Below, in pieces: positions 1 to 47,810 of a stretch of DNA of 47,810 bases (positions are counted from its first letter, which is position 1; every line of letters starts with the position of its first letter). Under the pieces are notes generated by a model. That model did no database searches and was not told where the DNA came from. It saw only the letters and a program-made list of their open reading frames with translations. Origin of the DNA: Gammaproteobacteria bacterium (GTDB lineage: Bacteria; Pseudomonadota; Gammaproteobacteria; Ga0077536); NCBI GenBank assembly GCA_023257255.1, contig JALRCR010000005.1, positions 1 through 47,810 of the forward strand, written 5' to 3'. A program made the position numbers and the translations under genes.

Positions 1-1050
1 GATGTGGCGCCCGAGCGCGTAGGTGTGTTTGTTGGCACTGGTCTGGGTGGCGCCAAGAGCCCTTTCGACAACTACGCGGCCCACCTTCTAGGGGGAATGA
101 AAGACGCGCTAAAGGAACTGAGGGATGAGCGCCCCGATGATTTGCTTATTCAAGAATTAGCAGACGCTCTGGGCGCGCATCCGCGCGTAAATCCCATGGT
201 GATCTGTCAGACGATGCCTAATGCACTTGCGGCAAACATTGCTCTCCGTTTTGGCGCGAACGCGGTGGCGGAGACGTTTTGCGCGGCCTGCGCCTCTGGG
301 ACGGTCGCGATCGGTAAGGCATATCGTGCCCTTCTGGGCGGTGAGGTAGATATTGCGCTGGCCGGTGGAATCGAGCATTTGAGCGATCGCGCCGGTGGGG
401 TGTTCATGGGCTTCGATAGATTGCAGACACTGGCAAGTCCATTTGCGGGCGTAGGAACCGAGAACAGACCTTTCGATGCAGACCGAAGCGGATTCTTGTT
501 CAGTGAAGGCGGCGCCGGGATGGCGGTCTTGGAGACCGGTGCGTCTGTTAAGCGGCGCGGCGCGGAGAAACAAATCATTGCGGAGCTGGTAGGCTTTGGT
601 CAGAGCAATGATGCATTCTCGATCGCCGCTATTTCCCCGCAACACAACACCTTCACGCAGATGCTGCGGGCAGCTTTAGTTGACGCCGCCCTCACGCCGG
701 ATTCGATTGATTACATCAATACCCACGGTACCGGCACCATTCTCAACGATGCGACTGAGGCGTCATTCATCGAGAATACATTCGGCGATAAGCCGTTCCT
801 GAATAGCACAAAGTCTATTCTTGGGCACTCGATTGGCGCCGCCGGAGCACTTGAGTTTGTTGTTACGGCACTGTCCCTAAAACATCAGACGGTTCATGCC
901 TCCAGGAACCTTAGTAAGCCTATTGCGAATCTGAATTTTGCGTTGGAGACGCGGGAGGCACCCCTGAGATATGCACTAAGCCACAACTTTGGCTTCGGTG
1001 GCCACAATGCCGCACTGGTTCTGAAACATTACGACGGTGCGCTGGGATAA
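1..1050 (+). CDS. Beta-ketoacyl-ACP synthase (KAS II/FabF-like), 5' end outside window
   Basis: This is a thiolase-fold condensing enzyme that would extend an acyl chain on an acyl carrier protein by decarboxylative Claisen condensation. Counting from the GTG at position 4, the nucleophilic Cys is C96 in CAACASG, the first catalytic His is H241 in THGTGT, and K270 and H275 lie in KSILGHSIGAAG. The glycine-rich FGFGGHN motif is near the C-terminus. The frame is open to the window edge. About 60-80 N-terminal residues are missing relative to the usual ~410, so the GTG at 4 is not the true start. A 61-base gap separates it from the downstream sensor kinase on the same strand. Whether it serves fatty acid, aryl polyene or polyketide synthesis cannot be told from this fragment. 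Base composition is less GC-rich than the later parts of the window. Confidence 0.9.
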   Translation, partial: DVAPERVGVFVGTGLGGAKSPFDNYAAHLLGGMKDALKELRDERPDDLLIQELADALGAHPRVNPMVICQTMPNALAANIALRFGANAVAETFCAACASGTVAIGKAYRALLGGEVDIALAGGIEHLSDRAGGVFMGFDRLQTLASPFAGVGTENRPFDADRSGFLFSEGGAGMAVLETGASVKRRGAEKQIIAELVGFGQSNDAFSIAAISPQHNTFTQMLRAALVDAALTPDSIDYINTHGTGTILNDATEASFIENTFGDKPFLNSTKSILGHSIGAAGALEFVVTALSLKHQTVHASRNLSKPIANLNFALETREAPLRYALSHNFGFGGHNAALVLKHYDGALG

Positions 1051-1111
1051 TTGAGACGCGAAAAACGCGCATAGACCCACAGCAATTCTTATCGAACACG
1101 GCGCGAGGCTT

Positions 1112-3694
1112 ATGTCGGATACGCAGACCGTTAGCTTCCCTGGCGGGAAACCTAAAACCCCCGACTCTATCGAGCCCAGCATCCGAGTCCGGAGTCGGAC
1201 CTACTCTGCCGCCCCTTTGGGCGAGCTAGCACAGGCTAAAATCCGCTGCGCAATGAACCTCGCGCTGGTGGCGCTGGCTTTGCTTGCCTGCCATCTTCAA
1301 CCCACGCTTGAACTTCGCCTTGTCGGCTACACCTTCCTTTTTACGTCTCTTTCAGCCATCACACTATTGGTCTGGGCGAGGTTTATTGCTAGGCGCCCGG
1401 CGACGGATCCTTGGAGGGTCGGTCAACGAGTAGCCAGCATCATCTTGGACAACGTCGGGATAAGTTGGATTCTCTATTTTGGAGACCAAACGCTGGCGGG
1501 TGTTTTCGCACTCTATCTGTGGACCACAATTGGCTACGGCGTACGCTACGGTCCACGTTACCTGTATGCGGGTGTAAGCGCCTCCTTGGTGGGTTTTGCC
1601 ATCGTTATCTGGGCGTCCGATTTTTGGCAGGCGTTTCCAGCTCTTGCACTCGGCCTCAGCGGAGGACTGTTGGTGGTGCCGCTCTACGCCGGCTATCTAA
1701 TCAGGCTCCTGTACGGCGCGCTTGCGCGAGCCGAATCTGCGGCGCGTGCGAAGGCCGATTTCGTCGCCAAAATGAGCCACGAACTTCGCACTCCGCTACA
1801 CGGGGTAATTGCGCTGACCGAACTCCTCACCAACGATATGTCTGAAGACCAGCGTCTCGATATGACGAGGTTGATCCGCTCTTCATCCAATACGCTACTA
1901 GATCTGATCAACCGAATTCTCGATAGCAGCAAATATGAGTCCGGCTCCTTTGTGCTGCAAATTGAGGAAATGGAACTCCACCGTACGATGGGCGAAACGC
2001 TAGATATCCTTCTGCCACAGGCGAACGCGAAGGGTCTTTCTTTAAGCCTGTTTGTAGACCCGCGAATTGAACATCAACTTATGGGGTCGCCCAGGCAAAT
2101 TCAGGAAGTGATCATAAATTTGGCGGGGAACGCGGTGAAATTCACTAGCGAAGGGGGCGTGCGAATAGCTGCCCTCGCCGCTGGCACACCGCGGGACCGT
2201 GAAGCTATCGTCCTAAGCGTGGTTGATACCGGACCCGGGATGGAACAGGACTATCTCACGCGCGTCTTCGACCCGTTCTCGCAAGCCGATGACAGCGTAA
2301 CCAGGGAGCACGACGGGTCTGGGCTCGGCACAACGATTGCGCGCGACCTGATTCAGCTAATGGACGGCAGCATCGTTATCAAGTCGGCGCCAGGCGTTGG
2401 TACTCGTATCGATGTAGAGCTGAGACTGCCCCACCAACCGCCCCGCCCGACACCTGATTTTCGTTTGCCGCATCAAGTGGTTGTTACGGGGTTTGGCTAC
2501 GAGAGCGGGCCGGTTCGCGCGCTCCTCAAAACCTTTCCAAGCTTGGAGATTCTTGAGGTTGGCATTGGGGAGTTACACCGGCAGCTCCACTTGCTGACGT
2601 CAAAGACCTGTTTCGTTATTGACTGTCGGATCGCCGAAACGGTCATGCCAATGCTACGGGAACACATCGCACGAACTGGTCGCCAAGCAATTCCGATAGT
2701 TTTCGGCTTTGGAACTGAGGACCAGCGACCGATTGCATTTCGTGAGGGCCTGACGTCATTTCTAACGGCTACCTCTGACAGGCATGAGTTACATCGCGCT
2801 TTCCATTTGGCAGCACAACTCTTCTCAGACGAAGAGACGGTGGTTGAGCCTGAAAGCCCAGCGATGGAGGGGCTAATCCTGATTGCGGAAGACAACAGTA
2901 CCAATCAGTTGATCGCTCGAATGACGCTTGAGCGGGCGGGTTATCGCTGTCACGTGGTTAGCGACGGAGAGCGCGCGCTTGATGAACTTCAGACAGGCGC
3001 TTACGACTTGGCCATGATCGACATGCACATGCCTGAGCTGGACGGCCTCGACGTTGCTCGTATTTATAATTTTGCAGCGGCTGACGACCCTTCGCGAACC
3101 CCAATAGTCATGGTGACCGCCGACAACCGTCCTGACCTCGTTGCAGATGCTGATTTGGTAGGGATCGCCAAATTCGCGATTAAGCCGCTCCGGCCCTCAC
3201 AGCTCATACAAACTGTGCAAGAACTGATGGGGAAGCGGCAAAACGCCACGCTAGAAAAGACCACCAAGCCTTTTGTCGGCGAGGGTGGCCAAACTCTGGC
3301 AGACGAACCCGACGTGGATGATGAATTATTTGAAGAACTGCTCGGCTATATGGAGCTAGACGAAGCCCGGGGCTTCTACAAAGAATTTGAAGAAGACGCC
3401 CATGGTTTCATCGATGTTGTGCGGCGCGCCATGGACGGCGGCATTGGCGCGACGAAAATGCGAAATGCAATGCACTCGCTGTGCGGGGCCTCTCGCACGG
3501 TTGGCGCATGCCGGCTCGCGTCGCTATCACGCCAAATCGAGTACACAAGCGAAAGAGATGAGCGTTTCAACTGCCGGACTTTCGCCTCTGAGTTAGAGGA
3601 GGCTTTAGGCGCGGCGATGAAAGGGTTCAATCAGCGCTTGGACCGCGCGGCCTCCGCCTGCCGGGGCGGCAAAGAAGGCTCAGCACGCGAGTGA
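1112..3694 (+). CDS. RpfC-like hybrid sensor histidine kinase with receiver and HPt domains
   Basis: This is an 860-residue membrane sensor kinase with an internal phosphorelay. Hydrophobic segments at about residues 45-200 form a multi-span sensor. Its last part (a TTIGYGVRYG-like stretch, then a VPLYAGYLIRLL helix) follows the layout of RpfC, the Xanthomonas receptor for the fatty-acid signal DSF. It is followed by HisKA with H223 in MSHELRTPLHG, HATPase with DTGPGM and GSGLGTT, a degenerate receiver-like segment (about 450-570), a true receiver with D637 in MIDMHMPELDG, and a C-terminal HPt with H788 in MHSLCGASRTVGA. The RpfC resemblance is my reading from memory of the family. No rpfF lies next to it. 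The order KAS then kinase suggests a link to lipid-type signals, but that is inference. Confidence 0.88.
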   Translation: MSDTQTVSFPGGKPKTPDSIEPSIRVRSRTYSAAPLGELAQAKIRCAMNLALVALALLACHLQPTLELRLVGYTFLFTSLSAITLLVWARFIARRPATDPWRVGQRVASIILDNVGISWILYFGDQTLAGVFALYLWTTIGYGVRYGPRYLYAGVSASLVGFAIVIWASDFWQAFPALALGLSGGLLVVPLYAGYLIRLLYGALARAESAARAKADFVAKMSHELRTPLHGVIALTELLTNDMSEDQRLDMTRLIRSSSNTLLDLINRILDSSKYESGSFVLQIEEMELHRTMGETLDILLPQANAKGLSLSLFVDPRIEHQLMGSPRQIQEVIINLAGNAVKFTSEGGVRIAALAAGTPRDREAIVLSVVDTGPGMEQDYLTRVFDPFSQADDSVTREHDGSGLGTTIARDLIQLMDGSIVIKSAPGVGTRIDVELRLPHQPPRPTPDFRLPHQVVVTGFGYESGPVRALLKTFPSLEILEVGIGELHRQLHLLTSKTCFVIDCRIAETVMPMLREHIARTGRQAIPIVFGFGTEDQRPIAFREGLTSFLTATSDRHELHRAFHLAAQLFSDEETVVEPESPAMEGLILIAEDNSTNQLIARMTLERAGYRCHVVSDGERALDELQTGAYDLAMIDMHMPELDGLDVARIYNFAAADDPSRTPIVMVTADNRPDLVADADLVGIAKFAIKPLRPSQLIQTVQELMGKRQNATLEKTTKPFVGEGGQTLADEPDVDDELFEELLGYMELDEARGFYKEFEEDAHGFIDVVRRAMDGGIGATKMRNAMHSLCGASRTVGACRLASLSRQIEYTSERDERFNCRTFASELEEALGAAMKGFNQRLDRAASACRGGKEGSARE

Positions 3695-3701
3695 AAGAAA
3701 T

Positions 3702-3793
3702 TGGCGGAGAGGGAGGGATTCGAACCCCCGGTGCCCAGCAAAGGGCACAACTGATTTCGAGTCAGTCCCGATCGGCCACTCCGGCACCTCTCC
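3702..3793 (-). tRNA. tRNA-Ser (anticodon CGA)
   Basis: Read on the minus strand, the acceptor stem GGAGAGG at the 5' end (3793) pairs with CCTCTCC near the 3' end. It is followed by discriminator G and an encoded CCA (3704-3702). The anticodon arm has stem ACTGA/TCAGT and loop CTCGAAA, which gives anticodon CGA, reading UCG. The long variable arm GTGCCC-TTTGCT-GGGCAC is typical of class II tRNA-Ser, and the T loop GTTCGAATC is intact. A tool that excludes CCA would end it at 3705. It sits between the convergent kinase gene and phaC. Confidence 0.97.
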
Positions 3794-3849
3794 GAGTTTG
3801 ACGCGGACGGCTAAAAGCATCGCCAACAGCCATCATTTACGTGGCAGGG

Positions 3850-3878
3850 AGTGTAGCCCAACGAGGGCTGCCCTCAAA
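3850..3878 (-). promoter_or_regulatory. Probable sigma-70 promoter of tRNA-Ser
   Basis: On the minus strand the sequence reads TTTGAG, 17 bases, TACACT, which is a good -35/-10 pair. It lies about 57 bases upstream of the tRNA 5' end. The spacer starts within a small inverted repeat GAGGGC-A-GCCCTC that overlaps the -35 element. Placement downstream of phaC and directly upstream of the tRNA supports the assignment. It is a by-eye match only. Confidence 0.5.
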
Positions 3879-3930
3879 GCATTCGCCCTGCGATAAGTTC
3901 GGACCGTCCACCTAAATCTGTCGCCCCCGA

Positions 3931-5712
3931 CTATCCCAGCCTGACTTTTGCGTAACTGCCCGGCGCCGCTTCTAGTCGCGGCAGGCCGCGGTCGCCCGGT
4001 TTTCTGGCCTGCACCTGTCCCCCACCGTGTGGCCCTATCCATTTCGCCCAAGCAAGCCACCAAGACCCTTGATGAAAAGTGGCAGCGTGCAGCCAATCGT
4101 CTGCCTCCCCTGCTGGTTCTGGTCCGGTGTAATGGCCATAAGCTTTCGGTCCAGGGGGATTAATGATTCCAGCAATGTGGCCAGCTTTCCCAAGGATAAA
4201 CTCTACTGGGCCGCCAAACAGCTTTGCGCCCTCGAACGTAGATTTCCAGGGCGCGATGTGATCTTCCAAGGCGGATACGAAGCAACAGGGGACCGAGACA
4301 CGACTCAAATCGAGAGGAACATCATCAATGAGGAATTGCCCCGGCTTGCACAGGAGATTCTGCATATACATTTTTCGCAGGTATGTGCTGTGCATTCTGG
4401 CTGGCATTCTCGTTGAGTCGGAATTCCAATAAAGCAGGTCGAAAGGGGCGGGTGTCTTACCGAGAAGATAGTTGTTGATGACGAAGGACCAGATAAGGTC
4501 ACTGGCGCGCATCAAATTGAATGTCGCGGCCATCTCCTTGCCATCAAGATAACCGCGTGTCTCCATTTCCTTTTCAAGCTGACACACTTGCTTTTCGTCG
4601 ATGAACACGCCGAGTTCTCCCGGGGCCGAAAAATCGAGCATCGCCGTGAAAAACGTAGCAGCGTTTATTCGCTCGTCTTGTTTCTGCCGAAAATAAGCCA
4701 GCATTGCACCAAGCAAGGTTCCGCCCAGACAGTAGCCGATCAGGTTGAAACTACGCTCGCCAGTCGCCGCCTCCATGGCATCCATGGCCGCGAGAGGACC
4801 TTCTTTTAGATAGTCAGAGAAATCCTTTTCTCTTAGCTTTGCGTCAGGATTAACCCAGGAAATGACGAAGACGGTGTGGCCCTCGCTAACCGCCCAGCGA
4901 ATAAAAGAGTTTTCGGGCTTCAAATCAAGCACGTAGTACTTGTTAATCCAAGGCGGAATGATCAGCAACGGACGCCTGAAAACATGCTCAGTCGTCGGCG
5001 TGTACTGAATGAGTTGCATCAAGTCATTTTGAAAAACGACTGAGCCCGGGCTCGTCGCAATGTTTCTCCCGAGTTCAAATGCCGAGGAGTCCACCATCTT
5101 CGTGCGCAGTTGCCCGCTTGCGAGATCAATATCGTCAAGAAAGTTTCTGAGCCCTTCTACCAGATTGGCACCGCCACGCTCGAGTGTAGCGCGTACGACC
5201 TCCGGGTTAGTCAATGCGAAATTGCTCGGAGAGATCGCATCGATAAACTGCCTGGTGTAGAAGGCGACCTTCTGAGCGTCTTTGGGCTCCAGCCCATCAG
5301 CATGCGAGGTCAACTGGATCAGGCTGTTCGCCAAGATTAGATAGGTATGTCGAATAAAGTCGAAAAGCGGATTGCTTGTCCACTCCCGGTCGCGAAATCT
5401 TCGGTCCTCGGGTGTTTGGCCGCGCCCGGTCTCAGCATCTTCGCTTTGGATTAACGATTGCTGTAGCACGCCCAGTCCATCGATCCAGATACGCCACTGC
5501 GTTTCCCATAAAGGCAGCGGGTTTCGTGCAAGTTGAAGGGCGAAGCGCTGAAAACTTGCGCCAATCCCCAGCGGGTCGACGATGCCAGTTAAGTCCTGAC
5601 TGCGGGCTGCGAATTGTTCAAATAACTCCTGACTCTTGGTCACCGCATGCTCAACCGCGGATGCAATTATCCGTGTGCCTGATGCATCAGCCCCTGAGTC
5701 GCCTTCAACCAT
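3931..5712 (-). CDS. phaC: Class I poly(3-hydroxyalkanoate) synthase
   Basis: This 593-residue enzyme polymerises (R)-3-hydroxyacyl-CoA into PHA granules in the cytoplasm. The lipase-box-like motif GYCLGG carries the catalytic Cys (C328). The catalytic Asp is in SALEDHIAPW and the His in GKAGHIAGI. The N-terminal PhaC_N region includes the FIRHTYL and SPSNFALTNPEV stretches conserved in class I enzymes. Length and motif spacing match the Cupriavidus PhaC type, and no PhaE-like partner is seen. phaA, phaB, phasin and phaR are absent from the window, so it stands apart from a pha operon. The start ATG at 5712 gives a normal-length protein. It lies 25 bases downstream of yhbY on the same strand. 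Confidence 0.96.
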   Translation of the reverse strand: MVEGDSGADASGTRIIASAVEHAVTKSQELFEQFAARSQDLTGIVDPLGIGASFQRFALQLARNPLPLWETQWRIWIDGLGVLQQSLIQSEDAETGRGQTPEDRRFRDREWTSNPLFDFIRHTYLILANSLIQLTSHADGLEPKDAQKVAFYTRQFIDAISPSNFALTNPEVVRATLERGGANLVEGLRNFLDDIDLASGQLRTKMVDSSAFELGRNIATSPGSVVFQNDLMQLIQYTPTTEHVFRRPLLIIPPWINKYYVLDLKPENSFIRWAVSEGHTVFVISWVNPDAKLREKDFSDYLKEGPLAAMDAMEAATGERSFNLIGYCLGGTLLGAMLAYFRQKQDERINAATFFTAMLDFSAPGELGVFIDEKQVCQLEKEMETRGYLDGKEMAATFNLMRASDLIWSFVINNYLLGKTPAPFDLLYWNSDSTRMPARMHSTYLRKMYMQNLLCKPGQFLIDDVPLDLSRVSVPCCFVSALEDHIAPWKSTFEGAKLFGGPVEFILGKAGHIAGIINPPGPKAYGHYTGPEPAGEADDWLHAATFHQGSWWLAWAKWIGPHGGGQVQARKPGDRGLPRLEAAPGSYAKVRLG

Positions 5713-5737
5713 GCATGCTATTCCATATTGATGAAAA

Positions 5738-6007
5738 TCATTTGCTTGCTTTGCGATAAAGAATCGCTACCCGTCCTATCGCTCCGACTACGTCGGCCCC
5801 AAGGCTGGACGCGATGTGCTCAATTTGGGCTGGCTGTTCTTGTCGGTCCCCTACAGGCAAACGGATTTTGATTAACTCGTGCGCATCCAGTGCTTCCGTA
5901 ATGGAAGCGAGCACGCTATCAGTTACACCACGTTGGCCGATGATCACCACCGGTTTCAAGCTATGGGCCTTGGCTTTTAGTTCGCGCCGGAAATTTGTGC
6001 TTAGCAC
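5738..6007 (-). CDS. yhbY: YhbY family CRM-domain RNA-binding protein
   Basis: This small 89-residue protein consists of one CRM (CRS1-YhbY) domain and associates with pre-50S ribosomal particles. The conserved opening LKAKAHSLKPVVIIGQRG contains the GxxG loop (GQRG), followed by HELIKIRLP and a C-terminal strand ending in ILYRKA. Length matches the bacterial family (about 95 residues). The start is GTG at 6007, preceded by AAGG eight bases upstream. In many proteobacteria yhbY sits opposite ftsJ-ftsH. Here its neighbours are gcvH and phaC, so the local order is not the ancestral one. Confidence 0.93.
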   Translation of the reverse strand: MLSTNFRRELKAKAHSLKPVVIIGQRGVTDSVLASITEALDAHELIKIRLPVGDRQEQPAQIEHIASSLGADVVGAIGRVAILYRKASK

Positions 6008-6070
6008 GTGTTCAGCCTTTCAAATCATTGTTTCATGCAGCGTTTGTTCACGCCGCCAAGTGCTATGGCA

Positions 6071-6083
6071 GGACGTAACGTCC
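6071..6083. promoter_or_regulatory. Short perfect inverted repeat upstream of yhbY
   Basis: GGACGT-A-ACGTCC is a perfect 6-bp inverted repeat with a one-base spacer. It lies in the 185-base gap between gcvH and yhbY, about 65 bases upstream of the yhbY start. It could be an operator half-site pair, but so short a repeat can arise by chance. I see no gene in the rest of this gap. Confidence 0.2.
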
Positions 6084-6192
6084 CTCGTCATGCGACAGCG
6101 TTTTACACGCCGATGACCATGGTGCCTTCAACCGACCCACATTGGGGTAAGCGCCTTTGCCAGCCGTTTCTCTATCGCCTGACCGAGACAGA

Positions 6193-6573
6193 TCAGCCAG
6201 CGGAGTCGACGAAGTCTTCGTAGTCTTCATCGTCCATTAAATCTTCGAATTCCGCTTCGTGAACGGGCTCTAGTTTGAACAGCCAGCCTTCCTGCAGAGG
6301 AGATTCGTTCAATTTTTCGGGGGCCTCCAACAAGGCCTCATTGATCTCCAGTACTCGACCACTCATCGGACATTTAACGTCGCTGGTGGTCTTGACGGAT
6401 TCAATCGTTGAGCAGTCCTCGCCTTGCCGGAGGTCTCGACCGATGTCCGGAAGTTGGACGTAAACCACGTCGCCCAGTTGTTCCTGAGCGTAGTCAGACA
6501 CCCCGATAACGGCTATGCCGTCTTCTTCCATCCGAACCCACGCGTGGTCTTCGGTGAAACGCATTTCGCTCAT
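6193..6573 (-). CDS. gcvH: Glycine cleavage system H protein
   Basis: This 126-residue lipoyl carrier shuttles the aminomethyl group between the P and T proteins of the glycine cleavage system. The lipoylation site is K61 in TIESVKTTSD. Flanking features are typical: the FTEDHAWVR opening, DYAQEQLGDVVYVQLP, and the NEALLEAPEKLNESPLQEGWLFKL C-terminal half. It ends in an acidic tail, as family members usually do. gcvT and gcvP are not adjacent, so it is a stand-alone gcvH here. It follows the SRPBCC gene on the same strand after a 34-base gap and may be cotranscribed with it. Confidence 0.96.
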   Translation of the reverse strand: MSEMRFTEDHAWVRMEEDGIAVIGVSDYAQEQLGDVVYVQLPDIGRDLRQGEDCSTIESVKTTSDVKCPMSGRVLEINEALLEAPEKLNESPLQEGWLFKLEPVHEAEFEDLMDDEDYEDFVDSAG

Positions 6574-6607
6574 TGCTGCTGAATCTCTTTAGGGCTGTGA
6601 AAAATAG

Positions 6608-7024
6608 TCACATGCCAAACATTTTTTTGAGGCTGTCGAAGCCGGTCTGGTAGATGGTTTGGACGGCTCGGATAGCGTCCGGTTCGGGCGCGCCAGTCGC
6701 GGGTTCAAACTCACTGGACCACTCAACCAGGGATTGGCCTTTGCCATCGTCCCTGACACGTAGGGTCGCGGTGTAATTTGCTACCGGAAGTGGCCCACTG
6801 ATGATGCTGTACCGATAGAGCCGGTCTTTTTCATCGATGGTTTCAAGCCGCTCAACGATTTCGCCGCCCCCCAGAAGTGATAAGCGACGTAGCCGCCCAT
6901 TGTCTTCTAACTTGCTGCTTTGAACGGCCGGATGCCAATCCGGCAACGCATTGAACTTGCCGATCAGCTTCCAGATTTCATCCGGGGAGATCGCAAACAC
7001 CGAATTCATACTGACTTTGGCCAT
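6608..7024 (-). CDS. SRPBCC (START/polyketide cyclase-like) family protein
   Basis: This 138-residue protein has the helix-grip fold signature: an N-terminal strand followed by SPDEIWKLIGKFNALPDWHPAV, GGGEIVERLETID in the middle, and a long amphipathic C-terminal helix (YQTGFDSLKKMFGM). The family binds hydrophobic ligands, and members range from polyketide cyclases to stress proteins. No substrate can be assigned. It starts at ATG 7024 with AAGGAG upstream on the minus strand, and is divergent from the zinc-finger/yidD pair. gcvH lies just downstream. Confidence 0.85.
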   Translation of the reverse strand: MAKVSMNSVFAISPDEIWKLIGKFNALPDWHPAVQSSKLEDNGRLRRLSLLGGGEIVERLETIDEKDRLYRYSIISGPLPVANYTATLRVRDDGKGQSLVEWSSEFEPATGAPEPDAIRAVQTIYQTGFDSLKKMFGM

Positions 7025-7140
7025 GGGCGTACTCCTTAAGGATGGCGGCAGAATTCCCGCATCAGTTTGCTACTATAAGACACATACATTGCGTGGTCAT
7101 GAGCCACGCTAGTCTTGAGATTTTTTGGAGATTACGTCCG

Positions 7141-7332
7141 ATGGAGCCAACAGAAATCATCGCGGTGAAAGAATCTGAAGAGGTCGCTGGCTGTGACGGC
7201 GGCGGCGGCGCGCTTGGCCACCCCCTCGTTTACTTGCGGTTTAACGGTAAGCCGAGTGTCGATTGCTACTACTGTAGCCGGCGTTACGCCAAACCCTCGG
7301 CCCACCGTGATGGCGAACAAGTCGCCGTCTGA
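7141..7332 (+). CDS. Small zinc-finger domain protein (zf-CHCC type)
   Basis: This 63-residue protein carries the CHCC zinc-binding pattern: CDGGGGALGHPLVYL supplies a Cys and His, and CYYCSRRY supplies two Cys. The same fold occurs in the NDUFS6 subunit of complex I and in many small proteobacterial proteins. A GGAG ten bases upstream selects ATG 7141 over upstream in-frame starts. Its 3' end overlaps the probable yidD start by 23 bases, so the two genes are likely cotranscribed and perhaps translationally coupled. Its role is unknown. Confidence 0.8.
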   Translation: MEPTEIIAVKESEEVAGCDGGGGALGHPLVYLRFNGKPSVDCYYCSRRYAKPSAHRDGEQVAV

Positions 7333-7579
7333 ATACGCTCGGTACCTGCTGAAGTGGACAGGGCATGCGTTCCGGGCGCTTCTCCGCGGTGCCATTCAAT
7401 TTTACAGGTACGTCCTGTCCCCTTGGATGCCGCCCCGTTGCAGGCATCTGCCCACCTGCTCGGAGTACTGTCTGGAGGCTATCGACAGACACGGTGTCCG
7501 GAGGGGCGTTTGGCTTACGCTTAGGCGTTTAGCGCGGTGCCATCCGTGGGGGACGTCGGGTTACGACCCTGTGCCCTGA
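7310..7579 (+). CDS. yidD: Membrane protein insertion efficiency factor YidD
   Basis: This 89-residue protein of the YidD/DUF37 family assists YidC in membrane protein insertion at the inner membrane. It shows the family hallmarks: an amphipathic N-terminal helix, IQFYRYVLSPWMPPRCRHLPTC in pieces, CSEYCLEAIDRHG, and the C-terminal RCHPWGTSGYDPVP. ATG 7310 gives the canonical length. An upstream in-frame start at 7193 would add a non-conserved tail inside the zinc-finger gene. It is unlinked here to rpmH-rnpA-yidC, its usual neighbours, and follows a zf-CHCC gene instead. Confidence 0.92.
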   Translation: MANKSPSEYARYLLKWTGHAFRALLRGAIQFYRYVLSPWMPPRCRHLPTCSEYCLEAIDRHGVRRGVWLTLRRLARCHPWGTSGYDPVP

Positions 7580-7590
7580 CACTGCAACGC

Positions 7591-8127
7591 CTAGTTGTTG
7601 ACCTCGCTAAAATCGAGCATTTCACGCTCGATTCCTCGCGTTCTAAGCCAATCGCGTAAGGCTCGGCCGGTGCCTGCTGTCCACGGTTGGACCTTTTCGA
7701 TCGGAACCCATTTGTAACCTGCGATCTCGTCGGCGGGTACAACCACGTCACCTGAATGCGCCCGCAGGTGATAGATGATCAGCAACTGATTTTTGCGGTG
7801 GAACTCGTACATCCCGATATACGATTCGATGCTTGCGTCTACCCCGATTTCTTCTCGAACTTCGCGAACCACCGCTTCCTCAGGCATCTCACCGGCCTCC
7901 AAGAAGCCGGTCACTAGGCCATACCAGTTTTCGGGCCATCCGACGTTACGGACGAGCACGATCTGGTTTTCCCATTCGACTATGCCGCCAACCACCGGTA
8001 CCGGGTTGTCCCAGTGGACATAGCCACAGCGTTGCTGAGGGCATGCAGCCCGGTGACGACCGCCAGTTTCGACCCAAGTCAAAGGCGTGGCGCATTGGGG
8101 ACAGAAGTTCATCGCGTTTCTCGTCAA
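7591..8127 (-). CDS. Nudix hydrolase with N-terminal zinc ribbon
   Basis: This 178-residue protein has a four-Cys zinc ribbon (C9, C12, C29, C34) followed by a Nudix domain. The Nudix box lies at about residues 74-96: G-F-L-E-A-G-E, then REVREEIGV with the metal-binding glutamates. The arrangement resembles NudC-like/ADP-ribose-type hydrolases, which cleave nucleoside diphosphates linked to another moiety. The exact substrate is unknown. It is convergent with yidD. The start could be ATG 8127 or the internal ATG at 8112 (MNFCPQC), which fits the zinc-ribbon start better. Confidence 0.88.
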   Translation of the reverse strand: MTRNAMNFCPQCATPLTWVETGGRHRAACPQQRCGYVHWDNPVPVVGGIVEWENQIVLVRNVGWPENWYGLVTGFLEAGEMPEEAVVREVREEIGVDASIESYIGMYEFHRKNQLLIIYHLRAHSGDVVVPADEIAGYKWVPIEKVQPWTAGTGRALRDWLRTRGIEREMLDFSEVNN

Positions 8128-8194
8128 ACCGGGGGCTACTTTATTTCACCCCGCCATGGTGCTGGTCAAGATGGCGCCAAAAATCCTTGCCTGC

Positions 8195-9541
8195 TCAGGC
8201 GACAGCGCGGATTCCCCGACGAATCAACTCCACGATCTCCTCCAACTGACTTTCACTGGCAATAAGGGCGGGGCCAATCGCGATGATGTCACTGGTGTAG
8301 CGAACCAGCGCGCCATGGTCAAAGCAGTAGTGGAACACCTCCATGGCACGTTTACTTGGTTCGCCGGCGCGTGGCGCCAGTTCGACCGCTGCAGCAAGGC
8401 CGAGATTGCGGATATCAACCACGTTCGGTTCATCGCGCAGGCTGTGCATCAGCGTTTCCAGTACTGGTTCCAGCTTCCGTGCCCGCGCCATGAGGTTCGC
8501 ATCCTCATATACCTCTAGTGCGGCGACCCCGGCTGCACAGGCCAGCGGGTGACCGGAATAGGTATACCCGTGGAAGAACTCCACCAGATGCTCGGGGCCG
8601 GTCATGAAAGCGTCGTAGATTTTTTGGTGAACGATGGCGCCTCCCAGGGGCACCATGCCGCTGTTGACGCCTTTTGCGAAGGTGATGATGTCTGGCGAGA
8701 CGCCGAACCGATCGCTTGCAAAGTAATGCCCTAGACGCCCGAAGCCAGTGATGACTTCGTCAAAAATAAGCAGAATCCCGTGCTTGGAGCAGATTTCACG
8801 GAGACGCTGCAAATATCCCTGCGGGGGGACAATGACGCCTGCGGAGCCCTGCATTGGCTCGACGATCACGGCGGCAATCGTCGACGCATCGTGTAGCTGA
8901 ACGAGACGCTCCAGTTCGTCCGCGAGATGTGCACCCCAGGTGGGCATGCCGTGACTGAACGCCATTTGCTCCAAGTCGTGGGTGTGCGGCAGATGGTCAA
9001 CACCCGGCATCATCGCTGGCGCGAAGGCTTTGCGGTTGGCAGGCATTCCGCCAACCGAAATGCCGCCAAACCCAACGCCGTGGTAGCCCTTGGCACGCCC
9101 GATAAACCTGAACCGCGACCCCTCTCCTCGGGCTCGATGGTAGGCAAGTGCGATTTTTAGCGCGGTATCTACCGCTTCTGAGCCCGAATTGCTGAAAAAG
9201 ACGCGATCCAGACCCTCTGGCGCGAGTTTCGCCAGCTTGGCCGCCAATTCGAAGGCGCGGTCGTGCATGGTCTGGAACGGCGGCGCGTAGTCCAGAGTGT
9301 CCAGCTGCTGCCGAACAGCTTCAACGATGGCGGGGTGTCGGTGACCGGCATTACAGCACCAAAGACCTGATAAACCGTCCAAAATTCGGCGACCGTCCGC
9401 TGTCGTGTAATGCATCCCATCCCCTTGCGTGACCACCCGCGGTTGCTTTTTGAACAGCCGGTTGTGCGTGAACGGCATCCAGAGGGATTCGAGATCCAGA
9501 TCTGTTTGGGGGATTAGGGCGGGCGACATCGGCTCGTTCAT
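8195..9541 (-). CDS. Class III (omega) aminotransferase, beta-alanine--pyruvate type
   Basis: This 448-residue PLP-dependent enzyme moves an omega-amino group, for example from beta-alanine, to pyruvate. The PLP lysine is K290 in ITFAKGVNSG. D261 in IFDEVITGFGR contacts the pyridine nitrogen, SNSGSEAVDTALK binds the phosphate, and the N-terminal LWMPFT motif is typical of omega-amino acid:pyruvate transaminases. The start at 9541 is chosen because AGGAG lies seven bases upstream. An in-frame start at 9625 would overlap the divergent promoter region. It is divergent from a two-component system, with an inverted repeat between them. Confidence 0.93.
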   Translation of the reverse strand: MNEPMSPALIPQTDLDLESLWMPFTHNRLFKKQPRVVTQGDGMHYTTADGRRILDGLSGLWCCNAGHRHPAIVEAVRQQLDTLDYAPPFQTMHDRAFELAAKLAKLAPEGLDRVFFSNSGSEAVDTALKIALAYHRARGEGSRFRFIGRAKGYHGVGFGGISVGGMPANRKAFAPAMMPGVDHLPHTHDLEQMAFSHGMPTWGAHLADELERLVQLHDASTIAAVIVEPMQGSAGVIVPPQGYLQRLREICSKHGILLIFDEVITGFGRLGHYFASDRFGVSPDIITFAKGVNSGMVPLGGAIVHQKIYDAFMTGPEHLVEFFHGYTYSGHPLACAAGVAALEVYEDANLMARARKLEPVLETLMHSLRDEPNVVDIRNLGLAAAVELAPRAGEPSKRAMEVFHYCFDHGALVRYTSDIIAIGPALIASESQLEEIVELIRRGIRAVA

Positions 9542-9574
9542 AGGGAAACTCCTGCAGCCATCGGGTGATATGGT

Positions 9575-9597
9575 TAGCATCCTACCCTGTGATGCTA
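9575..9597. promoter_or_regulatory. Inverted repeat in divergent aminotransferase/response-regulator promoter region
   Basis: TAGCATC, nine bases, GATGCTA is a perfect 7-bp inverted repeat. It lies in the 125-base gap between the divergently transcribed aminotransferase (start 9541) and the OmpR-type regulator (start 9667). Arm spacing of 16 bp places both arms on about the same helix face, as for a dimer operator. It may be an autoregulatory site for the regulator or a site for another factor. Confidence 0.4.
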
Positions 9598-9666
9598 GAA
9601 CTGCGCGCAGTGGTAACGCGTTCAACTTGCTCGTTCAAGATCAGGGGCCGGTACGGGATTCGATCG

Positions 9667-10329
9667 ATGCGTTTACTGCTGGTGGAGGATGACAGCATGA
9701 TTGGCGCCGCGCTGCGCCGCGGTCTCCAGCAAGAAGGGCATTCCGTCGATTGGGTGCACGATGCGCGCAATGCAGAGGCCGCCCTGGCCGCGCAACTTTA
9801 TGAGCTGGTCTTGCTGGATTTAGGCCTGCCCGATCGGGATGGGCTATCCCTGCTTGCGGCGCTTCGTCGAGCCCAAAGCCCGGTTCCGGTGATTATTTCG
9901 ACCGCCCGGGATGCGGTGGCCGATCGTGTTCGAGGTCTTGATCTGGGCGCCGACGACTATCTCGTCAAACCCTACGATCTGGACGAACTGTCGGCCCGGA
10001 TCAGGGCAGTTGTCAGGCGCCGAACGGGTCACCCCGATAACCGTATGTCCTGGGCAGGGCTCTCGCTCGAGGTAGCCACCCACGAGGTCTCTTGCGACGG
10101 CAAGCCCGTCGCCCTGTCCGCGCGAGAATTCAATATCTTGCAGGCGTTGCTGGAGCGCCCAACCGCGGTGGTGTCGCGCGCGCAACTTGAAGAGCGCTTG
10201 TACGGCTGGGATGAAGAGGTAGCCAGCAATGCGGTCGAGGTACACATCCACAATCTTCGTAAAAAGCTTGGCGAACACCGCATAAAAACCGTGCGTGGGC
10301 TTGGCTATAGCCTGGGCGGGGAGCGCTGA
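9667..10329 (+). CDS. OmpR/QseB-type response regulator
   Basis: This 220-residue DNA-binding response regulator has a receiver domain with acidic pair E7/D8/D9 (VEDDS), phosphoacceptor D51 in LLDLGLPDRDG and the conserved Lys in DDYLVKPYD. It is followed by a winged-helix Trans_reg_C domain (LSAREFNILQALLERP, and VEVHIHNLRKKLG as recognition region). ATG 9667 (MRLLLVEDD) is the canonical start, and the in-frame 9565 start adds a non-conserved tail. Its TGA overlaps the kinase ATG by one base (TGATG), so the pair is translationally coupled. QseB/TctD/PmrA-like is as close as it can be placed. Confidence 0.94.
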   Translation: MRLLLVEDDSMIGAALRRGLQQEGHSVDWVHDARNAEAALAAQLYELVLLDLGLPDRDGLSLLAALRRAQSPVPVIISTARDAVADRVRGLDLGADDYLVKPYDLDELSARIRAVVRRRTGHPDNRMSWAGLSLEVATHEVSCDGKPVALSAREFNILQALLERPTAVVSRAQLEERLYGWDEEVASNAVEVHIHNLRKKLGEHRIKTVRGLGYSLGGER

Positions 10330-11657
10330 TGTCGCTGCGTCACCGACTGCTGCTACTCCTGCTACTCGCGGCGATGGCCACCACACTCACCGCCACGGGG
10401 GCAACCTGGTACTGGGCGCGCCGTGAGATTGACGAATTGCTGGACTATCAACTGCGCCAACAGGCGCTGTCGCTGGAAGACAAGGCTTATCTGCTAGGGC
10501 AGGTCGCGGTGGTGGAACCGGATCCGGAGCAGCACATCGTGACCCAGTTATGGGACCGGCGTGGTGTGCTGCGCTATCAGTCGCACCACGGCGTGATCCT
10601 GGAGCGGCCCCGGCACAACGGGTATGACAGCGTCAGTACAGAACAAGAGGACTGGCGGGTCTACGCGATGGAACTTGGGCCTTGGGTCGTGCAACTGGCC
10701 CAACCCTTGTCAACGCGACGCATCATCGCGACCAAGGCCGCCTTGCGCCTGCTCTATCCGGCAATGGCGGTTTTGCCCTTGCTCGCCCTTTTGATCTGGT
10801 GGGCAGTAGGAAGGGTACTGGCTCCGCTGTCGTCGCTGGCGCAGACCATTGGTCGCCGGGATCCCGCGGCCCTGGAGCCGCTTTCGCTGGCAAATCCGCC
10901 GCAGGAAGTGGGCTTGATGGTCGATGCGCTTAACGAACTGATTGCGCGCCAAAGAGCGTTGCTTGCCGGCCAGCAAGATTTCATGGCTGACGCTGCGCAT
11001 GAATTGCGAACCCCTCTGATGGCCATTCGCCTGCAATTGCAACTGCTTGAGCGAGCCAGCAGCGAGCAGGAGCGGACTGAGGCACTGGCAGAACTCAAAC
11101 TGGGGATGGCACGCACGACCACACTGGTTGAGCGCCTGCTCGCGATCGCGCGACTTGATTCCTCTGCCGTAGGCGGAGCGCAGGAGTCGGTTGAGCTTAC
11201 TGGTCTGCTGGAGCGGGCACGTCAGGAGGTCTCAACGCTGGCGCGGGAGCGCGCTATCGATCTGCACATTGAAGCGGAGTCTCCCATAAACGTCCTGGGC
11301 GAGGCTCGCAGCCTGACCAGTCTGGTCGTCAATCTGCTAGAAAACGCGCTGCGCTACACCCCGGAGGGCGGGCGCGTGTTCGCCAGTGTGAGCGCGACGC
11401 GAAACGGGGCACGCCTGACGGTTATCGATACTGGCCCCGGCATTCCTGCGTCCGAGCGCACCCGGGTCTTTGAGCGCTTTCATCGCGTACCAGGCACCAA
11501 GGCACCGGGCAGCGGGCTGGGTCTTGCGATCGTCAAACGGGTCGCCGATTTGCACCGGGCATCGGTCAACATCGACGACGCGCCGGGCGGTGGGGCGCTG
11601 ATCACAGTCAATTTCCCACCGTTGCTTGAACAGACGGCTGGCTTAAGACCGGCTTAA
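10329..11657 (+). CDS. Sensor histidine kinase (QseC/TctE-like), partner of the upstream regulator
   Basis: This 442-residue inner-membrane kinase has a transmembrane helix at about residues 6-28, a periplasmic loop of about 110 residues and a second helix at about 140-160. A HAMP-like linker follows, then HisKA with H224 in FMADAAHELRTPL and HATPase with an N box (NLLENALRYTPEGG), G1 (DTGPGIP) and G2 (GSGLGLAIV). The small periplasmic loop suits sensing of ions, small acids or envelope state. The Do protease gene starts 77 bases downstream on the same strand, so envelope stress is a plausible input, by context only. Confidence 0.94.
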   Translation: MSLRHRLLLLLLLAAMATTLTATGATWYWARREIDELLDYQLRQQALSLEDKAYLLGQVAVVEPDPEQHIVTQLWDRRGVLRYQSHHGVILERPRHNGYDSVSTEQEDWRVYAMELGPWVVQLAQPLSTRRIIATKAALRLLYPAMAVLPLLALLIWWAVGRVLAPLSSLAQTIGRRDPAALEPLSLANPPQEVGLMVDALNELIARQRALLAGQQDFMADAAHELRTPLMAIRLQLQLLERASSEQERTEALAELKLGMARTTTLVERLLAIARLDSSAVGGAQESVELTGLLERARQEVSTLARERAIDLHIEAESPINVLGEARSLTSLVVNLLENALRYTPEGGRVFASVSATRNGARLTVIDTGPGIPASERTRVFERFHRVPGTKAPGSGLGLAIVKRVADLHRASVNIDDAPGGGALITVNFPPLLEQTAGLRPA

Positions 11658-11734
11658 GGTTTCGCGTGCAGAGTCTGCAGCCATAGGGGACCACAAAGGG
11701 TGGTGCCCGTCAGCCAAAACGAGAGGCTCAGACG

Positions 11735-13174
11735 ATGAAACGCAACAGACTTATCGCACCGACCTTGGCCGCCGCCGTTGTGGCGGTGGCGCTGGGTCAT
11801 CAGAAAATTTCCTCGCTACTGGTGCCCGGCGCCGTTGCTGAGCCGGTCGGGACCACGAGTGCCCGATTGGGCTTGCCGGACTTTACCGAACTCGTTCGCC
11901 AGACTGCGCCGGCGGTGGTCAATATCAGCGTCGTCCGTGAAAAGCCCGTGAGTCGCAGACAGCCCGGCGACTTTCCGGGACGCGGTGAGCAGGTCCCCGA
12001 GTTTTTCAAGCGCTTCGCCCCGCCCGGCGGCGATGGCGGCGGTCCGAGCCAGCGTAGCGGCGGTTCCGGATTCATCATTTCTGCCGATGGCCACATCGTG
12101 ACCAATGCACACGTGGTTGCGGGCGCTGAAGAAGTGACGGTGCGCCTCAGCGACAAACGTCAGTACACCGCCAAGGTGATTGGCGTGGATGAGGTCAGTG
12201 ACGTTGCCCTGATCAAGGTCGATGCCACCGGCTTGCCCACGCTTAAAGTAGGAGATCCTGCGCGGTTGAATGTGGGCGAGTGGGTGATCGCGATTGGTTC
12301 ACCCTTCGGCTTCGACAATACGGTTAGCGCCGGCGTGGTGAGCGCCAAGATGCGGTCCTTGCCGAACGGCAACTACGTGCCTTTCATTCAGACCGACGTG
12401 GCAATTAATCCGGGTAACTCGGGCGGGCCCTTGCTCAATCTGAATGGTGAGGTGGTTGGAATTAATTCGCAGATTTACAGCGAAAGCGGTGGCTACATGG
12501 GCCTGTCCTTCGCAATTCCGATTGATTTGGCGATGGACGTGCAAACCCAACTTGCGCATGGTGGCAAGGTGCAGCGGGGGCGTCTTGGCGTCTCGGTCCA
12601 AACGCTCGATCAGGATCTGGCACGCTCTTTCGGCATGGAAACGCCGCGCGGCGCATTGGTCAATCAGGTGCAGGACAACATGCCGGCGGCCAAGGCAGGC
12701 ATTGAGGCGGGAGACATCATCCTGAAGGTCGATGGTCAGGACGTCGAAGATTCGGCGATGCTGTCGCGGCTGATTGCCAGTAAGAAACCGGGCCAGCACG
12801 TGGCGGTTGAACTCCAACGGGCCGGCAAGCCGAGGGAAATTGCGGTCACATTGGGGGAAATGTCCCAGTTAGTGGCGGCCAGCGATGAGCAGCCCTCATC
12901 GGCCAAGTCGGGGCGCCTGGGTGTTGTCGTCCAACCGCTTGACGAGGAGGCGCGTCAGCAACAGGGCGATGGCCGCGGCGTCATGGTGACCGAGGCGTCA
13001 GGCGCGGCAGCCAAAGCCGGGATTCGGCCGGGTGACGTCATCCTCGCGGTCAACGCCAACCCGGTTAAAAGCCCGGAAGACCTCAGAAAACTCGTTTCGC
13101 GAGCCGACCAGCGCGTGGCTTTGCTGGTGCGCCGTGAAGACGCCGAGATTTTCCTGCCGGTGACCCTGGGTTAA
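11735..13174 (+). CDS. Do family (DegP/DegQ/MucD-like) periplasmic serine protease
   Basis: This 479-residue trypsin-like protease/chaperone handles misfolded envelope proteins. The N-terminus has a basic stretch and a hydrophobic segment (about 7-30) that could be a signal peptide or anchor. The catalytic triad is H126 (TNAHVV), D156 (DVALIKV) and S229 (GNSGGPL). Two PDZ domains follow, at about 275-365 and 390-475. A Gly/Pro-rich LA-loop-like segment (about 95-112) precedes the protease core. It lies downstream of a two-component system on the same strand and ends just before a strong terminator. That suggests a three-gene unit or at least shared control. Confidence 0.95.
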   Translation: MKRNRLIAPTLAAAVVAVALGHQKISSLLVPGAVAEPVGTTSARLGLPDFTELVRQTAPAVVNISVVREKPVSRRQPGDFPGRGEQVPEFFKRFAPPGGDGGGPSQRSGGSGFIISADGHIVTNAHVVAGAEEVTVRLSDKRQYTAKVIGVDEVSDVALIKVDATGLPTLKVGDPARLNVGEWVIAIGSPFGFDNTVSAGVVSAKMRSLPNGNYVPFIQTDVAINPGNSGGPLLNLNGEVVGINSQIYSESGGYMGLSFAIPIDLAMDVQTQLAHGGKVQRGRLGVSVQTLDQDLARSFGMETPRGALVNQVQDNMPAAKAGIEAGDIILKVDGQDVEDSAMLSRLIASKKPGQHVAVELQRAGKPREIAVTLGEMSQLVAASDEQPSSAKSGRLGVVVQPLDEEARQQQGDGRGVMVTEASGAAAKAGIRPGDVILAVNANPVKSPEDLRKLVSRADQRVALLVRREDAEIFLPVTLG

Positions 13175-13193
13175 GGCCTTGGGGCAACTCGAA

Positions 13194-13230
13194 GGGCGGG
13201 TGACCGACAGGGGCACCCGCCCGCTGTTTT
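13194..13230 (+). terminator. Rho-independent terminator after the Do protease gene
   Basis: GGGCGGGTG (13194-13202) and CACCCGCCC (13214-13222) form a perfect 9-bp GC-rich stem with an 11-base loop. GCTGTTTT follows, ending in four Ts. It begins about 20 bases after the protease stop codon and precedes the opgG leader. Confidence 0.8.
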
Positions 13231-13280
13231 CAGGGCTGAAATTCAGCCGGGATTCAGACTTTCAGGACAACTATGTGGCA

Positions 13281-13320
13281 GTGCAAGATTTTTGCACGGG
13301 ACCACACTATGCTTGGTCCC
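13281..13320 (+). promoter_or_regulatory. Two adjacent hairpins in the opgG leader
   Basis: GTGCAA-GATTT-TTGCAC (13281-13297) is followed at once by GGGACCA-N9-TGGTCCC (13298-13320). Both stems are perfect (6 and 7 bp). They end 40 bases before the opgG start ATG at 13361. Neither is followed by a U-tract. They could be a 5'-UTR structure controlling opgGH or two operator-like repeats. No known riboswitch consensus was recognised. Confidence 0.35.
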
Positions 13321-13360
13321 AACCGTGTCGTTTCAACCGAGCAGGACTTGTTGTCATCCC

Positions 13361-14908
13361 ATGCCTGATTCGCTGCCGCCGAGCCAGCACCTCAACCGTA
13401 GACGTTTTTTAGGCACTTTGGCCGCGCTCGCCGGCGCATGGCCGGCGTTGCCGGGTAGCGCCGCGCCGGCGCCTGCTGACCCTCGACCGTTCACTCTTGA
13501 TATTTTGCGCACCCGGGCGAGGCAACTTGCCGCACGGCCGTTTCAGGCACCGCGCCGCAGTGCCTCCGAGGCGCTGCGCGAACTAACCCAGCAGCAGTAC
13601 CACGACATCCGCTATCGCCCGCAGGATGCCCTATGGATGGGTGAGGCGCCATTTACCGCCCAGTTCTTCCATCCTGGTTACTATTACCAGCACGCTGTTC
13701 GGATTTACGACGTGACAGAGGGCAAGGCTCGCGAGTTGCACTACTCGCCCGACTTGTTTGACTTCGGCGCCAATAATCTGGGCAGCGGGGCACTTGAACA
13801 AACCAACGGCTTTGCCGGTTTTCGGGTGCACTACGCGCTGAACAGCGCGAATTATCTGGACGAATTGGTCTCTTTTCTGGGTGGAAGCTATTTTCGGGCC
13901 CTGGGGCGCGACATGCGCTACGGCCTTTCCGCACGCGGGCTGGCGATCGGCACCGCGTCCGAACGGGGTGAAGAATTTCCATTTTTCTCCGAGTTCTACC
14001 TTGAACGCCCGGTCGACGCGAACAGCCTCGTCATTCACGCGCTGCTCAATAGCCGCAGTTGTACCGGCGTCTACACCTTTACCGTCAGGCCGGGCGATAC
14101 CACCATCGTCGACGTCAATCTCGCGCTGTATATGCGCGTCAAGGTCGATACCGTCGGCATCGGCCCGCTGACGAGCATGTTTTTCTTTGGCGCCAACGAC
14201 CGCCAGGCAGTCGATGACTACCGGGCGGCGGCCCACGATTCGGACGGTTTGCTGATCTGGAACGGCGCCGCTGAATGGCTGTGGCGGCCGCTGGTCAACC
14301 CGCAACGCCTGCGTATCAGCTACTTCGTGGACCGCAATCCGAAAGGGTTTGGTCTGCTTCAACGGAAGCGGCAGTTCGACGACTACTCCGATGCGGAAGC
14401 TCGCTACGAGCATCGGCCCAGCGCGTGGGTCGAACCGGTCGGCGATTGGGGCGCGGGCGCGGTGATGCTGGTGGAGATTCCCAGCGATCTGGAAAGCAAC
14501 GACAACATCGTCGCCTTCTGGCGCCCCCAGAACCCGCTCGCCGCAGGCTCGGAATGGCAGGCCACCTACCGGCTGCACTGGGGCAAGGTATTACCGTTCG
14601 TAAATCGCGAACTGGGCACCGTCGCGGAGACCCGAATCGGGCGGGGCAGTACCGAGACCGCCCGCCGGTTTGTGGTCGATTTCGGGGGCGAGGCCATGCA
14701 AGGGCGGGAGCGTGCGCCGGAGGCGCGGCTGTTCACTTCACGCGGCACCCTGTCGAGCGCGAGCACCCACTTTGTCCCCGACAGCAAGGTGTGGCGCACC
14801 CAGTTCGAGTTGGTGCCAGAAGGCTACGATCCCATCGAACTCCGTTGTCATCTGGAGGCGGGTGGGCAAGCCATCACCGAAACCTGGTGCTATCAGTGGA
14901 CCGAGTGA
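13361..14908 (+). CDS. opgG: Periplasmic glucan biosynthesis protein (OpgG/OpgD family) with Tat-type signal
   Basis: This 515-residue periplasmic protein is needed to make branched beta-glucans (OPGs). Family motifs run along the whole length: FYHPG-like FFHPGYYY, YSPDLFDFG, GFAGFRVHY, SFLGGSYFRALG, YGLSARGLAI, EEFPFF and RPSAWVEP. The core reads more like E. coli OpgG than OpgD. The N-terminus, however, has a twin-arginine motif (RRRFLG at 13-18) before a hydrophobic Ala-rich segment, the export style of OpgD. ATG 13361 puts this motif at a normal distance. opgH starts seven bases after its stop, so they form an operon. Confidence 0.92.
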   Translation: MPDSLPPSQHLNRRRFLGTLAALAGAWPALPGSAAPAPADPRPFTLDILRTRARQLAARPFQAPRRSASEALRELTQQQYHDIRYRPQDALWMGEAPFTAQFFHPGYYYQHAVRIYDVTEGKARELHYSPDLFDFGANNLGSGALEQTNGFAGFRVHYALNSANYLDELVSFLGGSYFRALGRDMRYGLSARGLAIGTASERGEEFPFFSEFYLERPVDANSLVIHALLNSRSCTGVYTFTVRPGDTTIVDVNLALYMRVKVDTVGIGPLTSMFFFGANDRQAVDDYRAAAHDSDGLLIWNGAAEWLWRPLVNPQRLRISYFVDRNPKGFGLLQRKRQFDDYSDAEARYEHRPSAWVEPVGDWGAGAVMLVEIPSDLESNDNIVAFWRPQNPLAAGSEWQATYRLHWGKVLPFVNRELGTVAETRIGRGSTETARRFVVDFGGEAMQGRERAPEARLFTSRGTLSSASTHFVPDSKVWRTQFELVPEGYDPIELRCHLEAGGQAITETWCYQWTE

Positions 14909-14915
14909 CCGTCCG

Positions 14916-17384
14916 ATGGCGGTCCTGACCACTGAGGAAGCGGTAAGCCGGGTTACGGCACCGCCCCTGCGGGCAGCCGTCGAGCGCATTCTTCAGCATT
15001 ACCTCGCCAGTCTGGGCTATGCGGACGATGCGGCCGGCGAAGCCTTGATCCGGCATCTCAGTGAGCGACTGCCAGCGGGCGCCGGCCCCGAACTCGCGCT
15101 TCGGCACCTGCGTCGCCGGCTCGATCGCTGGACCCTGAACGTCGTCAGGCAATGCCGGTCCGGGCCGACGCCCGATGTCTACACCCGGCGCGCTGCCCTG
15201 CTCGCCATCCAGCCGGGACGCGACTGGCCCGACGCCTTGATGGCTGCTGATCCGCCACCGGCGCTGCTCACCGCTTTTTTGGACGCCCTGCCGGTTGCGA
15301 CCCCGCCGGAGGCGCGGCTTGCCATGCCCGCGCAGTCGCTGGGGACCGCCCCGGCCGCGGCGGTTGAATCTACTACGCCCGATGTCTTGTTGCGCCGGCG
15401 CTTTGCAGTGCTGGGCGGCACGGCTATCGGCACGGCGCTGGCCACGCTGGAAATGGGGCGAGTCTTCTCCCCGGGCGGGATCAGCGCGATCGAAGTGCTG
15501 CTCATGGTGTTGTTTGCGGCCAATTTCGTGTGGATTGCGCTGACCTTCTGCAGCGCATTGGCAGGTCTGTGGAGCGGATTGCGCCCATCCCCCTTGCCGG
15601 GGCTTAAGCCTGGGTTGCCCGCCTCTGCGCCCTTGACCGAGCGAACGGCGGTGCTGATGCCGACCTATAACGAAGACCCGCTGCGGGTGCTCGCGGCCAT
15701 TGAGAAGATCTATCTGGGCCTGGCGGCCGCTGGCGCGCTGGAGCACTTCGAGTTTTTTATTCTGAGCGACACCACTGACCCCGACTGCTGGGTCGCCGAA
15801 GAACTCGCCTGGGACGCGTGCCGGCGGCGCTTGGGGGCGACCGGGCGTCTGTTTTATCGCCGACGGTTTGAGAATACCGGCCGCAAGGCCGGCAATATTG
15901 CGGACTTCTGTGAACGCTGGGGCGCACGGTACGAAAACATGCTTGTGCTGGATGCCGACAGCGTAATGAGCGCCGAGACGGTGCTAACCCTGGCCCGGCA
16001 GATGGCCACCAATCCCGATGTGGGCATCCTGCAAACAGTCCCCAGACTGGTAAACCGCAATACGCTGTTTGCGCGCGCCCAGCAGTTCGCGGCGGCGATG
16101 TACGGTCCGGTGCTCGCGCGCGGCTTCGGGTTTTGGTACGGCGGGGACAGTAACTACTGGGGACATAACGCCATTATTCGCGCGGCCGCCTTTGCATCCT
16201 GCGCGGGGATGCCGGTGCTGCCCGGTAAGGCCCCGTTCGGCGGGCATATTCTCAGCCACGATTTCGTCGAGGCGGCGCTAATGCGGCGCGCCGGTTGGCG
16301 CTCCCATCTACTGACCGAACTTGGCGGCAGTTACGAGGAATCGCCACCCTCGTTGCTGGATCACGCGATGCGTGACCGTCGCTGGTGTCAGGGCAATCTG
16401 CAGCACATGGCGCTTTTAGGCACCGCCGGTCTGCATCCCCTGAGCCGTTTTCACCTGCTCTCCGGAATCATGTCGTATCTGGCCTCTCCCCTGTGGTTTC
16501 TGTTCTTGTTGGTCGGCATCTTTGCGGCGCTTCAGGGCAGCCTGCAGTTACCGGTGTATTTTTTTCCGGACCGCACCCCATATCCGGTCTGGCAAGTGAT
16601 CAACCCCGAACTTGCGGCGCGGCTGTTTGGCGTCACCATGCTGGTGCTCCTCGCGCCCAAGTTCTTTGGCTGGATCGCGGTGGCCGTAAACCGGGATGCC
16701 GTCGCAGGCTTTGGGGGGCGCCGCCGCGCCCTGATGAGCGTGTTGGCCGAAACGCTTTTTTCAGCGCTCATCGCGCCCGTGCAGATGCTGCTCCAAAGCC
16801 AGTTCGTTTTTGACGTGCTGGTAGGACGGGATAGCGGCTGGAAAACCCAGACGCGCGACGATCGTGGGATGCCGTTTGCCGAATGTTGGCATCGGCACCG
16901 CGCGCACATGGTGGCAGGCGTCACCTTGGGCGTGGCGGCCTGGACGGTATACCCAGCGCTGCTCGCCTGGATGATGCCGGCGCTGCTCGGCATGCTGATT
17001 GCCGCGCCAGTTTCCTGGCTGGGGGCACGTTTGGCGGTAGGACTGAAGGCGCGCGAGCGCGGCTTGTTCATCATTCCCGAAGAGGCTTCCCCGTTGCCGC
17101 TGCTTAACGAGCCGCCTGCCAGCGAGGCCTTGATCGCCGGCAGTGGGCTGGCACGCGTTACCCACGATCTGCCGGCGGGCAGCCTTCATCTGGCTTTACT
17201 GGCGCAGCATCCGGGGGCTTCAGAACTGTCGGATGCCATGATTCTGGCCCGCTACCGCGCCTCGGTGGCGCGCAAGCCGGAGGAATTGGCCGCGCGTTTC
17301 GACCGTCGGCTTCAGGCTGCGGCGTTGACCGATCCGGTGGCGATTCGGGATTTGCGCCGCAGGCTCGGTGGTTTTCACCACTAG
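14916..17384 (+). CDS. opgH: Glucans biosynthesis glucosyltransferase OpgH
   Basis: This 822-residue inner-membrane family 2 glycosyltransferase polymerises UDP-glucose into the linear OPG backbone and exports it. A cytoplasmic N-terminus of about 150 residues precedes the first membrane helices. The GT core has LMPTYNEDP, LDADSV (DxD), SHDFVEAALMRR and the RRWCQGNL (QxxRW-like) motif, followed by a run of membrane segments. ATG 14916 is chosen because it is seven bases after the opgG stop. Longer in-frame readings would lie within opgG. Its TAG stop overlaps that of the convergent mlaB in the palindrome CTAG. Confidence 0.95.
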   Translation: MAVLTTEEAVSRVTAPPLRAAVERILQHYLASLGYADDAAGEALIRHLSERLPAGAGPELALRHLRRRLDRWTLNVVRQCRSGPTPDVYTRRAALLAIQPGRDWPDALMAADPPPALLTAFLDALPVATPPEARLAMPAQSLGTAPAAAVESTTPDVLLRRRFAVLGGTAIGTALATLEMGRVFSPGGISAIEVLLMVLFAANFVWIALTFCSALAGLWSGLRPSPLPGLKPGLPASAPLTERTAVLMPTYNEDPLRVLAAIEKIYLGLAAAGALEHFEFFILSDTTDPDCWVAEELAWDACRRRLGATGRLFYRRRFENTGRKAGNIADFCERWGARYENMLVLDADSVMSAETVLTLARQMATNPDVGILQTVPRLVNRNTLFARAQQFAAAMYGPVLARGFGFWYGGDSNYWGHNAIIRAAAFASCAGMPVLPGKAPFGGHILSHDFVEAALMRRAGWRSHLLTELGGSYEESPPSLLDHAMRDRRWCQGNLQHMALLGTAGLHPLSRFHLLSGIMSYLASPLWFLFLLVGIFAALQGSLQLPVYFFPDRTPYPVWQVINPELAARLFGVTMLVLLAPKFFGWIAVAVNRDAVAGFGGRRRALMSVLAETLFSALIAPVQMLLQSQFVFDVLVGRDSGWKTQTRDDRGMPFAECWHRHRAHMVAGVTLGVAAWTVYPALLAWMMPALLGMLIAAPVSWLGARLAVGLKARERGLFIIPEEASPLPLLNEPPASEALIAGSGLARVTHDLPAGSLHLALLAQHPGASELSDAMILARYRASVARKPEELAARFDRRLQAAALTDPVAIRDLRRRLGGFHH

Positions 17385-17713
17385 CCGGTAGGCGAGTCCT
17401 CTTGGTCCGGGATTAGCAATCGCGTCAGCCCGCAGGCGGCGGCAAGCGCGGCGAGTTGCGCCGGCAGTTGTTCAAAGCGAAGCGTGTACCCGCGTTGGCG
17501 AGCGGTTTTCGCGCACTCCACCAGCAAGGCCAGTCCGGCGCTGTCCGCGTGGCCCACGCCGGACAAGTCCAGGTAGCGCACACCAACGGCCAAATGCGGC
17601 TGAAGCGCGGCCAGCGCGGCGGTGACGGTCGAAAAAGACAGCGCGCCTTCCAGCGCAAGACCGCCGTCCGGGCGGGACAATACCGTGATGAGCGAGGGCG
17701 TGGCCAAGCGCAA
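17381..17713 (-). CDS. mlaB: MlaB-like STAS domain protein
   Basis: This 110-residue STAS-domain protein is probably the cytoplasmic MlaB subunit that stabilises and activates the MlaFE ATPase. The signature DLSGVGHADSAGLALLVE (about 49-66) matches the conserved loop and helix of STAS domains. It is the last gene of the mlaFEDCB operon, three bases after the mlaC stop. No ATG or GTG lies at the right place, so the start appears to be TTG at 17713. That is a weak start, fitting a low-abundance regulatory subunit or coupling to mlaC. Confidence 0.87.
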   Translation of the reverse strand: MRLATPSLITVLSRPDGGLALEGALSFSTVTAALAALQPHLAVGVRYLDLSGVGHADSAGLALLVECAKTARQRGYTLRFEQLPAQLAALAAACGLTRLLIPDQEDSPTG

Positions 17714-17716
17714 ACG

Positions 17717-18334
17717 CTACTGAATGGCCGCTCTGGCCGCGTTGTGTTGGGCAATCTGGTCGATCAGCCCATCCATACCGAGTTTAGCCACGTCGGTGTT
17801 AAACCCGCTGCGATAACTCACCACCAGACTGATGCCGTTGATCGCCACATCCATGACCTTCCAGCCATCCGCTCGCTCAAAGACGTCATAGTCGACCTGC
17901 AGGGGCGGGCGCCCGTCGCGACGGTCGACCAGACTTCGAATGCGCTGAATTTTGTCACCTAACTCGCGCGCCGGCATGAACCGCACTTCCGATTCCCGAT
18001 ATTCAAAAACGGCGGTGGCATAAGTGCGGACCAGCAGCGTGGTGAATTCGGCCATGAAGCGCCCGCGCTGCTCGGGAGTCGCCTTGCGCCAATGCTGTCC
18101 GAGCACCCGCTGCGACATACGCTCGAAGTCAAAATGAGGCAGCACGGCTTTCTGCGCGATCGTATCGAGCAGGGCGGGGTTGCTGGAAATGGCGGCGCTT
18201 TCGGCCCGGAGCTCGTTGAGCACCTGCGTGCTGGTGGTCTCGACCAGCAGCTGTGCCGGCGATTGCGCTTCGGCGGCGGCAGGCTCACCCGCCAGCACCC
18301 CAAACAGTGCGGCTGCCAGCAGCCAGAGCCTCAC
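17717..18334 (-). CDS. mlaC: MlaC periplasmic phospholipid-binding protein
   Basis: This 205-residue shuttle carries phospholipids between the outer-membrane MlaA complex and MlaFEDB. A signal peptide (about residues 1-22, hydrophobic LWLLAAALFGVLAG, then AAA) precedes the mature Tol_Tol_Ttg2 domain. Typical parts are LLDTIAQKAVLPHFDFERMSQ, LGQHWRKATPEQRGRF and GWKVMDVAINGISLVVSYR. The GTG start overlaps the mlaD stop (GTGA), implying translational coupling. Confidence 0.94.
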   Translation of the reverse strand: MRLWLLAAALFGVLAGEPAAAEAQSPAQLLVETTSTQVLNELRAESAAISSNPALLDTIAQKAVLPHFDFERMSQRVLGQHWRKATPEQRGRFMAEFTTLLVRTYATAVFEYRESEVRFMPARELGDKIQRIRSLVDRRDGRPPLQVDYDVFERADGWKVMDVAINGISLVVSYRSGFNTDVAKLGMDGLIDQIAQHNAARAAIQ

Positions 18335-18810
18335 GATTTCGGCCCGCTCGATTTGGCGGTCTTGTTGTAAAGGAACTCCTGCATGGCTTTTTCCAGCACC
18401 ACCGCTGATTGCGTAATGGTGATTTCGCTGTTCTCCCGCAGATAATTTTCTTCGCCGCCGGCTTCGAGTCCCACGTACTGTTCGCCCAGCAGCCCAGCGG
18501 TGTAGATGTTGGCGGCGGTGTCGTTCGGGATGTGGTCATAACCCCGTTCGATGCGGAGCGTCACCTTGGCCTGATAGCGCTCGGAGTCGTAGCTGATTGC
18601 GGTGACCCGTCCAACCACGACGCCGCCCATTTTGACCGGCGAACGTACCTGCAGCCCGCCGATGTTGTCGAAATAGGCGCGGACTTCGTAACCCTGAGGG
18701 GCAGAAAACTCGGCCAGATTGGCCACTTTCATGGCAAGCATCAGCAGGGCGGCCAGCCCCAGCGCGACAAATGCGCCGACGGAAATTTCAATCAGACGAG
18801 GGTCTTTCAT
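18331..18810 (-). CDS. mlaD: MlaD, MCE-domain phospholipid transport protein
   Basis: This 159-residue inner-membrane protein has one N-terminal helix (about 9-28) and one MCE domain in the periplasm. It forms the hexameric ring that passes lipids between MlaC and MlaFE. Signature stretches are YFDNIGGLQVRSPVKMGGVVVGRV and AGLLGEQYVGLE. It lies seven bases after mlaE. Confidence 0.95.
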   Translation of the reverse strand: MKDPRLIEISVGAFVALGLAALLMLAMKVANLAEFSAPQGYEVRAYFDNIGGLQVRSPVKMGGVVVGRVTAISYDSERYQAKVTLRIERGYDHIPNDTAANIYTAGLLGEQYVGLEAGGEENYLRENSEITITQSAVVLEKAMQEFLYNKTAKSSGPKS

Positions 18811-18817
18811 GGCGTCC

Positions 18818-19597
18818 TCAGTTAAACATCAAACCGGTGAGCACAAAGTCGAGTCCGAGGATGGCGAGCGATGAATGTACCACCGTGCGCGTTGTCGCCG
18901 CGCTGACGCCCTCTGAGGTCGGCACCGCGTCGTAGCCCTCGAAGACGGCGATCCAGCTCACCACCAGACCAAAAGCGAGACTCTTGATCACCACTCCGTT
19001 TACTACGTCCTGCACCAGCGTGACCTTGGCCTGCATTTGCGACCAGAACGCACCCTCGTCTACACCAAGCAGGCCGACGCCGCAGAAGTAACCGCCCAGC
19101 ACTCCGATGGCGGTGAAGATGGCAGCCAGCAGCGGCATCGACAGCAGGCCCGCCACGAAGCGCGGCGCGACCACCCGGCCCAGCGGGTCGACAGCCATCA
19201 TTTCCATCGCGCTCAGTTGCTCGGTCGCTTTCATGAAGCCAATCTCAGCGGTGAGCGCGGAACCCGCGCGACCGGCGAACAGGAGGGCCGCGATAACCGG
19301 GCCGAGCTCGCGCAACAGCGACTTGGCGATTACAACGCCCAAAGATTCTTCGGCGCCGAAGGTCACCAGTGTGTTGTAGCCCTGCAGGCCGAGCACCATC
19401 CCCACAAAGCTGCCGGAAACCACAATAATCAGCAGCGACTGCACGCCGACCGACCACATTTGCTGCAACAGCAGTCGCGGTCGCAGGGCTAGCCCTGGCA
19501 GGCGCCCGAGCACCGCCAGCAGAAACAGGTGGCCGCGTCCGAGGCGTTCAAAGACGCCGAGACTTGCCCGTCCCAGCTTGGCCAGCAACTCGATCAC
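18818..19597 (-). CDS. mlaE: MlaE permease
   Basis: This 259-residue integral membrane permease (MlaE/DUF140 family) of the lipid transport complex has several hydrophobic helices, the family block [25 protein letters not shown] (in pieces) and [21 protein letters not shown]. The start is GTG at 19597, overlapping the mlaF stop as GTGA. The fixed order mlaF-E-D-C-B supports the identification. Confidence 0.95.
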
Positions 19598-20415
19598 GGG
19601 CCGGCGTCCAGCAGGTCGTCGAGCAAGGGCGGTGCCGGGAAGTGGAAGGGCACCGGGCCGTCCGGCAGGCCACCCATGAACTGGCGGATGATCGGCGAAT
19701 CCGACTCGCGCAACTCCGCCGGTGTGCCGGCTCCGACGATCGTCGCGCCGGCAAGAATGAACAGGTAGTCCGCGATTGAACTGGTTTCCGCGACGTCGTG
19801 GGAGACGAGCACGCTGGTCAGGCCCAGCGCGTCGTTCAGCTCGCGGATGAGACGGACCAGGATGCCCATTGAGATCGGGTCCTGCCCGGAAAACGGCTCA
19901 TCGTACAGAATCATCGACGGATCAAGTGCGATCGCACGCGCCAGCGCCGCCCGGCGCGCCATCCCGCCGGATAGTTCACGGGGATAGAGGTCGCGCGCCC
20001 CGCGCAAGCCCACCATTTCCAGTTTCATCAGCACCAGACTGCGCAAAAGCGAGGCCGGCAGGTCGGTATGTTCGCGGAGCGGAAACGCCACGTTTTCAAA
20101 GACGGTCAGGTCAGTCAGCAGGGCACCGCTCTGAAACAGCATGCCCATGCGTTTCCGGAGCTCGTAGAGCGGCTTGACCGCCAGCGACTGCACGTTCACC
20201 CCGTCGACTTCGACCGTGCCGCTGGTGGGCGCGATTTGGGCCCCAATCAGACGCAGGAGGGTCGTTTTGCCGGTGCCGCTGGGGCCCAGAATGGCGGTGA
20301 CCTTGCCCCGCGGGATCTCCAGATTCACGCCGTTGAAAATCGCGCGCGCACCCCGTCGGAAATGCAGATCGCGAATGCGAACGATGGGTTGGGAAGCCGG
20401 CGCAGGAGTGTTCAT
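19594..20415 (-). CDS. mlaF: MlaF ATP-binding protein
   Basis: This 273-residue ABC ATPase powers the Mla phospholipid transporter. It shows Walker [10 protein letters not shown] (44-52), the signature [14 protein letters not shown] (from 148), Walker B MILYDEP (168-174) and a switch His in VLVSHD. ATG 20415 (MNTPAPAS) gives the usual length. An in-frame start at 20667 would overlap the divergent phosphatase gene. It is the first gene of the operon, and a TACACT -10-like element lies only about 10 bases upstream, so the true promoter is uncertain. Confidence 0.95.
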
Positions 20416-20561
20416 GGTCGCCCGCAGTGTAGTGCCGAACCGACATCGCCGAAACCTGCAATCGACGTCTCCAAAGCGGGTCTTACGTCTAGCGTCCGCG
20501 CCACAAATACGCCACCGTATGCGCCCGGCCGCCAGCGGGGCGGGGACGCGCGGAGCTTGTG

Positions 20562-21572
20562 ATGGACCCAATAACACAGATTTCGGTAGAGCAGATTGGC
20601 GCAGGGCGATGGCGCGTTGCCTGGGACGCCGACTGTCTAACCGAGCCAGTTCGTATCCGGGCGGCACGCTCGCCAGACGCGATGGGTGATCTCTCAGCGC
20701 TTAATGCGGTCGGCGGCTGGGCCGAAGTCGACCTGCCGACCGACTGGTTTCGCCCGTTCTTTTGCCTTGAGCCGACCGCTGGCTCGCCGATGTGGGTGGC
20801 TGAACGCCAGGTCCCGCTGGCAGGCGGGGTTAACTTCAGGGATTTGGGCGGTTACCGAACGGACGACGGACGCCGCGTGCGCTGGGGCAAGCTCTTTCGG
20901 TCCGGGCATTTATCGAAGCTGACCACCGGCGACCAGGACCGCCTCGACGCGCTGGAGATTCGTACCGTCTGTGACTTCCGCATGGCGGAAGAGCGGGCCA
21001 CCGAAAACGCGACCATTGCCTGCGCCCCGGTGCTCGAAACGCTGGGCATTCCGCCGGGTCTGAAAGACCGCTTCTTTTTCCATCGCCTGTTTGAACAGAC
21101 CGACGATCCCGCGGTCGTGGTCGATGCCATGCACGAACTGATGCGCTCGCTGATCGGTGAATCGGCGCCGCATTACGCACGCCTGTTCGCAGTGCTCCAA
21201 CAAGCTGCGGCCGGCAGCGTGCTGATGAACTGTTCAGCAGGCAAGGAGCGCACTGGCGTCGGGGCGGCCCTGCTGCTGCTGGCGCTAGGCGTTCCGCGTG
21301 AGACGATCTTGTACGATTTCACCCTGTCGCGACGTTACTTTCCGGCACAAACCGAATTACCCCGCGCGCTGGAAAAATATGCGGTCAAGGCGCGGCCGGG
21401 CCGTGACGTGGTCGCCTTGATGGAACCCCTGCTGGTGACGCGCGAGTCCTACCTTGAGGTCGTGCTCGCAGAAATCGACCAGCACTACGCCAGCGACGCT
21501 GATTTCCTGCAGCAGGCGCTGGGTTTGACGCCAGCCGCCCGCGCGGCGCTTCGCGATCGCTATACGGCTTGA
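20562..21572 (+). CDS. Tyrosine-phosphatase-type protein (Y_phosphatase3/PtpB-like)
   Basis: This 336-residue protein has an N-terminal region of about 80 residues of beta-rich character and then a dual-specificity-type phosphatase domain. The P-loop is NCSAGKERTG (CX5R, catalytic Cys at 224), and the diagnostic NFRDLGGY (about 91-98) is found in the PtpB/lipid-and-tyrosine phosphatase family. ATG 20562 is preferred because CGGAG lies six bases upstream. GTG 20559 is in the same frame. It heads a co-directional six-gene cluster, with the next start 22 bases downstream. Substrate could be phosphotyrosine, phosphoserine or a phosphoinositide-like or small-molecule ester. The context with a phosphohistidine domain makes a small-molecule or protein phosphate plausible. 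Confidence 0.85.
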   Translation: MDPITQISVEQIGAGRWRVAWDADCLTEPVRIRAARSPDAMGDLSALNAVGGWAEVDLPTDWFRPFFCLEPTAGSPMWVAERQVPLAGGVNFRDLGGYRTDDGRRVRWGKLFRSGHLSKLTTGDQDRLDALEIRTVCDFRMAEERATENATIACAPVLETLGIPPGLKDRFFFHRLFEQTDDPAVVVDAMHELMRSLIGESAPHYARLFAVLQQAAAGSVLMNCSAGKERTGVGAALLLLALGVPRETILYDFTLSRRYFPAQTELPRALEKYAVKARPGRDVVALMEPLLVTRESYLEVVLAEIDQHYASDADFLQQALGLTPAARAALRDRYTA

Positions 21573-21594
21573 AGGAGAGAGAGGCACAGCACCC

Positions 21595-22332
21595 ATGAGC
21601 ACGCTTTATACCGACCACGACAAACACGCTTGGCAGTCGACTTTCGCGATCGTCGAAGCCTACAACGCGGCGATGAAAGATCTGGTTCGCCGCCGCTTTG
21701 CAGAATTCAACGGCAGCTGGCAGGCGTTCGTGGCGGGCCCTGCGTACGACAGCATTACCAAGGAAGACATTGCGAAGATCGAGGCCCAGTTGCTGGCCAA
21801 CGGCTACCGCTTCGAGCCTTCCGCGATGTCGTCGGCGGCCGAACGTCCGGAGGCCTATCGGGACTCGGGGCTGCAGTTGGAAAACTTCTCCTTTGAGCAC
21901 CCGGCTGCGCCCACTGCCGCGCCCGACGCCGAAGGCCGCGAATTGCGCGGCGTCGGCGACAATGTGGTGTCGCGCAAAGCCAATCTGCTTGGGATTGCGC
22001 GCTACGTCCGCACCAGCGACAAGGTGCTGGAATACCTCACCCACGGCGTGCCGGCCAACACCATCGCCATTGTGGAGGATTCCGGCGGGACGCTGACCGC
22101 GCCGGTACTGGAGAAATTTGCCGGCGTGCTGTGTGCCGGCGGCACTACCCGCTCTCATTTGGCGATTCTGACGCGGGAATACGGGATTCCCTGTCTGATG
22201 AACGCCAGACTTTCCGGGATCAAGGACGGCGACCGGCTGGAACTCGAAGTCACCGCCCGCGCCAAGACCGCCGATGACTACCAGACGGGTGCCGATGTCT
22301 CGGCGCGCGTGTTCCGGCTGCCGCCGCTCTGA
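21595..22332 (+). CDS. Stand-alone PEP-utilising enzyme mobile (swivelling phosphohistidine) domain protein
   Basis: This 245-residue protein ends in the swivelling domain of PEP synthase/PPDK-type enzymes. The segment GVLCAGGTTRSHLAI followed by REYGIPCLM matches the family motif GG-x-T/S-x-S-H-A-A-I, with phosphoacceptor H188. The first ~115 residues are helical and specific to this protein. No ATP-grasp (PPDK_N) or PEP-binding TIM-barrel partner is recognisable in this or any nearby gene. Split enzymes of this type are known: phenylphosphate synthase uses separate subunits and a phosphohistidine to phosphorylate phenol. Here it probably works with the next two gene products (gaps of 21 and 24 bases). 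The acceptor is unknown. Confidence 0.85.
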   Translation: MSTLYTDHDKHAWQSTFAIVEAYNAAMKDLVRRRFAEFNGSWQAFVAGPAYDSITKEDIAKIEAQLLANGYRFEPSAMSSAAERPEAYRDSGLQLENFSFEHPAAPTAAPDAEGRELRGVGDNVVSRKANLLGIARYVRTSDKVLEYLTHGVPANTIAIVEDSGGTLTAPVLEKFAGVLCAGGTTRSHLAILTREYGIPCLMNARLSGIKDGDRLELEVTARAKTADDYQTGADVSARVFRLPPL

Positions 22333-22353
22333 AGATTCCAAGGAAGCACTCGC

Positions 22354-23904
22354 ATGTCTCAGCCGACCCTGACCTACGCCCAGCTACTGGAAACCAACAA
22401 CCTCATCCAGCAAAACGCGGATGAAACCTACTGGCTTTGCGCCACGCGCACCGTCCAGGAATCAAAGATTTTCCCGGTCTCTGCCTACATCCTTTTCTCG
22501 TATCTCAACTGTTGGTATCGCTACCCGGCGCTGCTCCGCAAAATTGAGCAGCACATGTCGGCAGAGGAAATCGGCGACCGGGCGCGGAATCAAGGCATCA
22601 AGATCGTGGCCTGGTGCATGCCCTGCTTCTACCTGCTGGGTCGCGAAATGCTCATCAACTGGGGGGTGATCAAACCCAGCGACGGCGTGCTTGACCTCAT
22701 CTACACCATGGATTTCTGGAAGCGCTTTCAGCTGTCCTGGCATCGTAACAACGGCAATCTGATCAATCGTCAGGCCGGCCATCGCGCGCAGGTGCTGCCT
22801 GAGCAGCGCTTGCAGGTTTTCCATGCCGACGCCTTTGAATGTCGTGACGGCGACCCGCTGCACCGTGCTGCCCAGTCGTTTTTGGCTGCCGCCGCGCAGT
22901 ACGGGTTTCTGGTGTCCTGTGAGAGCCGCCTGACGCTGCATAACCACGGGCCGTATCGCGTGTCCGACAAACGCGAGATGCTGGTTCGGGACTTCCTTGA
23001 ACTGTCCGAATCCGGCGTGCCGTGGCTCGATGGTGTCGGGGGTGAAATCCCCTACAACAACCTGACCGTGACGATGATCCTCGAGGGCTGTCACATCAAC
23101 CTGCTCGACGACTGGGGCTCGTTTGAATCCGAGCCCGAGATGCGCGCCGAGCATATGGTGGGCGTGGGCCTCTATACGGCAGATACCCTGTCTGAAGGAC
23201 ACCTCCCGGTCGGGATGGGCAGCGTCGAAGAACTTACCGCCACCTTTCTCGACCTCACCGACCGGATCAAGGTGGCGACCGCCAAGCTGTGGCGCGAGAT
23301 GGCGGGCTGGACCCGCGACCAGCAACTTGATGCTGGCGCCTTGACCTACTACGCCGTCATCAAAGAGTTCGCCATGATTGCCGGCTGCTATGAGATGGAA
23401 GACTGGATGATGATCGACGAGCGCGCCGAACGCTTCCGGCCCTTGCTGAACGACGAATACGGCAATTTGTTTCTCGGCGAACTGGTGGGCTACATCAGCA
23501 CGCCCAGCCAGCGGATGCACGACTACACCATGATGCAGCATACGGATGCCCCCACCCGGTCGCTCTCTTACATTCCGTATTCCATTTTGGATGATGGCGA
23601 TTACACGCCATCGGTGGGGCCGCTACGTCCTGGCGTCAGCAACTTGCCGCGCAAGAACGACCGCTATCGCACCACGCAGGGCGTGCTGTCGCTGGCGGAT
23701 TTCATGCAGCGTAGTCGTGAGTTCGTGCCTGAAATCTGCCAGCCCGCTTACCGCTACCTGTGTCAGGACTGGGTGAAGTATCACGCCCATACGCCGCGCG
23801 CTGATGAGCTTTTCAAGCTCGAACAGCGGCACTCGCGCACCCTGCAGGATGCCGGTGCCGCCCTGCGTCGTGACGATATCGAGGCGCGTCGTGGCAAGGC
23901 CTGA
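22354..23904 (+). CDS. Protein of unknown family (516 aa), partner of the swivelling-domain protein
   Basis: I do not recognise a family. The 516-residue protein looks soluble, with no signal peptide or clear membrane helix. It is rich in aromatic residues and in His and acidic residues. Features that stand out are AWCMPC (C88/C91), LTLHNHGPYRVSDKREML (HNH at 196-198), GCHINLLDDWGSFE (about 245-258) and QRMHDYTMMQHTD (about 387-398). These are possible metal or phosphate ligands. AGGA nine bases upstream supports ATG 22354. Its tight place between the swivel-domain gene and the winged-helix gene suggests a catalytic or acceptor-binding subunit. No ATP-grasp glycine loop or PEP-barrel motif was found. 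Confidence 0.75.
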   Translation: MSQPTLTYAQLLETNNLIQQNADETYWLCATRTVQESKIFPVSAYILFSYLNCWYRYPALLRKIEQHMSAEEIGDRARNQGIKIVAWCMPCFYLLGREMLINWGVIKPSDGVLDLIYTMDFWKRFQLSWHRNNGNLINRQAGHRAQVLPEQRLQVFHADAFECRDGDPLHRAAQSFLAAAAQYGFLVSCESRLTLHNHGPYRVSDKREMLVRDFLELSESGVPWLDGVGGEIPYNNLTVTMILEGCHINLLDDWGSFESEPEMRAEHMVGVGLYTADTLSEGHLPVGMGSVEELTATFLDLTDRIKVATAKLWREMAGWTRDQQLDAGALTYYAVIKEFAMIAGCYEMEDWMMIDERAERFRPLLNDEYGNLFLGELVGYISTPSQRMHDYTMMQHTDAPTRSLSYIPYSILDDGDYTPSVGPLRPGVSNLPRKNDRYRTTQGVLSLADFMQRSREFVPEICQPAYRYLCQDWVKYHAHTPRADELFKLEQRHSRTLQDAGAALRRDDIEARRGKA

Positions 23905-23928
23905 CGCACACTCGACGGAGCTATACCG

Positions 23929-24534
23929 ATGAATACCGATCTCCATCTGGTCATGCACGCTATCGCGATCCGCAAGCATGGCGCTGCCGAAGATATCGCT
24001 GCGATCGCAAGCGTCCCGCTCGCACGCACCGCCGAGCTACTGGCCTCGGCCGTTGCCGGTGGGCGGGTGCTGGAAGCCAACGGGCGTTACCTGCTGTCAC
24101 CGGCCGGCCAATTGATCCTGGCCAGCGAATACTCGCGATTCTGTGATGGGCTGCGCGCCAACGCCGCTTTTGTTGCCGCCTACGAACGCTTCGAGCGCAT
24201 CAACGTCGATCTCAAGCAACTCATCACCGATTGGCAAACGCTTGAACTAGGCGGTAAGCGCGTACCCAACGACCACAGCGACCGCGACTACGACCAGCGC
24301 ATCGTCGACCGCCTCGGCGATTTGCATGAACGCTTCGAGCCGGTGTTGAAGGCATTGGTTGGCGGGGCGCCGCGGCTCAAGGTGTATCAGAAAAAGCTGC
24401 TGGCCGCCCTCGATAAGGCGGAAAATGGCGAGACTGCGGCAGTCAGCGATGCGCGTAGCGACAGCTATCACACCGTCTGGTTTGAGTTACATGAGGACCT
24501 GCTGCGTCTGATGGGACGCCAGCGCGAAGAATAA
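23929..24534 (+). CDS. Winged-helix plus helical C-terminal protein, related to extensions of PPDK-like enzymes
   Basis: This 201-residue protein has an N-terminal winged-helix-like segment (about 1-65: HLVMHAIAIRKHG, a helix pair, then GGRVLEANGRYLLSPAGQ as the wing). The helical C-terminal module contains VPNDHSDRDYDQRIVDRL and SDSYHTVWFELHEDLL. From memory, a similar module (N-D-H-x-D-x-x-Y-D and D-S-Y-H-x-V-W-x-E-L-H-x-D-L) occurs at the C-terminus of actinobacterial pyruvate,phosphate dikinase-like proteins and linked regulators. That fits its place beside a swivelling-domain gene. It may be a structural subunit of the split enzyme rather than a transcription factor. Confidence 0.7.
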   Translation: MNTDLHLVMHAIAIRKHGAAEDIAAIASVPLARTAELLASAVAGGRVLEANGRYLLSPAGQLILASEYSRFCDGLRANAAFVAAYERFERINVDLKQLITDWQTLELGGKRVPNDHSDRDYDQRIVDRLGDLHERFEPVLKALVGGAPRLKVYQKKLLAALDKAENGETAAVSDARSDSYHTVWFELHEDLLRLMGRQREE

Positions 24535-24583
24535 TCACGAACAGCCTCGTTTCAGGGTAAACGAGCCGAGAAGGGGAACAGGT

Positions 24584-25366
24584 ATGGGACGTCTGGATGG
24601 AAAAATAGCCTTTGTAACCGGTGCGGGCACCGGCATTGGCCGGGCTTGCATGGTGATGTTTGCGAAAGAAGGCGCCACCGTTTTCGGGGTCTCGCGCACG
24701 CAGGCCAATCTGGATGAATCACTGCGCCAGGTCGTCGCGGCCGGCGGCAAAGGCAGCGTGTTCAGCGCCGACCTGTCGCAACCCGATCCAGTCGAAGCCG
24801 CCGTCAACCGCTGCGTTGAGACCTACGGCCGCATCGACATCCTGCTGAACGCGGCCGGTGTGGGTTACAACCTGCGCGAGACCAGCGAAGGCTCGATGGA
24901 TCCGGTGCACAGCACGCCGATCGACAAATGGCGTGAGGTGATGGCGCTCAATCTCGACAGCGTGTTCTACGTGTCGCGCCTCGTGATCCGCCAGATGAAG
25001 CAGCAGGGCAAGGGATCGATCGTTAACGTTGCCAGTATTTTCGGGCTGGGCGGTGCGCCGGATGCCCACACCTACACGGCCACCAAAGGCGCCATCATCA
25101 ATCTCACGCGCTCTATGTCGGTCGCCTACGTCGACGACCACATTCGCTGCAACGTGGTGGCACCGGGCTTTGTGCAAACCCAGATGGTGGAAAGCGTGAT
25201 CCCCATGCTGTTTTCGTCCGAGAACCCGAAACTCATTTCGCCGATGGGGCGTCCTGCCACGCCGGAAGAAGTGGCCTATGCCTGCCTGTTTCTGGCCTCG
25301 GATGAAGCCTCTTACTGCACCGGAACCGTACTCACCGTTGACGGCGGCTCAACGGCTCGCGCCTGA
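24584..25366 (+). CDS. Short-chain dehydrogenase/reductase (SDR)
   Basis: This 260-residue classical SDR has a Rossmann fold with TGAGTGIG (12-19), NAAGVG (89-94) and catalytic S151 and Y164-x3-K168 in SIFG and YTATK. It would oxidise a hydroxyl or reduce a ketone using NAD(P). The C-terminal VDGGSTARA is usual. AGGGGA/ACAGGT lies upstream of ATG 24584. It is the fifth gene of the co-directional cluster, 49 bases after the winged-helix gene and 11 bases before a Nudix gene. The substrate is unknown and may be the same compound the swivel-domain system handles. Confidence 0.93.
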   Translation: MGRLDGKIAFVTGAGTGIGRACMVMFAKEGATVFGVSRTQANLDESLRQVVAAGGKGSVFSADLSQPDPVEAAVNRCVETYGRIDILLNAAGVGYNLRETSEGSMDPVHSTPIDKWREVMALNLDSVFYVSRLVIRQMKQQGKGSIVNVASIFGLGGAPDAHTYTATKGAIINLTRSMSVAYVDDHIRCNVVAPGFVQTQMVESVIPMLFSSENPKLISPMGRPATPEEVAYACLFLASDEASYCTGTVLTVDGGSTARA

Positions 25367-25377
25367 GCGTCAAGGCG

Positions 25378-25893
25378 ATGACATCGGCAAGCAACCGCCG
25401 GTATTTCTGCCCCCAATGCGGGGTAGACGCGCTGGAAAGCGTAGACAACAAGCTCTACGGCTGCTCGCGTTGTGGTCATACGTATTTCCATAACACGGCG
25501 GTTGCGGTGTCGGCCGTTATCGAGCGCGCCGGCAAAATCGCGTGGATTACGCGCGCCCGCGAGCCCGGCGCCGGCTTGCTTGATTTGCCGGGTGGCTTTG
25601 TCGAGCGTGATGAGTCGCTGGAAGCCGCCGTGATGCGCGAGACCTTTGAGGAAACCGGATTCAAGCTCCTCGCGCCGCGCTATCTTTTTTCCATTCCCAA
25701 TCGGTATGTATTTCACGGCGTGCGCTACAGCACGGTCGACGTGTTCTTCGGCTGCACGCTGGCGGATTCCACCGAATTCCAGCCGAATGACGAAGCGGCC
25801 GCGCTCGATTGGCTGGCGCCTGCGGCGGTAGATCCGGGCCGAATTGCCTTCGAATCCACGCGCCTTGCGCTGGCCGAAATGCTCAAGGCCTAA
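25378..25893 (+). CDS. Nudix hydrolase with N-terminal zinc ribbon (second copy type)
   Basis: This 171-residue protein has a zinc ribbon (C11, C14, C29, C32) before a Nudix domain. The Nudix box GGFVERDESLEAAVMRETFEETGF lies at about residues 72-95, shown here in one-letter steps: GGFVERDES, then RETFEETGF. It differs clearly from the other zinc-ribbon Nudix protein at 7.6-8.1 kb, so it is not a recent duplicate. It starts 11 bases after the SDR stop and is probably in the same transcript. It could hydrolyse an NDP-linked product or cofactor. The substrate is unknown. A 7-bp hairpin without a U-tract spans its stop codon. Confidence 0.87.
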   Translation: MTSASNRRYFCPQCGVDALESVDNKLYGCSRCGHTYFHNTAVAVSAVIERAGKIAWITRAREPGAGLLDLPGGFVERDESLEAAVMRETFEETGFKLLAPRYLFSIPNRYVFHGVRYSTVDVFFGCTLADSTEFQPNDEAAALDWLAPAAVDPGRIAFESTRLALAEMLKA

Positions 25894-25906
25894 AGCCTCG
25901 GCCTTG
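25884..25906 (+). terminator. Hairpin at the end of the six-gene cluster (possible terminator)
   Basis: CAAGGCC, nine bases, GGCCTTG is a perfect 7-bp inverted repeat spanning the Nudix stop codon. It lies where the operon would end. There is no T-run after it, so it is at best a rho-dependent pause or mRNA 3'-end stabiliser. Confidence 0.3.
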
Positions 25907-25936
25907 CTCGCGTGGGTGCCCACCGTCCACGGGCCG

Positions 25937-26048
25937 TCTCATCATTCCGCCCAGTTGGGCGAGCGTGTCGGCGGTATAAAAAGCCTTTGGACGGGTTGGT
26001 AAAAATGACGGTCGCTATGCCGTCTTCAATGACTTGGTCAATCGCGCC
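25937..26048 (-). pseudogene. Relic of a crotonase (enoyl-CoA hydratase) family gene N-terminus
   Basis: The 253-base gap between the Nudix and alpha/beta hydrolase genes reads on the minus strand as GAIDQVIEDGIATVIFTNPSK from 26048. After a one-base frame change near 25985 it continues as KAFYTADTLAQLGGMMR to 25937. Together these resemble the first ~40 residues of an enoyl-CoA hydratase/isomerase. There is an in-frame stop just upstream, no start codon, a frameshift, and the rest is replaced by the Nudix gene. I read it as a decayed remnant. It is short, so chance resemblance is not excluded. Confidence 0.4.
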
Positions 26049-26145
26049 TGTCTAAGCCCCTGATGGTGTGTCGTGGAAGACCAGCGCTTGACGCGATTCC
26101 CCATGCCCTGACAATGCAGCCTGCAATGAACAGGATCGAAGCCCC

Positions 26146-27099
26146 ATGAGCAACGCCGGCGAAAGACTTTCAGGTACTCCTATCCCCATGCATCGCTGGT
26201 CGGGGGCGCAGGGCGTGAGCATTGCCGGTGACAGTTGGGGGGACCCGCAAGGGCCGCTCGTCTTGCTCCAGCATGGGGGCGGGCAGACCCGTCATGCGTG
26301 GAAGAATGTGGGCGAGCAGCTGGGTGCGGCCGGCTATCACGCGGTGAGTTTCGACGCCCGTGGCCACGGTGATTCCGACTGGGCACCCGATGGCGTGTAT
26401 GGGCAGGACATCATGGTGGAGGACCTGCGCTGCGTGATTGCGGCGCTCGGCGGACGGCGGCCGGTGCTGGTCGGGGCGTCTATGGGCGGCGGCACCAGTC
26501 TGGTCGCGGTGGGTGAAGATCGCGTCGATGCCACCGCGCTGGTGCTGGTCGACATCGCACCCCGGATCGAGCCGGAAGGCGTGCAGAAAATTCAGGCATT
26601 CATGGACCAGCGACCCGAGGGCTTTAACTCGCTGGAGGAAGTGGCGCAGGCGATTGGGGCCTATCAGCCGCACCGCAAGCCTCCCAAGGATTTAGCCGGT
26701 TTGGCGAAGAATTTACGACTCACCGCGGACGGCAAATACCGCTGGCACTGGGACCCGCGGTTCATGACCCTGCGCCGGGAAATGGATAAACGTCTGATCC
26801 GACTCGAAGCCTGCGCCAGCGCGCTTGCCCTGCCGACCCTGCTGGTGCGTGGTGGTCTGTCAGATGTGCTCAGCGAAGAAGGCGCGGCTGCGTTTCTTGA
26901 GCTCTGCAGGCATAGCGAGTACGTCAATATTACCGAGGCCGGCCACATGGTGGCCGGCGATCGCAACGATGTGTTCGGACGCGCCGTGATCGATTTCCTG
27001 CGCCGAACGGTGCCGGTCGCAGGGCTCCCGGTTAAACCGGCGCATGATCTCCATCCGCATCATGAAGGGCCAGCGGGCGATGTCGTAGACGTGCCCTGA
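26146..27099 (+). CDS. Alpha/beta hydrolase
   Basis: This 317-residue serine hydrolase has the oxyanion motif HGGGQTRHAW (43-52), nucleophile S112 in GASMGG, the DARGHGDS strand-turn (70-77) and a C-terminal catalytic His in EAGHMVAGD. The cap between about residues 135 and 220 is of the C-C hydrolase/epoxide hydrolase/esterase type. No signal peptide is seen, so it is cytoplasmic. A short non-conserved His/Pro-rich tail ends the protein. It has AGGA about 10 bases upstream of ATG 26146 and is convergent with the EamA transporter (six-base gap). The substrate is unknown. Context suggests xenobiotic or lipid metabolism. Confidence 0.87.
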   Translation: MSNAGERLSGTPIPMHRWSGAQGVSIAGDSWGDPQGPLVLLQHGGGQTRHAWKNVGEQLGAAGYHAVSFDARGHGDSDWAPDGVYGQDIMVEDLRCVIAALGGRRPVLVGASMGGGTSLVAVGEDRVDATALVLVDIAPRIEPEGVQKIQAFMDQRPEGFNSLEEVAQAIGAYQPHRKPPKDLAGLAKNLRLTADGKYRWHWDPRFMTLRREMDKRLIRLEACASALALPTLLVRGGLSDVLSEEGAAAFLELCRHSEYVNITEAGHMVAGDRNDVFGRAVIDFLRRTVPVAGLPVKPAHDLHPHHEGPAGDVVDVP

Positions 27100-27104
27100 T
27101 TCGT

Positions 27105-28046
27105 CTAGCCCGCAGCCACGGCGGCGCGGCGCTGCGCCGCCAGATAAGCCACGCGTAGGTACACGTTGTTAGCGACCAGTGCGGCGACAACCAATCCCGC
27201 GCCGAGCAGTTCGATCGGCGAGAACTGATGGCCCTGCACGCTCCGAAAGCCGAAGGTCATGACCGGCATGAAGTTGATGAACAGCGTCGCGTTCAAAGGG
27301 CCGATGCGCTGGTTGCCGAAGTTCCACGCCAGCATGGAGACCAGCACGCCGGCAAAGCTGAGATAGGCCAGCGGCCAGCGAATGGTCCATAGGGCCTCGG
27401 CGGTGGGTAGCGGCACGATCCCGGTGGCAATCAGGCCGGCTGCGAGCAGCATGTTGGCCACCCCGCCAGGCAACATGGTCAGCGTGGTGATGCGCCATAT
27501 TGACCAGCCCGCTAACTTGGCGGTCCCCATCGTGTAAATCACCCAGGCGAGTGCGCCGAGCAGCACGCAAAAACTACCGAGCAGTTCGCGGGCGCTTTCA
27601 TGGAAAGCCAACTCGCCTTTGGTCACTACCAGCACCACCCCGGCCAGCGCCATCGCAATGCAGGCCAAGGTGAAGAAGGAGGGGCGTCGGGATTGCAGGA
27701 TCCAGTGCAAGATGGCCGCCATTGAAGGCTGCAGCGCGACGATCACCACCGCATATTCGGCGCGCGACATCGACATGCCGAGAAAGACGAGACAGGGCGA
27801 GGCCGCCATGCCGATGAATCCGAGCAGACAGGCCGTTTTCCATTGCCGCCCGTAGCGGAGCGCCCCGCGTCCTTCCTGCCAGATCAGCGCGGGCACCATC
27901 ACCAGCAAGGCGAATAGATAGCGCAAAGCGGTGGAGCTGAACGGGTCGACGTGCGCGAAGCTGTCCTTGGCGATGGGCAATTGGGCGCCCCACAGGGCGA
28001 CCGCCAGAAACGCGGCCATAAGGCCCGCGGCGAAGGAATTTTTCAT
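27105..28046 (-). CDS. EamA/DMT family transporter
   Basis: This 313-residue polytopic inner-membrane protein is made of two EamA repeats. Hydrophobic helices cover almost the whole length, beginning with AAGLMAAFLAVALWGAQLPIAK. The second repeat starts near SFCVLLGALAWVIYTMG. The family exports metabolites and amino acids. ATG 28046 (MKNSFAAG) starts directly at the first helix. An in-frame start at 28151 adds a non-conserved basic tail. It is divergent from the MMPL transporter gene, with a 237-base spacer. Confidence 0.9.
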   Translation of the reverse strand: MKNSFAAGLMAAFLAVALWGAQLPIAKDSFAHVDPFSSTALRYLFALLVMVPALIWQEGRGALRYGRQWKTACLLGFIGMAASPCLVFLGMSMSRAEYAVVIVALQPSMAAILHWILQSRRPSFFTLACIAMALAGVVLVVTKGELAFHESARELLGSFCVLLGALAWVIYTMGTAKLAGWSIWRITTLTMLPGGVANMLLAAGLIATGIVPLPTAEALWTIRWPLAYLSFAGVLVSMLAWNFGNQRIGPLNATLFINFMPVMTFGFRSVQGHQFSPIELLGAGLVVAALVANNVYLRVAYLAAQRRAAVAAG

Positions 28047-28283
28047 ATCGGCGCACCGAGGCGCGGCGCGGGATAGCGATGGCGAGTAATCAAAGGTGAA
28101 ACCGGCGGGGCCGTGGGGCCGTAGAAGACAGGCCCGCAGTCTACGGCCCATGGTCCTGCTTGGACAGGCGCGTCGCAGCCCGGGACGTCTGTCCGGAATG
28201 CCCCCGAATGGGGTACTTTGCGCAACATTACCGGGCTGGTGGCGGCCCTCAAATCATCTTTTTAGCAGACAGGTTTAACGACG
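28047..28283. other. Divergent intergenic region between EamA and MMPL transporter genes
   Basis: This 237-base spacer has no convincing gene. It holds short inverted repeats, GGAC-GTCT-GTCC (28183-28194) inside a longer imperfect CCGGGAC/GTCCGG palindrome and CCCC-GAAT-GGGG (near 28202-28213). These could serve as operators for a divergent promoter pair. No clear sigma-70 promoter was picked out by eye. Confidence 0.3.
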
Positions 28284-30719
28284 ATGTACTCGCTCCGTTA
28301 CCGGATTGCCCGCTGGGTTCTGGCCAACCGCAAGCTGGCCTGGGCGATCTTCATCGCCATTACCGCGTTCTTTGCCGCAGGACTCCCCAAGGTCCAGTTG
28401 CAGACCATCTTTTCTGACCTGCTGCCCACGGATGATCCGTTTGTGCAGGTCTACAAGGACCATCCGGGATTTGGTAACCCGCTGACGGTCGCGGTGATGA
28501 TCAAGCGTAAGGACGGCGATCTTTTTCACGCCGACACGCTGGCCAAAATCTGGCAGTTCACGCGCGATATCGATCTGGTGCCGGGGGTCGATCACGACAT
28601 GATTCTCTCGCTCGCGAGCAGCAAGGCGCGCTACAGCGAATCGACCGCCAACGGCATCGACATGCGGCCTTTGATGACCGACCACGCGCCGCGCGATGAA
28701 GAAGAAATCAGCAAGTTCCGCAACTTGCTGGACAAGGCGCCGAACGCCCGGGTGTTTCTGGTGTCGCGCGACGATACCGCGACGCTCATTACCGCAACCT
28801 TCATCGAACATCGGCTGGATTACGGCGTGGCCTTCGAGCACTTGCAGCGGCTGGTCAAGGCCGCTCGCGATGAGCATCACGACGTCTATCTCGCCGGCCA
28901 GCCGGTGCTTATCGGCTGGGTGTATCAGTACGAATGGCAGATGGTGATGATCTTCACCGTGACGCTTGGCGCTTTGATCGGCGCGCTGATCCTCTACATG
29001 CGCAATGTGGTTGGCGTCATTACGCCCATTATCACCAGCGCGACGGCCGGCATTTGGGCTTTTGGTCTGGTGGGGTGGCTGGATATCTCGATCGAGCCGC
29101 TGCTGATGGTCGTGCCCTTGCTGCTGACCGCGCGCTCGTTTTCGCACTGCGTGCAGTTCACCGAGCGCTTCTACGAGGTGTACGCGCAGGTTGGTGACCG
29201 GGTAAAAGCCGCCGAAATCACCATGGGCGTGATGATGGCGCCCAGCATCCTCGGCATCATCACCGACATCCTCGGCATTTTTATCGTCGTCGCGGCGCCC
29301 ATTCCGGCCATGGTGCGACACGCCATCTTTTGCGGCATGTGGGCCGTGTGGCTGATCCCGACCGGGGTCGTGCTGATTTCACTGCTGCTTGCAACTTTGC
29401 CACCGCCCCGCAACGTGGAGCGTCTGACCGGGCGCGGCAAGGTGTCGGGGTTTCACCGGCGGCTACAGGCCACGCTGGGCGCGGTGGCCGGTCTGTCGGT
29501 AGGCCGCACCGCGCGCCTCACCTCGGTCGTGGTGCTGGTGTTCAGCGTGCTCGCCATCTACACCGCCGGCCAGATCCGGATCGGCAATCCGGTGGAGGGC
29601 TCGGGTCTCTTCTGGCACGACTCCGAATTTAATACCGCCGTGCGCCAGATCAATGCGCATTTCCCCGGGGTAAACACGCTGGAAATCGTGTTGGAGTCCA
29701 AGGAGCGGAAGACGCTCGAACTGATGGTCCAAAAGTCCGACATGCAGGAAACCATGCGGGCGCTCCAGCGCATCATGGAGTCTGGTGAAGATCCGCCGCG
29801 CGCGACGCTGTCGTTCGCGGATTACGTCAGCGAGGGCAACCGTCTGTTCAATGGGGGCAGTCCCAAGTGGATGTTCCTCGACCCCAACGACCAGGCCTCC
29901 AGCGCCGCTTCGTTTGCGGTCACCATGGGGACCAGCGCCAAGAACTTTGGTCATGTGGTCAATGAGACCTGGCTGGATGGCACCGTCTCGCTCTGGTATC
30001 GCGACAACAAGCAGGACACCGTCGACAAAGCGCTGGCGGCCGCCCGCGCGGCAGTCGAGCAGGTGGGGGCTGACCACGAGAGCTTCACCATCCGGCTCGC
30101 AACCGGCACGATTCCGCTGCAACAGGCGGTGAATCACGTGGTCGAGCGTTACCACTGGGTGGTCGTGCTGGTGTTGAACTTCTTCATCCTCATTACCTGC
30201 AGCGTGGCCTATCGCTCACTGGTGGCGGGGCTCATTCTGCTGGTGCCCGTGAATCTGGCCAATGAGGTGCTCTATGCAGCCATGCACCTGCTGGGCGTGG
30301 GGCTGGATGTGAACTCGCTGATCGTGGCGGCCATCGGGCTTGGCGTTGGCATCGACTACGGCATTTATCTGTTGTCGCGCATTTGCGAGGAATACCACAG
30401 CGCCGATGGCGACTGGACGCTCGCCATCGTGCGCGCGCTGCGCACGACCGGTAAGGCCATCCTGTTTACCGCCACCATCATGGGGCTGGGGATCGCGCCG
30501 TGGTATTTCATGTCGGGCCTGAAGTTTGTCGCCGACATGGGACTGCTGTTGATCGTCATCATGGCCATCAACATGGTGCTGTCGCTGGTGGTGCTGCCGC
30601 TGATCGTGTGGCTGGTGAAGCCGCGATTCGCCGCGCGGCGCGATCTGCTGGTGGGCGAGGGCGTCGACCCGGCGCTGTTCACGATGGCCGATGAGACTAT
30701 GCCGGCGAAGATTGCTTAA
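28284..30719 (+). CDS. MMPL/RND superfamily transporter
   Basis: This 811-residue inner-membrane protein has the RND layout: one N-terminal helix (about 20-37), a large periplasmic domain and a block of about five helices (from about 215). A second periplasmic domain follows, then another helix block (from about 625) with GLGVGIDYGIYLLSR. It lacks the ~1050-residue length of AcrB-type pumps and fits the MMPL group that moves lipids, hopanoids or hydrophobic substrates. In several gammaproteobacteria such genes accompany steroid, terpene or hydrocarbon catabolism. The P450 gene follows after 34 bases and is probably cotranscribed. Confidence 0.91.
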   Translation: MYSLRYRIARWVLANRKLAWAIFIAITAFFAAGLPKVQLQTIFSDLLPTDDPFVQVYKDHPGFGNPLTVAVMIKRKDGDLFHADTLAKIWQFTRDIDLVPGVDHDMILSLASSKARYSESTANGIDMRPLMTDHAPRDEEEISKFRNLLDKAPNARVFLVSRDDTATLITATFIEHRLDYGVAFEHLQRLVKAARDEHHDVYLAGQPVLIGWVYQYEWQMVMIFTVTLGALIGALILYMRNVVGVITPIITSATAGIWAFGLVGWLDISIEPLLMVVPLLLTARSFSHCVQFTERFYEVYAQVGDRVKAAEITMGVMMAPSILGIITDILGIFIVVAAPIPAMVRHAIFCGMWAVWLIPTGVVLISLLLATLPPPRNVERLTGRGKVSGFHRRLQATLGAVAGLSVGRTARLTSVVVLVFSVLAIYTAGQIRIGNPVEGSGLFWHDSEFNTAVRQINAHFPGVNTLEIVLESKERKTLELMVQKSDMQETMRALQRIMESGEDPPRATLSFADYVSEGNRLFNGGSPKWMFLDPNDQASSAASFAVTMGTSAKNFGHVVNETWLDGTVSLWYRDNKQDTVDKALAAARAAVEQVGADHESFTIRLATGTIPLQQAVNHVVERYHWVVVLVLNFFILITCSVAYRSLVAGLILLVPVNLANEVLYAAMHLLGVGLDVNSLIVAAIGLGVGIDYGIYLLSRICEEYHSADGDWTLAIVRALRTTGKAILFTATIMGLGIAPWYFMSGLKFVADMGLLLIVIMAINMVLSLVVLPLIVWLVKPRFAARRDLLVGEGVDPALFTMADETMPAKIA

Positions 30720-30753
30720 GTGCAGGTTAGCGTTTTCACAGGATGAAACCCCG

Positions 30754-32031
30754 ATGACTGTTATTCCGGTAGAACTGGTTACCCCGCTTTTTGTCCCCTC
30801 AAGTTTTGCCACGCGTGGTCTGGTGGATGAGTTATTGCGCGAGCTTCGCGCGCGGTACCCCTTGGCGCGGGCCGAGGTGCCGGGTTTCGACCCCTACTGG
30901 ATCGTTACCCGGCACGCCGACGTCGTCGAAATCAGCCGGCAAAACGAGCTGTTTCACAATGCCGATCGCGCGGCCACGCTCATCACCCGCGACGGTGAGG
31001 CGCTGGTGCGCGAATTCACCGGCGGATCGTGGAATCTCTTTCGCTCACTGGTGCAACTCGATAATCCCGAGCACGGACCCTATCGGCAGGTCACCGTGAA
31101 GGCGTTTTCGCCGCAAAACATCGCGAAACTGCGCGAACACATCGGGGTGGTGGCCGCCGAGCGCATCGCCGGCTTGCAGCAGCTGGGGCCGGAATTCGAC
31201 TGGGCGCACGAATTGGCCATGCCGTATCCCCTGGGTATCGTGCTGGACTTGGTCGGCGTGCCACGGGCTGACCACGCCAAGATGCTGCGCCTGACCCAGT
31301 GGTTGTTTTGCTGGGCCGATCCGGACCTCAAGCGACCCGAGACCAACCCCGCCGACCCCACCCACCAAACCCGGACGTGGAAAATCGTCTTCGACGAATT
31401 CAACGAGTACTACAGCGCGGTCATGGCGGATCGCCGGGCCTCGCCTCGGGACGACATTGCCTCGCTAATCGCCAATGCAGAAGTCGACGGGGCGCCGCTG
31501 GAGCACGTGGCCGCCATTTCGTACTACGCCATTCTGTCGACCGCCGGTCACGATTCGACCGCGCATTCCACGGCCTGGGCGATGTGGATGCTGGCCGAGC
31601 AGCCTGCCTTGCTCAAGGCGCTCAAAGCCGATCTGTCGCTCATTCCAGCCTTCGTCGACGAGGCTATCCGCTGGGCAACGCCGGTGAAGCAGTTTGTGCG
31701 ACATGCCACGGCAGACTGCACGGTCGCCGGCCAGACCATTGCCAAGGGCGACCGCCTGTATCTGTCCTATCCTTCGGCAAATCGTGACGAAACGGTGTTT
31801 CCGTCGCCGTTCGAGTTTCGGCTGGACCGTCAGCCCAGTCGCCAGATCAGCTTCGGGCATGGCGGGCATGTGTGTCTGGGGCAGCACTTGGCGCGGCTCG
31901 AGATGCGTGAGTTATGGGAGCGCATCGTGCCGCGTCTGGCGGCCGTCGAACTGGCCGGCGAGCCCCGGCTGGTCCATTCGGAATTTGTGTCCGGCCCGAA
32001 GTCAGTCCCCGTCCGCGTGCGCTGGGCCTAG
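30754..32031 (+). CDS. Cytochrome P450
   Basis: This 425-residue soluble bacterial P450 monooxygenase has heme ligand C374 in FGHGGHVCLG, the I-helix oxygen-activation motif AGHDSTAH and K-helix ExxR in DEAIRW. AGGA about ten bases upstream selects ATG 30754. No ferredoxin or ferredoxin reductase gene is in the window, so electron partners are encoded elsewhere. The short leader after the MMPL transporter suggests uptake or export of the same hydrophobic substrate. Subfamily (such as the steroid/terpene CYP125/142 groups) cannot be fixed by eye. Its TAG stop shares CTAG with the convergent flavin monooxygenase. Confidence 0.95.
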   Translation: MTVIPVELVTPLFVPSSFATRGLVDELLRELRARYPLARAEVPGFDPYWIVTRHADVVEISRQNELFHNADRAATLITRDGEALVREFTGGSWNLFRSLVQLDNPEHGPYRQVTVKAFSPQNIAKLREHIGVVAAERIAGLQQLGPEFDWAHELAMPYPLGIVLDLVGVPRADHAKMLRLTQWLFCWADPDLKRPETNPADPTHQTRTWKIVFDEFNEYYSAVMADRRASPRDDIASLIANAEVDGAPLEHVAAISYYAILSTAGHDSTAHSTAWAMWMLAEQPALLKALKADLSLIPAFVDEAIRWATPVKQFVRHATADCTVAGQTIAKGDRLYLSYPSANRDETVFPSPFEFRLDRQPSRQISFGHGGHVCLGQHLARLEMRELWERIVPRLAAVELAGEPRLVHSEFVSGPKSVPVRVRWA

Positions 32032-33095
32032 CGCACGCCCATTTCGCGCAGGATCGGCAGTACTTCTCGCTCGAAGCGCAGCGTGTCTTCGTAATAGGCC
32101 TGAAAGACCATCAACAGCCCGTCCAGGCCGCCGGCGTGGAGGGCGGCCAGTTTCTCGGCAACCTGACGCGCGGTGCCGACGACCGGCAGCGCGCCCGCGC
32201 CCAAAACCATCATGTCCAGCGTGAACTGGTCGAATGAACCGCTGCCCAGCCCTACGCCTTCCAGCCAGTTCCCGGCGGCGATGCTGTCCTTGTGGGCGAT
32301 GATTTTTGCGACTTCCGCGGCGGCTTCTTCTTCGGAGTCGCGCCACAAGACAAACGGAAAGCCGGCGCACTTCACGCTGCGCCCATGCGCTGCCGCGCGC
32401 GCCCGGATTTGACTGGTGATGCTGGGAGTGGCTTCGATCGACGGCGGGCTGAGGAAGGCCCAGTCGCAAAGCCGGGCCACCATGGCCTGCGCGTCTGCCG
32501 ACCCGCCCGCATTGGCGATCGGCGGTGGGGTGGTCGGTTGGGGCAGCGAATACCCCCCGCGAACCTGATACCACGGGCTTTCATAATTGAAACTGCCCGG
32601 CGGCTCGGTCCACAGGCCGCGCAGGATTTCGACGAAGGCGGTGGTGCGCTGATAGCGCTCGGCATGCGGAAGGAGGTCCACCCCCATCATCCCGAACTCT
32701 TCCTTGCTCCAGCCACTGACCAGGTTGATGCCCCAGCGGCCTTGCCCGATGTGGTCCAGCGTTGCGCCCATTTTGGCGACGACCACCGGGTGAAATACCG
32801 GGACGTGGACGGTCGAGAAGACCTTGATTCGCGAGGTCACCGCGAGCAGGGCCGAGGCCCAGGTCATGGTTTCCAGCGAGGTACCCAGGTAGTCGGTGGG
32901 CCCGCCGAATCCGCGCCAGCGGCTGACCGGGAACAGAAAATCAAAGCCAGCCGCCTCGGCCGCCAGCGCGATGCGCTTGTTCGACTCATAGGGCCACTCG
33001 TCGGGCACCGTGCGGTAGGTGCTGATGGCGTACATGTTGCTGCAGTTCGGCATGAACAGGCCAAGCTGCAAACCAGAGGACGGCGGGTGAGACAT
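32028..33095 (-). CDS. LLM class flavin-dependent monooxygenase (RutA-like)
   Basis: This 355-residue luciferase-like TIM-barrel oxygenase uses FMNH2 from a separate reductase. The layout resembles the RutA/DmoA group: LGLFMPN opening, AEAAGFDFLFPVSRWRGFGG, the SRIKVFSTVHVPVFHPVVVAKM strand and GRWGINLVSGWSKEEFGMMG. RutA cleaves uracil by an oxidative route, but the other rut genes are absent here, so the substrate is probably different. It is convergent with the P450 and shares its stop palindrome. The next gene upstream, a P-loop protein, is on the same strand. Confidence 0.9.
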   Translation of the reverse strand: MSHPPSSGLQLGLFMPNCSNMYAISTYRTVPDEWPYESNKRIALAAEAAGFDFLFPVSRWRGFGGPTDYLGTSLETMTWASALLAVTSRIKVFSTVHVPVFHPVVVAKMGATLDHIGQGRWGINLVSGWSKEEFGMMGVDLLPHAERYQRTTAFVEILRGLWTEPPGSFNYESPWYQVRGGYSLPQPTTPPPIANAGGSADAQAMVARLCDWAFLSPPSIEATPSITSQIRARAAAHGRSVKCAGFPFVLWRDSEEEAAAEVAKIIAHKDSIAAGNWLEGVGLGSGSFDQFTLDMMVLGAGALPVVGTARQVAEKLAALHAGGLDGLLMVFQAYYEDTLRFEREVLPILREMGVR

Positions 33096-33140
33096 GGGTA
33101 AGGGCCTTGCGTGACTGGGGGCGTGCTTTTGCGGTGGTGA

Positions 33141-33989
33141 TTAGACGGCCGACTGGCGGAGTGCATCCCCGATGCAGGCGAGGAATGCCGCTTCGCTATG
33201 GGCTGCGGCCAGCACATCGGCGCGAATGGTGTACCCGTACTGCCGCGCGATAGCCTCGTAGCGCGGCACCCGCGCGGCGAACAGGCGCGGAAACATCCAC
33301 AGCACGAAGTCGTCGGGCGAAATATCGGCGACGCCGGTCAAGCCCTTTTCGGCGAGGTAAACCGCAAGTTGCTCGTCCAGAAACGCGGGCCGGTAATACA
33401 GGGGCTTGGGGTCTGCCTCTGCGCGGGCCAGCAACTGCCGACCATTCTCGGCGGTCGCCTCGATGTAGATGATGAGCGTGTGCTCGGCCAGCACTTCGAG
33501 GGCGCTCGGGTCATCAAGCTCGCACAGGCTGCCCGCGGAATCGTTCACGAAATGCTGGTAGCCGTAGATTTCGTGGGCTTTGGCGATGAATTCCGGCACA
33601 TCCAGCATGGCGGCTACTTCGGCGTCCCGGTACAGCTTCTGGCGTCTTTTGAATTCCTGCAGATCCAGTCCGGCCTGCGCCGGCCGCCCGAGTTTACCCA
33701 GAAACGTCAGCACGGCCGTGAGGTTGTCGACCGTGATGTTGTTGGAAATGTAGATGGAGTCGGTCCGCAAGAGTTCGCGCAGGAACGGCACCTGCATCGC
33801 CTGCCGCTTGATGTTGTCCAGAATCGGTTCGCTGAGGTAGCGGGTACCAATTCGGTAGTCGGCCGAATAGTGAAACCAGTTAGCGGCCCGCAAGCGGCCA
33901 GAAAGATGGGTTTTGCCCACCCCGGACATGCCCAGCAAGGTGATGGACTTCGCGTCCCATCGGGCAAATTGTTCAGCGCTCATTCTCAT
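33141..33989 (-). CDS. P-loop NTP-binding protein of unknown function
   Basis: This 282-residue protein has a Walker A near the N-terminus, GMSGVGKTHLS (about 20-30), in the pattern of small-molecule or nucleotide kinases. It is followed by HYSADYRIGTRYL and a long helical region. HEIYGYQHFVNDSAGSLCEL is a notable conserved-looking stretch, and LIIYIEATAENGRQLLARA could be the Walker B strand region. I cannot name the family. Start ATG 33989 or 33983 (MRMSAEQ), neither with a strong ribosome-binding site. It lies between the flavin monooxygenase (46-base gap) and the divergent HD-GYP regulator. Confidence 0.75.
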   Translation of the reverse strand: MRMSAEQFARWDAKSITLLGMSGVGKTHLSGRLRAANWFHYSADYRIGTRYLSEPILDNIKRQAMQVPFLRELLRTDSIYISNNITVDNLTAVLTFLGKLGRPAQAGLDLQEFKRRQKLYRDAEVAAMLDVPEFIAKAHEIYGYQHFVNDSAGSLCELDDPSALEVLAEHTLIIYIEATAENGRQLLARAEADPKPLYYRPAFLDEQLAVYLAEKGLTGVADISPDDFVLWMFPRLFAARVPRYEAIARQYGYTIRADVLAAAHSEAAFLACIGDALRQSAV

Positions 33990-34196
33990 AAGACGCCATG
34001 CTACCGGCAGGCTGCGGAAATTTGCACCAAAAAGCCCTACGGTTGGAGGCGGGTGCGGCCGATATCCCGACACAGGCTGTCTTCGGCCCGATACACACGG
34101 CTATGATTGAACCCTGTCGTTCGGGTTATTCCCGGGCGCAGGCCGGATGTTTCCAAGACCTCCGACCGCCATCAGCGGGTCGCAGGAGTAATCACG

Positions 34197-35303
34197 ATGC
34201 GGTCGATGTTTGACTATCTCAATCAAGGCGCTGCGCCCTTCAAGGTGCTGATCGTCGACGATGAGCCTGACCAGCGCGCGCTGGTGCAGGCCATTCTCCA
34301 ACCGCCCAAGTACGAAGTCTTCGAAGCCGCTGACGGCATGACGGCGCTGGATATCGTGACGACCCAGGATTTCGACGTCATGGTGCTCGACAAGCGCCTG
34401 CCCGGCATCGACGGCGAAGAGGTGTGTCGCCGGATCCGGGATGACATCGGCAATCTGCTGCTGCCTATCATCATGGTGACGGGCGGTGGGGGGAGCACCA
34501 GCGTGCTGACGTCGGGCTTGCGCGCGGGCGCCTCTGATTTCATCCACAAGCCCTATAGCGCGCAGGAGTTTGTGGCCCGAATCGACTCCGCCATTAATCG
34601 CAAGCGCTTGACCGACCAGTTGGAAAGCGCCGAATCAGTCCTTTTTGCGCTGGCCCGCATGGTGGAAGCCAAAGACGGCAATACGGGCGACCATTGCACG
34701 CGACTGGCGCAGTACTCGGTGCGCTTCGGGGAAACCCTGGGCTTGAGCGGCAGCGATTTATTGGCACTACGCCGCGGCGGTGTGCTGCACGACATCGGCA
34801 AGCTGGGCATCCCCGAACAGATTCTGCTGAAGCCGGGTGGGTTCACCCCGGACGAGTGGGCGGTGATGAAAACCCACACCATCATTGGCGAGCGCTTGTG
34901 TAGCGGGCTGAAAAGCTTTCGCCAGACGGTGCAAATCATTCGCTCTCACCACGAGCGTTGGGACGGTAGCGGCTACCCCGATGGCCTGCACGGCGAGGAA
35001 ATTCCGCTGCTCGCCCGGGTTTTCCAGATCTGCGATATCTACGACGCGCTCAGCTTTGCCCGCCCCTATAAACCGGCCCTGCCGACCCACGAAGTGGTTC
35101 GCATCATGCGCAAGGAGGCCGAGCGCGGTTGGCGCGATCCGGCGTTGACCAACGTGTTCCTTGATCTGGTGGAACGTGAACGCGAGACCTTCATGGTTCA
35201 GGGTGATATGGGGGAAGACCTTGGCCTGTCGCTGTTTGAAGGCATTCAGCGCAGCAAGGAGGAACTCAATCTGCCCACCCCGCTGAGAGAACCTGGTCAG
35301 TGA
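34197..35303 (+). CDS. Response regulator with HD-GYP c-di-GMP phosphodiesterase domain (RpfG-like)
   Basis: This 368-residue protein has a receiver domain (VDDEPDQRA, phosphoacceptor D65 in LDKRLPGIDG, Lys in IHKPYS), a short coiled linker and a full HD-GYP domain. That domain has H198/D199 in LHDIGKLGIP, HHERWDGSGYPDG with G259-Y260-P261, and ICDIYDAL. It would hydrolyse c-di-GMP in a phosphorylation-controlled way, as RpfG does. AGGAG nine bases upstream selects ATG 34197. Its stop overlaps the start of the giant sensor kinase (GTGA), so the kinase is its likely partner. Confidence 0.94.
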   Translation: MRSMFDYLNQGAAPFKVLIVDDEPDQRALVQAILQPPKYEVFEAADGMTALDIVTTQDFDVMVLDKRLPGIDGEEVCRRIRDDIGNLLLPIIMVTGGGGSTSVLTSGLRAGASDFIHKPYSAQEFVARIDSAINRKRLTDQLESAESVLFALARMVEAKDGNTGDHCTRLAQYSVRFGETLGLSGSDLLALRRGGVLHDIGKLGIPEQILLKPGGFTPDEWAVMKTHTIIGERLCSGLKSFRQTVQIIRSHHERWDGSGYPDGLHGEEIPLLARVFQICDIYDALSFARPYKPALPTHEVVRIMRKEAERGWRDPALTNVFLDLVERERETFMVQGDMGEDLGLSLFEGIQRSKEELNLPTPLREPGQ

Positions 35304-38300
35304 TTCCGCGCCGCGGCTGGGCTTCCGCGGTCGGTGAATTTCTGACCCGCTGGCCGCTCGGACGCACGGTTCCACTGGCAATCCTGCTGTCCGGTGTGTT
35401 GGCCGCCCTGCTGGGCGCTGTTGCCCACACCGGCCTTGACCGCGGGCGAGAACTGGCCGACGCCAAACAGGTGCGGCAACTCAGCGTCGCTACCGCGGCT
35501 ATGCACATCGCCCGCCATCTACGCGACGGCGATACGCCGGCGGCGGCGCGGAGATTGGCCACGCTGCGCGAGGATCCGCAGGTTGTCGAAATCGCCCTGA
35601 TTGACGACCAATACCGCCTGATCGAGACCCCGGGCCAGACCCTCGAGGCGCTCGATTTTCAGCGTTTCCCCGGCTTGACCACGACTGCCTTGCAGACCCC
35701 GGAGCCCAAGCTGCTGGGGGATGATCGTTTTGCCCTGATGCTCGAGCCGGTCAAGTTTTCGGATACCGGCGCCCAGCCTATCCCTGAGGCCTGGTTGCTG
35801 GTCCGGCAGGATCTGACGCCTTTGCTCGCCTCGGCGTCGCGTTTGCGCTACCAGCGCGCGCTGGTCTCGGCGGGCTTTTCCATCCTCTGCGGGCTAGCCC
35901 TGTGGGTTTTTTTTGACCGGGTGTTCAGCCGGCGGCTGGCTGCGCTGAAAGCCGGTTTTGAGAAAGTCAGCGCGGGCGAGCTTGGCGTGCGCGTGGCGCT
36001 GTCCGGCAACGATGAACTCACCGACATCACCCGGGCGTTCAACCGCACGATGTCACGCCAGGAGGTCGACCGCGCGAGGCTGATGCTGCGCGAGCAGGAT
36101 CTCCGACAACGCAATGCCTCCTTGCAGGCCCTGCGCATGGCGGTCGACCACCACGCCATCGTCTCTGTCGCCGACCTGAAGGGTGATATCCGGTTTGTGA
36201 ACGACAAGTTCTGCGAGGTCAGCGGGTACTCGCGCGAGGATCTGCTGGGACAAAATCATCGGCTCCTGAAGTCATTTACCCATGGCGACGCCTTCTACAC
36301 CGATCTCTGGCACACCGTGTCTTCGGGCAAGGTGTGGCGAGGGCTGATTCAGAATCGCCGTCGCAGCGGCGAACTTTATTGGGTGCAATCCACCATCGTG
36401 CCGGTGTTTGACGATGAGGGCGCTATCCACCAATACCTTTCGATTCGCACCGATGTGACCGAGCGCGAGCGCCAGCGTCGTGGTCTGGAAATGCTGGCCG
36501 AGGCCGACGCAGGCCAGGACCTGCTGGACCGCATTGTGGAAGCGGTGTGTCTTGGACTTGGCGCGCGCTGGGCGGGAATCGGTCGTTTTATCCCCGACCA
36601 GGAGACCGTCGATGTGATGGCGTACTGGGAAGATGGCATGCCCTCGACGGGTTTCCGCCTGGCGGTGGCCAACACCCCCTTCGCCAGCCCGCTGGTGGCT
36701 GGCGAGGTCTTGCGGGTCGCGTCTGGCGTTAGCGCGCGGTTTCATTTGCCAACGCGTTTTCACGGCGCCGGCGCCGAAAGTTACCGTGCCTTTCCCATTA
36801 CCGGTCAGGACGGCCAAACCCTGGGACTGGTTTGGGTTCTCGACGACAAACCCTGTTCCGGCCATGAAGACGATGAGGTCTTGCTAGCACTGGCCGCCCG
36901 GCGGGCGGGCGGCGAGTTCATGCGCATGTTGACTAGCCGGGTGCTGGACGAGCAGCGCGAGCGCCTGAGTGCCGTGGTGGAAGGCGCGCGTCTGGCCGTC
37001 TGGGACTGGGACATCGTTGCCGACGTGCTGCACTTCAATGAACGCTTCGCCACCATGCTTGGCTACGAGCCAGACGACTTCAACAACGCGACGACCGCCT
37101 GGAGCGGGCTTATCCATCCAGACGACTACACCATGGCGACTGAGGCAGTCGCTGCGCACAAGAACGGACTTACCCCTTCCTACACGACCGAACATCGCTT
37201 GCGGGCGAAGGATGGCAGCTGGGTCTGGGTGCTCGATCGCGGCCGGGTCACCGAACGCGACGCGCAGGGTCAGCCCCTGCGCATGGCAGGCGTTCACGTT
37301 GACATCACCGAGCGCAAACTGGCCGAACTCGAAGTGCGGGATGAGCGTGCGCGATTCGAGATGCTGATTCGTGCGGGCAACGTCGGGTTCTGGGAATGGG
37401 ACCTGGTCGCCGCCCGCACCGACGTGACCTCTGCGGTCGCCGATTTGCTGGACGTGGCGCCTGGCGGGCAGCGCGACGTCAAGGAATGGCTGAAGCTGAT
37501 CCACCCCGAAGACTACGACCGCTTCATTCTGGCGGGGCAAAAACATCTGAAGGGCGAAACCCCGTATTTCAGTATGGAAGCCCGCTTCCGGGCTCACGAC
37601 GGCTGGCGCTGGCAGCTGGTGAACGGTCAGGTCGTGGCGCGCGGTGAGGACGGCCGGGCCCGACGGCTGGTCGGCACGCATCTGGACGTCACCCAACTGC
37701 GGCTGGCGGAAGCCAGCGGGCGAGATGCCGCGCAACGCTTGCAGGTGACGGTCGAGGCGGCCGATCTCGGCGTCTGGGAATGGGACCGCGAGACCGGCAA
37801 GCTCGAAACCAACGCCTGGCTCGAACGCACGCTGGGTTTTCGGCCGGCCGAGCAGGCCGGTCGCGAGGGCTGGCTATTGGGCTGGCTGGAAGGCGAGGAA
37901 CGTGAACGTTTCAACCGCTTCATTGCCGACAAGCTCGACGCGGCAGACGAATTACTGCAGGTCGAAACCCGGATCCGCGACGTCGCAGGTCACTGGAAGT
38001 GGATCAACCACCGGGGGCGCGTGACCGAGCGCGACCCGAGCGGTCGGGCGCTGCGTCTGTCTGGCGTGAACGTTGACATCACCGCACGCAAGGAAGCGGA
38101 AGAGAGCCTGAAGGTCGAACAGGAACGTCTGGCGCGCGTGGTTGCCGCAGCCCGTCTGGGCTTGTGGGATCTGGACCTGCTCAACGGCCGGACGGTGGTC
38201 AACGACTGGGTGCTCGAGCTGATCGGCGAAGCTCGCCCCGACCGCGCATTCGAGCGTGCTGAGTGGGCCACTTATTTTCACCCGGATGATTTACCCGCCA

Positions 38301-40057
38301 TGGAAGCGGCGCTCGACGCCCATTGCGCGGGCATAACGCCATTTTTCGAGGCCGAAATGCGGGTGCGGATGGCGAACGGGCAGTGGCTCTGGATCCACAG
38401 TTCGGGGCAGGTGGCGGCCCGCGACAGCGCGGGGCGCCCGGTCCGTGCGGCCGGTGTATTTCAGGACGTGGCGGCCCGTCGCGAAGCGGTCTCGGCGCTC
38501 GAAACCAGCGAAGCCAAGCTCCGCACGGTGGTTGAGCATTCGCCGGTCGGGATTTTCCTCTCCGACCCGGCAGGGACCATCATTTACGTCAATCCGCTGC
38601 TGTGCGAACTGGTCGGGCGCAGCGCCGACGCTTGCCTCAACGAGACCTGGACGATGTTGCTGGATGAAGGCCCCCGCGCCCAAATCAGCGCCGGCTGGTG
38701 CGCGTTTCTGGATGCGCCCGAGGGCACTTACGAAGTCGAGTATCGCTTCGAGCGCGCGCCCTCGGGTCTACGCGTGGTGCGTGTGCAGGTGGCTGCCATT
38801 CGGCTGGACGGTCGTGTCATCGGGCTAGTCGGCGCCTTCAACGACCTGACCGACTGGACCCGCACGGCCGACGAACGCGAGCGTCTGCAACGGGAACTCC
38901 AGCAGGCCCAGAAGATGGATGCCCTGGGTCAGTTGACGGGCGGTATCGCGCACGACTTCAACAATATTCTGGCGAGCATTCTGGGGTATGTCTCTTTGGC
39001 GCAGACCATATTGCCGCCGGAAGGCACCGAACGCATCGCAAACTATCTGGCCGCGGTGATGTCGGCCGGCGAGCGGGCGCGGGAACTGGTGGCCAAGATG
39101 CTCGAGTTCAGCCGCAACGCGCCCCGCGAGGACTTGCAGCCGGTCGACCCTGCGCCGCTGATCGATGAGGTGGCGCGGATGATGAAGGCCATCATCCCGT
39201 CAAGCATGAAACTCGTGGTGCACCATGCGGCGGCGCCAATTTTTGCGCTGCTTGATCCCTCGGATCTGCATCAATTGCTGGTTAATCTCATCGTGAACGC
39301 GCGCGACGCGCTGGGACCGCACGGTCAAATCGATGTCCGGCTCCTCAGCCCGCACCGGGTGCGCGGCGTGTGCTCGGGCTGCCATGGCAGCGTCAACGGC
39401 CACTATCTGGTCATTGAGGTGGAAGACAACGGGAGTGGCATTGAGCCCGACGTGTTGTCGCGTATCTTCGACCCCTTTTTCAGCACCAAGATCGCGGGCA
39501 AAGGCACGGGCATGGGCCTGTCGGTGGTCCACGGAATCCTGCACCGCGGACGAGGACACGTGCTGGTCGAGTCCCGCCCCGGACAGGGCACGCGTTTCCG
39601 CTTGCTGTTCCCGCCGGCGCCGGTGTCGAGCAGCGATACGCCTGCCCAAAAGGTCGCCCTGGCCGAAGCCCCGCGCGGTCAGGGGCAGTGCATTCTGGTC
39701 GTCGACGACGAACCGCTGGTGGCGTCTTATTTGTCGGAGCTATTCAGTCTGAACGGCTACGCCGTCGATACGGCAGCTGACGGCGTGGAAGCGCTGGAGC
39801 GGATCGACAAGGGCGACCAGCGCTATGGCCTTCTCTTGACCGATCAGACGATGCCGCGCATGACGGGCACCGAGTTGATCACCCGTCTACGCAGCGTGCA
39901 GCCGGATTTACCCATCATCCTGTGTACCGGCTACAGCGACGCCGTCGACGAGCAGGGCGCTTTGGCCCTTGGCATCCGCGAGTTCGTGCGCAAGCCCGTG
40001 GCACCCGACGCCCTGCTGCGTTCGGTGGCGGCGGTGATGGGCTCGGTTGCGAGCTGA
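35300..40057 (+). CDS. Giant multi-PAS/GAF hybrid sensor histidine kinase
   Basis: This 1585-residue membrane sensor has a transmembrane helix (about 22-42), a periplasmic domain, a second helix (about 186-206) and HAMP (about 208-262). PAS1 (about 280-395, VNDKFCEVSGYSREDLLG) and a GAF-like domain (about 400-545) follow. Next are four tandem PAS domains with W-[DE]-x-D openings at W568, W698, W826 and W956, and a further PAS (about 1075-1190). HisKA has H1218 in GGIAHDFNN. HATPase has DNGSGI and GTGMGLSVV, and the C-terminal receiver has D1515 in LLTDQTMPRM. The AHDFNN type of kinase often ends in a receiver. The GTG start overlaps the HD-GYP gene. Signals are unknown. Confidence 0.93.
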   Translation: MIPRRGWASAVGEFLTRWPLGRTVPLAILLSGVLAALLGAVAHTGLDRGRELADAKQVRQLSVATAAMHIARHLRDGDTPAAARRLATLREDPQVVEIALIDDQYRLIETPGQTLEALDFQRFPGLTTTALQTPEPKLLGDDRFALMLEPVKFSDTGAQPIPEAWLLVRQDLTPLLASASRLRYQRALVSAGFSILCGLALWVFFDRVFSRRLAALKAGFEKVSAGELGVRVALSGNDELTDITRAFNRTMSRQEVDRARLMLREQDLRQRNASLQALRMAVDHHAIVSVADLKGDIRFVNDKFCEVSGYSREDLLGQNHRLLKSFTHGDAFYTDLWHTVSSGKVWRGLIQNRRRSGELYWVQSTIVPVFDDEGAIHQYLSIRTDVTERERQRRGLEMLAEADAGQDLLDRIVEAVCLGLGARWAGIGRFIPDQETVDVMAYWEDGMPSTGFRLAVANTPFASPLVAGEVLRVASGVSARFHLPTRFHGAGAESYRAFPITGQDGQTLGLVWVLDDKPCSGHEDDEVLLALAARRAGGEFMRMLTSRVLDEQRERLSAVVEGARLAVWDWDIVADVLHFNERFATMLGYEPDDFNNATTAWSGLIHPDDYTMATEAVAAHKNGLTPSYTTEHRLRAKDGSWVWVLDRGRVTERDAQGQPLRMAGVHVDITERKLAELEVRDERARFEMLIRAGNVGFWEWDLVAARTDVTSAVADLLDVAPGGQRDVKEWLKLIHPEDYDRFILAGQKHLKGETPYFSMEARFRAHDGWRWQLVNGQVVARGEDGRARRLVGTHLDVTQLRLAEASGRDAAQRLQVTVEAADLGVWEWDRETGKLETNAWLERTLGFRPAEQAGREGWLLGWLEGEERERFNRFIADKLDAADELLQVETRIRDVAGHWKWINHRGRVTERDPSGRALRLSGVNVDITARKEAEESLKVEQERLARVVAAARLGLWDLDLLNGRTVVNDWVLELIGEARPDRAFERAEWATYFHPDDLPAMEAALDAHCAGITPFFEAEMRVRMANGQWLWIHSSGQVAARDSAGRPVRAAGVFQDVAARREAVSALETSEAKLRTVVEHSPVGIFLSDPAGTIIYVNPLLCELVGRSADACLNETWTMLLDEGPRAQISAGWCAFLDAPEGTYEVEYRFERAPSGLRVVRVQVAAIRLDGRVIGLVGAFNDLTDWTRTADERERLQRELQQAQKMDALGQLTGGIAHDFNNILASILGYVSLAQTILPPEGTERIANYLAAVMSAGERARELVAKMLEFSRNAPREDLQPVDPAPLIDEVARMMKAIIPSSMKLVVHHAAAPIFALLDPSDLHQLLVNLIVNARDALGPHGQIDVRLLSPHRVRGVCSGCHGSVNGHYLVIEVEDNGSGIEPDVLSRIFDPFFSTKIAGKGTGMGLSVVHGILHRGRGHVLVESRPGQGTRFRLLFPPAPVSSSDTPAQKVALAEAPRGQGQCILVVDDEPLVASYLSELFSLNGYAVDTAADGVEALERIDKGDQRYGLLLTDQTMPRMTGTELITRLRSVQPDLPIILCTGYSDAVDEQGALALGIREFVRKPVAPDALLRSVAAVMGSVAS

Positions 40058-40078
40058 GCGTCTCAGGCGCAACGCGGT

Positions 40079-40876
40079 CTAACGCCCGTGATAGACAGGG
40101 CTGCGCTTTTCCATGAAGGCGCGCGGGCCTTCCTTGGCGTCGTCAGTCAGAAATACCGGGCTTGAAATCTCGACCTCAATCTCGAGCGCTTCGGCTTCGG
40201 GCTTGCCCAGACAGGCTTTCACCGAGCGACGGATCGCCTTGACTGCCAGTGGCCCGTTGGCGGCAATGCGGGCCGCTAACTGGCGCGCCTTGGTCAGCGG
40301 GTCGGCATCCACGTAGTTGAGAAAACCCAACTGCAGGGCTTCGTCGGCGGTGATGAGATCGCCCGTCAGCAGCAGTTCCATGGCTTTGGCGTAGGGCAAC
40401 TGCGCGGGCAAGCGCACGGTAGATCCGCCGGCCGGGAAAATCGCCCACTTCACTTCCTGCACGCCAAATTTGGCCTCCGGGACCGACACGCGCAGGTCCG
40501 TCCCCTGCACGATCTCCATGCCGCCGGCGATGGCGTGCCCGTTGATGGCGGCGATGATCGGTTTCTCGGGATCGAAGTTGCGCAGCAGCGCGCGGCGCGT
40601 GGTGTTGCGGTCGGCGACAATGCGCTCATCCCATTCGTTTTGCGGTTGGCGTGCGCCGGAATACAGCGGAATCAGCTGGCCGAGGTCAGCACCCGCGCAG
40701 AAGGCGCTGCCGGTGCCGGTGAGGATCGCGACCCGCACGTTGTCGTCATCGCGCACGCTCGCCCAGGCGTCTGCCAGACGGCAGGCGACTTCCGGGTTCA
40801 GCGCATTACGCGCCTCCGGACGGTTCAGGGTGATGAGGGCGATGTGGTCTTCGACCACGTAGCTGACAACGCTCAT
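40079..40876 (-). CDS. Enoyl-CoA hydratase/isomerase (crotonase) family protein
   Basis: This 265-residue crotonase fold protein has the oxyanion-hole motifs AFCAGADL (near residue 60) and INGHAIAGG (near 110). The family hydrates or isomerises enoyl-CoA thioesters, and the Glu positions cannot be judged safely by eye. GGAGG six bases upstream selects ATG 40876. It is convergent with the giant kinase (21-base gap) and follows cphA on the same strand by 31 bases, so it could lie on the cyanophycin transcript. It does not look like the DSF synthase RpfF. Confidence 0.91.
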   Translation of the reverse strand: MSVVSYVVEDHIALITLNRPEARNALNPEVACRLADAWASVRDDDNVRVAILTGTGSAFCAGADLGQLIPLYSGARQPQNEWDERIVADRNTTRRALLRNFDPEKPIIAAINGHAIAGGMEIVQGTDLRVSVPEAKFGVQEVKWAIFPAGGSTVRLPAQLPYAKAMELLLTGDLITADEALQLGFLNYVDADPLTKARQLAARIAANGPLAVKAIRRSVKACLGKPEAEALEIEVEISSPVFLTDDAKEGPRAFMEKRSPVYHGR

Positions 40877-40907
40877 AGATGACCTCCGGTGGCTTGCAGG
40901 GACGGGC

Positions 40908-43487
40908 TTAGGCGTTAGCGGCGGCCACCCGTTGACCCAGATGGTCAAGCGCTTCCTGCACCTGGTCAATCAGAATGAGGCAGAGGTCGCCGGGCGCCAG
41001 CGAGGCGAGCGCGTGGTCGATGGCCACGAATTCGCCGCGGATTTCTTCCACATGGCGGGTGCGGCTGGCACCGACCAGCCCTTCCTGCAGCAGGGCTAGC
41101 ACTTCGCCGTCTTCTCGACCGCGCTGGCAAGCGTCCTGATACAGCAGCACATTGTCGAACGCCGCGCCCAGAATGCGGGTCTGATCGCGAATGTCTTCGT
41201 CACGTCGGTCGCCGGCGCCGCTGATGACCACGGTGCGCTGCTTCGCAGGCAACGCCGACACCGCTTCGACCAGCGCCTTCATGGCGTCCGGGTTATGGCC
41301 GTAGTCGGCGATGACCGTCGCGCCCTTGTAGTCCAGCACGTTGAAGCGGCCGGGGGTCGACGCCACGTCTGATCTAAAGCTGGCAAGGCCGCGTCGCAGG
41401 GCTTCTGCGCTCACGTTCACTGCCCAGGCCGCCGCCACCGCCGCCATCACGTTGTCGACCTGAAAGCCGAGCTTGCCGCCCAGCGTTAAAGGGATGTCGG
41501 CGAGCGCGAGGCGACAGACTTCTTCGCCCTGATTGATGATGCTGATGTCGTCGCCATCCACAAACACCACCGCCCGGCCCTGGGCGCGATGGGTGACCAG
41601 TAAGGGGTTGGCGCGGTCGCGCGAGAAGTAGACGACGTTGCCCGTTGCCACCGCGCCGAAGCGGGCGGAAATCGGATCGTCCGCGTTCAGCACGGCGTAG
41701 CCGTTCGGCGCCACGTTCTGCACGATGACGCGCTTCAGGACCGCCAGATCTTCCAGCGTGGTGATGTAGTTGAGGCCGAGGTGGTCGCCGCTGCCGATAT
41801 TGGTTACGACCGCGACCTGACAGCGGTCGAAGGCCAGCCCTTCGCGCAGGATGCCGCCGCGTGCGGTTTCGAGCACCGCTGCGTCAACGTCGGGATGCAT
41901 CAGGATGGTCTTGCCGCTGCGCGGGCCGCTGCAATCGCCTGAGTCTAGCTGGCGCCCGCCGGCATAGACGCCGTCGGTGGTGGTCAGGCCGGTGCGCAGG
42001 CCGTGCTGCTCCAACAAGTGGGCAATCAGCCGCACGGTGGTGGTTTTGCCATTGGTGCCGGTGACCGCGATTACCGGAATCCGGCCGTCTTCGCCCGGCG
42101 CAAACATTTCGTTGATGATGGCTTCGCCCACCCGCCGGCCGGTGCCGTAGGAGGGTGACAGGTGCATCCGCAGCCCGGGCGCGGCGTTGACTTCAACCAC
42201 CCCGCCGGACTGTTCTTCCAGTGGCCGCAGCACCGACTGGCAGACGACGTCGACCCCGCAGATTTCGAGGCCGACCATCTGCGCCGCAGTGACCGCTCTG
42301 GCGGCGAGTTCGGGGTGCACCTGATCCGTCACATCGGTGGCCGTGCCGCCGGTGGAGAGATTCGCGTTATTTCGCAGTACTACCGGCTGACCCAGTGCTG
42401 GCACGGCGTCGAGCGTCAGGTTTTGATTGGCAAGGCAGGCCAGCGCGATGTCGTCGATCGGGATGCGGGTGAGTGAGGTGGCATGGCCCGAGCCGCGTCG
42501 CGGGTCGCGGTTTACTTCGTCGACCAGCGCCTGAATGGTCTGCACGCCGTCGCCCGTCACCAGCGGCGGCTCGCGCCGCGCGGCGGCGATCAGTTTGTCG
42601 CCGATAACCAGCATCCGGTAGTCGCTGCCGGGGATATAGCGCTCGACGATGACGCGCGAGCCCGCTTCGGCCGCCGAACGAAAGCCCGCTTCAAGCTGCT
42701 CGCGGGTCTCAACGTTCACCGTCACGCCGCGTCCGTGGTTACCGTCTTGTGGTTTAACCACCACCGGCAGCCCCAGCGCGCAGGCCACTTCCCAGGCTTC
42801 GTCGACGTCATCAACCGTTTGCCCTTCGGGTACCGGCACCCCGGCGGCGGCCAGCAGCTGTTTGCTGAGTTGTTTGTCTTGCGCAATGGACTGGGCAATC
42901 GCGCTGGTGCGGTCCATTTCGGCGGCCTGGATGCGCCGCTGACGGCTGCCCCAGCCAAACTGGATCAGGCTGCCTTCACTCAGACGATAAAACGGAATGC
43001 CGCGCTCCAGACCGGCGGCCACGATCGCGCCGGTCGAAGGACCCAGCCGCACGTCTTCGTAGATTTCGCGCAGACGATTAATCTCGCCCTCCACGTCAAA
43101 CGCGGCGCCGTCGCGGGCGGCCTGAATCAGGCGTTCCGCGATGTCGATCGCGTTGCGGCCGACGTCTTCCTCGTCGTACTCCACCACCACCTGAAAAACC
43201 CCGGGATCGGGCGCGAGCGCGGTGCGGCTGAAGGTCACCGGGCAGCCGATGTCTGCCTGCAGGCTCAGGGTGGTGATCTCCAGCACTTTCGCCATCCCGT
43301 TGGTCTGGCCTTCCGGCGCCGGGCTCAGCGATTGCAGCCGCGGATAGAGCGCGCGAAGTCGTTCTTCAAAGCCCTGAAAACGGGCGATGTCGCGCTCGTC
43401 TTCACCGCAGGTCACGATGGCTTCGATGGCGGTACGGCGGGTCCAGAGATTAGGACCGCGAAGGGCCCTTACACGGTCAACTTGCAT
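40908..43487 (-). CDS. cphA: Cyanophycin synthetase (CphA1-type, complete)
   Basis: This 859-residue enzyme makes multi-L-arginyl-poly-L-aspartate. An N-terminal domain (about 1-165) is followed by an ATP-grasp domain with VVVKPQDGNHGRGVTV (about 242-257) and RVIVERYIPGSDYRML, which adds Asp. A Mur-ligase-like half adds Arg, with P-loop GTNGKTTT (477-484), LETARGGILREGL and GSGDHLG. The C-terminal Mur domain has STPGRFN and ADYGHNPDAM. All key motifs are intact. It is 45 bases downstream of a second, degenerate CphA-like gene and probably shares its transcript. No cyanophycinase or isoaspartyl dipeptidase gene is present in the window. Confidence 0.96.
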   Translation of the reverse strand: MQVDRVRALRGPNLWTRRTAIEAIVTCGEDERDIARFQGFEERLRALYPRLQSLSPAPEGQTNGMAKVLEITTLSLQADIGCPVTFSRTALAPDPGVFQVVVEYDEEDVGRNAIDIAERLIQAARDGAAFDVEGEINRLREIYEDVRLGPSTGAIVAAGLERGIPFYRLSEGSLIQFGWGSRQRRIQAAEMDRTSAIAQSIAQDKQLSKQLLAAAGVPVPEGQTVDDVDEAWEVACALGLPVVVKPQDGNHGRGVTVNVETREQLEAGFRSAAEAGSRVIVERYIPGSDYRMLVIGDKLIAAARREPPLVTGDGVQTIQALVDEVNRDPRRGSGHATSLTRIPIDDIALACLANQNLTLDAVPALGQPVVLRNNANLSTGGTATDVTDQVHPELAARAVTAAQMVGLEICGVDVVCQSVLRPLEEQSGGVVEVNAAPGLRMHLSPSYGTGRRVGEAIINEMFAPGEDGRIPVIAVTGTNGKTTTVRLIAHLLEQHGLRTGLTTTDGVYAGGRQLDSGDCSGPRSGKTILMHPDVDAAVLETARGGILREGLAFDRCQVAVVTNIGSGDHLGLNYITTLEDLAVLKRVIVQNVAPNGYAVLNADDPISARFGAVATGNVVYFSRDRANPLLVTHRAQGRAVVFVDGDDISIINQGEEVCRLALADIPLTLGGKLGFQVDNVMAAVAAAWAVNVSAEALRRGLASFRSDVASTPGRFNVLDYKGATVIADYGHNPDAMKALVEAVSALPAKQRTVVISGAGDRRDEDIRDQTRILGAAFDNVLLYQDACQRGREDGEVLALLQEGLVGASRTRHVEEIRGEFVAIDHALASLAPGDLCLILIDQVQEALDHLGQRVAAANA

Positions 43488-43532
43488 CAGCGTTCAAGCC
43501 CTTTAATTTCGGGTCGTATGGCGTAGGCGGGT

Positions 43533-45677
43533 TCAGCCGGCGGCCGGGGTGGCCAGATCAACAAGCGCCGAGGGATAGCCGATGATCGCGCCGACGATAA
43601 GGTCAAAGGGAATCTCCAGCGCCCAGGCGGCAGCCGCCGCCGGCAGACAGTCCCCGGCGTTGACGCACGGCGCCAGCAGGTGACGGTGACGTTGGTCACC
43701 GGTAGCAAATACCAGCGCATCGCCTTCCAGGAAAACCGCACGCGCCCCACGGGTCAGGCTTTCTGCGACGGCGAGGTTGCCGCCGTCGCGGGCGTAGAGC
43801 ATCACCTCGCCGTCGGCGTGTTCGGCCATCGCCAGTACCAGCGGGTCGTCGGCATTCAGCACCGCCACGCCGTCGCCCAGCACCACATCGATCTGGGTGC
43901 GCAGCACGTGCGCCATTTGCGCCGGCTCGTTAATGCCGTAGCGATTCAGCGCCGCCGGCACGCTGACGGCGGTCACCACTCCCACCTGACAGCGGTCGTA
44001 GGGCAGGCCTTCGCGCAGCAGGCTGGCGGGTGAGGTTTCGAGGACGGCCGCATTCACCGTGCGGTTGATCAGCACCCGCTGACCGGCCGTCCAGTTGGCG
44101 CCATCGCCGCGGCGAATGCAGCGCTGGCCGAGGAAGGTTCCGCTGCCGCAGGCAACGCCCACCGACTGTCCGTGGAGATGCAGCAGGAAGCCCAGCATGC
44201 CGGCCACGCTGTTGGTGTCCGAGCAGCCCGTGATGCCAATGATTGGAATGCGGCCGGTTTCGCCTTCCGGAAAGAGATGCCGAACGATTGCTGTGCCGGC
44301 TTCGTTGGCCGCGTCGCCGGGCGTGCGCAAGTGCGTCGGCAAGGAGGGGCCGGCGTTCACTTCGATAACCGCGCCGTCCTGCGCGGTCAGGGGCTGGCTG
44401 ATGTCTTTCGCCACGATGTCGACGCCGGCGATGTCCAGACCCACGACGCGCACCGCAAGGCGCGCCATATCCAGCGTGTCCGGGTGCACTTGGGCCAGCA
44501 CGTCTTCGCCCATCTTGGCGGCGCGGGGCAGGGTGACCGTTTTGCCTGCCGGCAACACGGCATCCAGTTCCACGCCTTGCCGCAGCAGGGCGAGTTTGAA
44601 GGTCGGGTGGTCGGCAACGGTATCGGCCATCCACAGGTCGGCGTCATCGCCGCCCACGGTGGCTGCAACCAGCGCGCGCAGGCTGTAGCGACCATTGCCG
44701 GTCACCGTGAATTCCACCGCGCCGGTCGCGGCAACCACGCGGTTGTCGACCACCAGCAAGCGATACTCGGTGCCTTCGATGAAGCGTTCGACAATGACGG
44801 CGTTCTGAATGGTCTGCGACAGCTTGAAGGCGCTCGCCACCTCCTCATAAGTACTCAGCGCGAGCGAGACGGCCACTCCGCGACTGCCCTCAGCCGGTTT
44901 GATGACTACCGGCAGGCCTAAATCCTGCGCAGCCTCCCACGTGGGGTCGACCTTGCGCACGATGCGGCCTTCCGGCACCGGAATGCCGTAGCGGACCAGC
45001 ATTTCCTTGGCCAGATCCTTGTCCTGCGCGATGCTCTCCGCGATCGCCGAGGTGCGGTCGGTTTCGGCAGTCCAGATGCGGCGTTGACGCGCGCCAAAGC
45101 CAAACAGCACCAGATTGCCGTGCTCCAGCGGGGCCACCGGGATGCGCGCGGCGCGCGCCGCTTCCACGATGGTGGCGGTGGTCGGGCCAAGGGTTTTTTC
45201 GTCCGCCAGTGCGCGCAGTTCGGCCAGCGTACCCGGCAGATCGAAGGGCTCGTCGTGGATGGCGGCGAGGATGAGTTCGCGGGCCTTCAACAGACAGGCG
45301 CGGGTCAGGTCTTCCTGCGCGATGCGCACCACGACGTGATAGACGCCCACGGTGGCCGTGCTGCGGGCGCGGCCAAAGCCGACGGGGTGTCCGATGCGGG
45401 TCTGAATTTCCAGCGTGACGTGTTCAAGAATGTGCCCGACCCAGGTGCCTTCTTCGAGGCGACGCACGAAGCCGCCGGGGGCTTCGTAGCTGCACTCATG
45501 CTTGTACAGACCCGGGAGCCAGGCGGTCAGCCGCTCGACGAAGCCGGGCAGGGTATTGGAAGGACATTCTTCAAGGTCGCCGATGTCGACCAGCGCTTCG
45601 ATGGCGCTTTTATACGACCAGCGATTGGGGCCGCGCAGCACCGTGATGTCGAGGATACGGATGTCGTGCCGGCTCAT
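43533..45677 (-). CDS. CphA-like protein with degenerate, truncated Mur-ligase half (CphA2/CphA'-type)
   Basis: This 714-residue protein is homologous to CphA over the N-terminal and ATP-grasp domains (VVIKPAEGSRGVAVSL, VIVERFIEGTEYRLLVVD). In the Mur-like half the P-loop has become GITGCSDTNS (481-490), with no Gly-Lys-Thr. ARGGI has become SPASL, and DHLG is lost. The C-terminal Mur domain (about 130 residues) is absent. This parallels cyanobacterial CphA2, which polymerises beta-Asp-Arg dipeptides with one ATP site, and the CphA' copies beside cphA in betaproteobacteria. ATG 45677 (MSRHDIRILDITVLRG) aligns with family starts. It is the first gene of the cph operon. Confidence 0.88.
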   Translation of the reverse strand: MSRHDIRILDITVLRGPNRWSYKSAIEALVDIGDLEECPSNTLPGFVERLTAWLPGLYKHECSYEAPGGFVRRLEEGTWVGHILEHVTLEIQTRIGHPVGFGRARSTATVGVYHVVVRIAQEDLTRACLLKARELILAAIHDEPFDLPGTLAELRALADEKTLGPTTATIVEAARAARIPVAPLEHGNLVLFGFGARQRRIWTAETDRTSAIAESIAQDKDLAKEMLVRYGIPVPEGRIVRKVDPTWEAAQDLGLPVVIKPAEGSRGVAVSLALSTYEEVASAFKLSQTIQNAVIVERFIEGTEYRLLVVDNRVVAATGAVEFTVTGNGRYSLRALVAATVGGDDADLWMADTVADHPTFKLALLRQGVELDAVLPAGKTVTLPRAAKMGEDVLAQVHPDTLDMARLAVRVVGLDIAGVDIVAKDISQPLTAQDGAVIEVNAGPSLPTHLRTPGDAANEAGTAIVRHLFPEGETGRIPIIGITGCSDTNSVAGMLGFLLHLHGQSVGVACGSGTFLGQRCIRRGDGANWTAGQRVLINRTVNAAVLETSPASLLREGLPYDRCQVGVVTAVSVPAALNRYGINEPAQMAHVLRTQIDVVLGDGVAVLNADDPLVLAMAEHADGEVMLYARDGGNLAVAESLTRGARAVFLEGDALVFATGDQRHRHLLAPCVNAGDCLPAAAAAWALEIPFDLIVGAIIGYPSALVDLATPAAG

Positions 45678-45739
45678 GGCAGGTTCACTTTTGTCATACA
45701 AAGCGACCGCAGGAGGCGGCTCACGCGATAAGATGGGCA

Positions 45740-47810
45740 ATGGCTGAAAATAAGCATGCTGTCTCATTGAATTTACTGCCCACGGTATGGCGGCAGCGGA
45801 TTGATGCCCTGTTGGGTCCCGACGAATCCGTGCGCGCCTGCTTCGAAACCGACCTCACGCCCGACCTCCGCTACGCGGCCGGTCTGGCGGTGCTGAGCAA
45901 TATCCGCATCCTTCATTTAACGCAGGATGAACAGACGCGGGAGTGGGGGCTGGACGACACGTTAAGCCTGCGGCAGACCGACCATGCAGGCGTGGGCCAG
46001 TTGGAGTTCATGCGTGGCGACACGCGCACCGACCTGCTGCGGTTTACCTTGGGCAGGGCGGTCGCCGCCACACATTTTGTGTCCGAACTGGCGCGTTTAC
46101 GCGCTGACGGCGATACCGAACAAGAACCCGTGGCGCTCTGCCCTGAGTGCCTGGGTCCGCTCGATCCCGTCTCTGGCGTGTGCCCGGTGTGTGCCCGGGA
46201 ACTCGCCGCTCCCCCCTCTTCCCGAACGCTGCTCAGGCTCTGGCGCTTTGCCCGGCCCTACCGTTTACAGCTTTTTTCTGGATTCGTTTTTACGTTGTTG
46301 GCGACGTTCGCCACCTTGATCCCGCCGTATCTCACCATGCCCTTGATGGACGAGGTGCTGATTCCCTTCCAGAACGGGACGCCCATCGACGTCAACAAGG
46401 TGATTCTATATCTGGGCGGGCTGCTTTGTGCCGCCCTGCTGGCCTGGGTGTTGGGCTGGGCCAAGACCTATCTGCTGGCGCTGGTGTCCGAGCGGATCGG
46501 GGCAGACCTGCGGACCACCACGTTTAACCACCTGCTGGGGCTGTCGCTGGAATACTTCGGCGGCAAGCGCACCGGGGACTTAATCAGCCGGCTGGGTTCG
46601 GAGTCCGACCGGATCTGTCTGTTCCTGTCGCTGCACGCGCTGGAGTTTCTGACCGACGTGCTGGTCATCATGATGACCGCCGCCATCCTGTTCAGCATCA
46701 ATCCCTGGCTGGCGCTGACCACGCTGCTGCCGCTGCCGATTATCGGCTGGATGATCCACGTGGTGCGGGACCGGCTGCGTACCGGCTTCGACAAGCTGAT
46801 GCGGGTCTGGTCGGAAGTGACCAACGTCCTGTCGGATACCATCCCGGGCATCCGCGTGGTGAAAGCGTTCGCCCAGGAAGACCGCGAGAGCAAACGCTTT
46901 CTGGTTGCCAATCAGTACAACCTCGCGTTGAACGACCGGCTAAACAAGCTCTGGGGCCTGTTCTCGCCGACCGTGACCCTGCTAACCGAAGTCGGCCTGC
47001 TGGTGGTGTGGGCCTTCGGCATCACCCAGATTGCGCACCACGAAATTACGGTCGGCGTGTTGACAGCGTTTCTGGCCTACATCGGGCGTTTCTACACCCG
47101 GCTCGATTCCATGAGCCGAATCGTCGCGCATACCCAGAAGGCGGCCGCCGCGGCGAAGCGGATTTTCGACGTGCTGGACCATGTCTCCTCCGTGCCGGAA
47201 CCGCAGCATCCGGTCACCCTGCCCTCCGTCACCGGGCGCATTGCGCTGCGTAACGTCGGCTTTCGCTATGGCAACCGGCAGGTGCTGCGCGACGTGTCGC
47301 TGGAGATTGCGCCGGGCGAAATGATTGGGCTCGTCGGCCAGAGCGGCTCCGGCAAGAGCACGCTGGTTAACCTCATGTGCCGCTTCTACGACGTGGCCGA
47401 GGGCGAAATCCAGCTTGAGGGCGTGGACATCCGGGAGCTCTCCCTGCACGGCTTCCGCAAGCACATTGGCCTCGTGCTGCAGGAACCCTTCCTGTTCTTT
47501 GGCACCGTGGCCGACAACATCGCCTACGGCAAACCCGGCGCGACCCGGGATGAAATCGTCGCGGCCGCCCGCGCCGCCCACGCGCATGACTTCATCCTGC
47601 GGCTGCCGCACGCCTACGACTCGCTGGTTGGCGAGCGGGGGCAGGGACTGTCGGGCGGCGAGCGCCAGCGGATTTCCATTGCGCGTGCGCTGCTGATCGA
47701 CCCGCGCATCCTGATCCTCGACGAGGCGACCTCCTCGGTGGATACGGAGACCGAAAAGGAAATCCAGAAGGCGCTGGAAAATCTGGTGCGGGGCCGGACC
47801 ACGATCGCGG
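45740..47810 (+). CDS. ABC exporter with N-terminal zinc ribbon, linked to cyanophycin genes (3' end outside window)
   Basis: One open frame runs from ATG 45740 to the window end (690 codons, no stop), so the protein is incomplete. An N-terminal domain of about 130 residues precedes a four-Cys zinc ribbon (C134, C137, C148, C151). A type I exporter membrane domain follows (about 170-490, starting RFARPYRLQLF-like), then a nucleotide-binding domain with Walker A GQSGSGKST (about 533-541), signature LSGGERQRIS and Walker B LILDEATSS. It is divergent from the cph operon (62-base gap). Databases, as I recall, hold a cyanophycin-metabolism-associated ABC transporter family of this kind. AGGAGG lies at 45711. 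A five-codon ATG-TGA frame (45733-45747) overlaps the start. Confidence 0.87.
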   Translation, partial: MAENKHAVSLNLLPTVWRQRIDALLGPDESVRACFETDLTPDLRYAAGLAVLSNIRILHLTQDEQTREWGLDDTLSLRQTDHAGVGQLEFMRGDTRTDLLRFTLGRAVAATHFVSELARLRADGDTEQEPVALCPECLGPLDPVSGVCPVCARELAAPPSSRTLLRLWRFARPYRLQLFSGFVFTLLATFATLIPPYLTMPLMDEVLIPFQNGTPIDVNKVILYLGGLLCAALLAWVLGWAKTYLLALVSERIGADLRTTTFNHLLGLSLEYFGGKRTGDLISRLGSESDRICLFLSLHALEFLTDVLVIMMTAAILFSINPWLALTTLLPLPIIGWMIHVVRDRLRTGFDKLMRVWSEVTNVLSDTIPGIRVVKAFAQEDRESKRFLVANQYNLALNDRLNKLWGLFSPTVTLLTEVGLLVVWAFGITQIAHHEITVGVLTAFLAYIGRFYTRLDSMSRIVAHTQKAAAAAKRIFDVLDHVSSVPEPQHPVTLPSVTGRIALRNVGFRYGNRQVLRDVSLEIAPGEMIGLVGQSGSGKSTLVNLMCRFYDVAEGEIQLEGVDIRELSLHGFRKHIGLVLQEPFLFFGTVADNIAYGKPGATRDEIVAAARAAHAHDFILRLPHAYDSLVGERGQGLSGGERQRISIARALLIDPRILILDEATSSVDTETEKEIQKALENLVRGRTTIA

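Follow-up and report, generated by a model that had tools for sequence, protein, structure and literature searches.

HpeHI, CreHI and PpsAB are two-component phenolic dikinases (PMC12167813). In the hydroxyphenylethanone (Hpe) pathway, found in Rhodococcus rhodochrous GD02 (PMC9618137), HpeHI phosphorylates 4-hydroxyacetophenone, HpeCBA carboxylates the ketone only in its phosphorylated form, and HpeD removes the phosphate (PMC9618137, PMC12167813). In a gammaproteobacterial contig (JALRCR010000005.1, analysed over 47,810 nucleotides; this whole stretch is called the window), we found a six-gene operon that includes genes for a stand-alone phosphohistidine swivel protein (B), a 516-aa protein (C) and a 201-aa protein (D). 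The system to which they are assigned here resembles HpeHI, CreHI and PpsAB in having an ATP-grasp donor separate from the swivel and acceptor proteins, a phosphohistidine carrier and a catabolic setting, whereas it differs from them in that the swivel, C and D are separate proteins or are fused in other orders. The window genes apparently encode the substrate-handling half of an undescribed multi-part enzyme, and the open-licence literature, including that on acetone and Methylibium, yielded no account of this gene set.

Gene organization of the window operon

The operon consists of the following genes:

20562..21572 (ORF start 20559/20562), + strand, phosphatase, 337 aa, PF13350 (E 6e-60)
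21595..22332, + strand, swivel protein B, 245 aa, PF00391 PEP mobile domain (E 4.5e-08)
22354..23904, + strand, protein C, 516 aa, no Pfam or NCBIfam match
23929..24534, + strand, protein D, 201 aa, no Pfam or NCBIfam match
24584..25366, + strand, short-chain dehydrogenase/reductase (SDR) oxidoreductase, 260 aa, PF13561 (E 6e-58)
25378..25893, + strand, zinc-ribbon Nudix hydrolase, 171 aa, PF00293 (E 5e-18)

The initial annotation had described six co-directional genes with gaps of 11-49 bases, encoding, among others, a CX5R phosphatase, an SDR and a zinc-ribbon Nudix hydrolase. The ORF check reproduced the positions, the common + strand and the intergenic gaps, and the three enzyme identities held as well. 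The phosphatase carries the active-site motif NCSAGKERTG, in which the C-X5-R signature of the Y_phosphatase3 class is retained in all 23 of the 23 clustered relatives; the SDR has the glycine motif and YxxxK; and the Nudix protein has a zinc ribbon with two CxxC pairs (CPQC and CSRC) and an intact Nudix box.

The order phosphatase-swivel-C-D-SDR is kept family-wide, with the phosphatase gene first in 18 of 19 such loci and the SDR gene downstream of D in all window-type loci of the family. The Nudix gene neighbours the operon in the window's genus alone, is absent from all 80 of the 80 named loci, and is thus peripheral and outside the core.

Swivel protein B and the B-C-D unit

The annotation of B as a stand-alone PEP-enzyme mobile domain with H188 was borne out by the PF00391 match and by the histidine itself (codon 22156-22158), which is invariant in 14/14 aligned relatives. 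Nearly all of 101 relatives of B share the motif G-G-[TS]-x-R-S-H, in which four residues separate the glycine pair from the histidine (GG-x4-H), in contrast to the usual GG-x3-H of PPDK (pyruvate, phosphate dikinase) and HpeH. The motif of the split-dikinase swivels, T/S-x-x-G-G-x-x-x-H, therefore differs from that of B in spacing, with the histidine conserved. B also carries an N-terminal extension of about 118 aa.

In 71 of the 80 named loci the gene for B immediately precedes that for C on the same strand. Flanks of 8 kb or more on each side of C are available for 46 named loci (the wide loci), and D is present in 45 of these. Several relatives join these proteins in frame: C and D form a single ORF in five (L013, L017, L019, L039 and L083), the swivel is fused to a C relative in 21 actinobacterial ORFs, and swivel, C and D make up one protein in Rhodococcus opacus B4 (L044), followed there by a tyrosine-type phosphatase. 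The adjacency, the near-constant presence of D and the fusions agree with the earlier reading of a swivel-based phosphotransfer unit in a strongly conserved gene neighbourhood, and B, C and D, as judged from these sequences, form a real multi-subunit unit.

Since D is fused in frame with C and with swivel-C, we count it as a predicted third subunit rather than a bystander regulator. D has the C-terminal motif S-x-H-x-x-W-F-E-x-H-E, whose H, W, F and E are invariant. The winged-helix/helical reading given to the 201-aa protein at the outset proved weak, as only single relatives reach MarR_2 or TrmB, and those below the cut-off; an N-terminal winged helix is possible.

A barrel-less PPDK and carboxylation genes are linked to the triad in relatives

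All 46 wide loci encode the swivel, 45 each encode a PPDK, a carboxyltransferase (CT), a biotin carboxyl carrier protein (BCCP) and an AMP-forming CoA ligase (AMP-ligase), and 44 encode biotin carboxylase (BC). The kinase genes are thus linked with BC, CT, BCCP and AMP-ligase in 44-45 of the 46 wide loci, as in the Hpe system, and in genomes of the window's family this set occurs as a split locus.

The linked PPDK has about 590 aa and comprises an ATP-grasp domain (PF01326) and a swivel domain of its own (PF00391), which keeps GGxTSHAA. It differs in this from HpeI, which has only ATP-grasp and no swivel. In comparison with solved pyruvate, phosphate dikinase (for example PDB 1KBL), it shares the ATP-grasp and swivel parts, aligning to residues 15-556 of 874, so the PEP barrel is missing. 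Pfam searches found no PEP/pyruvate-binding barrel domain in B or C either, and no homology was detectable between the PPDK and D.

The domain content thus indicates that a donor exists in the form of this barrel-less PPDK, which is linked to the triad in relatives and, in family members with only the window-type operon, mostly encoded at a separate locus. A separate ATP-grasp donor of the kind seen in split dikinases (PF01326 PPDK) accordingly occurs in 45 of 46 relatives and at the separate locus of family genomes; the window's own assembly, which is incomplete, yielded none. These results do not support the statement of the initial annotation that a donor domain is not recognisable. It had also been anticipated that an ATP-grasp partner found elsewhere would reduce the system to ordinary PEP synthase; such a partner was found, yet it lacks the PEP-binding barrel.

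A role as ordinary PEP synthase was rejected, as no PEP barrel is present. A defence role is unsupported, PADLOC giving no match for B, C or D.

Protein C is the predicted acceptor subunit

Homologues of C were found at 182 places in public (GTDB) genomes of Actinomycetota, Alpha-, Beta- and Gammaproteobacteria and Bacillus, and relatives also lie on plasmids of Rhodococcus, Novosphingobium, Paraburkholderia and Methylibium. The family is patchy, since, among 299 Pseudomonadota sampled for a profile search, only the window's own genome had C. IMG/VR yielded no relative.

The 516-aa protein had been called unrecognised, and this stood: profile searches found no match in Pfam or NCBIfam and none among PDB sequences. 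The AlphaFold2 model of C, built from 91 sequences (pLDDT 93.3, pTM 0.93), shows a helical N-terminal half, then a six-strand sheet, then helices. The Foldseek comparison that the initial annotation had proposed found no similar fold in the PDB at E <= 0.001, and VIA-align gave nothing above Z 2.4; neither result in itself proves a new fold. Comparison with HpeH/CreH-type acceptor domains gave an hhalign probability of 0.3%, from shallow profiles with which a shared fold could be missed, and no sequence or Foldseek match was found to the rifampin-binding domain of rifampin phosphotransferase (RPH).

Because the PPDK lacks the PEP barrel, the acceptor site must lie on another protein, for which C is the obvious candidate, and we predict that C is probably the acceptor (substrate-binding) subunit. 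Of the two roles offered earlier for this protein, donor or acceptor module, the findings fit the second and speak against the first, an ATP-grasp PPDK being already linked.

The triad is duplicated in the window's family

Genomes of the window's family usually hold two copies of C. One lies in a locus with the order swivel-C-AMP-ligase-D-PPDK-BCCP-BC-CT-thiolase (locus 2), and the other in a locus of the window type (locus 1), phosphatase-swivel-C-D-SDR, to which the Nudix gene is added only in the window's genus and in which a CT gene (PYC_OADA) follows D and precedes the SDR gene in L017, L019, L020 and L021. In the phylogenetic tree the locus-1 copies of C form a clade of their own (SH-aLRT 100), nested in a clade of the family to which the locus-2 copies also belong, and from this branching we regard the window operon as a family-specific duplicate of the triad.

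The window operon itself has neither carboxylase genes nor an AMP-ligase gene. In eight genomes that have only locus 1 (G010, G012, G013, G017, G020, G024, G029 and G034), a PPDK-BCCP-BC-CT-thiolase-SDR cluster is found at another locus, and this cluster has no swivel, C or D gene. Barrel-less PPDK was found in 23 of 29 family genomes with C, compared with 0 of 7 without C (Fisher p 2e-4, with kinship ignored).

The window's own assembly (549 contigs, 87% complete) has neither a barrel-less PPDK nor a close carboxyltransferase. As the contig that carries its locus 2 (C193) has only 3742 bases, the missing PPDK may be an assembly gap; contigs end truncated in this genome and in G018, and G025 has a PPDK fragment. 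Genome G030 (94% complete), in which the window-type operon is present with no barrel-less PPDK or carboxyltransferase, is an unexplained exception.

Proposed pathway and alternative explanations

On balance, we consider it likely that B, C and D are the swivel and acceptor half of a multi-component small-molecule dikinase that feeds carboxylation and breakdown, and that the window copy works with a PPDK-carboxylase encoded elsewhere. As judged from the domains, the barrel-less PPDK would transfer a phosphoryl group from ATP to histidine, and the phosphate would pass to H188 of B, either via the PPDK's own swivel or by docking of B on the ATP-grasp domain. B would then pass the phosphate on to the small-molecule substrate that C binds, with D assisting. 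By analogy with the Hpe pathway, the phosphorylated compound would be carboxylated by the biotin carboxylase (BCCP, BC and the PYC_OADA-type carboxyltransferase), the carboxylated product, a late intermediate, would be dephosphorylated by the C-X5-R phosphatase, and CoA activation by the AMP-ligase and thiolase cleavage would follow, while the SDR may interconvert alcohol and ketone in the substrate or the product. With the triad duplicated in the window's family, the window copy would be partnered with the PPDK-carboxylase cluster elsewhere in the genome.

Several observations count against the dikinase reading: the PPDK has a swivel of its own, which leaves the need for a second one unexplained; the own assembly and G030 are without the barrel-less PPDK; C has no detectable homology to HpeH-type acceptor domains in a comparison of shallow profiles; and the histidine of B stands at GG-x4-H spacing.

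We consider it improbable that the duplicated window operon has been neofunctionalised and no longer serves carboxylation, with B, C and D phosphorylating a compound on which the SDR acts, the phosphatase reversing the reaction, and the cell's PpsA or PtsI as the donor. Such a duplicate would agree with the lack of carboxylase genes in the operon within the window's genus, with the presence in the own genome of PpsA and a 578-aa swivel protein (presumably PtsI) and of no barrel-less PPDK in the assembly, and with G030, which holds the operon without PPDK. However, the genomes that have only the window-type C mostly retain PPDK and carboxylase, and the carboxyltransferase gene lies within the operon itself in L017, L019, L020 and L021. 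A variant of the preferred dikinase-carboxylation pathway, which we hold to be unlikely but somewhat less so, starts from a simple acetone-like ketone. An enol phosphate would be formed from it, in the way that PEP synthase forms one from pyruvate, and the biotin carboxylase would turn this into a beta-keto acid. The PPDK ancestry and the pyruvate-carboxylase-like carboxyltransferase are consistent with it, and AMP-ligase and thiolase fit a route from ketone through beta-keto acid to acyl-CoA. Against the enol phosphate speaks the dedicated phosphatase beside the triad, which suggests a phosphoester that outlasts carboxylation, as in the Hpe pathway; both are possible, and we favour the surviving phosphoester for this reason.

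Two further alternatives concern single subunits. That C is itself the donor module, of a new nucleotide-binding type, would suit a protein that belongs to no recognisable family and adjoins the swivel, but with an ATP-grasp PPDK linked in 45 of 46 loci the donor is already there, and we consider this very improbable. Equally improbable is that D is an unrelated transcription regulator linked by chance: the weak MarR_2 or TrmB matches of single relatives and the MarR family annotation of a Methylibium relative point that way, whereas the in-frame fusions that several lineages show, with C alone or with swivel-C, the presence of D in 45 of 46 loci and the invariant H, W, F and E of its C-terminal motif argue against it.

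Comparison with the Hpe pathway and related phosphotransferases

The triad clusters contain candidate counterparts of each Hpe step, with a different kinase. The two systems are alike in bringing together a kinase, a three-part biotin carboxylase, a phosphatase and an AMP-forming CoA ligase, and differ in the kinase, in the phosphatase (Y_phosphatase3 here and NagD-like in the Hpe pathway) and in the thiolases found here. If the proposed assignment is correct, a kinase-carboxylase pathway of this kind is widespread, its acceptor proteins form a family so far without annotation, and the split dikinases, described recently with HpeHI, come in a further architecture. Both the 516-aa family and the truncated Rhodococcus PPDKs that now carry the annotation pyruvate phosphate dikinase would then gain a testable role. 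It could also offer a lead to the way in which bacteria such as Rhodococcus, Pseudonocardia, Novosphingobium and freshwater Gammaproteobacteria break down compounds that resemble ketones or phenols.

More tentatively, and with considerable doubt, C may represent a previously unknown acceptor fold served by a histidine-to-histidine relay, in which phosphate would move from the swivel of the barrel-less PPDK to the second swivel and on to the substrate in C before biotin-dependent carboxylation. Such a relay, if true, would define a class of modular dikinase not seen before, at the entry to a catabolic pathway of several phyla that has yet to be described.

The logic of ATP-grasp, swivel and acceptor is also common to RPH. 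In the AlphaFold2 model of a fused swivel-C relative (pLDDT 79.9, pTM 0.70), the swivel matches those of PPDK and RPH over about 115-130 residues.

Plasmid-borne relatives of the swivel, C and D genes

Two Rhodococcus plasmid loci (L045 and L046) each carry three sets of the phosphohistidine swivel domain and the 516-aa protein C in one cluster, with one of the sets fused, and each cluster also encodes a DUF7065-like protein, which together suggests that several phosphorylation steps take place there. On R. opacus B4 plasmid pROB02 (L044), the swivel, C and D are fused into one protein, whose gene has those for two APH-type kinases and a phosphatase as flanking neighbours, and this region is adjoined by a P450 and by aldehyde and alcohol dehydrogenases. 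A distant swivel/C/D set is present on the Methylibium petroleiphilum PM1 plasmid (L049), where genes for a cobalamin-dependent mutase, an AMP-ligase and MeaB lie about 4 kb away.

Surroundings of the operon and related genomes

The following features of the window were assigned by eye:

7591-8127, minus strand, second zinc-ribbon Nudix-like protein, 178 aa
17381-20667, minus strand, Mla lipid-transport-like gene cluster
40908-43487, minus strand, cyanophycin synthetase-like ORF, 859 aa
43533-45767, minus strand, adjacent cyanophycin synthetase-like ORF, 744 aa

The Mla-like cluster is oriented divergently from the six-gene operon, and their adjacency is retained in the window's genus (L009-L012). 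In one relative, G001, the C gene (L010, 4009-5559) is broken by an in-frame TAG, reflecting either an assembly error or a pseudogene.

The GenBank titles of four loci (L102, L103, L132 and L110) name Klebsiella pneumoniae or Bifidobacterium breve; the MAGs of L102, L103 and L132 appear to be mislabelled genomes of the window's family. The second zinc-ribbon Nudix-like gene is distant from the operon.
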